Origin: Dactylellina haptotyla | Lineage: Eukaryota; Ascomycota; Orbiliomycetes; Orbiliales; Orbiliaceae | Direction of reading: 5' to 3' | Assembly (NCBI GenBank): GCA_031310005.1 | Contig: CM062385.1 | Coordinates: 2,046,001 to 2,110,000 of the forward strand | DNA length: 64,000 nucleotides | Shown here: piece by piece, positions 1-64,000 of the stretch | Layout of the letters: every line of letters starts with the position of its first letter | Numbering within the stretch: the first letter of the stretch is position 1 | Notes under the pieces: model-generated | Databases searched by the model: none | What the model was told of the DNA's origin: nothing | What the model saw: only the letters and a program-made list of their open reading frames with translations | Made by a program: the position numbers and the translations under genes

Positions 1-452
1 CACGGTTTATCATTTCAGCGGCGGCAAGCTCTGCCCAAGCAACTTTTGTGTGTCTGTGTCGGAGCCCACTTCGCTTGGGAGCTGGCTCTACAGAGTCCAG
101 ATTTTGGGTCAAATAACAATGTCCAAACTGGATGCTCGTTGGTTCGTCACCTGAATTTCGGCCCCGGAAACACCGGATGGAGACCCATTTCAACCGCTTG
201 AAAAGGATCGTCAATGAAGCTTGTCACCGAATCCCAGGGTTCTGCCTGGCCTGAAGATGCAACGCGTAGACGGGAATTGTTTCGTAAGCTAATGGCCCTA
301 CCTTCTAATCTGGGTCAAGTTTGCTAGGTATCTCAGAATCTGGATACGAAGATCACGAACTGAAAATGAGTATATAAGCCGGATATTTTGCATTTCACAT
401 CGCTGGAATGGCATTGAACTCATGAAATTTCCATCTCCACCTTGCCTCCAAA
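1..452 (+). promoter_or_regulatory. Upstream region of the carboxypeptidase gene
   Basis: No coding frame is convincing here. A TATA-like run lies at about 371-378, some 80 bases before the ATG at 453, which fits a short fungal core promoter. The rest is unremarkable mixed-composition sequence. Confidence 0.4.
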
Positions 453-2383
453 ATGAAGCTCGAGATCACCCTCCTCGGGTTGGCAATTCGCCCGGCATTG
501 GGCTACCTCCGCCCACCCCAACACCATGAGTCAACAGCAGCTGGACGGGATAGATGGGGTTTCCAACAAACCCCCGTTGGTCTTGCCCAGCAGCCATTGG
601 GCGTTGAAATCCCTGAAATCCCCACCATACCTCGTGGGCAGGGAGCTCTGTATTCCGAGCCGTTCCCAGTTGACGACCCAAACGGAATAAGGGTGCGGCC
701 AGTTGACGAACGGCTCTGCAAGTCTGGGGCGCGACAACTAACCGGTCACGTTAATGTCACCCAACACAAGAGCCTATTCTTCTGTGAGTTAGCTGTTGCA
801 TTTTGTCCGCCAACGCCGTTTACCTTCGATGCATCGGCTAGTGAACACGCCAATTTTCTGATTGTAGGCCCCATTTCCAGGGTTCCACGAGTCTAGACGA
901 GATCCAAAGAATGATCCTTTGATCATATGGCTAAATGGAGGTCCGGGGGCTTCTTCGCTAATGGGTGGGCTTACCGAGCTGGGACCCTGCGCAATAAATG
1001 AAGATGGGACGAATACCACCCATAACCCTAACTCCTGGAGTAATTTCGCCAACATCATGTTTGTGGAGTAAGTTCCAAGTTGGTCTCCGATGTATCATGC
1101 ATCAGGTTATGTTATGTACGGCGTGATGGGAATCAGAATTTCCAAAAAAAACTAATATCAGAAACTATGCTATCAGCCAACCAGCAGGCGTAGGTTTCTC
1201 CACTGCAAGTAACGATTCCTATTTCCCATTCACCACGCAAGACACCGCGACCGACTTTTCTACGTTTATTCGTCGATTATTCAAACATGTTATACCCGAA
1301 TTCGCGACACACAAAGTCCATTTCATGGGGGAGTCCTTCGCAGGTGTATATTTCCCTAGCATCTTAGCCAAGATCCTCGATCAGCAACAACACTTGAAGG
1401 AACTTGGTATCCCAGATCCATTCCCCAAAATCGAATCGTTGGTACTAGCCGATGCCCTGGTTGACTGGGCTGCGAATTCCTTCGGGTTTTATAGAACGGG
1501 ATGTATCGAGCGGCCCGATGAAACTGGAATCGAAGGACAAATACTAAACGATACCGCTTGCGAATGGATCAGTCGGTCCATTTCGGATTGTGAAAGACTA
1601 GGGAGTGAATGTAGGATATCCATGGATGGACCAACGTGTGTAGCTTCGTTCACCCTCTGCTTCCCGATCGGGGATCCTGTCTGGGATCTAGCGCGAGCCG
1701 GAAAGCGAAGCCCTTATGATAGTATGCCCTTGTTCCGTTCCTTTACCAAAAATTTGCGAAAATTTAACCCATGGTTTTCTATCCTCTAGTGCGAGCGGAC
1801 TGCCCCGACCGGGATATTTGCTTGTCCTACTTTGAAAATAGGATGACCACCTACCTAAATCAGCCTCTGGTGCTGGAGCTCCTGGGCCTCCCCAACAACA
1901 CAGTTTATCTGGGCACAAATTATGTGATAAATGATAGATGGAGCAATTGGGGTTATGATACCTACCTTCCTATGATTGATCGTATGAGCAAGATCTTGGA
2001 ACAATCGGACGTCAGAGTGTTGGTTTACAACGGAAATTCGGATTGGATTGTGTAAGTCTCGTTTCTGGTTCGAAGTTCAATTCACACGCGCGCCAAGATC
2101 TAACGATATCGCGAGCAGGAATACTGCTGGAACTCTGGAATGGATGAATATTCTACCTTGGAGCGGCAATGGCGAATTTCGGGCTAAGGATCTAAAGCAG
2201 TGGGATTACATCGACAACGAGGGTAAGAAGCAGAAAGGCGGGATGAAAAAGTATGCCAAGGGGGGAAAGTTGGCGTTCGCAGGTATCGACCAAGCCGGAC
2301 ATCTTGCTCCGTACGACCAACCTGCAGCGCTGGAATCACTTGTTAAATCCTGGGTTGAAAAAGAATTTGCCTCTGCCAATTGA
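453..2383 (+). CDS. Secreted serine carboxypeptidase (peptidase family S10), five exons
   Basis: Exons 453-783, 881-1067, 1177-1721, 1790-2051 and 2119-2383 join to 529 codons. The four introns (97, 109, 68 and 67 bases) start GTGAGT, GTAAGT, GTATGC and GTAAGT, and several contain CTAAC/CTAAT branch-like sites. The product starts with a short hydrophobic signal-like segment. It carries the S10 landmarks: WLNGGPGASS in exon 2, FVDQPAGVGFS rebuilt across intron 2, the nucleophile in GESFAGVY (Ser226), a YDxRxxC segment rebuilt across intron 3, Asp439 in NGNSDWIV and His503 in AGHLAPYDQP. That the conserved motifs reform exactly at three splice junctions supports the model. The family removes C-terminal residues from peptides at acidic pH, in the vacuole or outside the cell. 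The signal segment and lack of a vacuolar propeptide-like region favour secretion, which is inference. Its 3' end faces that of the Fic gene 229 bases away. Confidence 0.9.
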
Positions 2384-2612
2384 CTTCCTACATGTTTAAT
2401 ATATGCATCTACTTATGCATGCTGTATACTCCGTGATTTCGCGGATTCTTTCCGGCATTATATATATATTACCTTGTATGTCCCTAATTTATCCGCAAAT
2501 CAGGCTATGAGCCAAATGCATTAAAAATAGAGCACTGTTTCTTGTATCTACTGGATTGGTCGCACTGTCTAGATCTATTGACCAATCAACGCTGAGAAGT
2601 ACCTTCCAAAAT

Positions 2613-3725
2613 TCACCTTGATGCTTCTGAGAGAATTCTATCTCGCATCTTCTTAAGTGTCTGGCTTGCCTTTATTAAGGTATAAAAAGCCAGCTCCCCA
2701 TTTCCACATTCATCCTCTCCGCGACGCCTTGCGATATCAAGATACGCCGCTCTTTCAGACGAAATTTCTCCAATAGGAGCTACGGTGCCAGCGTACTTCA
2801 GCAATATAGTATTGAGAATGAGTCTGCAAGTGCGACCGTTGCCATCTAAAAATGGGTGAATGTTGACAAATTCACCACAGGCGTCCGCTGCAATGAAGAA
2901 TGGATCCAACTTTTGGTCCCTCTCTGCCGTTTGTATTTTATCGTTGAGATCATTGACAAATCTCCTCATTGCACGGCCGACGAACTTTGGGTTCACAAAA
3001 TTGTTGCTGCCGGCCGAAACGTGGACATACCGGTACACTCCACCATATTGTTGGTGGGGAGTGGCAGGTCCCTTTTCGTGTAAAGCGTCGACGCCGTGCA
3101 CGAGGATCTTGTGCGTAGCGCAGATCAACTCTTCGGTGAAAAACTCGTCGTTGTTGATGATCCTGTCAATCATATACATGAAAGCGCCAGCGTGGTTTAT
3201 AACTTCACGGCGATCGCGAATCTCCGTTGACGGGAGACTTCCACCGGAATTCTGTGCTAATTCTTCGAGTCTCTCTTGGTACTGAGGGGATCTAGGCGGA
3301 ATTTTTGAAGGGTGTGAACCATGAAAAACGACTCGGCATAGCGCGATAGTTTCGTCGAGCCCAAGACCAGCTCGTTCGATAAAATTCGAGCCAAATACTA
3401 CCATATTCATTTGCTCGACAAGTACTTGTTCTAGTTTGTCCATAAGTGGCGATTGATGTACGATATCTCGGATCGAGTTTATAAGGGTAGCTGCGTCCTC
3501 GAAAACTTCAACTGCCGCTGCTTCTTTCGTAGATGCTTTTGTATAGTCAACGACAGTGGGCTGGATTCTGAGTGTGAAGTCTATTGGAATCGGAGATGAA
3601 TCTGTATTCTTGCGAAGGGTTGACCATGTTGGCCAAGCTGGTGTATTACTTCGGCTCTGAGTCCAAGCCCGTAGGATCGAGGGCCCCTTTGCCAATGAAG
3701 ATGGTGAGGGGGCTTCGTCTGCCAT
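2613..3725 (-). CDS. Fic-domain protein (probable AMPylase-type enzyme)
   Basis: Single-exon, 370 codons from an ATG at 3725; an in-frame non-ATG extension of two codons was not used. The Fic core motif HPFxDGNGRxxR is complete at residues 290-301 (His290, Asp294, Arg298, Arg301), so the nucleotide-transfer site looks intact. A segment at residues 112-120, GSNFIERAG, sits where class II Fic proteins carry the inhibitory (S/T)xxxE(G/N) helix. Ser113 and Glu117 are present but the next residue is Arg instead of Gly/Asn. About 60 N-terminal residues are Ser/Pro-rich and unlike the family. Fic enzymes usually move AMP from ATP to a hydroxyl side chain of a target protein; the target here is unknown. 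There is no signal peptide or membrane segment, so it is probably cytosolic or nuclear. It is convergent with the carboxypeptidase gene, with no obvious functional link. Confidence 0.85.
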   Translation of the reverse strand: MADEAPSPSSLAKGPSILRAWTQSRSNTPAWPTWSTLRKNTDSSPIPIDFTLRIQPTVVDYTKASTKEAAAVEVFEDAATLINSIRDIVHQSPLMDKLEQVLVEQMNMVVFGSNFIERAGLGLDETIALCRVVFHGSHPSKIPPRSPQYQERLEELAQNSGGSLPSTEIRDRREVINHAGAFMYMIDRIINNDEFFTEELICATHKILVHGVDALHEKGPATPHQQYGGVYRYVHVSAGSNNFVNPKFVGRAMRRFVNDLNDKIQTAERDQKLDPFFIAADACGEFVNIHPFLDGNGRTCRLILNTILLKYAGTVAPIGEISSERAAYLDIARRRGEDECGNGELAFYTLIKASQTLKKMRDRILSEASR

Positions 3726-5250
3726 TCTCAACCTTTGAATTGGTTAAAATCCCGTTTAACGTTTTAGATGATGATATAGTCATAAGGTACTTGTAGTTAC
3801 AGTAGGATACTTACAGAGAGAGAGAAACAAAAAAAGGGTACAAATGTTTAAGATGAAGGCCCTGTTTTACACATGAGCGAGGATCATCCTCAAGTGAAGA
3901 TCTTTTGTTCTTCGAAAATGCATGAGTCTTATAATTTTCCCAGGATCTTCATAGATGATGCGAACCTTTTTGATTTTCACATTAGCACCAGGTGTTGATC
4001 TGCTAGCCTACCAAGATAAAACGGTCATTCAGATGCCGTACTAGTCCCGCAAAGTACGTAAATACCGTAAAGGAGGTCGAAAGAAAGTAAACCCACAATA
4101 CTCTTACATCATCACTAAATTGAAACATTTCTCACGCAAGCGAGATCCTCGTGCGCATGGTATATATGGGTTGGCAAGATCTTAAGATTCTATTTGCTGA
4201 GACTTTTAGCTGTTGATGACTAGTGTAACAATACGATTTGAACACACCGGTCATACAGAAGGCTGATTGTGCGAAGTAATTGGGCAATCCACCCAGAAGT
4301 CCTGAGGTCAGATTTTCGTGTCACCTGAAGCTGGCCATAAGTGTTCTTTCCAGTTTAGAATCGGGATTTTCTTTAAAAAAAAAAGCCTTTCAAAGAGAAA
4401 TATCTGGTATTACTTAGAGAACATATAAAGTATCAAGTACAGCAATGTAGTCGCTAAAATGAAGTTTCAAAAATTATATCCTTATCATGAGCGCTTATGT
4501 CTTCGGCGGTATACCAGTAATCTAGGTTGACACCACAGAAGTTAAGCAACGCTTGAAACAGTATAGTCAGTGGGTGTCTAGACGACAACGAAAATGATAA
4601 CCATTTATTCTATTGTGAATAACCACCAATTAATTACTTTCTTTAGCGAATACAAGGAATTAACAACAATTTTGTATAGGGGTTTTCGAGTCGCGATTAA
4701 ACCCAGCTGAGGACCTAACCCTTCCTTGGTTGAAAGGAAGACCCGGTTAAAGCTCTATCGCTGCTGTACTCCAAGGCGCTGGACCAGCAAATATCAGGCA
4801 ATTTTTCTATGGCCTTCCTTATCAGAATCCCACGGCCCTATGAAGAAACATACCGGGTGATCGAACTCGGGGGTTGAGTTGATTAATTCCTAGCCCGCAT
4901 GAAGGCGCATACGGGGAATATATGCTAATCCAGCATCGTGCTCCGTTTACCAAAAAAGAAAAACTACCAGAGTTATAGCGGAGATATTTCCTGATAGTGA
5001 TAGTGTCCTGTCACCCACCCAGCTGGATAGCGTTGACAGAATGCCTTGGGCTAGCTCAATTCTTTCTAGCCTCGTTGAAACTAACTTTCAAAGTCAATCT
5101 GCCTGTGCTTAATGCGGGGTATCAGTAGTCAATACTATCTAAGGATTTCATATTTGACAGATCCGCAATCGTCGATATGCAGTTGTCGATGCATGCTCTG
5201 GGCTAAATAGACAACCCTTATTATTTCATTAAAGAGCACTATCGAAGAGC
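3726..5250. other. Gene-poor intergenic region
   Basis: No reading frame of convincing length or composition lies here. The stretch is mildly AT-rich. It contains the 5S-like remnant listed separately. The segment at about 4690-4970 looks like scrambled repeat DNA, but I could not match it to a family or resolve ends. Confidence 0.4.
4500..4592 (+). pseudogene. Degenerate 5S rRNA-like fragment
   Basis: The stretch holds an ordered set of 5S-like pieces: a GCGG-ATACCA start near 4506-4516, CACAGAAGTTAAGCAACGC near 4533-4551, which resembles the internal box A region of 5S rRNA, and AGTCAGTGGGTG near 4565-4576, resembling the loop E/box C region. The spacing between pieces is shorter than in a full 5S gene, and the 3' third is not recognisable. 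It is therefore more likely a relic, or part of a 5S-derived SINE, than a working gene. No clear T-run terminator follows. Confidence 0.33.
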
Positions 5251-5998
5251 TCAGTGTTTGTTTGTAGATCCAAGAGATTTATTTGGTCGTATTGATATGG
5301 AGAGGCAATTACCACAATCCGGAGTATGTAACACATCGCATTCGGGGGCTGTTGCGCCCACGTCCCGCTTCGGACATCGGGACGGACCCCGCCTTGCTAA
5401 AACACAATTATCCCCCATCCAGAAAGCTCGAGCTTTCTTAGTTGTTCTTTCTCGAGGTCCCAAAACATTTTACTATTATAGTTCTTCCCGTCTACAACAA
5501 AATCGGTAGTGATTAGTTTGACTAGTTCTAGAACTTGGGCGGAAAGGACGGAATTGTGTTATCGACACCGCGTTTACGCGGAATAAGCCATTGGGTATCA
5601 GATCCTACAGATTTCTCATTCGTGAACGCGAACAATGCCCCCTTAAAGGCAAATAGAATGCCCTTCGAGGTGGTACCACCTGGTTGACCAAAGTGGGTGC
5701 GCCACTGCATATTCCGAAGCGCGACACCAATCAAATTGTTGCAAACGCAACGCCGAAAGCCCGAAGGAAATTGGCCTCTCAAGCCAAGCACATCTCGAAC
5801 CGCGTTTATTGAGTCTTCGCCTATCAGCTTGGGTGGGTTTACCCGATATCTTCAGCCGTATTTGGCTTGCCCGCCGCATTCATTCGGGTTCCTCGCATAT
5901 GGGAGTCCGTTTGCATTGCGCACTTCTGTATAAAGAAAAAAACAAAAGGTGTGGGCTGGTCACCGGTTTTCCACCAACTCTTTCAGCTAGCCACAAAC

Positions 5999-6385
5999 AT
6001 GCTCATGGTGGGATTGCCGGATTCGATACTGACAATGGAAACCGATGAGCGGGATAGTAAATTTGCCATGCAGGGCGCTCCCGTGGCGTTAAGACTTTTT
6101 TATCAGCCGGACGGCAGCTACGGAGCGAAATTTCAATTCTGGCAAGGATTCGCGAAGGCAAATTTCAATATACGGCTTAGGATTCGAGCGGACATGTATA
6201 ATGGGTCGTACTCGGACCTTATAGACATGGCTTCTAGCCAGATGTGCCCAGCCAGCATAAAAGGATTCGAGTTTCAGCCCCAGCGAAAGGAGGACGGTCG
6301 CCTGATTTCGATCCCAGATTGGAATACTCCCAATGCGACCGTGGAAACTAATAGTGAAAGTTGTGGGTTTATAAAGGCTCAATGA
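5999..6385 (+). CDS. Unrecognised small ORF, possibly the last exon of a gene
   Basis: An ATG at 5999 opens 128 codons. The frame stays open upstream to about 5867, and an acceptor-like CTTTCAG lies near 5980, so this may be a 3' exon. The product is mixed alpha/beta in composition, rich in aromatic residues (FYQP, FQFWQGF), with no signal peptide, membrane segment or motif I recognise. I do not assign a function. The surrounding 5250-5990 also has a weak minus-strand frame (about 5791-5528) of protein-like composition, so the area could instead be a decayed gene or an unusual untranslated leader of the NACHT gene that starts 240 bases downstream. Confidence 0.3.
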   Translation: MLMVGLPDSILTMETDERDSKFAMQGAPVALRLFYQPDGSYGAKFQFWQGFAKANFNIRLRIRADMYNGSYSDLIDMASSQMCPASIKGFEFQPQRKEDGRLISIPDWNTPNATVETNSESCGFIKAQ

Positions 6386-6627
6386 AATGCACTCCGCGAT
6401 ATAGCTGCAGTTTTTCCTCACCACCGAGATTCCTACTCTCGATCTCCCCCGGCGAACCCTCAGCCTAGTTGCCAGTCAGATAGTGTGGACCCTGAACGGC
6501 AATCGTTTATAGGATCTTCTTGTTTCTTATTGCTATAACATCTTACTTGACCCTTTTTCTTTATTTCTTTGTATAATCTAACATATCTGCATCACTCCGG
6601 TAATATTATTCATAATCATAATTCAAA

Positions 6628-9600
6628 ATGGCACCTGGAGTAGTTATGGATTCCTACGTTAACGGTCATTCGCATAGCGAGATCGAGGGTGAGTATATAA
6701 TTCTCTTATTCTGGGAATTAATAAGTACGTCCAACTAAGTTTCCTTGTGGCTTCTTATAGATGAAAAGGTCGTTCTTCCTAATGGTCATTCGAAACCGTC
6801 ATTTGATCAAGACCGCACCGTTATCAAATCGAATGGTTTTAGTTCCCCCCTAGATCGATACAATGAAAGCGCCTCGGAGACCAGCGGCCGGGTGGCTTTA
6901 AGTTTCAAACCAATGGCATACGAGCCTTGCATCGAATACGCCAACGGATCTAGATCCTCCGAGAGTATTGAAGTATCTATCAAACGTGTTATCGAAGAAA
7001 CCCTTACCGTTGTTCATGGATGCAAGAAGCAGCTTGGATCGCAACGTGATAACCCATTCGCTGGAGCTATCACATTGCAAGGCCTAACTGACTTCATCCA
7101 TGCTCAACGTTTACGGGATATGCCCGATAAGGGAAGCACATGGGATAAGATTCTTCGGTGGGCATTGATATACGCGAGGAGAATTGACGAGTTTGCTACC
7201 ACTATCGAACCTTACTATAGAATTAGTGCAACTATGGCAAGAGATATTTGGAGCTGCTGTCGTTCGCTTCTTCAGGTACGTCTTCGATTGGTCGACAGCC
7301 GTGGGTCGATAGTTGTGTTGTTTGTTTGCTGACTTCAGAATCTCGCAATAGTTGGGATGTAGGGACTTGCACGTAATGGGCATGCTTAAGTCTGTGTTCG
7401 AGCAGTTCTACCGTATCGGAGAGAGCCTCGACAGCCTCAGAGAGCACCGAAGACTCTTCGGAACCTCGAAGATGATGCAAAAGATTATCGCGCAGATGTT
7501 CTCTGAAATCGTCAAATTGACCATCCAAACCACTACTTACTACAAGCGACAGAACACAAGTACGAGTTTCACCTCTTCGATCACTTATGATTTCGCTTTG
7601 CTAACAGGAGGTTGCCAGTCACATACCAGTGTATTGAGGACTACACTATATCCTTCACCGATGTGATCACTTCTTTGGACTTCCACCGAAAGTCATTTGA
7701 AAGTGAGGTTTGGTCGTGTTGTCTCGAGGCATCGCAGGAGATCAAAGGTAAGAGTTGCCCTCACAGCTATAATCACAAGCATATTCTAATACAATTTTCC
7801 TTTTAGAGCACTCGGTCTCCGTCGATACTATTCAAACATGGCTACTCACGTCCCACAAGGAGTTCACTATCGCCACCGAAGCTGAAGGCACCTGCACCTG
7901 GTTTGATAAGCATCTCATGGACTTTGAAGAAGCAAATGATGAAATCTTTGCTATCTATGGCCGAGCTGGTATCGGCAAGTCCGTTCTCGCGAAATGGATA
8001 ATGAGTCGCCTTACCACTCACCAAAAGGGAATCACCCTCTTCTACTCAATGGGTATGCTCTGATCGCTTCAATCAATAGATATCAAGACAACAGACTGAC
8101 CCAATAAAATATAGATGGGAATAGCAAATCATCTACCTCGAGCCTAAACTTGGTTCGAAGCCTCGTCTCTCAATTGCTTGGACGCAGAATCGGTGACGTC
8201 AAGCTCTACAAGCATCTTCTAGATGTATACGAGAGTGCTATTGCATACAGCAGCGGAGATTTGCTCGAGAAGCAACTGTGGCAGATATTTGAAAAGGCCG
8301 CAAAGGCCACTTGGCAATTGACCATAATCATTGATGGTTTGGATCACATTGAGGGCGGCTTCCCTGCTGCCGATGCCATTACTTCCCTCATTTCAAATAT
8401 TGCCAGTGAGAATGGAGAGAACACTCTGAAGTGTATCCTACTCTGCAAACAGTTTAAGGAACGATTCTCCTGCAGCGTTAAAACTTATAAGATCACGGAA
8501 GATGATGTTTGCGAGGACATTGACATCTATGTTGACCTAACAATCAGCTCTTGGTCCAAGTTCTCCAGTCTAACTAGAGAATCCAAGCGTCAGATCATCA
8601 AGACCGTCATTACTCAGTCAAAGGGATCCTTCACTTGGGCTTCTCTAACTCTCCAACTTATCAAGAGAGAGAAAACTCTTGACGGCATCAATGTCGTTCT
8701 CGGAAAGCCGGCGAGAGATATCAATGAGTTGACTGAAAGAGTCCTCGTCTCTCTAGACTGGAAGGATAGTGACACAAGAAGAATTCTCTCTTGGCTACTC
8801 TTTTCCAAGCAAGAGCTAACCGTGGCCGCCCTAAAGGAACTGCTTGAGTTGGATATCAGCAAGAAACCATGTCGCAATACAAGATTCACTGGCATCCATG
8901 ATGACCTCAGCCGGGCCTGTGGGTCAGTCGTCATAATTGACAATGGTATGGTTAGATTCAGTTCTCCTACTATTAGAGCGCGTCTTCTCGAGATCGTACG
9001 GTCCAATAAATTCATCACCGTTGAAGACTGCCAGAAGGAAATTACATTCTGCTGCTGGGGCTATGTTTCAGTTTGCGAGTTTGATTCTGGTGTTCGGTCT
9101 GTTTCTCAGGATATTCTTTCTGCTGAATACCTTCAGTCACTTTTCCAACACCACCATTTGTTGGAGTATTCTACAAAGCACTGGGTCAAGCATTACCGCC
9201 GTTCTGTTCTCTACAGCAATGGGACGATTACTACAGACGACCACTGCAAGGCGCTCTTCCCTCGATCAAGCTTCTTCTGCCAAATTGAGCGCACCCTTTG
9301 GGTTGACCGCAAGGTTGAAGAGAAGCATATTAAGAAATATTTCGATTTCTCAGTCGAGATCAGGAGGAAGCTTGTTGGAAAGTCACATTCTTGCGTCATC
9401 CAGAGCGTTCTCAACTTGGCCTACGTTTTCGAGACTTTCACTAAGTCGACTAAGTATATCGATCTCTACCACGAGTGCTGGGAACTTTCTCGCGCATGCT
9501 ACGGAGACCAACACGTTATCGTCATGGGATGTGCCACCAAGTACATCGAGATTATTGAGAAATTCGAGGAGAAGACCTACGGAGAAGAAGTATACAAGTG

Positions 9601-12600
9601 GACTTATGAGTATTGCAAGCATGTCCATGGCGAGTCTCACGAAGAGACAATCAAATATGCCATTTGTTTGGGACAGCTCTATATTCGAAAGGAGAAGAAA
9701 GAAGTCGCCGTAACAATCTTTCGGGACATCTGGCATGTTTGCTCCGGAAAACTCGGTTTCGAGCATTCCACAACTGTGACAGTTTGTGAGCATTTGGTGC
9801 AAGTTCTTGAAGAAACCGAACAGTTTACCGAGATCATCACCATTCGCAAGAAGTGCACATCAGTATTTTCTAGCGAGCTGAAGATTTGGGATATCAAACG
9901 AGTCACAAACCAAATTAAACTTGCCTTGACATATGAGCTTCAGGGAGAGTTCGAACAGTCGGAAGAAGTCTTGATCACTGTCATTCGAGGTATTACCGAG
10001 GGCTTCAAGTCTTGCGAGCACCATGAGCATATTCACATTCATATCGCTAGAATCGAAGCTACCCTTGAAATGTCTCGTTTCTACAGACGACACCACAAAC
10101 ATCACGAAGCCGAGAGTCTTCTCATCGAGTTATGGAAAGAGACCATGGTTCATGTTACTGGATTGGAGAGATACTCCGAAACCTTTATCAAAATGATCAT
10201 TTCCGTGGCTGAGGAGATGGAAGTCCTGGAGATGACAACAGTCATGTCTGAGGTATACACTTGCGTCTGGACCTACTTCAAGAGTGCGACCACGACTGTC
10301 CGTTGTAGTGAAATTGCGATCCTTGTTGGCCGCCGCCTCGCTACGATCTGCGAGCACCATCATCACGATGTGGTTCGTGAGGAGACCATCCTTCGAGAAA
10401 CTTTCGAGGTTACCACCACGACTACAACAACGGTCGAGACAGTCATTGAAACCACCACTACACTTGCTTCTTTCTACGAGAGGCATGAACAGTGGACTGA
10501 GGTTGTCAACGTCTGCACTAAGACCCTCATATCTGTCTGGGCAGAGATTCTCAATCTCAAGGTTCAAGAGATCTGTTATCTTCCCAAAACATGCCATACC
10601 GAAGCTATCCATCTTGCATGGCGCCTAGCCTTGGCATTCGAGAGCTCGAGAGAAATTGTCAAGGCAGAAACCATCTACATCAATATTCTCACTGCCTGCC
10701 GAAAGACCCTTCGGATCGTTGACGTTGAGTGCTTCGAATCTCTCAAGAAGATTACTTGCTTCTACGAAACTCACGGAAAGTTCGAAAAGGCGATCAAGGT
10801 CTACGTCGAGTTCTTCGATTCATGCCACACTAAGCTGGGAATCACGCATCATCATTCCCTTGAGGTAGCCTACGAGCTAGCCAAACTCTACGTCAGACAA
10901 GGTAACACAAGATCGGCCGAAAAGATCTACTTGCAGATCTGGAAGGGCTGCCTCGTGGGATCTCACCATTGCCATCAGGGCTCCGTTGAAGCAGGATGGC
11001 TTCTGTGTGAGATTTATGAAAGGGAGCATCGCCATGAGGAAGCCATTAAGATCTACCAGATACTTTGGGGTTCCATTTGCGATGTGCACGTTGAAGTTAC
11101 TATCGAAGAAACTAGAATGCTCACCCTTTACAAGCGATTCAAAAGCATTCTCACAATCGAGTCCAAATTTGACCTCCTCTACGATATTACAGTTGTTTTC
11201 GAGAAGTACTGCAAGAAGACTCATGGCGAGACACATATCCTGACCATTGAAGCTATGCTTGAGCTTGCGACTGTTATCGAACGTACGGAGACTCGAAGGA
11301 CAGAAGCAGTAACTATCTATGAGAAGATCATCGAGATTTCCACCAATGTTACGGTGACCGAAGAAGTCAAGAAGACAATTATTACTACCAAGAAGCATCT
11401 TGCAAGCTGCTACTCACATAGTAGCACAACGGTTGTCAAAGCTGAAGCTACATACGTTGAGATTTGGACTTCCTGCAAGCACACTCACGGCGTTTCACAC
11501 ACGTCAACGCTCGAGATTCTCGAAGAACTTGTTGTATTCCATATGAAGAACAAGAGTATCAAGAAAGCCATTGAACTTCTAGAAACGACAATTATTGAAA
11601 TTTTCAATACCGAGAGGGAGTCTGAGAGACTATTCCACTGCGGCCTGACTCTTGCTAAGTGCTATAGGCTCATTGGCTCCATTGAGGCTGGTTCCAAGTT
11701 CTCGAAGGAGATTCACAAATTTCTCTTCACTTACAAGCCAGGGAAATGTGGTAAAGACTCTCCGTTCAGCAAATGGACTGTTCGTCAAATAAACGGTTCA
11801 ATTGTTGATCGCAAGTACCATATCTTCCTCTATGCCTTCGAGGAAGTCCTACAACGCGAAGAAGCCTTGCGTAGCACCCACTTGTATGCCTATATCTTGC
11901 AGAACCTTCTGACAGAGACAGAGTTATACGAGTCATGGACAAAGATCGTTACTATCGACGTCAAATGCGAGCAGAAGCTTCTATACGGCTGCCGTCTCAT
12001 TGCTCACCTGAAGCAAACCCACCGACACGAGGAGTCACTTCATATCAGGGAACAACTCTGGACAATCTTCCACAGAGAGTACACTCATAAGCATGTCGAA
12101 GTCGAAATCACAATCATGAAGGAGCTTTTCGAGAAATGTATTATCGAAACCATCTCCACGGATCGCGAGATCGTTATTGTCGACATCGCGATCACCCAAA
12201 TTGAAGAATACGTGAGGCGGCGAGAGTTTACTTGTGTCTCGACTCTTTCGACCTGGACCCACACTCACATTAAAGTCACACACAACACATCAGCCAGTCT
12301 CAAACTGGTCAATATCCTCACTTCGTCAACAGTGACAAGATTTTGCAAGGAAGAGACCATTATAAAGAAAATCACCGAGATCACCGAGACTATCATTATC
12401 GATAGTGTCAGCGAGACAAGTACGACTACCGTCTCATGGCATCAGCGATCAATTGTTGAGGTGAACAAGGTTCTCGTCCTGCTTGGTAGCAAGAAGAACT
12501 ATAGCCGCATGCTCACGATCTTGGAAGAGCTGTGGGAGAACCGTACAACTCAAAGCTTATGGACCCCTAGCGTTGTCTCCCTTATCGGCCGCCGCCTTGT

Positions 12601-13300
12601 TGAGACCTACTTTGTCCTTGATGAAAAGACTAAGGCTATCAAGCTGTGCGAGAGAATATGCTATAACTACGAACGTGTCTGGGGGTTATTGAATCCTTCC
12701 ACCTTGGAGTTCTACGATTTCTTGTCCGAGCTATATATCACGTCAAAGAAGTACGAGAAGGCAATCGCGATCCATGAGAGGATCTTGCAACAAGCTATCG
12801 GTGACAAGAAGTCGCTGCCCGAAGGCTCAAACATGGGAGAAATTGTCTACCGCCAAACTGAGTTGCTTCAAGCTGCTGTCGGTCGCACATATGCCGGAAA
12901 ACAGGTTCCGGTCGAAGAAAAGAAGCACCGAGAAACCTTGCTACAGCGTATCAAGTCGTTTTTCGGTGACGACTTTGAGCATCAGAAGATGCTGGAAGGT
13001 CTAAAGGATGAAAAGGCTTTCGCGAAGGGTCACGGCGAGACATTTGGATGTTGGAAAGCACCAGAGAAATGGGAGATCAGTGGATTCGAGGACGACGACG
13101 AGATGCCGCGCGGACTTGATAGCCCGGATGTGCATGTTTCGTACGCTGATGGAACTTGTGGTGGACCAGGAAAGAAGGGCGTTAACGGTAATGGGTATTT
13201 GAGCCCCGATATCATGAAGAGAGGTACTTCCTACTACGGCAAAGACCGAAAATCTGTTCTTTTCAGCACCCGCAGTTTTGAGACTTTATTCCGAGCATAA
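6628..13300 (+). CDS. NLR-like NACHT/STAND NTPase with long C-terminal TPR array
   Basis: Exons 6628-6688, 6761-7275, 7352-7559, 7619-7747, 7807-8052 and 8115-13300 join to 2114 codons; the introns are 59-76 bases. Residues 1-100 are low complexity. Residues about 100-290 are helical and resemble the helical effector or Goodbye/DUF7708-like domains found at the head of fungal STAND proteins, which is a family-level impression. Walker A GRAGIGKS is at residues 356-363 and a Walker B-type IIIDGLDH at about 457-464, giving a NACHT-class P-loop domain. From about residue 815 to 1980 there are degenerate 42-44-residue helical repeats of the TPR_10/TPR_12 kind, unusually rich in Thr, Glu, His and Ile, including a near-pure Thr run around 10400-10450. 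The last 100 residues are charged and disordered-looking. By family knowledge such proteins oligomerise on ligand sensing by the repeats and trigger the N-terminal domain. No ligand is suggested. The repeats are divergent from each other and not freshly homogenised. Confidence 0.85.
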
Positions 13301-14454
13301 ACCGGCCACTCTTTTGTCTTGCGTTTTGATGATGTTGATGTTGCCATAGTCGTTCGTGTTGATGCTGCATTGTTGTGTTTTAAAAAATTTCAAAAGAGAC
13401 TTCGATTGGAGCGAATACGGGCTTCTGTTTCCTGCTCTCTGACTTAAATTTCCTTTGTACAAAAATCATGCGTCTTGTGCTGCTGTTTTGCATTGTTTCG
13501 TGTATGTACCTAGCTAATCCGTATTTTCTGCGTTTGCACTTAAGATTTTGAGAATTCTCGGCGTACCGACGTGATTCAACGTGTTAGACCTCAAACAAAT
13601 GCATCTGAAAATGCCCGATCGAGAAGCTCAACAACAACGACCTGGAACGACACAAGAACAAGGGATTTCGCTTCACTTTTCACGGTAGACCAGTGTATAA
13701 GTAATCAATCGACTACCGCAATTGTGAAGAAAACGGACCCAATGAAATATAAAGGGAAAGAGAACAGAAGGATACAAAACGAAGCTAAAAAAGGAATGGT
13801 GGGAGCTTGGATACGTAATTTCTGTGGGTTGTATTATGAATGGGAAACGGACCGGTGTTTTTGCGAATGTGGTTGTTTCATCTGTGCTTGCTGCGGGTAG
13901 TTTTACATTAATGATAATGATAATTAAAATGATTTAATGAATTTGTAATCAGCTCGTGAGTTCGTGCGTGCGTGTTACGTAGGTCGAGGGACCCCCGCCA
14001 GAGTTATACGCGTATACCGCGCCAAAAGGGACGACAATGTTATGCATGTGTTTGGTGGGGCATGGCCTGGTCCGCTAGTAAATGATGGCCTCCTTTCATT
14101 TTCATTATGGCATTGCTAGCTAACACTTCAAACCCCCCAAAAAACCCTCCAAACCCCTCCGGAAAAGACCCAACCCTCCCAAAAAAAAAATCTTTGAGGA
14201 GAAACTCGGTACGAAAAAAAAAACAATAAAATTAAAAAGTGGTTAGCAAGACTGAGAGCTCAACTAGTTATGAATATTCAAAGGCAAACAAAGTGGCTCC
14301 AGTTACTACCAATTCGGTACTTGATGGTTTGGGTGTGCGTTCGTAAAATGAGTTTTTGTGCCCGCCAAATTTGTCCGCTGGCTGGCGGTGCCACATCGCA
14401 AATTGTGCAGTTTCTTAGGGTGTTCGGGTAGTCTGGGATAGCTATATAAATTAT
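13301..14454. other. Intergenic region between two gene blocks
   Basis: This holds the 3' flank of the NACHT gene and the 3' flank of the minus-strand gene that ends at 14455. A 109-codon plus-strand frame at 13571-13900 ends in a Cys cluster, but its composition is not convincing and I do not call it a gene. A C/A-rich homopolymer patch lies at about 14125-14230. Confidence 0.4.
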
Positions 14455-15387
14455 TTACTCTACTTCAATTAGGTTCTCAAACCATTCATCCAAGCTGTCA
14501 TTAAAATCCAAAACGGTGTCCAAAGTTTCTTCGCTAGTTTCTCCGGCTGCGAAGCTCTTCCCTTCCTTGACAGAGAAGTTTTTGACTTCGTAGGCATTGA
14601 CATCCTTTCGCAATGCTTTACGGAAGCCCTGACCTTTTTTACGGCTCGGCTGCCGCCCGTACTTCACCACAACGTACTTTGTTGCAAATATCTTGTTCCC
14701 AACATGTTGGGCCGAGCCTTGATCCTCTCTATGCTTGTGGTGGATGTGCTGTAATTTGGCATCAAGCGGTGGTACTGGTACGCCCGAGGCGACCACAGCG
14801 GCTTCGCTGACCGGGATATTTATGGTAGCATCCGAAGCTGACTCATAAGTGGAGCTCGAATCGACTCGGGCATTTTTCGCAACATGCACTCCGACGATCC
14901 AATAAAGTTTGCCATTCTTTGATCGTTGCAGGAGCGTTCTGAGGTAGTCGCCCAATACAACTTTATTATCGTCGGCACTGTTGGCTGAGGTTGTTGGCGC
15001 TGAGGATGGGTTTTCTGGGTCGGGGCCGGGCTCGAAGAGAAGTTTCTTGAGAGCTGCAAAGGCATCGAGGTGCTGCTCGAGTTCGTATGTCTGAATTTCG
15101 TCAGAAGCAATATGGTAGTTTGCGTCCTTGGATTGCGAGATATCCATGTTGATAATATGCGCCACCTTCGCCCGCAGTTCCTCCGACTCGATCCCCTTCA
15201 CGACACGGTCAAACCCGATTTGCACATCAGGCGGTCTGTAGAAGTCTTTTAAAGTGGGCCCCAGGCTTTGTGCGCGACCTGGTCGGTATCCATCGAGCGG
15301 GTTGAGTGGATCTGAAACTATCCGACCCAACAGGATTCTAGGATCATTTTCAAGAATTGGAGAGTCCAAAACAACCCACAAAGGCAT
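14455..15387 (-). CDS. Candidate gasdermin-like pore-forming protein beside a CHAT protease
   Basis: Single-exon, 310 codons from the ATG at 15387; the upstream in-frame extension begins at TTG and was rejected. There is no signal peptide and no classic transmembrane helix. The sequence alternates hydrophobic and polar residues as in beta-sheet proteins, for example MPLWVVLDS at 1-9, LLGRIV at 19-24, LYWIVGVHVA at 161-170 and FATKYVVVKYG at 234-244. Residues 120-142 form a Pro/Ser-rich loop, 245-261 a Lys/Arg cluster, and the last 29 residues a strongly acidic tail. Size, beta-rich make-up, basic patch plus removable acidic C-terminus, and divergent placement next to a CHAT-NTPase gene all match what is described for fungal gasdermins, which are cut near the C-terminus by a neighbouring protease and then permeabilise membranes. 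The family call is inference: I cannot align it to RCD-1 or HET-Q1. The alternative is an unrelated substrate of the CHAT protein. Confidence 0.55.
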   Translation of the reverse strand: MPLWVVLDSPILENDPRILLGRIVSDPLNPLDGYRPGRAQSLGPTLKDFYRPPDVQIGFDRVVKGIESEELRAKVAHIINMDISQSKDANYHIASDEIQTYELEQHLDAFAALKKLLFEPGPDPENPSSAPTTSANSADDNKVVLGDYLRTLLQRSKNGKLYWIVGVHVAKNARVDSSSTYESASDATINIPVSEAAVVASGVPVPPLDAKLQHIHHKHREDQGSAQHVGNKIFATKYVVVKYGRQPSRKKGQGFRKALRKDVNAYEVKNFSVKEGKSFAAGETSEETLDTVLDFNDSLDEWFENLIEVE

Positions 15388-15735
15388 CTTGTCGCTGTCG
15401 AAGAGTTTTGAGTTTAAGAATTGTAACAAGGTAGGAGTAAATCGAAGAGAATAAGGTTTCCGGCAGATTCGTATATTATTAGTTGATTTTGCGAGCCTTC
15501 AGGGACGCTTAGAGTTAATACTGGTAGAAGATAGGTTTTTAAATATATCCGCCGAACGGCTTTAAGAATTCGTATTGCTCATACTGGGCCAAGTCGTCGT
15601 TCAGCCGCAAATGAGAATAAAGTCAGCCTTCTGCGGCTTGGCGTAGCGGTTCCGATTCATCTAGAGTCGGGGCCGGTTGCACCACATAATTTATAGCCTC
15701 GCCGATTGTAATTCAACCTGCTCGCGATACTCTGA
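15388..15735. promoter_or_regulatory. Shared divergent promoter of the gasdermin-like/CHAT pair
   Basis: Only 348 bases separate the two start codons, so both genes must draw on this stretch. An AT-rich patch near 15470-15480 and another near 15538-15550 could serve as core elements for the two sides. No further operator or repeat is evident. Confidence 0.5.
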
Positions 15736-18700
15736 ATGAGTATAAGCAACCACGCTATCTCAAACATGAGTACCTTCTTTCTCGATATATCCGGCCAACC
15801 AGCGAGAGGATCCTGGGAGATAGACCTGTCACTACCTGGTTTTAATCCTGAGAAGAGCACAACGATTGCGTTCACGCCGCCTCAAGACTTAGCTGCCGCA
15901 GATTTAAGCTGGTACATGAATCGTTTCCATCAAGAGCCGTATGAACTGCTGCGGGCAAGCAACGTTGAAAACTATATTAGAAACTTCGGCCAGATTCTGC
16001 ACAAATCATTGTTAGGCTGCAATTTCGTCCGAAACAACATACCTACAGATGCTAAGAAGGTTTGTATCGTTATTAGGAATATAAACGCCAACGGGAGTTC
16101 TCTGTTCGCACTTCCGTGGGAACTGCTGGAGTTGGCTTTACTCCCGAATCAACCCTCGGTCCAAGTTGTTCGTGAAGTGGCAGCGAACCCTCTCTTGCGT
16201 CTGGTAGATGCCTCTGTGTCGTGGAAACACGCCCGGATCCTCATAGTTGTGGCGCGATGTCATAACCGCGACAATAACAGCAGGGATATTGACAGCCAGC
16301 TCATAACCCGGCCGCTCTTCGAACTCCTAGCGGGTGCGGAGGGCGATGCTTCACGCCAGGTTCACATCGATATCGCGACACCGGGGACTTTCGAGGCGTT
16401 CAAGTCATATCTTGCACATGCCAAAAAAGCCAAACAGCCGTACTCGGTTGTGCATTTTGACCTCCACGGCTTGATCAGGAAGTCTTCAGAAGGTAACGCG
16501 AAGGCCGCACTCGAGTTTCTGGGTGGTTATGATGAGGGAGGACAGCTCTACGCCGACTTGCGTACTGCGCCGGAAGTCGCAGGCGTCCTGCGTTCCCACG
16601 GGGTTAAACTTGTGACGCTCAACGCGTGCGAATCTGCCAACCCGGAGGCAAACTTCGCGGAAGAGTTGGTTCGCGATGGGATTCCGTTTGTGGTGGCCAG
16701 CGCTTGGAAGCTGCATCGGTCAGCAGCATTGCTGTTTATGAAGAGATTTTATGAGGCTCTGTTGATCGAGGTAGTCGATATTGCGACAGCGTTAGTGAAC
16801 GCCAGGGCATTCCTTCGCCAGGATGCCGAAAGAGATTGTTGGTTTGAGGAGGCAAGAGAGGTCCACGACTGGTTCTCGATGGTAATGTATTGCCGGGAGG
16901 GCTTGTCGTTGTGGGACCCCAGCACAGGCGCCGACACTGCCAGTCGTCCCAATGCAAACATCCCGCCGCCTGCCCGGCTAACTGAACAGCCGCATGCCCG
17001 GCTAACGGAACAGCCGGTAGACCGGCTCACGGTCCGGAGATCTTTGGAGCTTCTCCGGCTGGAAACGGCTCTCGCCTTCCTCAAACAAGATCCTGCCGTC
17101 GAGCCTGTGGGCCTTGTTCTCTGGGGCATGGCCGGGTGCGGCAAGACCGCTTTCATTCGCGATGCCTGTTCCTGGTGGAGTGCAACGCACTTTGCGCAAC
17201 AGACGCTGTACATCCCGAACGACTCGCAATCCTGGCGGCGACTTGACGTCCTGAGGACCGTCTGGGGTTTGGACGCGGGTGCCGACTTTGGCTCGGATCT
17301 TGAGACGTTTGCCTTTCTCGAATCTAGCTTTCGTATTATTGTCATCGAAATCGACACTGTCGAGCAGCTGGTCGAGGAATGGGAAGACTTCCTCACAGCC
17401 TACCAGAGCCGGGATGTGTCCAAACCTCGTAGCCTCTTCGTTTTTGTGACGGCTGACGGCGATGCCAGCCAGCTTGGTAGGTACATGGTGATCCGAATCA
17501 TATCCGCTGCGGAATTGGTCTGACAATAATATTTACGCATTTTCCCAGATTCCGAGGTGTTGTTCAACTTCCAACTATCGAACATGCACCCGGTCGAAGC
17601 GTACCAGCTGGCCGTCCAAGTCGCACGGCAAACCGGGTTGCCATCGCTGCGTCCACCTATAGAACTAAAAACGAAGGAGGAGCTCGAAATCTTACTGGTG
17701 TTGCTGGATTGTAACCCTCTTGCCATTCGGACAGTGATCCCCTGGCTGGCGAACCAAGACACCGCGAATCCGTGCCAGAGATTGGCCGAACAACTCCTGT
17801 GCGGCTTCGCCGGGTCTTCTTTTGAACCGGAGACGGGAAGCAACCTCTCTACTGTAGAAGTCGACTTCCTAAACGGTGAAAACCTCGCGGCGTTACTATT
17901 TGCTCCCTTCGTTGGTCATATTCCCGAGAATGTAGTCTTGTTTCTTACATTCGCTTGCGGGTTAGACGTCGATACCTTGAATAAATTACACCCGGACCTC
18001 ACTCTCCTCAAACCGCAAGTACGCGAACTCTTTGGGGGCCTAGAAAGCCGTGGTTTGCCATTCAAAGATCGTGTTTCAACTTTGCAAAACCTCGGCGCTG
18101 TCTTTCTGGACTGTGGTCTAGGAAGATTTCTCTCCGAGACCGTTGCAACCTGGCGCAAACTTGGATTGTTATACAATTGTCACCTTACAGGGGATTCGGA
18201 CGAACTATCCCCTCTATTTTCTCTGCAGGCCATACATCCACTTTTAACCATCCTCTTACGCAAACATGCAAGTGGCTATATGCTATCCACACCTTCCTCC
18301 TCTCTCTTGGAGTGGACACATAGGCCAATGAAGCTGTTCCTTCAAACCCTCCTCGTCGTCCTGGGCGCAACAGCTAGTGGTGACGGCGACCCCTATTGGA
18401 AGAATTTACCTCGGATCCGTCACACTTCGAACCCATACGCTGAAAGCTACACAAAAGCATATTTTCACAACCTGGTAGCCTGCGTCTCCGGCCCGTTCGT
18501 CAACTCCTCGCAAGGGCCCGAATGGTATATTGACGCAGCTTGCTTTGGTATCCTACATTCCGATACTCAATGGGTCCTTCCAATGTTAGATTGGCTGGGT
18601 TCATATGCTTCGCGGTGCGGAGGCGCCACCGAGGACGGGTTTTCCGTTGTTTTCCAAAGGGCAGTTACCAAAAGGTGGGAAGGAATAGTGACCGGTTTCA

Positions 18701-20484
18701 CGGCTTGCTTTGTAGTCTCCGTCTGGGGCTACGGGTCCCATACGGGAAACATGATATTCTCCGTACGTCGCGCCAAGCACCTGGAAAAATTAATGCAGGA
18801 GCGGGCCAGGCGCGATTGGAGCTCGACACATGAAGCTGTGGAAGTATTGGATGGTGTGTTGGCCTACACGGCTGATGACTGTCATGGTAGGGTGATCCTC
18901 GGACCGTATTGGTCCGAAGTATTCCAGCGGGCGACTAAGATAGTTATTTTATCGTTGATGTATACGGCTCAGACTGCAGTGAAGCGAGGAGAATTGACAA
19001 AGGCTCGGATGCACATAGAAGCGATGAAAACCATGGTGGATCAGATGGATTTGTCGCAGGAGACATATTACTTTAACGTCAGGACAAGGTTTCTTGATCT
19101 TATGGCTACCACAGGATTGGACTTGCAAACAGGACCGGAGAGTATCCTCCGTAGTCTGCTGGATTATATCGATAGTTCGCCTCTTGAGCTAATACCTGTC
19201 AACCCTCTGATTCCTGGAAACTCGCCGGAGAAGGTCAAGGCTATGAACAGGTACTTGGTCGGTAGTTGGCTTAGGACTATGAGCAAGTCAGCAGCTTTGG
19301 ACGAGGTTCTGGATGAAGATGAGAAATTTGTATCGGACTTGATGTTCCAAATTGGGTATTCACAGGAAATCGAGCAGGGTTTGAGGGGTATCCTCCAAGG
19401 CGTGGAGTCGGTACAGGCAGAAACTCTTGGCGGACTTGTGAACAAGTTGACAAAGCATATGTACCGGGCACTTGAATTGATAGAAGATGCTAAGGATACT
19501 ACTCGCTCTAAGGATCAATCAGAACGGGCTCGGGCTGCTCTCGAGATATTTTCTCTCTTCTCCAACGATCGGCCGAACGACGTGAAAAACAAAGTTCAAC
19601 CACAACTGCAAGAAGCTATGGAGAGCCGACCCATAAATTGGACGGATATAACTCGTCTACGCACCTTGCTCGCCATGGTGATGGCGCAGAAACAAGATTG
19701 GAGAGCAACACAGGTACATCTGCGAAAGGCCTCGGAAGCTCTATCAAATCTTTTGGCAGAAACGACTAGCGAGGTTCTACAGGACTATCAAGTAAGCCTT
19801 GAGTTAATGATTGCTCTGTCTTCTATAAGTATCAGCCTGGAAACTGCGGGCAAACACTTCCGAAATTGTAGAAAGCTCTCCGAAGGGCTGGGATCATGGA
19901 TGCCGCGTTGTTGCCACTACGTCGCTGTCGTTCATCTAGTTTTGCTAGGCCTCTACAAAGATGAGAAAGAGGAAATAGATCTCTGTTTTGAGTGTTTAAG
20001 CCTCTTATACGCACCAGATATGATCGCTAGGAGGCAAAAATCCAAGGAAGGAATCATTTGCTTTCTAGATAAAGAGTTTAGTGAGATGATAATGCCATTC
20101 GGATTCGAGTGGCCGATTCAGGTCTATCAATTCATGCGGCAATTCCTCTCTTTATACGATAACAACAGAGAAGATCCACATGTGCAGGATCTTATAATCG
20201 CAGGCGGTTTCTCTTCATTTGGTGGTCAATTTATACAGAGGATTCAAAATTTTTACTTGTCGTTCCAAGCCGGGGGCGAAAGCGAAATGATCTTGCGGTG
20301 CCAATACGTAATCTCGAGACTTTTGCCAATGACTACCAGGGGCGAAGAGGAGGTGGGTCGACGTATGGAGGATTTAGCATTTGCTTTCCCAACTTCCTTG
20401 GACAGAGGGGCGGTGGACTCTCTTGCCTATGAAACAGAGCTGGCTCTATTTGACAGAGAATGTTTTTTTAGCTCGTCTCGGTGA
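15736..20484 (+). CDS. NLR-like protein: CHAT (caspase-like) protease, P-loop NTPase, helical C-terminus
   Basis: Exons 15736-17476 and 17549-20484 (72-base intron, G/AT split codon) join to 1558 codons. A CHAT peptidase domain spans about residues 90-390. The catalytic His is His244 in VVHFDLHG and the catalytic Cys is Cys298 in LNACES, both intact. A Pro-rich linker at residues 411-434 contains three 8-residue repeats. A P-loop domain follows with Walker A GMAGCGKT at 464-471 and a hydrophobic beta strand ending in Asp at about 541 as a possible Walker B. Residues about 600-1558 are all helical, without clear TPR consensus. CHAT is a clan CD caspase-like protease; in fungi, CHAT-bearing NLR-type proteins are reported as neighbours and activators of gasdermins. 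The likely job is ligand- or stress-triggered cleavage of the divergent neighbour, which is inference from synteny. The gene ends 97 bases before a copia element and is not disrupted by it. Confidence 0.85.
16966..17037 (+). repeat. Three 24-base tandem units in the CHAT-NTPase linker
   Basis: Units at 16966-16989, 16990-17013 and 17014-17037 encode PPARLTEQ, PHARLTEQ and PVDRLTVR. They lie in frame between the protease and the P-loop domain. The first two are nearly identical in DNA and the third is diverged. Confidence 0.8.
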
Positions 20485-20576
20485 TAATCTCGCAAACCCT
20501 ACGCTAGCTGAAGATTTTAGATCCGATATTTCTAACTCTGGAATACTCAGTAAAGTGTGTTATAATCTTATTTTTT

Positions 20577-20581
20577 AATTT
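20577..20581 (+). repeat. Target site duplication, left copy (AATTT)
   Basis: AATTT directly before the left LTR matches AATTT at 27277-27281 directly after the right LTR. Five bases is the usual duplication for Ty1/copia integrases. Confidence 0.85.
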
Positions 20582-20748
20582 TGTAGAAGCTTCAGCTATA
20601 GCAGTATCACTGATCGTATGTAGGTATGAGCCTGTAAGGTTGATGTTCGATGATCTAGAACTACAACACATCGAGTCCGCTCTGTAGATACAAATACAGA
20701 GCGGTACGGGCGAACCCGGCCTGTACGGCCTGACACGTAATCCTTACA
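20582..20748 (-). repeat. Left LTR of the copia element (its 3' LTR)
   Basis: 167 bases, bounded by TG..CA. By eye it is identical over its whole length to 27110-27276. Because the coding body runs on the minus strand this is the downstream LTR. A short purine run abuts it on the inner side (GGGG on the minus strand at 20749-20752), as expected of a polypurine tract. Confidence 0.95.
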
Positions 20749-21398
20749 CCCCAGCTCGTGACAGTGCCGGCGTGGTGTTTGTGCAGTTCTAAAAACGTAC
20801 GAAACAGTGGTTTTACGGCGCTAACTTCAGAGCGGCCGAAGGTAACATCAACAATCGGTTCGCTATAACAGTTGCTTCCTTATTTAGAATAGAGGGTTGG
20901 AGCTGTGCAGCTCTCGCCGTAGAGCTTACCAATTTCCTCTAACTGCTTTACCATAGACGAGCGAGAAAAGCACTAAATATAGTGTAAAAACTCTGCCGTA
21001 TTGTTGGACCTGTAAACGGTAGTCTCTACCAATTGCGCTTCATGCAATTTAAACGGCAGAGAACCGACAACATGTGTATATATATAGCTCAAACAGCCAA
21101 TATACAACAAAACCAACAACATTTCTGTTGCTTTGGTACGGTAGACTGTAGCCAGAAATAGCAGTTCGTGCCTCTCAGTTCGAAAGTTGCACAAATCTAA
21201 GATTAGTGTAGCGATTTCTAGAATCCTGTGGTGGGGATGGAAACGTATACTTAACGGTCGATTCCTCCCTCGAGGTAGCAGGTTTTGAACGCAACCCTCT
21301 ACCATTCACTAATCTTGCTAAACAGCTCGATTTTGCCTCACATACACATCCTACCTTTCTGCCTTTGGTTCAGTACCATTTTCGTTTTCTTTGCAGCC

Positions 21399-22209
21399 AT
21401 GTCTACAGGAGATGCCCGTTTTGACGCTGTAGTCAACGATCCCAACCGGTACATTTGTGCCATTAGCTGTCAGTATTGCTACGACAGCAACCGCACATGC
21501 ATAGTGGCGCCCACCCGCTCAGGCAAGTGCGCTTCCTGCGCGCTTGTGAATGCAGGCTGTACCTGGAGTGAGTCAGCTGTTTAGCGTCTACCTACTGGTC
21601 TGTACACTAATATATATTTTGCAAGGTCGTAACGTTAAACCTCCAGGCAGCAGGGGTCCTGGTGTCAACCGTGTGGTTTGTAACCCCCCACAGCTCGTTA
21701 TTGTGCCTGGGGATCCGCAACACTACCAAACAGTTGCTCCACAGGCGCATGCCCGCAGCGCCAATACCCCGGCTGGTACGGTTCACGGCGTAGTGTTAAA
21801 CGGACCTCCCCCCCTCTCAAATGACTGTATTGTTGCCGGTACATTGTGGGGACCAGACGACGGTACCGGTACCGCTATTCCCCAGCTTCCCCTTGCCCGC
21901 CAACCTTGACGTCAGGGCGCTCCAAACACAACTGGCTGCAGCGCCAATGGGAGCAGGTGGCGCATCATCCGCGCAGATTATGACTGCGATATCTGGAGTA
22001 CAGGGACCTGCAGGTGCGCCTGCGCCCTTACCCAGTTTGACGGATGTTATGGCGGAGTTAACCTTGTTGCGTACAAGGGCAGATGCGTAAGTTACAAATT
22101 ACTATGCATCTTTTCGTATATACCTGCTAACTAAATGTACGTATTAGCATGCAGAACTACATGGCAGGGCAGGCTGGTGCCGGCGGTGCGTTCGCCTGGC
22201 CACCGTAAT
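21399..22209 (+). other. Antisense ORF inside the copia element with Zn2Cys6-type cysteines
   Basis: On the strand opposite to the element's own genes, an ATG at 21399 starts a reading frame with six cysteines spaced C-x2-C-x6-C-x9-C-x2-C-x6-C between about 21468 and 21562. This is the spacing of fungal Zn(II)2Cys6 binuclear cluster DNA-binding domains. Further protein-like sequence, Gly/Ala/Pro-rich with a short Leu-rich helix, follows in pieces to about 22209, and intron-like borders are present. The usual basic residues between Cys2 and Cys3 are few (one Arg), so DNA binding is uncertain. It is treated as part of the fossil element. It may be captured host sequence or an element-encoded accessory protein. 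Confidence 0.5.
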
Positions 22210-25200
22210 TTTGGTTTGTGGGTGTTTTTCGCGCTGGCGCGCATTAATATATTTATTTATATATTATTTGTATTTATTATTATGAATGAAAGATCTTTTG
22301 TGCCTTCAAGGAAGCAGTCCCATCTTGGAAATATGGAATTTATGAGGGTCTCTTGGTAGTGCTTTCGTCATTACGTCAGCTACTAAATGCTCAGAGCCAC
22401 AGTGTTCCAATGTGAAGGTACGTTGTAGCACTTGTTCACGTATCCAGAAGTATTTAACGTCGTAGTGTTTAGAGCGCTGTTGGTTCCACCGGTAGTGTTT
22501 ATAGTGATAGCGGCAGTGTTATCCATATACATAACCGTAGGCGGTAGAGGAAGGGATATCTTCGGTCCCATCTTCATGAATACCGTTGATAGGAGATTTC
22601 TCCAAATCCTTCGTCTCCAGCGTGGTTAGAGGCAATAACTTCCGCTTCAGTGGAAGACTTCGCAATCGTCCTCTGTAGCTTACTGCTCCAGGCTAACGCA
22701 CTACCTCCCAGTAGGAACACGTAACCAGAAGTTGACTTTCGTGCAATATCTTCCGGTCCGTAGGTTTGTGCCCAATCGGCGTCACTGTACGCTTCAAGAC
22801 TTAGTGGGAGCTGTTCTTCCGTGGTGCCATTGCGATTATAATGCAGAGCCTGCTTGTACGTGCCCCCCAGATACTGGTATGCCCATATCATTGCTTTCCA
22901 GTGTTCTTCCGTGGGCGCACTAGCGTATTGGCCTAATTTTGCAACCGTATAGGCAAGATCTGGTCTGCTACCTTGCGCTGCATACATCAGAGACCCTAGC
23001 ATACTACGATACGTATGTGCATCCTCTGTATTTAATTTGGGCCAGCTGTCATCCTTAGAGAGTCGTACCCCTGGGTCCATAGGAACATGCCTGGTCTTTC
23101 GATTCAGCATATCGAAGCGTTCAAGAATCCCTTTACAATATTGTTCTTGGTCAATTTGTAGAGATCTGGTGACTCGGTTACGCTGTATCCGTAGTCCCAG
23201 GAACTGCTTTACTTCCCCTAGGTCGGTAATTGGGTACTTCTCCATAAGAGCTACTTTCGCCCTTTGAATCATAGAGAGATCTGGTGATGCTATCTTAAAG
23301 TCATCGACGTACGTAGCAATTGTTATATTTTCTGAGATGTAGAGGCAGGTATCGGCGGTGCTTCTCTCCATACGGAATGGGAAGTCTGCGCTCAACAGCG
23401 TAGAATTCAATTCTTCATTCCAGAGATGAGGCGCCTGCTTCAGACCGTACAGGGACTTAAGCAGTAATAGTGCTTCTATCCCCTTTGGTACCTTACAACC
23501 TTCAGGCAGCGCAATTACTGCCCTCTCTGACAGCGGTAGCGTTGCATGTAGAAAGGCAGTTTTGACGTCAAGCTGGTGAACGTGTAGATCTTGAACGGCA
23601 GCCACTAATAGCAGCGTCCGTATTGTACGTAAATTTACAACTGGCGCGTACGTCTCAGTGTAATGAACGCCATATCTCTGCTCATAACCCTTAACAACTA
23701 ATCTTGCCTTATATAAAATCCCAGAGTCTGTGCGCTTCCGTGTGAACACCCATCTTGATTTCATAGGCTTGATAGCTTTCGGTACCGCTCTAAGTTCAGT
23801 CCAGGTATTGTTCAAGGATAGCGCTTTCAGTTCTCTTTCTACGGCGGCAGTCCACTGAATATGTTCATTTGAAGACATAGCCTCCTGATAGGATTGTGGC
23901 AGATTGAGGTCAATGGCAGCATCCTCTGCAGTTACCGGCGCGGCGGGCAATTCCTCTTCAGACAGTAGAGTACCTGTTGCCCGGTAGGCAACTGCAGCGC
24001 GAAATTTACGTGCAGAGTCGATGACTGCAAGTCTCTTACTACGTCGTAGAGCGCTCCGCTCGTCTACGGGTCTGGCAGCAGCTTGCTCATTTTCTTCCTC
24101 TACAGCTTCATCTTGGGTAATTTGAGGCCCTCTATAATTATAGAGAAGCTTGGCTGATTTGGTGTACCTTGCGCATTGCCTGCTGGTAGCAAGGAACCAA
24201 TATAATTCCGGTCTTTGTCATACAGCTGCCTCATACGTAGGTTCTGTACCGTTTCAGTATCCTTTGGATCTGGCAGTACAGGAGCTAGAGGTGCCGTGCC
24301 CGTATAGGGTCTCTTCCAATAGTTCTTATCGGTAAAGCAGCTATCGAAGTCTTCCCTTGCAGGGGTAGAGCTGTCAACGAAAATGGCATCTCTAACGATA
24401 GAGACGACCCGCTTAGACAGGTTCCAAACCCGGTACTGCTTCATTGTAGCTGTGTAACCTAAGAAGATTCCCTCCACGCTCTGTGCGCACTGAGCAGCTT
24501 CTTTCGCTGTTCCTTTGGGATAGTGACGTAGACCAGGCACCCAAATGGGTGCATCCTGTTATAATCGACAGGCTGTTTGTAAAATAATTCATACGGAGAC
24601 GTAGTGGCAACCTGCCCGTTCGTCTGTGTATACAGTAACCTGTTGCTTATTGCACAGGCTGCTGACATCGCTTCTGGCCAGAAGACCTCTGGTAACCCCG
24701 CTTCAATCAACATGGTTGTGGCCAGCTCACGAAGTATCCTTATTGCCCTCTCAGCAGTACCATTTTGTTCATGTGCGTATGGGGCGGATGTCTCCATTTC
24801 GATCCCATATTTTCACAGAACTCCTGTATGTCGAGGCGCAGGAACTCCTTGGCATTGTCCATCCGTACCCCATAACTCTACTACCAGGACCCAGCTTGCC
24901 CTCCATCATTGTAACGAATTGTATGAAGCGCACACGGTACTCTGAGCGTTCGCTGAAGAACCGTACCCATCTCATACGGGTAGCTTCGTCTACAATTATA
25001 AGCGCATACTTGGCCTCTGCGTGCAGTTTATTCGTAGGGTCGGCATGTCGTTTATGTAATGAAGCGGTTTTGAATGGACCCACTACATCTATATGTATAC
25101 GCTCCAGCGGGCGTAGCTTCTTGGTGGAAGCTGGTCCATAATTGCGATGTATTGTACTCTTGCCTAATGCGCATGGCTCACAGAGGGTTGTGCTTTCCCT

Positions 25201-27109
25201 GAGGGGGCACGGGAACCCCAGCTTGCTTCATAACTCTTTTCACTGTCTTCCAGCCTGCATGGCCCAGCTTCCTGTGCCAACGTAGCAAGTCGGTGATTTC
25301 AGTGGGCAGTTCATTTACAGCTGTATTACTTCGTGCGGCCATCACCGTGGACTTATTTACGAATGTATCTTGGTCCTCGTTCGCCTCTGGCGGTACAATA
25401 CAGCTGTTAAGCATGTAGAGACCTACAGCAGGATCGAATATGGGCTCTGAGATCAGGAAATCATCCTTTTCGATAGCGGTCCACTTCGGTTTGAAGGTTA
25501 CTGAAATACCCCTCTCGGTCAGTCTCCTGACAGAGCAGAGATTCAGTGCCATACCAGGCGCATAGAGTACGTCGTGTACGACTAGATAGCAAGTGGGGTC
25601 TCGATTTTGATTTGCCATACCTGTAGCTAGCACAATCGAATCATCCCCCAACTTGATTTCTCTATTTCTGTCGAATGAGAAGTAGCTACCGGGGATGAAT
25701 AGCGCTATATCCTTAGAGATCCAGTCGCTTGCCCCGGAGTCTATATACCATTCACTGTAAACGGTAGGGGAATTCGTTCTTTTAGTGATATTGGTTTTGT
25801 ATGCATAAGTTACGTCACGGTGTAGAGGGACTGCAGTGTAAGCGGTAACAGTGGTCTTTTTCTTCCTATTGGGATTAAGATGGGGATAAAGGTCCCAGCA
25901 GCGATCTTCTGTATGTCCGGTCTTACCGCAGTTACCGCACAGGAGGTGACTTCCTGGTTTCTCATGTTTATGAGGCGGTACAGGGTTACTGGTGCCGGCG
26001 CTTGGTGCAGCCTCGCTGAAGCGTGTCCTCTTGCCACTATTTTGCGTATTTTGCGCATTTTGCGCGCCATTACTGTCTCTGTCGTAGTCCACCGTGCGCT
26101 TCTGCTTGCGTTTATTTCTACCTTTGAACGTGGCAGCTGCCGCCGTAGCTGCAGCTGGAGTCTGTGTATCTTTTGGAGTTGATGTCTTTTCTCTTGGTTT
26201 GGCTGTGACCCTATGGGAGTCAATTGCGTTCTTCTCTATAAGAAGATTCCTCAACATGAAATCCTGGAAGTTCTTAATGTTCCATTCGGCGTCTTTGGGC
26301 AATACGGTAGCTGTAAAGAACCGTGTAAACGCTATAATTGGTTCGTTTCAGAGGCATGGAGGACCCCATAGCAGCATTGAGAAGCACAGTTTCATCAAAG
26401 GAACCTTCGGTAATAGCACGCCGTTCCTTCTGTATGCCTGCAGACTCTTCAAACAGCTTCTGTACGGCTGTGTAGGGACTGTTGTTCTTCAGGTTGACAA
26501 CCAGGGAGAACAACCGAGTCTCCAATACCGTAATAGACGTACGACTGTCCGGGCGGAATCGAGTCTTGATGGTTTCCATCATTTCCGCGGGGGTTGTTAA
26601 GCCTGTAAGGGCAGAGCGTATGTCGTCGTGCACTGACTGCTGTATATGCCATTCGGTGGTAGATTTGGCGATGTCGTATTTTGCCTTGGAGGCAGGGCAG
26701 CAAGATCTGCAGCCTCTGCAGACAGGGTGGCAGCTACTGCCGTTGCTGCAGTTGGCGGGGTAACCTCCAACGCGGTCGGAGGTTCTACCGGAGATTCCTT
26801 TACGAAATCGTGAAGAACGTAGCCTGCCTTCAACTGTACGCGTAGATAGAGCGTGAGCTGCTCGAGCCAGCTTTGGTAATTACTACCATTCGCTGCAAGC
26901 CTATGCCTGTTGGGAAGGTTGCTGCCATTCTGCCTGTGTAGATGTAGGGAACCGGATTCGGGTAATAGTATGTAATGTAATATACGTAGCGGTAAAAGAA
27001 CCCTTGTAGATCAGGGATTCCACAACCGTTAGAGGCGTAGACTTCGAGATTCAGTAAATACCAATAGGTAGAGGCCTTCCAGAGATATCAGGAAGTGGTG
27101 CTGATAACG

Positions 27110-27276
27110 TGTAGAAGCTTCAGCTATAGCAGTATCACTGATCGTATGTAGGTATGAGCCTGTAAGGTTGATGTTCGATGATCTAGAACTACAACACATC
27201 GAGTCCGCTCTGTAGATACAAATACAGAGCGGTACGGGCGAACCCGGCCTGTACGGCCTGACACGTAATCCTTACA
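27110..27276 (-). repeat. Right LTR of the copia element (its 5' LTR)
   Basis: 167 bases, bounded by TG..CA and identical by eye to the left LTR. The inner flank on the minus strand begins CGTTATCAGCACC, which partly resembles the initiator-Met-tRNA type primer site used by copia elements. Confidence 0.95.
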
Positions 27277-27281
27277 AATTT
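27277..27281 (+). repeat. Target site duplication, right copy (AATTT)
   Basis: Matches AATTT at 20577-20581 on the other side of the element. Confidence 0.85.
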
Positions 27282-27874
27282 TATATATTTTTATATAATT
27301 TTAATTTATATTTTCATTCATCTTTAATATTCATTTTAAATAAAACGATTAAAATAGACGTAATTAAATACTAATAAAACAAATATATAGGTGGGGGTAA
27401 GGAGGAATGTGTTAAAATTCTGGTGTTTTAGTGTTTTTGGTTTTGATGGTCAGGGTGGCTGTTATGAGGGTGAGGCGAGGTCAAGGATGATGGAGAGGGT
27501 AAGGTTTCAAACCTCTCTATTGGACCTATCTGGCATCTCTATCTACATAACAGCAGCACGCAACACATGCCTCTCAACACGCACATCACCCTATCCCTCT
27601 GACAGCTATGCATTGCCGTACTGGGGGGGTTACTCCATGGGCAGCCAAGTGCGTTCTCATGGCTGCAGCCGAAACTCGTGCTGTAGGGCAGAGGGCAGCG
27701 CTAGGTTGCGTCGGCTGTTGAGGCCTTGGGACCGGAATCTAGAAGCCGGGCGGTCCACCAGGCGGCATGGTGGGTGCCGCACTAAAACCGGCAACCAGTA
27801 CCTGTACCAGTATAGTGCAATTTTGCGATTGGTATCGTATCAGAACTGGATGGCTGAATTTTAAGAGGTTTCCG

Positions 27875-28022
27875 TCAGTATATGGCCCTCCCTGAAGGTA
27901 TATGCTATCTTCCTAGTAAATATGGGGTACCTTTCTTTGAGGTATATAGTACCTCCCTAGAGGTATATAGAGCTCTCCTTAAAAATTATATGGTATCTTT
28001 CTTGGAAGTATATGGCGCCCTT
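27875..28022 (+). repeat. Degenerate tandem repeats, about 21-23 base unit
   Basis: GTATAT recurs every 21 to 45 bases, followed by a T/C-rich half such as AGTACCTCCCTAGAG. Six to seven imperfect units can be counted. Some neighbouring units are separated by lost copies of the GTATAT core. Confidence 0.6.
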
Positions 28023-28033
28023 ATGGCGGTGAT

Positions 28034-28086
28034 CATAGTGACGATGATAATAGTAATAATAATGATAATAGTAATAAATAATGATA

Positions 28087-28117
<31 letters not shown>

Positions 28118-28216
28118 TGGTAATGGTAATGGTAAAGTAATAGTAATAGTAATGGTAATGGTAATGGTAATGGTAGTGGTAGTGGTAATGATAATGGTGG
28201 TGATGGTGGTGATGTT
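28034..28216 (+). repeat. Trinucleotide microsatellite (TAA/TGG/ATG-type)
   Basis: About 180 bases of GATAATAGTAATAAT-type triplets that grade from AAT-rich into GGT-rich units. The long Tyr/His/Leu and Asn/Val frames crossing it are products of the repeat, not genes. Confidence 0.9.
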
Positions 28217-29042
28217 GCAACGTTGATGGTAACACTGAGCGTATTGCAACTGGTGATTAATACTCTGCCAGAATTGGGTGCCACTTCCAAATTCTGTATG
28301 CGGCTATGGCGGTATAAGGAAGCCATTTTAGAGCATTTTCGTATAATTATATACCTATAATCGTAGTATAAAAGTTGAGGCCAGTTGCATATGGTGATGG
28401 AGGCTTGAGCAGAGTGGCCACAGATATCTGTTGGAGGCATGCAGTGCGTATGAAGTCGCGTCTCCGAATGTACCGTGTGAGATGTACGAGGAAAGAACGA
28501 TAAATTTCTATTGCTACAGTCTGCTGTTTCTTTTATCTATTTTGGTATATTTGTTCTGCCTGTCCACCACGCGAATCGTTTGTTACCAGGGGTGAAGCAA
28601 TTTGGCTGCTACCACAACAATACCCCAGAATCCACAGCATAGGAATTACTATTAACCACTATGCATTTCTAATGCTGTTGATGAGAGACACTTATTTTTG
28701 TATATTTTGATATTATAATATTGCCATGCACATGATAATGACCAACTTGGCAACGAGACTACTGTAGATCTATGCCAATGGCCTCGGAGTTGTCGTCGAT
28801 CGACAGAACTCAATTTATATTTTTAGAGTGTTAATGTTTGCAAAGCTGGCTTCTTGTTCTTCTTTCTACTTCTACTTCTAGAGAGCCTTAAAACTAGATT
28901 AACCTGGATAACCACCCTTATCAATCGCCATTTACCCACCGTTAGTTCCGGAGCGAGAAATTTACCTCTCCGAGATATTCACATATTCGCGTACGATATC
29001 TATAAAGTACAAGGCACTGAGCTGAAGATAAATCTTTCAACT

Positions 29043-30961
29043 ATGTCGGATACTCATAATACAGAGAATTCCACCATATCAAGGCCACGAGAGCTTTTAG
29101 ATTTGCCGAATGAAATAATTTACTCGATAATTTCCATTGTATGAAACCCCCATATGATTTTACTATAGCTTATTTCATGACTATTCAGACTAACGTCAAG
29201 AACAGATACCTAAGCGAAGCCTAAGACGCCTATCATCAACTTGCTCTCTATTCCACGAGCTTACGTTTGAGATATTGGCAGAAAACTCGGTCACTTTACA
29301 CTACCAGGGCGGGATTCTTCGACTGAGCCCACAATTACACACGATACAAAAAAGGCGTTCCCTATCAGCGTTTGACCATAAGTTTAGGTCTATTTCATCC
29401 CATAGCTCTAATTCTGACCCTCCAGAGCATGAAATATGCTCCATTGGTCGCATCAAGGATCTGAATATTATATTTCCACTCGAACATGACGTGCCGCCTC
29501 TCAACTCTATCTACCTACACAGAGGAAGAGTACTAGAGGCAGGCCTGGTGGAGCATTTCAAAACGGACCATACAAAACAAGTCAAAACAATTCGGTTAGT
29601 CCACACAAAAGTATTTAACCCCCAAGTATATGTGTAGTCTAATTAGGTGTTTTCATATATATATATTCAGCTTTCGATGCCCCCTTCGGGACAACCAGGT
29701 ATCGAATTTACCTGCGCTAGGTCTTTCACAATATCGAAAACTTGTGTCAGAGCTAACTCAGATGTACGCTGCTATAACGAGGTTACGGATCGATTTTAAC
29801 CCGATACTCGGCCAAGCCGGGATATTCTCTGGATTTGCTTCCAAATTCCATTCCTTACAAGATCTCGAGTTTACAGTATCTTGGCCAAGCTTTGAGCTTG
29901 ACCATAAGCCTAAAGTAAACTTGGGATGCTTATGGGACCTAATCAAAGCTAATCATAAGACCTTAAAGTCTCTCATGATTGATTTATGCTACCAAAATAA
30001 TACTGGGGCAAGCGTGGAAGATCTTCTGGTTTTTGATTCGTTTCCGGGAATAGCGGATTCAATTATCTCTACCGGTAAAAGGAAGTATCAGATGAAACTG
30101 CAAAAGGTTCATCTCATCAATTTCTTATTTTTGGCGGAGCTTCCGTCTTTAGGGCCGTTTGGTTTCTGCCACCTAGAGTCGCTCCAGGAAGTTCGAATCG
30201 TCAACTGTACAATTACACTTTGGGAACTTACAGACTTTTTTACTCATGTCGAAAAGCTCGAATTGATCCGCAGCTCGATCGACGTACAGCCAAATACCCT
30301 AATGGAGAATTTACCCTCATTAGAAAGGCTAGCTATTACTCCTTCGCCTCAAGAAGAACAACGGATAAATATGTGGTATTTCCATTCCGCGAGTAATCTC
30401 AAATCTCTTTGGGTGGAATACCAATATCTTGATAAAATAAGGCAATATATACCATATTTTGCGCTGGAGGTGGATATTTCAAGACGCGAAGAGGATATGA
30501 CACTCGCTGTTTCGGATTTCGCGCATTGGCCTTTATTGGAGGAGCTAGCGATAACGAGGACAGCCGCATCGACAGGGCCGTCGAAGCTAAAGCTCCCCAC
30601 AAGTTTGCGCAGACTGTGTTTGATACAGGATAAAAGAGAGGTTGAACACCCGAAGGAATTTTTTGGAGACAGGAAGGCGAGAATCAAGCTTTGTGAAAGA
30701 TTATTAAAGACGTATGCTAGGGAGCAGATGCGCCAAACCGGAGAAATGCCACGTCTAGAAGCGGTGGCGGTTGGGAACGAAGGTATTTCCGAAACTGAAA
30801 ATGGAGAGCCGGTCATTGTCGTGGGGAAACATAAAGAGATCGGTAGAAATAGATTAGAGACCATCTCAGAGGTGGTCGACCTGCGCGACATTGAAGAACT
30901 CTGCCCTGAATCTCATATATTGGGCATGAAAAAAGGGCCGTGGGGTTGGTTCCGACGCTAA
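29043..30961 (+). CDS. F-box protein, probable SCF substrate adaptor
   Basis: Exons 29043-29138, 29206-29625 and 29699-30961 join to 592 codons. The first donor is GTATGA with branch CTAAC; the second donor may instead be 15 bases earlier (29611), without changing frame. An F-box is rebuilt across intron 1 at about residues 15-50: LLDLPNEIIYSIIS, then SLRRLSSTCSLFHEL. This is the fungal pattern LxDLPxEIIxxI. The rest has scattered Leu-rich segments (for example LRIDF, LERLAIT, LKLPTSLRRLCLI) consistent with an irregular LRR-like solenoid. F-box proteins dock to Skp1 and bring substrates to SCF ubiquitin ligases; this substrate is unknown. There is no signal peptide. The downstream 3' flank holds an A-rich run. 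Confidence 0.75.
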
Positions 30962-32027
30962 TATCACTGTTACTTTTGTACGCATTCTGGAAGAAAAAAA
31001 AAGAAAAAAAAAACAATGGAATTCTGGGAACCGAGGTTAGATTCCTATCATCGATTACATAAAGGGACCTGCTCTAGAATATTGCGTGGGATGTTGCCAT
31101 AGAAAATATTGGCAACCAAATATAATTATTATTAATTTATATTTTTAGTTATAAGTTATTGAATTGAACCATATTTTGTTGTCTGGCCTGCGAGGCCAAT
31201 CGAACCAATCGAAACCACCAAGTCCAACGCAACCACAGTTTTGTTACGAAACTGCACCAAGTCGAAATTAGAGCTGGACAAGGCAGGACAGAACTGCTGA
31301 ATTTCGCATAATTTTACAACCGCCAAGAACGTAGAACGCAGGTTTCGGGAAAGCTTGAAACTCCGCGACAAAAGTGCAGCAGTGGATTACGTGTGCGCTA
31401 TATTTGACTTTCCGTGCATTCGCATCGGCAAGATACGTATGTGATAAACGTTAAGTGCCACCACCACTTTGCGAGGGGTTGAAATCTCCTTGCATTCGAT
31501 CTCGGAAACAAAGTAAGTATATATTTTTGTTTATATTAATTTGCGAACCAGGCAGCCGCTATCGCGTTATTATCAACGGAACACTAGCCCCAATCGTCAG
31601 GATGGGCCTTCAGATATCCTCGCAGGAAGCACGAGCCTCACTTCTGTCGTCCCCACGTCGATGAGGCGGGTGCCCCTCTGGACCTCCTGATTGGCACAGA
31701 GTTTCCCCAAGCAGCCTCGCTCTGCACCTTGAGGGGCAAGGCTCCGCCACCTTCCTGCTACAATCAGATGACGCGGACAAACAAAAAACCTGCCGCCCAC
31801 CGCATCAGCATTAGTGAATCTGCTACCGTACAGGCACAGGCCGTTACAGAAAAGAGAAATGAACGGCAGCGACGAGCCGCTATTTATCCTCGAAGACTTC
31901 CACCGGATTCTGCGAACGGTTCTTCTAAAATCTTCGGATACCCTTTCCAACCTTGCCGCCAACCATTCAAAGTAAGCAGAGGAGCCGCACCCAAAATATC
32001 ACGTAAACAACACAGCGGAGCGCAAAA
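30962..32027. other. Intergenic region before the arrestin gene
   Basis: About 1.1 kb without a credible gene. The first part is AT-rich. The part from about 31450 to 32027 is more balanced and may be the promoter and 5' leader of the arrestin-like gene. The small frames on either strand here look accidental. Confidence 0.35.
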
Positions 32028-33296
32028 ATGGCACCCTTGGAGATTGTCTTGGACACAAAGGGTCCGCTTCCTGGCCTTCCGGGCAGCAGGAACAATCTCT
32101 ATGTCGCCGGCGACACCGTATCAGGGCATGTAGTAGTGAACACAACACCGGAAGCCACCAAAAATCTTACTATCGACTTCACCGGTGCTCTTACCGTCAT
32201 TATCAGAAAGGGCTCAACATTCGAGCAGAAAAATAGTCTATTCTCCTTCACACTGAATCCACCAGTAAACCGAGAATGTAAATATCCCTTCTGTTTCCAG
32301 TTGCCGGGAACCGTCGTGGTCGCACCCGATGAGAACATGGCCCCGCGCCATGTTCCCATAGCTCCACAACAGTTATTGCCGTCCTTCTCCTTCGGATACT
32401 CAAAGGATGAGCATTCCCCCGATGTCAACGCAAAAGTCGAGTATCAAATTATCGCCAAACTCCAGCATAAGGGTACAATTTTCACGAAAAGAGATAGTGA
32501 AACAAAATTAATCAATATCTCCTCGGCGCCTATCGAGGGTATATCTCTACTCTCTTCCTCAGCTTCGAACCATATCTTTGATCTACAGAGCCAAAAACTA
32601 CGACCGGGAATGGAGCACTATAAACCTACTGCGATGGAGAGATTATCGAGTTTCATAGGCAATGTCGCCCAAAGCTTCCAAGATCCTAGAATCCTCGTAG
32701 ATCTTCAGATAGACCTTCCAAATTCTCTCGCATTGGGGTCCCGGATACCCGTCGCATTTTCGATAAATCTACTTCCCGATTCATACGGCGTTGATACCCC
32801 GCCTCGTATCTATCTCTTGAAAGTGGAGGCGAAGCTTCAGATTATCACCGAAGTTGCCGTCCAGACCGCTACTAAACAAAAGACAAGCGCTATGAACCTG
32901 TGCTCGAGGGGTTGGGATTCACGAACCAAGCAACTTGAATATGGAAACCAACACAAGATGGATGTAACTGATTGGGTGTCGGAGAGCTTTGTTCATGATG
33001 TCGGGAACCAATTGGTACCCACATTCACAACTGCCAATCTGAAGAGAAAGTACAGACTAGATGTAGAAGTTTGGTTAGAGTGTGTTGGAGAACAGTGGAA
33101 GAAGACGTTCGAAAGAGAGTTAGTTCTACTACCAGCCTTTGTTGGCGGTTTCACACCAGCTCCCACGCCGACCTCCACTGCGATGTCCCCGACGTCGATG
33201 CCGATGCCGAGTGAGAAAGCAGGATTACCTCTAAACGCGGTTCAAACAGATGCAGCATATACCGACGCTCCGCCCAGCTATACGGAACTACAGTGA
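32028..33296 (+). CDS. Alpha-arrestin (ART/Rim8-like) family protein with PPxY motif
   Basis: Single-exon, 422 codons from an ATG in a good context (AAAAATGGC). The N-terminal half is an arrestin-N type beta sandwich (about residues 3-165: VAGDTVSGHVVVNT, LTIDFTGALTVI, VEYQIIAKL). The second half (about 215-375: ILVDLQIDLPNSLALGS, RIYLLKVEAKLQI, YRLDVEVWLECVG) is the arrestin-C type sandwich. A Pro/Thr/Ser-rich tail ends in APPSYTEL, a PPxY motif at residues 415-418 that should bind the WW domains of a Rsp5/HulA-type ubiquitin ligase. Alpha-arrestins recruit that ligase to membrane transporters and receptors for endocytosis. Only one PPxY is visible, whereas many members have two. The client protein cannot be predicted. 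Confidence 0.85.
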   Translation: MAPLEIVLDTKGPLPGLPGSRNNLYVAGDTVSGHVVVNTTPEATKNLTIDFTGALTVIIRKGSTFEQKNSLFSFTLNPPVNRECKYPFCFQLPGTVVVAPDENMAPRHVPIAPQQLLPSFSFGYSKDEHSPDVNAKVEYQIIAKLQHKGTIFTKRDSETKLINISSAPIEGISLLSSSASNHIFDLQSQKLRPGMEHYKPTAMERLSSFIGNVAQSFQDPRILVDLQIDLPNSLALGSRIPVAFSINLLPDSYGVDTPPRIYLLKVEAKLQIITEVAVQTATKQKTSAMNLCSRGWDSRTKQLEYGNQHKMDVTDWVSESFVHDVGNQLVPTFTTANLKRKYRLDVEVWLECVGEQWKKTFERELVLLPAFVGGFTPAPTPTSTAMSPTSMPMPSEKAGLPLNAVQTDAAYTDAPPSYTELQ

Positions 33297-33646
33297 ACCC
33301 GCTTCTTTCTCTCCTTCTTTTCTCTCCCCTTTTCTTTAGCATTTATTTTTATTTTTAAAGAATACATAAGGTGTTTGGGTTCTGGTCATCTTGTTCGGTT
33401 AGGAATATTCTATTTAGCGATTTAATTAGGTTAAAATATGAATTCAAATATTAATTTTCTAAGTAAATGTACATTTGACAAATATCAATATTAGTACATT
33501 ACAGAGGAGAATCAAAACGAGTGTATGATGAAGAATATCATGCAATTTACAAATTATATTGATTTTTAATGCCTCCCAATGCCTTTATGTAATGCTCCGC
33601 CCTTTGATCATCGCAGAGTGAGAACAAACCCAGGATATCCAACCAC

Positions 33647-46695: not shown

Positions 46696-47283
46696 CTTAT
46701 TTGATATCGGCAACCAGGTGAACGCCCAAAATCGCAAATTGTTGACAAAAAAAGCGAAAATATGCTAAATGGTAGAGACTTAAAGCTACTGCCTGTAAAA
46801 AAATGCGATTACATAAAGAGGGGTTGAACAATGAGGGGAAGCAGAGCTACATATTTGGAGAGATTGGGGTGCCAGCCTTGTCGTTTAAACGAGCTTGCAA
46901 GACCCCGTGACATGGCTCAGCTCGCGAGGCCAACAAGATTCGATTTGCTGGAGAGAAGTATCTGCAACACGAAGGATTCGTGAAGAGAGACCCAATGAGG
47001 ATTTTGATAGTAGGTTCGCGGAATGGTTGTCCCTCAAGCCTGACAGCACGAAAGTTTCGAGCCTTGTCTTGTCTTGGCGCTTCAGCACGGAATGACCTAG
47101 GGGCTCACCTTTCCCATCAATACTCGTGATGCCTATCTATTTTCTGATAATTCGGGTTTGAAGAAATTGCAGCACAATGGGCGAAAGCTTGTACTTTTAT
47201 TATATGAAGAATAAAAATTATATATATGTATACCATTTGGACTTGGCATTATTTCTCCCAGATGATAGTCTAGAGCATATAAA
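46696..47283. other. Intergenic region, nothing recognised
   Basis: Upstream flank of the Clr5-like gene and 3' flank of the Thr-rich secreted protein. The half near 47200 is AT-rich. No gene or repeat was recognised. Confidence 0.35.
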
Positions 47284-48424
47284 TTAAGAGATACACCGGC
47301 CACCATTGCATATTTGACCATTATTGCACTATAGTGGGGAGGCAAGCATTAGCAACATATTACGAGTTGACGAAATGGAAGAATATTTCCAACTTACTCT
47401 CTGGTTACATCCACCACAGTGGTACCAATCTAATTGGGTTCTGTAGCAATAGTTACCGCACCTGGCTCTGTTAGGATCCACACAAGTATACAGAGTCTCA
47501 TACACGGTACCGGTGATAGTACCGGTATTAGTTATGGATTCTTGGATAGTTGCAGAGGCGGTGATGGTCTCGGTGCTGTATTGGGATTCGACAGATGTGA
47601 CAGTGTCGTATACAACGGTGGTGATGAGTGTGAGCACCGTGACGCTAACGGTGGCAGTTACAGCGGAAGTAACAGTTTGACGTGGCAGAGTCTTGGTTGT
47701 GTAGGTGGTCAAGGCCTTCGCAGTGACGGTCTTTGTGGTTGTTTTGGTGAGCAGGCAAGCTAGAGATTTGTGTGTCGATGTTAGTCGAAAGCCTAAACGG
47801 GTGCGATCCAAAGATTTCTTACAGCATTGCTTTGGTACAGTTGTGCATGGAACGGCACGTTTAAGGGCGAATCCAAAGTTGCTGATGACTGAAGTTTCTG
47901 TCGCGGTAACAGTCCTTCATAAAATTACGTTAGCAAGTGTATTCTGGATTCTCGGGTGAACCATAGGGGACTATACTCGTCAAAGGTGGCGGTCTCAGTT
48001 GCTGTTAGTGTCACCGATGCCTCGTCGAGGAATACAGTGGTGGTGTATTCTGTAAGGGTAGAGAACACGGATACAGTGCCGGTATCCTCAACAGTATCGG
48101 TAACAACCTTGTTGGCGACGAGGGTGGCCTTGGATGGGTTGATAGTTATGGTCTTGGTGACCTTCGCAGGGGTGACCGTCTTCCACACAGTGCAAGTAGA
48201 GTACTTGAGTTTCCTCGCAGCTACGGTTTTAAGATAACGTAAGCATATCTCTTCGCAAATATAGCTTGATAGTGTCATTTTCTTCACTCACAAATAATCG
48301 AAGAGCAACTAGTAGTACTCGCTCTTGGAATATTAGAGCATGTCTTGTTCGGAACGCATGATGCTGCAAAAGAGGTCGCCGAAAATGCGAGCAAAGCGAA
48401 TGTGTAAATCTGATTAACCAACAT
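47284..48424 (-). CDS. Secreted Thr-rich protein with C-terminal cysteine module, five exons
   Basis: Exons 48424-48292, 48220-47977, 47914-47823, 47759-47398 and 47328-47284 join to 291 codons; the introns are 62-71 bases. The last exon is only 15 codons. A signal peptide is clear (MLVNQIYTFALLAFSATSFA). A Cys-containing segment follows, then a long Thr/Val-rich stretch likely to be O-glycosylated. The last two exons build a cysteine module: CGNYCYR, then CGGCNQRCNNGQIC, then CNGGRC. This C-x2-C-x3-C-x5-C-x4-C pattern resembles the CGGC..C..G..C..G.C end found in many secreted fungal proteins. It reforms correctly only when the tiny last exon is joined, which supports the model. It is probably extracellular or wall-associated. 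No catalytic motif is visible and the function is unknown. Confidence 0.75.
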
Positions 48425-49943
48425 CGTGAATGGTAAGCAGTAATTATTAACGAAAGAATGGCAGTACCGAAACACGAAAACAGCGGCTTAAAGAGCGACG
48501 GGAATAGAGGTATAAATGATGGAACCTACCGAATTCTAGTAAACGTCGCGATCGTGGTCCAGAATATATATTCAGGGTCCTCGGTATAAAAGGGGCAACA
48601 TCAGCAGGTTGGCGTCTATTTTGACTTTAAGAACATGCATTCCCCGTCAAAGCCTCGGTGTTGCTAGACCGAGATGAGGTTAGGAGAGGCCCGATTGTCT
48701 CTAAACTTCAAGCCACAATACCACTTTTGTGTAAACTCGATGCGATTACACATCGGAATCAAACAGTATTTTATTCAGCTCAAGGCCAAGGGCAATTTCC
48801 ACATTGTGTGTTGATTGGTGGTGTTCAGAGAGCAGAGGTGGCATGCGCTTGGCAGGGTTCAGTCGGAGCGCGCCTCGGCCAGCCAGATGTTTCTGCATTG
48901 GGTTTTGTATCCCAACCCTTCACTTGGGCTGGACGAGAGAGCAGGGACTGGCCGGATTCAATAATGGCTTTTCTCCTGAGGACGAGACCGGTCGACCGAC
49001 AACATAACAAGCTTGTTGTGTTTCGCTTTTCAGCCGCATGGCCAGGGCGATGGCAAGCCCGAGTTAGCTACAGTTATATCCACATGGCAATTAGAAAGTC
49101 GTGTAAGCGTAGAGTAGTCCAATGTTTTGTCACTTCGTATGGTTCCGAAGCTGTCAAAAAAAATTTTAGTTCCAAAGAATCGCGCGGCACCCCGATCGCG
49201 ATGCAGTAACCAGTTCGCGTTTTGTTTGCTTGAAGGCATTCGTTCAGCAACGCCACGCCTACGGCGCTATTATTTTGTGTTGGGCCTATTCGCCGAGACA
49301 ACCGGTTCGCGGACTGAATGTGGAATCATGAGGAGAAGGAAAGTGGCGAATAAGATCATATCCATCCCTGGAAATAGCAATTTCGATAGATATGCCCCAT
49401 GACGAAGGCAGTCTCCCAATAGGAAGAAAGGATGATCCAAAGATCGATCGATCTCGCCGGCACCCGGTTTCTTGGACAGAGATGGTCTTGCAGGCCAGAC
49501 AGCACTAAAATCTGATACAGATGAGTTTAAGCTCGAAAGTAAGAATAAGGAAATCCGTGACACCAATATAATAACAATCCTGCACATACAATCTGCTGCG
49601 GATTTGCTCGCATGTCGGCGCTGCGCATTCGATTAGCGTTCCCATGGCTCGGTTGCCTCCGTTGAACGGCCATTTAATTGACGAGGCTATTCGTTTTATG
49701 ACGTAGCAAGGTTGAAACTCTTCCTTAACTAAACTTTGAGGTTAGAACACCAGCTGCACTGGGCCTGCAGCGCCTGTGTAGATGCCATTTCACAGGAAAA
49801 ACCAATGTTTTAAAAAAGTTAGTTTATAAATATAAACAGGAAGGGTCACAAAGCTTCGGCCGGCCTTATCTAGATTTCCCTTGAAATAGTCACTCAAGAT
49901 CAATACCAAGGCTAGCTCATCCGTAGAACACGGTCACAACGCC
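48425..49943. other. Intergenic region, nothing recognised
   Basis: Two divergent promoters plus about 1 kb of neutral-looking DNA. A 183-codon plus-strand frame at 48658-49209 overlaps open frames on both strands and has no family signature, so I did not call it. Confidence 0.35.
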
Positions 49944-51739
49944 ATGTATAATTTTATCTATTCTCTTCTTTTCTATGCACTATTCTCAAACAACTTAGCA
50001 AGTGCGAGTAGCTGTTCCAAGTTTCCGGTGATTGATTTTGTCAGTTACGCCACATGACCGAAAGATATATATTCCTTTAAATCCCGAACGTAACTAACGC
50101 ATATGTAAACATATATAAAGGGATATGCCCAACATGACCAGACCATTCTTCATAATATATCCTACGCGACTTACGCCAATATTAGATTCGCCCAACCCCC
50201 GGTCGGAGAGCTACGGTTTCGGGCTCCCAAGCTCCCTCCACCAAAGTCAACTACCATTCAAAATGGCAGCCACCCACGTAATTTTACAGACTGCTTGATA
50301 TCAATTCCTCCCGATCTTCCAATTGCACCGGGTGTTAATGGAACATCCTGGGAAGCGAGGATTGTCTATTCCTAACCGTGAAAGTTCCGGAAGGTCTTAC
50401 TGGAAAGAGAGTCCCAGTTCTGCACTGGTTATACGGGGGAGGTGTACGTTAAAAAGTCCCCAAATACCAGGGTATTACTCCTAGATATTAACATTTTTGT
50501 AGTACATTTTTGGAGGTAGCAATGATTGGGCTGGGAACCCTGCTGGGCTCTTCCAGGAAATGGATCCGAATGAGAAGTTTATCACCGTCAGTTCGAACTA
50601 CCGCCTCGGATCTCTCGGCTGGGTGTCTTCTGAAGGCGTTGACATGACCCCGAACGCCGGTCTGTGGGACGCGCTTATTGGCCTCGAGTGGACGAAGGAG
50701 TATATAAGTTATTTTGGAGGGGATCCTGACCGTATCACGGCTATTGGGGAGTCCGCCGGGGGAGGTATTATTCAGCATTTGCTGACTCTGCGCGGAGGAA
50801 ACGGTACCATACCATTCAACCAAGCCATTATAACGTCACCTGGATATCGTCCCCACGTAAACCGCTCAGCGGCTATGTCAGAGTTATACAACGATTTCCT
50901 CGATGCCGCCAATTGTTCTGATATCAAGTGTCTTCGCAGTTTGCCTTCGAGTGCCATTGCGAAAGCAAACAAACAATTGATATTCGACGTACCAGATCGG
51001 CAAGGGTTTATCGGTCCGTCGATTGGATTCGGTCCTATCATCGATGGCGATCTCGTTACGGCACTGCCTGAGCAGCTACTCAAGGAAGGAAAATACCATA
51101 GGTCCGTGCGGAAGGTGTTGACGGCAAATATGGCCGCTGATGGGCTTGGAGCTACTTCATGTAGGATCATTCCAAACTTTCTTCAAGTTCACGCAGCATA
51201 TAGAAACCACTACGTGGGAGGATTTCTTACCTATCTGGATGTCAAATCCAACTCCCCGAACCATTGAAATCGCCAATGCAACTTGGCCGAACACCACAGG
51301 TCTCGCTCTTCAAACCTTTGCGCAAGACGCTATATACGCCTGTCATGCCTGGAGAACGGCGAAAGTTTGGGGCTCTAACGCTTACCGCTACAGCATGTCA
51401 ATTCCGCCCGCAACGCACGGGCAGGATCAATTCTACTATCTATACGTTAATGGCACATACGAACAAACTTCTGTTGAATATCCTAAAGTCGCGAGACAAT
51501 TGCAAGCATACTTCCGACGGTTTATTTTACAGGGTTATGCGGGTGGAGGTGAAGAATCGTGTGGTTATAACGAAAAAACGACGACAGTGACGCCACAACA
51601 TTGGCCAGCGTATGGAAACATGCAACGCTGGGTCAATATAACAAATGATACATTTATTTTGACTTATGGCGAGGAGGATCAAGCGAAGCGTTGTGAAGTT
51701 CTCTTGGATTTAATCAATGATCCAAAAAATGGTTTCTAG
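49944..51739 (+). pseudogene. Decayed secreted carboxylesterase (type B)
   Basis: A signal-peptide-like start at 49944 (MYNFIYSLLFYALFSNN) is followed, after an unclear intron, by carboxylesterase sequence. The pieces include NIRFAQPPVGELRFRAP near 50190, EDCLFLTVKVPEG near 50360 and HWLYGGG joined over an intron (50444-50502) to YIFGGSNDW. They continue with SSNYRLGSLGWVS near 50590, nucleophile motif GESAGGG near 50750, GYNEKT near 51560 and a C-terminus at 51739. The order is right for the family, but at least two shifts of frame are needed outside any splice site, near 50345-50360 and near 51150-51165. The active-site His motif of the C-terminal part is not evident. It looks like a recently broken host gene. 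Some shifts could be assembly errors. It is not closely related to the intact esterase at 33.6-35.4 kb beyond the family motifs. Confidence 0.7.
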
Positions 51740-52238
51740 ACGAAGAAGATTCTAAATATATTCAATCTGAAATTGAAATCCGTGAACCAGATATGGAGCT
51801 CGTTGACTACGTCCGCCTTTCCTTTTTATCCAATTTTGCCAAATTCTTCTTTAGGTAGAAACTCTGCTCAAGTCACTTTTGACAATCTCACAGAGCTCGG
51901 TGTTTCTCTCTTTTGCGTGGTGATTCAAGTTTGTATCTCGCATATGCATGAGATCTCAGCCGCACCGCACTAGGATAAAATGTGGCAACCCCACGAAGGA
52001 TCCCAATCCCAGATAATGATGGGGAAAATATAAGGTTAGATGTCGCTCTTTAAGATTCCTATTATGGTGTCTCAAGTTTAAATCGGTTTACTGACAAAGG
52101 CCCTAGTATCGCGGTTCGGACCAAATCAATATGTTGAAGGGAATGGAAACCGCCACATATCGATCTAGAGCACTCGCTCCCTTCTAAACGACGATCCGAT
52201 GATAAGATTTGCGGCTTTTGGTATCTGAAACTCTAAAG
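51740..52238. other. Intergenic region before the membrane-protein gene
   Basis: About 500 bases, no gene seen. It probably contains the promoter of the 52239 gene. Confidence 0.35.
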
Positions 52239-53527
52239 ATGGGAGGCATCACCAAAGCAATATCGATGGGCGTGTTCTGGTCCCTCACGGCGTTTGACGG
52301 TCTACTCCTCATCCTGCGACTTCGTACCCGCCTCCGCATCTATCACAAATTCCGCTCCGATGACTACGCTCTTATCTTCGCTTATATCGTCCTTCTTGCA
52401 GGAGGCGGTATATACGTCTGGATGATCGATACTTTTGTCGACCTTCTCCCGTTCGAAGAAGGTTACGCAACCGCAGATACCTACTTCCCACCGCTGGCGC
52501 ATAAAGTCGGTGTGGTAGATCTAGTCTACGATGTGATTTTTGTGAGCGCGAATTGGGCTGTTAAGCTTAGTTTCCTGTTATTCTTGCGCCGGATTCTCCA
52601 ACCGATTCCTGGATACTTGAAATGGTGGTGGCTTTGCTTTGGCGCGTGGGCAGCAATGCTACTGGGCAATTACTTATCCGTAATATGGCTTTGCAAACAG
52701 GCTCGAGGTAATGGGATTACCACACAAGGTATGTTACACATCAGGATAGCGTACTAGACTTTTCAAATCCCTCTAATGTACATTGGCCTTTCTAGATCAG
52801 TGTAGTAATACCACCGACCGCCGCTTCCTAATTGGCATCCTAACTTACTCTTGCGCGACCGATATCGCCATCGATATACTGATAATAATCCTCCCCTATC
52901 CACTAATATCTCAACTTAAGAAGATAACCTGGCGTCAAAAGATCGGGTTATGTTGCGTTTTCTCATTAGCTTTCATCACAATCGCTCTAGCTTCATTCCG
53001 AATTGCTTATCAGCTTGGAGTAACAACGCAGAGATTGAATCATATGTCAGGGTATTTCGTTACTTGGATGGAAGTACTGATCTCTATTTGTACGATACCT
53101 TCCCTTATACAACTGCTATCTTTAACAAAGGGCTAACAATATCATATTTTTAGGTATGGGTTGTATCCCTGGTCTGATACCAATCATGCGCCGTCGGTCA
53201 ATGCCACCAGTGCCAGGACACCTGGCAAACTTTCAGTTTGGTCAAAGGGATGTAGAGGCTGACCCGGGAACGAGACAAGTGCCGGCTATGAGGGAACGGC
53301 AAGCCAAACGAAAGTCAAGGGACCCATGGGAGATAACAGCTTGGTTTAACATCAGCAGTCGGCGGGGAAGCGCAACACCCCAAACCGCACTGGTGGTCCA
53401 GATGCCGGCCGAGGACCAGGAAAAGAAGTTGGGTAGAGATCCAATATCAGAAGCGAGCGAACCCCAATCTATGTCGCTATCTATGGACAGTCAGATACAA
53501 AAGGATCAAGGGCCACTGAGTCTATGA
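52239..53527 (+). CDS. Fungal SAT4/rhodopsin-like integral membrane protein
   Basis: Exons 52239-52728, 52796-53089 and 53154-53527 (introns 67 and 64 bases) join to 385 codons, starting at an ATG rather than the in-frame TTG 30 bases earlier. At least six hydrophobic helices are visible: residues 5-28, 42-62, 90-115, 128-150, 175-198 and 212-235, with a possible seventh near 240-265. The SAT4-type features are there: an RxxRxYxKFRSDDYALIFAY stretch after helix 1, a conserved WAxKLSFLLFLRR segment and an acidic/polar extracellular loop containing CSNTTDRR. The C-terminal 110 residues are a soluble, Arg-, Pro- and Ser-rich tail. This large family is commonly labelled 'rhodopsin domain-containing' or Pth11-like, although it lacks the retinal lysine signature and its function is mostly unknown; some members are thought to be surface sensors. 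The exon 3 junction is the least certain part. Confidence 0.75.
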
Positions 53528-54657
53528 CCTAAATATTCGCTTCCTTTCTTAGAATATGCATGGCGTTTCGTTTTTATAAAGATACCACAGAATCGACCCA
53601 TTTAGATGCTTATATAGAAGTCTATGTTGCCCTCTTGATATCGATGTGTTGGAAGTCCAGGAGTGTTAGTTTGGCAATATTTTAGCATTAATATTCAGTC
53701 TTGTACCTAGACAAAGATTAATATTCTTACATGAAGAAAAATCTGGTATAAAAACGAGATAGGGATGGTCAATTCCCGGTTGAGATGGAGCTAGAGTTCT
53801 AATTTTTTGTTTGCACAAATGAATATTGGAAGCTGCTTCGAAGCATAGGTCGAGCAAACATTTGTGTGAAACACATGGCCGCCTGCACGGTAATATTACC
53901 GAATCCCGATGCTCTAGCATAATAATCTATATACCCCTCTTGCGGATATTTTGGCGATATCTGAATCGAAATGTAATTGATTGTAGGATTGGTTTCTCCT
54001 GAAAATCGGTTTTCCAAGCCTGAAGGCTTTTCTCGTGCACTCTTGAACCTTTATCCCGAAGGAGCAATTGACACGCGACATTTTATTTGACCCTGACGAT
54101 CCACTCACAGAGATCCCCCACAACACGCCAAAGCGGCAACATCTTCATATTTAGATGTCTTGGCTGGGCCAATTGGCTCTTTTATATCTGAATAAACCCA
54201 GGTACATATTTTCTCGGCCAGTAGTCTGAGAGCCGCGTGCCTATGGCGCTGACGTCAGATCTCTCCAAGGACGTCAATCTGTATCAGCTCCTGGAAGATC
54301 CAAGAACTACTAGTTCTGAACCCTAGATGTTTATCGGCATTTTCCTTGTAAATTTCAGCGGTTATCGAATTCCATAGTCTATAAGATCAAAGGGATGGCC
54401 TTCTTGTTGTCCTTTTTACATAGTTTGTACAAAGAGCAGCTATCATCTCCAGAATCCATCATCGCGACGGGTCTTGACGTTTTCTAACCATAGTCACTCA
54501 TTCAATCACAGCTTTCATTTCTATTATCAATTTTATCTTTCTTCTTTTTTTTTTCTTTTTTCCTTCACCCTTTGTCGGATTAAGACAGACGCTCTCCCCG
54601 ATCAGCTTATCCTTTGTAAATTTTGTATAGAAATATATATATCATATCCGATACAAA
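53528..54657. other. Intergenic region with promoter of the secreted PAN-like gene
   Basis: About 1.1 kb with no credible gene. The final 150 bases hold a long pyrimidine tract (about 54525-54570) and a TATATAT run near 54633, a typical strong fungal promoter pattern just before the ATG at 54658. Confidence 0.45.
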
Positions 54658-55311
54658 ATGCTATTTGCACCAGTCCTCGCGATATCTGTTGCGGCAATCG
54701 CCTCCTTATCCGAGGCTCGAGCGGTTCCAACCTACCAACCTGTGGGTTATACCCTTCTCTATACAGGTCTCAAGGCCCTCCCAAATTCCAACAAGATCAT
54801 CAGACCATTTGCAAGTGCCACAGAGCCTGATACTCCATTTACTTGTGCCGCCACCTGCGACTCTATCCCGTCTTGCAAGTTCTTCGCTATCTATACCCCA
54901 ATGGGATCTAAGGATAGAGCCTGCCAGTATTACCAAGAAGAAGATCCTTATAATGAGAACAATCCTTCCGGAACACAATTCACCCACCAAGTACAAGAGC
55001 TTTGTGGATACCAGAGAGAGAAAGACGATGATAGCAAGTCCAAGACTGTCGGAAACTCAGCCGTTGAGAGCCCAGATTCCCAGAAAAGGCAAATACACAA
55101 CAGCCCCAGTCTCAACGTTCGCTATGAAAAGACACCACCTCCACCTCCGACCCCATTCCAAAATTGCACCAAGTCGACAGTTGGAAAACCAGAAAAACGA
55201 TATACACCCAACTTAATTCCATACTACCCTGATACCGTCGCCGGAGAGACAGTTAAGCGATGTGGCGCTATTTGCAAAAGCTTGCTTGCCGTCCGAAGTC
55301 TTCTAAATTAA
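54658..55311 (+). CDS. Secreted protein with PAN/Apple-like cysteine domain and dibasic sites
   Basis: Single-exon, 217 codons. A signal peptide (about residues 1-21) ends near EARA. Residues 30-120 have Cys pairs in PAN/Apple style: FTCAATCDSIPSCKFFAIY, then ACQYYQ and LCGYQ. The second half is Pro/Lys-rich, with three KR dibasic sites (QKRQ, EKRY, VKRC) that could be cut by a Kex2-type protease. Near the end, ETVKRCGAICKS looks like the start of a second Apple-like domain that stops after about 20 residues. The protein may therefore be a truncated two-domain relative. PAN-type domains bind proteins or sugars. The role is probably extracellular but otherwise unknown. Confidence 0.7.
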   Translation: MLFAPVLAISVAAIASLSEARAVPTYQPVGYTLLYTGLKALPNSNKIIRPFASATEPDTPFTCAATCDSIPSCKFFAIYTPMGSKDRACQYYQEEDPYNENNPSGTQFTHQVQELCGYQREKDDDSKSKTVGNSAVESPDSQKRQIHNSPSLNVRYEKTPPPPPTPFQNCTKSTVGKPEKRYTPNLIPYYPDTVAGETVKRCGAICKSLLAVRSLLN

Positions 55312-56583
55312 CTTGATTTAGATAGTAGTTCCGAGATGCCTTCAAGTTTGCGTTGGTTCCAAGAAAATCTTGATTTTCTTGTCGTTTTAAAGTTTTAACT
55401 TCAATTCTTAAATCAAAAATTTAGCCTCGGGGTTTATTTGTTCGTTTTAGTTGACTGTATCAATTCTGTTTCCGACCCGACCCGGTGTCCTCTTTTCAAT
55501 TCAAAAATCAAAACATATATTCACTAGAGGGCTAGCGTGTTGCTAGTGTCGTATTTTGCTTTTGCGCCTTTTATTCAGACGATTCCGCGTCAGAAGTGTT
55601 TTGTAGGCTTGGCTCCGCTAGCTCAATCGGTGCATCTGAAAAGCATTTGAGAAAATCATGGTTCTTTTTGTGCAACAGATGAGTGTCAATTTTCTCAATT
55701 TTAGGAGTTGGTAATAGTCTTGCTGCTGTTTTCGTACTTTTGAACAATAGTGTTTTCTATAGACCTAGCCTGTAGAATTCGGTTTCCCTTTGTAAAGCAT
55801 ATGGTGCCTCTCATCAGGAAACTTAGACCTAGTAGAAGAGCTAAAATCAAATGATGTATTTGGTGCGCGCGGTTTAAAAATGCGAACTAGTCTGATCCAC
55901 AAATTGTCTACGCATCGGGCTTTATGAATATATTTCCCGGCGCTTTGCTGGCGATTACTATCCTAACAGGACAGAGGAGCTGAGCTTGGCAGCGTCGAAA
56001 AGTAAAAATGTTTATCCGAACGGCAGGTGGTGACTAATCCCAAACAGACCTGGTGCTAATTGTGAGCGAGACAGGAAGAACCCTCAGTTTACCAAGGTTC
56101 TGTTTACCGGAGCTAGAAGTTGTAGCGCCGTTCTACATGTTACGTTATGACGCTGGCTCCTCTGGCGAGGCAAAACAGTCACCAAACACAGGTGCTATTC
56201 ATAGCCCCTGTTTCGATTCAGCCCTCCCTCACAGGCCACATTTCCCCCATTCAGACTAGTGCGATTCGAATGCATTCAAATTCGCAAGTTTGAATGGCCA
56301 GCACAGCGACCCACCTCGCTGTGATGCGACGTGATATGCTTTCTTATCCCATAATGGCATGCAGGCTCTAGCCATTGGAGCTCGTATCTTCTTATCCGAA
56401 CATTGACGCACATCGCACTATTATATACAGAGTGTTCCCACCCTCGTCAATATTTTTTTCCTTCAAGATCAACTTGTCCATGCCTCCCGTTTAATCTCGT
56501 TTAATCCCTCGTTTGTTTATCTATTTCCTTTACCTCTCGGTCTTTTTCGCATCGGTACCGTCAATATTTCTACAGGACAAGCG
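55312..56583. other. Intergenic region, nothing recognised
   Basis: About 1.3 kb without a supported gene. The last 200 bases are pyrimidine-rich and probably form the promoter of the next gene. Confidence 0.35.
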
Positions 56584-57604
56584 ATGCGCTGGTTAAGATC
56601 TTTTGTGCTGGTCGCGGGAGTGGCCGCAAGGCTTGCTCAAGCCGTGGTACCCGAATCACTGGCTGAAGCCTTTGTCTCCGGGATGACCCTCTCAGTAAAG
56701 TTTGGTGATACACTTGTAACGGATGATAGTACAGTATCGGCAGGATGTGAGTATCGAATTCCGGGCTTCTCAACCAGGAAGTTTCCCGTCTTGCTAACTC
56801 GGATTCCCTTCAGCGATACCCTCGTCTCCTGTGTTCACGCTCAACTCGCCCAACGTCCCGATCCCAGACAACACACGGTACACGATAGTGCTCATGGACA
56901 TTACCACCTCGAGGAATCCGACTACTGAGGCAGTACTACACTATGCAGCTTCCAATTTGCAGGCGCCGAACAAAGATGGTGGCGAGTTGAAATTTGGGGC
57001 TATGAACTTCGAATATGTTCCACCGGCGGCGGGCACAGAAGCCAGCTACATTTTCCTGGTCTACGCTCAACTCGACGGTGATATCGAACTCAATCTCCAG
57101 AGCGTACCGGCAGCCGGTGATACTCGCCAGTTCAGTGTAAGCGTCTTCCGACAGGATAATGGATTCCAACTGGCGGACACAGGAATCGGATTCACCGTGG
57201 ACAACTCGGCTGGTGGCGAAAGCACGAGCAGCACTTCGGCCCCACCACTGAGCACGCCGCCATTCTCATTCCCAAACACGACCACTACGACCTCGAGCAG
57301 CACATCCGAATCTACGACCTCTCTACCAGCCAACACCACGACCACTTTCAGCACATCAGAAACACCTGCTCCACCTGCTCCACCCAGCACCTCCTACCTG
57401 ACTCTGTCAGTGAGCGGCTCGACAAGAACCGTCATCTACACCGCGCCTAACGATCCAGGGTCGACTCTCGGACCTGTATCCACCACTACATCAGCAAATC
57501 CTTCGCTGATAACGAACGAACCCAGCACAGGGTCTCAGAATATTGTTTCGCGAAGCGCGATGGCACTTTTGGCATTCTGCGCCGTATTTGTTGCTTTCGT
57601 TTGA
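56584..57604 (+). CDS. GPI-anchored secreted PEBP-like protein
   Basis: Exons 56584-56746 and 56814-57604 (67-base intron with GCTAAC branch site) join to 317 codons. A signal peptide covers residues 1 to about 20. Residues 25-205 have the order of blocks of phosphatidylethanolamine-binding proteins: a beta-rich start, YTIVLMDITTSRNPTTEAVLHY (like YTLVMVDPDAPSR), NFEYVPPAAGTEASYIFLVYAQ (like YVGPGPPxGTGxHRYxFxLYxQ) and RQFSVSVFRQDNGF. The DPDAPSR motif is degenerate, so ligand binding is uncertain. A Ser/Thr-rich stalk (about 215-295) and a C-terminal hydrophobic tail (AMALLAFCAVFVAFV) indicate a GPI anchor. It is probably a cell-wall or plasma-membrane surface protein. Confidence 0.75.
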
Positions 57605-59971
57605 TCTGTTTGCAAAATTCTGTTCGCGTCAACCTTGACGATCATATCCTTATCTCATTTGCAGATACATACATAGGAATTTGTTTTTCACACTCATTAG
57701 ATATCCCTTGCATTGCGTGGTCATCGGTTGCATTTTTACCATGTTTTTCAAATCCAAAATTTTCTTCCTATAGTACTCAGGATTTTACATGTGTGCTATT
57801 TGATTATTTCCCTTACTGGTCTTGTACGACACTCAGAGGTATAAATTACGCTCATGTGGTATACGAATATAATGTTATTTTTATAATGAACCTGCCAATG
57901 AAGGCAAAAACTCCGATGCATCACATATCGCATAGAAAAGTTAAATATCGTTCCCGTTGCGGTGTTCCGGTATCTTGGGATTCCTTGATCTTACAGCTCC
58001 ACGATAACAATTTTAAACCCCCCGCCATGTGCTCACACGCGTGCGTGGCCATGGTGAACGAGCAATTGCAAGCCCGCGACCAAGGTAGGAGTTTCGAATT
58101 GTCTGAAACCTCAGTTAAAACTGCATGGTTCGAATACTGCGAAGGAGTTGTTACCAGTGAGCCTAAAGAGTCCCCTTATTAGCCTGGGTGTATATGTGCA
58201 TGTTAAGTGCGAAAATTCGAACCCTGGGTTTGGTTCCAAGCGATGCTAGGTGCCAAAGTCCGCCACGGGATTTTGAGAAACTGAGACTGTGTCATCCCAA
58301 GTTTCAGGTCGGGAATATAAACACTGAGCGGGTCGAGAACCCGGATTTCGCTTCGAGTCAAGCGCCCCCCACGACCCGACCGTTGGAGGCCGAAACATCC
58401 CGGAAAGCTCAGGCATTATAAAGTCGGTGGGATCATGTATACGGAATGCCGATGCGAATGTTAGTCTGCTAAGCTATGCTAAGCACTTGTGATTCCAGCC
58501 GTCGAACCATTTTAAACTGGCACCATGCACCTGCCGTTCAAGCTTCGATTGTGCGCAGGGAGACAAGAAAACCACACTTCAACACAAACTAGGCGAGCTA
58601 TAAGGGCTTAGCGTACAGATGGCGCCTCTTAGCTCTCTTTCGAAATTTTGTGAAAACTTGGAGTGGTGGGATATCAAGCCTGGTCTCTAGCTCTCCTTGG
58701 TTCATGGTATCCTTCCAATGGATGCCTGGTTTCAATTCTACCCATACAACATGTTGGTCAAGTTGGTGGCAGATTGGGCTGTTGCAAAACATGGTGGTTC
58801 AACATAGAGAGAATTTGTCAGTATAACCAAGTAGGGAATTTAGACCAACCTTTTTAAGAATCGATATATATATAGCCATAATACTTAGATTTTCAGAGAT
58901 TAAGGTCAACGACAATGCAATTTTGTATATGACTTATGTGAACTCTGGACTGCTTCGTAGACATTGTATTCCATCTACAACCAACGGCAGTAAGACGACC
59001 GGCGGGAATTCGGGGTGGCAATAGGCGATGTAACCACATGATATGGGATTTCTCCGGAACTCTGTCTTTAATTTCGTTTCTTGAAAATTCTTTCTGTTGA
59101 GATCGTGCTTGTCTAACCACTCCCCAGGGTGTGTTACATCCTCTCAGCAGTGCACCTGCCACGAGGATCATTTCTAGAGATTCTAGACAGCCTTGATTAG
59201 TGATGAATCACAGAACCTCTAGCCAAAGGTTACCAGAATTTCGAACGTGGGAATACGAATTCTCCAAGGGTTTCTTCATTATAAGCTACCCAAAAATGCA
59301 GGTGCGCGCATGAGGTTCTCGTGGAACCTCCGTTCGCAGGACTAAGTCTTTTTTGGCCACCTTACATCTATCACTAATTCCGTTGAAATGGAACCCTGAA
59401 TCTCAAAAAAGTTGATGGAGATGTATAATTAACCATGTCAGGAGCTGCCGAAAATATATGTCCCCCCGGCCCATGTGTAAATGTTGCAATCTCTGAACCA
59501 GATAATCTGGTATCTAGATATAAGCGTAATCCGAAAATGTCCAATGAACCGGGTAGAAATTTTCTATTTTAATACTCCCTGTCAACTGACCCGACAATAT
59601 CTCTTCTGTCGACGACCAGTTGGAGAAGAGGCTGGGTATCCGTACCACGACTGTCAAACCAACAAACCCGAGAAAACATGGACCAGGTTCTTATCGCAAT
59701 GCTAACGCCTATAGAAGGCCTGCAAAACTTTCGATGGATAGCCTAAGCCAAAACTTCAGATGCAGGTATTCCTAACCGCCGCCCGGACTTTGGAGCGAGC
59801 CTGCAATTGAACACTGCATAAAACTGGGTATATAAGCATGCCGCCCGCGTCGGATAGAAGCATGTCATTGATCATCCAATCCATATCTAGAGATCTCGCC
59901 TACTCGAGAGCATTACAGTGTCGAATTCTCTTTCTATAACTCTATAACGCTACCTATACTTCCTTATCAGA
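57605..59971. other. Large intergenic region, nothing recognised
   Basis: About 2.4 kb. A 193-codon frame at 57601-58182 begins inside the previous stop region and has no family signature. The 200 bases before 59972 contain a TATATAAG box near 59829, fitting the promoter of the next gene. No repeat or RNA gene was recognised. Confidence 0.4.
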
Positions 59972-60520
59972 ATGAAATCTCTATCTCTCTTCCTTGCTCT
60001 GCTAGGCCTTTTCACGACCTCAATCGTAGCTTACGGTCCTTACGAGGTTCAGAAATTCGAGTTCTACGTCTCCACGTCTCCTTCGAGAGTCTCCTACTCT
60101 AGTTTCACCTTCAGCGATCCGGTCAGTGGCATTTGCACCGAATGCAAGTATACAGCCAGTCGCGGATACGGATACACCGCACCTGCAGCTTTGCCGACAA
60201 AGTTCGTTGCCTGCAGTAACAAGGATGTTAAATGGAAGTATCAAACGGAGGGTCAGATAATATACGTTGAGTTTGGATACTGGCAAAAGAACAATCAGTA
60301 TGTGACACTGCCTCGCTGATTTGCGCTGTCCGCCTACCGCTGATAGAGGGTACTAATTCAAGATATCTTCATGATCATCAGCACGCACAAAGCAGACTGG
60401 ATCCGGATCCTAGCTAATGGAACAGTAATTCCGAATGGATGCGCTCCGTTTGGGTATTACGGGTACAAATGCGCTCCACGGGAAACAAGATACCTAACGG
60501 ATATTGTGGCGGTAGTATGA
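59972..60520 (+). CDS. Small secreted protein with C-terminal CAPFGYYGYxC motif
   Basis: Exons 59972-60297 and 60382-60520 (84-base intron with TACTAAT-like branch site) join to 154 codons. A signal peptide is clear (MKSLSLFLALLGLFTTSIVA). The mature part is about 134 residues and beta-rich, with one Cys pair early (CTEC), another near residue 89 and a last pair in CAPFGYYGYKC. The second exon supplies the W..ANGTVIPNGCAPFGYYGYKC..DIVAV end, which reads through only with this splice. The fold and function are unknown to me. Size, cysteines and signal peptide fit an effector-like or wall-interacting protein. A TATA box lies about 140 bases upstream. Confidence 0.7.
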
Positions 60521-61652
60521 GCTTTTTATATGGGAGAAGGTCAACTCACAGAGAAGGGGAGTGATGGATTTAAGACAGGGGTGCCCGACAAATTAGAACT
60601 TCAGTGGAGGAAAGCTGGTAATAAAATGGTTAATGCGAACGATATGATGATAAATGTAATGATATTTAATGATCTTAGGATACTCGGGGAATGAAGAGTA
60701 ATACTACATTGATGCTTGAAATGAAAAAGGAAGACCCCTAGGAAGTAGTGTATACACTGTATGCTTGTGAGAGCCCAGTATGATCGTCACAATATATGAT
60801 GCTTGTCAACATGTACATATGTATTGTTCCACAAATGCTCAAGATGGTTGAAAAGAGAAAAAGGAAATTTGAAACAGAACTCCAGATGAATGCGCCGCCG
60901 ATGGTATATGTTTGGAAGCTGATTACCGTAAAGAAAAACAAGAAAAACTCCAGGTATATATGATATCAAAGATAATGATAGGATCCATGACTTAGGTCCG
61001 GATATGATGGGAGAGTTGAAGTTGGACAAGGAGTCGCTGAGCCACGGGCCATATAGTACAGCGAAATTTGGATAATGGAATATGAATATTCTGAGAGAAG
61101 ATGCGAGAGTGCCTAGGTGAATAGAAACTGCGGTCGGAAATGAGCTCCAAATGCGGTACGAGGCAGGGATAGCTATAGCTTTAATTCGCTAAATATAGTG
61201 ATGAATTCGGATGTCATCGTGATATTCTTGTGTTGTGAACCTGCTTCCCCAAATTTCCGACCGCTGGAGTATATTAAATTTTAGTACGAATGCAAGTGGT
61301 ACTGCATAGTATGGTCTGTCGAAGAGGTCCATGCAAAGTTGGTTATAGGGCAGAGGATATTTCCGACGAAAGGGTTTCGAACGATTCTGGGAAACTTCGG
61401 CAGTTTACGTTGATCTCGTCTATCTCGAGATCACACGTTCCCACAACTCCTGGCAAAAGGATTCCATATATGACATAGTAGTGCCTTTGATTCGTTTGCC
61501 TGATATGTAGGCCGAAAAGCCTTAGGCTTTTGGGAACGAAAGGCTCATGGCGCTGTACACGTGTCTCTAGATAGCTAGTTGGATACTGGTTCTGGTACCG
61601 TATTATATCTCGCTTCGCCTTTCGGCATGCCTGAGAAGAAGAAAGGAATTTT
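60521..61652. other. Intergenic region, nothing recognised
   Basis: About 1.1 kb of AT-rich sequence carrying the 3' flanks of two convergent genes. No gene or repeat was recognised. Confidence 0.35.
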
Positions 61653-62246
61653 TCATGGCATACTATGCCGGTGTACGACTGGTAAAGGCAAGGTTATTGT
61701 GTGTTCGAATGAGGGTTCGTAGTATTGGTCATGGATTGACAGGCGGTTAACCGGCACGCCGACCTCGCTCTCCTGGTCCGAGATACAGACAGTCTCCATG
61801 GAAATGTAAGACTGAACAATTTGGCCCGACCGTTGTTGCCTCATCTGCTCATCGTATTCGACGGGTTCCGGCGTCGTGCTCGTAGGACGAAAGCTCAAAA
61901 CAGTCTTCGATTTGGTTTGCTGGGCACGAAGGTGTCGCAGCCATATACCCCTGTGGGCGAGGAAGACAACAACGGCTATGGTAACAATAAGAACAGCGGC
62001 AATGGTAGCCCCGACAGCACCAGGGATATTTTTCTTTGGTTCCGGTGTCGGTGTCGGCGAAGGAATATCATACCAGAGGGCAGATACGGAAGTCCCTCGG
62101 CGGAGGAGAGACTCGTCCTGGCCGTTGGCGGTGAGAATCTTCGAATTCGATGTTGGGTTCTGGGATCTGTCGTTCAACTGGCTTGGCGGCGCAGCCCAAG
62201 CGACGGGGAATACCGTCACCGTGATGAAGAGAACGACCAGCCTCAT
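61653..62246 (-). CDS. Single-pass membrane protein with signal peptide
   Basis: Single-exon, 197 codons from the ATG at 62246 (the preceding in-frame codon is GTG). The order is a signal peptide (residues 1-19), a short Ser/Asn-rich outer part with a Pro/Thr spacer (SPTPTPEPKK), one strong membrane segment (AVGATIAAVLIVTIAVVVFLA, about residues 77-97) and a cytosolic tail of about 100 residues with Ser, Tyr and Glu clusters. This layout (type I, short stalk, one helix, acidic tail) is common among fungal surface or stress-sensor-like proteins. The outer part is too short for a WSC or Mid2-type sensor, and no specific domain is recognised. No function assigned. Confidence 0.65.
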   Translation of the reverse strand: MRLVVLFITVTVFPVAWAAPPSQLNDRSQNPTSNSKILTANGQDESLLRRGTSVSALWYDIPSPTPTPEPKKNIPGAVGATIAAVLIVTIAVVVFLAHRGIWLRHLRAQQTKSKTVLSFRPTSTTPEPVEYDEQMRQQRSGQIVQSYISMETVCISDQESEVGVPVNRLSIHDQYYEPSFEHTITLPLPVVHRHSMP

Positions 62247-64000
62247 CACTTTTCCAGCCTGCCGTGGCCGTATCGGTTCAAGAAAGAATATACTCTCAGG
62301 TCTTCCGCTTCCTCCTCCTACTGATGATGATTCCGATCCCCTCTGCTACGACTACAACTACTGCAACTGGTTTGTCGAAAGAGCGTCCTTTATTAACGTC
62401 GTGCAACATGTCCGGTGTGCTGTTCCAACTGGTAGGCGGCCATCGTACGGTTTGGGGGGATTTCCTTGCTGGTAATATAAACGGACGGCAGGTGAGTTGT
62501 TACGGGGAACGATCTGCCCTGGCTCCTTTCTCCTGCTCTTCGATCGTCGACTTTGTAAGGCAGGAGGACGATAGCTTATTTATTACATTTCTGGGGGAGA
62601 GTGCCTGAGAAGAATGGAACCCGGAGATATTTAAGGTCGTTGATCGTTAATCACTTATTTGTGTTCACCTACCACACACGCCCACTCGCATGCATCGAAC
62701 AAGAGAGAGAAAGATTGATTTGATTCAAAAGACAAGCAAGCAAAGCAAGCAAGACAAGCGTGAGCATGCTAGCAAAGTAGCATGGCCACAGCTGGAGGGG
62801 ATTACCCCGGGCCTAACCTTGCTCCTTGGGTCCAAGTCAAAAGGCAGCCTACGAACTAGGAAGCATGGCATCCGGCGTCTGCCCCCAGGAGGACCCGCTC
62901 GAACTTAGCTCCTCCAGAGGTGAAGATGAGAACAGCGAGAAAGAAGAAGAAAAAAGCACAAACCTACCTGCGGTTATCTGCAATGTTTGACATTCCGGCC
63001 CCATCGCACCATCTCGTATCGTAGATTGTTTGGCGTGATTGTGACTAAAAGGAAATCTAAGGGAGCGAATAGCAAAGAAATGGTTAAGAAGTCCTCGGTC
63101 TGGTTCGGATGAAGCGAAGGTCAAGCTGGTGCCTAATCAATGACGCTAACCAGCCAGTTTCTTGGGATCGCTTACGGGGGCGAGAAACCCACCCAAAGAT
63201 GCTACTAAACCGTTAACGTTATTTCATCCGCTCGCAGAATTGGGCAAATCCACCGAATCAATGAAGAATTCCAAAGATCGTGATGACAGGCTTCCGCGCC
63301 AAAAAGGGCAGTCCAAAGTTGACATTGTAACAACGACCCCCAGCACGACGTGCACCATGTTAAAACCGTATATATATCCCGGCCTTGTGCGTCTTGGAAG
63401 CAAGGCTGGGCTCATCCGGATGGGTTACAGGTGGAGTTGCTGATGTTTCTTCTTACTTTATGAAATCAAAAAAACGAAAGTCTTTACCTTTGCTCTACCG
63501 TTGGTTGAAAGGCTTGTCGAGAACCTGTCGACAAATGCTGGTTCACGAATCGTAAACCCAATCCCGACGTGGTAAGTTGGTGGGACCCAATGGAACAGTA
63601 TTGCATTCTGCAATATTGGTGGACCGGTTCTCCAGGCACGACAACGCAAACAGGGTTAAAAAACAAATCTACATCAAACATCTCGCCTCCTGAATTTTTC
63701 GACAAAACCACTTTCGGCATGATGTTCGGAGTGAAATTCGAAAACACGTGTTCCCGATGTTATTACTCGCGTACTCGTGCAACGAGAATTTAAGATATTT
63801 AGGCCGCAAGGGTATCATTATGAGAGAGCATCTTCAACTGATGCGGCATCCCATTGTCCTAGATGGCACAATTCCAATCATACTAATATCAGGCGGCACA
63901 GCTGAGAGGCCGATTGTGACCAAGAAAGTATCAATCGCCACGATATCACAATCCTTAGCTTAGCGCGGATCGGCCAACAAGAACTTGAAGGCGTTTCAAG
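62247..64000. other. Terminal region of the window, nothing supported
   Basis: Several short frames occur on both strands, and none is longer than about 200 codons or carries a family signature. An AAGC-type short repeat lies near 62735-62760. A gene could be cut by the window edge here, but I see no clear evidence for one. Confidence 0.35.

Follow-up and report, generated by a model that had tools for sequence, protein, structure and literature searches.

What does the head-to-head gene pair at positions 14455-20484 of this 64,000-nucleotide stretch of Dactylellina haptotyla DNA (the window) encode, and do its two products work together? The source genome comprises 39.8 Mb in 11 contigs, and its introns together with its NLR, HET and CHAT genes point to a filamentous fungus. 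The earlier note had proposed a gasdermin-like gene next to a CHAT-NTPase gene, and its coordinates were reproduced from the sequence: the small gene (14455-15387, minus strand) and the CHAT-NTPase gene (15736-20484, plus strand) are divergent and separated by a gap of 348 bases (15388-15735). We infer that the locus is a two-gene unit of regulated cell death, in which the 1558-aa protein would be an NLR-like receptor and its 310-aa partner most likely a gasdermin. The coordinates of all features are collected in Table 1.

Table 1. Features of the divergent pair, of its surroundings and of the compared CHAT loci
Feature	Position	Strand	Remarks
Neighbouring NLR, NPHP3-type NTPase and TPR repeats	6739..13300	+	exons not worked out, start approximate
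Small gene, 310 aa, candidate fungal gasdermin, intronless	14455..15387	-	open-frame shuffle test
Acidic tail, residues 263-310, supposed inhibitory piece	14458..14601	-	5.46 kDa, pI 4.05
Lys/Arg cluster, residues 245-261	14605..14655	-	from sequence
Motif 2, residues 161-238	14674..14907	-	two hydrophobic strand-like stretches, LYWIVGV ... IFATKY
Motif 1, residues 21-36	15280..15327	-	GRIVSDPLNPLDGYRP, form common to the contig C10 gene
Upstream region common to the divergent pair	15388..15735		348 bases
CHAT-NTPase exon 1	15736..17476	+	
CHAT domain	16192..16887	+	residues 153-384, PF12770, 4.6e-18
Codon, catalytic His244	16465..16467	+	
Codon, catalytic Cys298	16627..16629	+	invariant in 15 sequences
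P-loop GMAGCGKT	17125..17148	+	residues 464-471
Predicted intron, 72 nt	17477..17548	+	branch site CTGAC at 17520
CHAT-NTPase exon 2	17549..20484	+	remainder of NTPase and long C-terminal region, no recognised repeats
Second-family CHAT neighbour, contig C6	L018:4119-5015	-	
Second-family CHAT neighbour, contig C6	L029:4124-5234	+	
Predicted 593-aa protein, contig C10	L011:152-2035	-	PNP_UDP_1, then motif-bearing domain

The CHAT gene consists of two open frames, the first of which stops at 17521-17523, while the second reaches 20484. Eight donor/acceptor pairs would keep the frame, and the most canonical-looking of them, GTAGGT...CTGAC...TTTCCCAG (17477-17548), is the likely intron judging from the sequence. 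Splicing with this 72-nt intron yields a stop-free product of 1558 aa. The profile search with the CHAT model that the earlier note had suggested gave a clear result, PF12770 scoring 66.1 bits against a curated Pfam cut-off of 24 and covering profile positions 66-286 of 289. The catalytic residues and the P-loop at 464-471 named in that note are all present, His244 within HFDLHG, Cys298 within LNACES and the P-loop as GMAGCGKT. By itself, the protein matched NACHT and AAA models solely below cut-off, and its comparison with PDB sequences returned no relevant chain. Its C-terminal frame of 975 aa matched no family model, and no repeat family such as TPR, WD40, ANK or LRR was recognised in it. 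The presence of a CHAT domain and a P-loop NTPase in the 1558-aa protein is well supported by these sequence features. Followed by a C-terminal frame that matches no family, they give the layout of an effector protease, a STAND NTPase and then a long region that we take to be a putative sensor.

Exon 1 found three matches among 5.8 billion proteins (7999 candidates scored) and no further match in its own genome at E ≤ 1. The best relative, 725 aa in length and carrying CHAT, NACHT and NB-ARC domains, aligned at E 1.6e-33 with 26% identity and 88% query coverage. When used as the scan query, it led to 15 bacterial loci (L039-L053), Chloroflexi and Cyanobacteria included. We aligned 15 sequences: the query itself, the proteins P0001 to P0003, and 11 bacterial loci out of the 15; L049, which has stop codons in the stretch chosen, L044, L048 and L052 were left out. 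In this alignment Cys298 is invariant, and conservation is at least 90% at His244, G464, G467, G469, K470 and T471. The profile built from it reached NB-ARC/NLR structures in the PDB (best 2.7e-5, next NRC2a and NLRP4F) and, weakly, CHAT-domain proteins (0.006 and 0.013); bacterial relatives dominate this profile. The CHAT domain, the conserved catalytic residues and P-loop, and the NB-ARC-matching profile thus support the NLR layout with a protease effector that had been proposed for the larger protein. The bacterial CHAT-NACHT/NB-ARC proteins (P0001 and L039-L053) likewise carry CHAT followed by a STAND NTPase in a single chain, and P0001 and the 11 loci used share 24-29% identity in the alignment. 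Unlike the locus studied here, inspection of the ORFs of the 15 bacterial loci revealed no evident conserved small partner gene near the CHAT-NTPases.

The small gene is a single 310-codon frame from ATG, lying inside an open stretch of 347 codons. None of 1000 dinucleotide shuffles of 13301-15735 reached this length, the longest shuffled frame being 253 codons, so the small gene is not a chance ORF. The codon-usage score did not discriminate, with 0.031 for the small-gene frame, 0.020 for the opposite-strand frame and 0.055 for one non-coding control frame. The predicted protein has a mass of 34.4 kDa, and its residues 1-262 have a pI of 8.6. The earlier note had described a Lys/Arg cluster at 245-261 and an acidic tail of about 5 kDa; both were found in the sequence, the tail spanning residues 263-310 (5,460 Da, pI 4.05) with 13 D/E compared with 3 K/R. 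No strongly hydrophobic segment is present, the best 19-residue mean being 1.28. Motif 2 presumably resembles a gasdermin strand pair. A search of the small gene against its own genome gave one match, and this match adjoins a CHAT gene. Of the outcomes that the earlier note had named as refuting its reading, neither a predicted fold unrelated to gasdermins nor, within this genome, a small gene widespread without a protease neighbour was encountered.

Searches for the family of the small protein were negative throughout. No family above cut-off was obtained from Pfam, PADLOC or NCBIfam and no gasdermin from PDB sequences, and neither a set of 5.8 billion proteins, at E ≤ 0.001 or E ≤ 10, nor viral contigs contained a homologue. 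Matches to Mito_fiss_reg, HBS1-like, NDH subunit, superantigen-like and C2-like entries had E values of 0.16 to 7.8 and were taken as chance. Profile searches with gasdermin models had been proposed in the earlier note; at E ≤ 1 the model PF04598 matched nothing anywhere in the genome. These gasdermin negatives are weak because no known fungal gasdermin served as positive control, and the searches may be blind to such proteins. The single-sequence AlphaFold model, with a pLDDT of 30.5, was uninformative about the fold. The interpretation in the earlier note was thus supported in part, namely for the protease receptor. The gasdermin identity is putative: an adjacent CHAT gene, the size and an acidic tail of about 5 kDa agree with it indirectly, whereas no gasdermin model or PDB chain was matched. 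The small protein should not be classed as a gasdermin before its fold is known, yet it is located where one would be expected.

The genome contains at least 13 CHAT matches, and for the 12 loci outside the window we examined surroundings of 20 kb each. One of these CHAT genes, at C10:962076, has a frame of 826 codons whose final third encodes the CHAT domain, and it is adjoined by a convergent gene, the stop codons of the two lying 98 bases apart. The second half of this convergent gene reads IGQLVLNPLVPNLNNYIP ... FYFVFGLLYLQNAQ ... IFGIEL and then has an acidic end; the small protein has the counterpart series LGRIVSDPLNPLDGYRP ... LYWIVGVHVAKNAR ... IFATKY and an acidic end, in the same order. 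Patterns of both motifs, composed after both proteins had been seen, matched 2 of 583 ORFs of at least 100 aa and 2 of 3995 ORFs of at least 40 aa in the 13 CHAT neighbourhoods, solely the window and C10 genes. In shuffled ORFs, motif 2 was matched 0.07 times and motif 1 0 times per set of 583, and neither pattern was matched in 262 ORFs of the bacterial loci.

Alignment of the small protein with the C10 domain did not establish whole-length homology, whether local or global. Depending on the matrix, 188 and 438 of 2000 shuffles gave local alignments as good, and the pair ranked 20 and 42 of 140 ORFs. For global alignments, likewise not significant, 161, 444 and 851 of 2000 shuffles did as well, and the ranks were 3, 11 and 28 of 78. 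Neither the C10 candidate alone nor profiles of both candidates reached a gasdermin in the PDB. At the DNA level, the motif 1 pattern had three hits genome-wide compared with five in the reversed control, two of the three being the CHAT-linked genes, and a looser pattern had 14 compared with 15. As these counts are at chance level, motif 1 was rejected as the mark of a larger family in the genome. Beyond the CHAT-linked genes we read five of the hits, namely the C5 hit of both patterns and four of the looser one (the other seven looser-pattern hits fall outside this reading); the open frames around them measure 19 to 92 aa in four cases and 284 aa in the fifth, and none has a full motif 1 or motif 2. 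From the sequence motifs, we consider it likely but unproven that the small protein is related to the C10 domain.

Upstream of its gasdermin-like part, the C10 gene encodes a PNP_UDP_1 domain (6.5e-10). A likely intron of 81 nt (GTAAGT donor, CTAAT branch site, CAG) would fuse these parts into a product of 593 aa; a 102-nt alternative that uses this donor likewise stays in frame and would give 586 aa. The PNP_UDP_1/gasdermin-like fusion is accordingly a predicted one. PNP_UDP is described in PMC12881547 and PMC10197012 as an NLR effector domain that hydrolyses nucleotides in immune cell death. We met no mention of a PNP_UDP-gasdermin fusion in the literature passages surveyed, nor a title or abstract opening that pointed to one, within a survey that excluded most subscription papers.

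We compared the locus with known fungal systems. Pairs of a gasdermin and a CHAT-NLR are already described in reviews as a fungal cell-suicide switch. According to PMC10197012, fungal gasdermins cluster with CHAT genes, 19% of them lying near CHAT, and dozens of the CHAT partners are NLR or NLR-like; PMC9815663 places NLRs with an N-terminal CHAT domain beside gasdermin genes. PMC12881547 describes a TPR-bearing CHAT protease of Podospora anserina that activates the adjacent gasdermin, and reports that HET-Q1 is shortened at its C-terminus by about 5 kDa, with F238 as the likely site. The arrangement here is the same as in these clusters, with a CHAT gene adjoining a small gene whose product has a C-terminal piece of about 5 kDa, and we suppose an activation similar to that of HET-Q1. 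The clusters differ in containing gasdermins, whereas the small gene here is a candidate only, and in the C-terminal part of our CHAT protein no TPR was found, unlike in the P. anserina protease.

Other comparisons are more distant. HET-Q2 is a subtilisin-like serine protease, whereas the protease here is a CHAT protein, and HET-Q1 and HET-Q2 of P. anserina are idiomorphs at one locus, whereas here both genes lie side by side. RCD-1 of Neurospora crassa is a fungal gasdermin pore, and such a pore is supposed for the small protein; according to PMC11760362, RCD-1-1 and RCD-1-2 (257 and 244 aa) have no inhibitory piece and act as a heteromer of two alleles, unlike the mechanism supposed here. 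hetB of Aspergillus fumigatus, as presented in PMC11138114, is a large CHAT protein in fungal incompatibility, and a large CHAT protein is also found here; hetB differs in having two idiomorphic alleles, the other encoding a 149-residue protein, and that paper leaves gasdermin involvement undecided.

Our preferred reading, held with moderate confidence, is that the locus pairs a fungal gasdermin with a CHAT receptor: once triggered, the receptor would remove the tail, and the freed domain would form pores. The features counted for this reading are the size, the 5.46-kDa acidic tail, the absence of a hydrophobic segment and the protease neighbour; the CHAT gene lies 348 bases from the small gene, and about 80% of known fungal gasdermin cases cluster with proteases. 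The receptor features of the larger protein and the two motifs common to the window and C10 genes also speak for it, while the lack of any gasdermin match or homologue, the non-significant alignments and the chance-level counts of motif 1 in DNA form speak against it. In the proposed mechanism, the acidic 5-kDa tail would keep the 310-aa candidate gasdermin inactive. Once the sensor region met its trigger, which may be a non-self signal following hyphal fusion, the NTPase would rearrange and the CHAT domain would cleave the small protein at a site that separates the basic cluster from the acidic tail. The freed N-terminal part would then assemble into a membrane pore, leading to cell death. 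The CHAT and NTPase domains, the gene arrangement and the tail are seen in the sequence; the gasdermin fold, inhibition by the tail and its cleavage, the pore, and both the sensor role and its trigger are proposed by analogy with studied fungal pairs.

Alternatively, the small protein could be the substrate or partner of the CHAT receptor without being a gasdermin, for example an undescribed effector or a guarded protein that is activated or destroyed by cleavage, a reading that we hold to be possible but rather unlikely. It would agree with the missing gasdermin similarity and with the situation on contig C6, where two further CHAT genes, separated by about 24 kb, are both flanked divergently by a gene from a second, unnamed family. 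These two neighbours had no Pfam match but were mutually similar in pairwise BLASTP (4.9e-5 and 2.9e-4), and by phmmer they ranked top among 3995 ORFs, though at E 0.02 to 0.17; a genome search gave no further copies of the family, and this search also missed each member from the other. CHAT partners therefore need not be gasdermins. Against this reading, the size, the basic cluster and the 5-kDa acidic tail of the small protein match the reported fungal gasdermin layout, and PMC10197012 puts 19% of fungal gasdermins near CHAT genes. A chance neighbourhood, with the CHAT-NTPase acting alone beside an unrelated orphan, is improbable given their head-to-head placement and the second motif-sharing gene adjoining another CHAT gene, although the 15 bacterial CHAT-NTPase loci have no evident conserved small partner and other, seemingly unrelated immune-type genes also lie in the window.

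Were the small protein a gasdermin, the locus would amount to a pyroptosis-like pathway contracted to two genes, a receptor-protease and a pore former. It would then offer a compact system in which to look for the firing signal of fungal protease receptors, named as a major open question in PMC12881547. Since the class of gasdermin/CHAT pairs is already described, the locus adds a further, very divergent example to it, together with two side leads, the PNP_UDP fusion and the second type of CHAT partner, which may be newer. If true, the fusion would join two cell-death effectors in one protein. We also entertain, tentatively and as an unlikely generalisation, that in this fungus CHAT proteases are interchangeable triggers for several kinds of executioner, acting on a free gasdermin in the window, on a gasdermin-like domain behind PNP_UDP on C10 and on the unrelated family on C6. 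At a further pair of loci on contig C1, about 6 kb separates a match to subtilase (Peptidase_S8) from one to CHAT (L026 and L027; C1:6474029 and C1:6480160), and no ORF of at least 40 aa in these 20 kb carried either motif.

Finally, we considered the surroundings of the pair. The neighbouring NLR (6739-13300) has a P-loop, GRAGIGKS, an NPHP3_N match at 1.5e-6 and many TPR repeats, and it ends 1.15 kb from the stop codon of the small gene. Because clusters of two and three genes are mentioned in PMC12881547, this NLR may belong to the cluster, as a possible third member beside the small gene and the CHAT gene. Other genes of immune or incompatibility type in the window encode a protein with a HET-domain match slightly below cut-off (22.2 compared with 22.5 bits; 37508-39382, minus strand), a PNP_UDP protein (40965-43136, minus strand) and a Fic protein (2616-3743, minus strand). 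At about 22577-27010, on the minus strand, ORFs resemble by eye the remains of a Copia-type retrotransposon.
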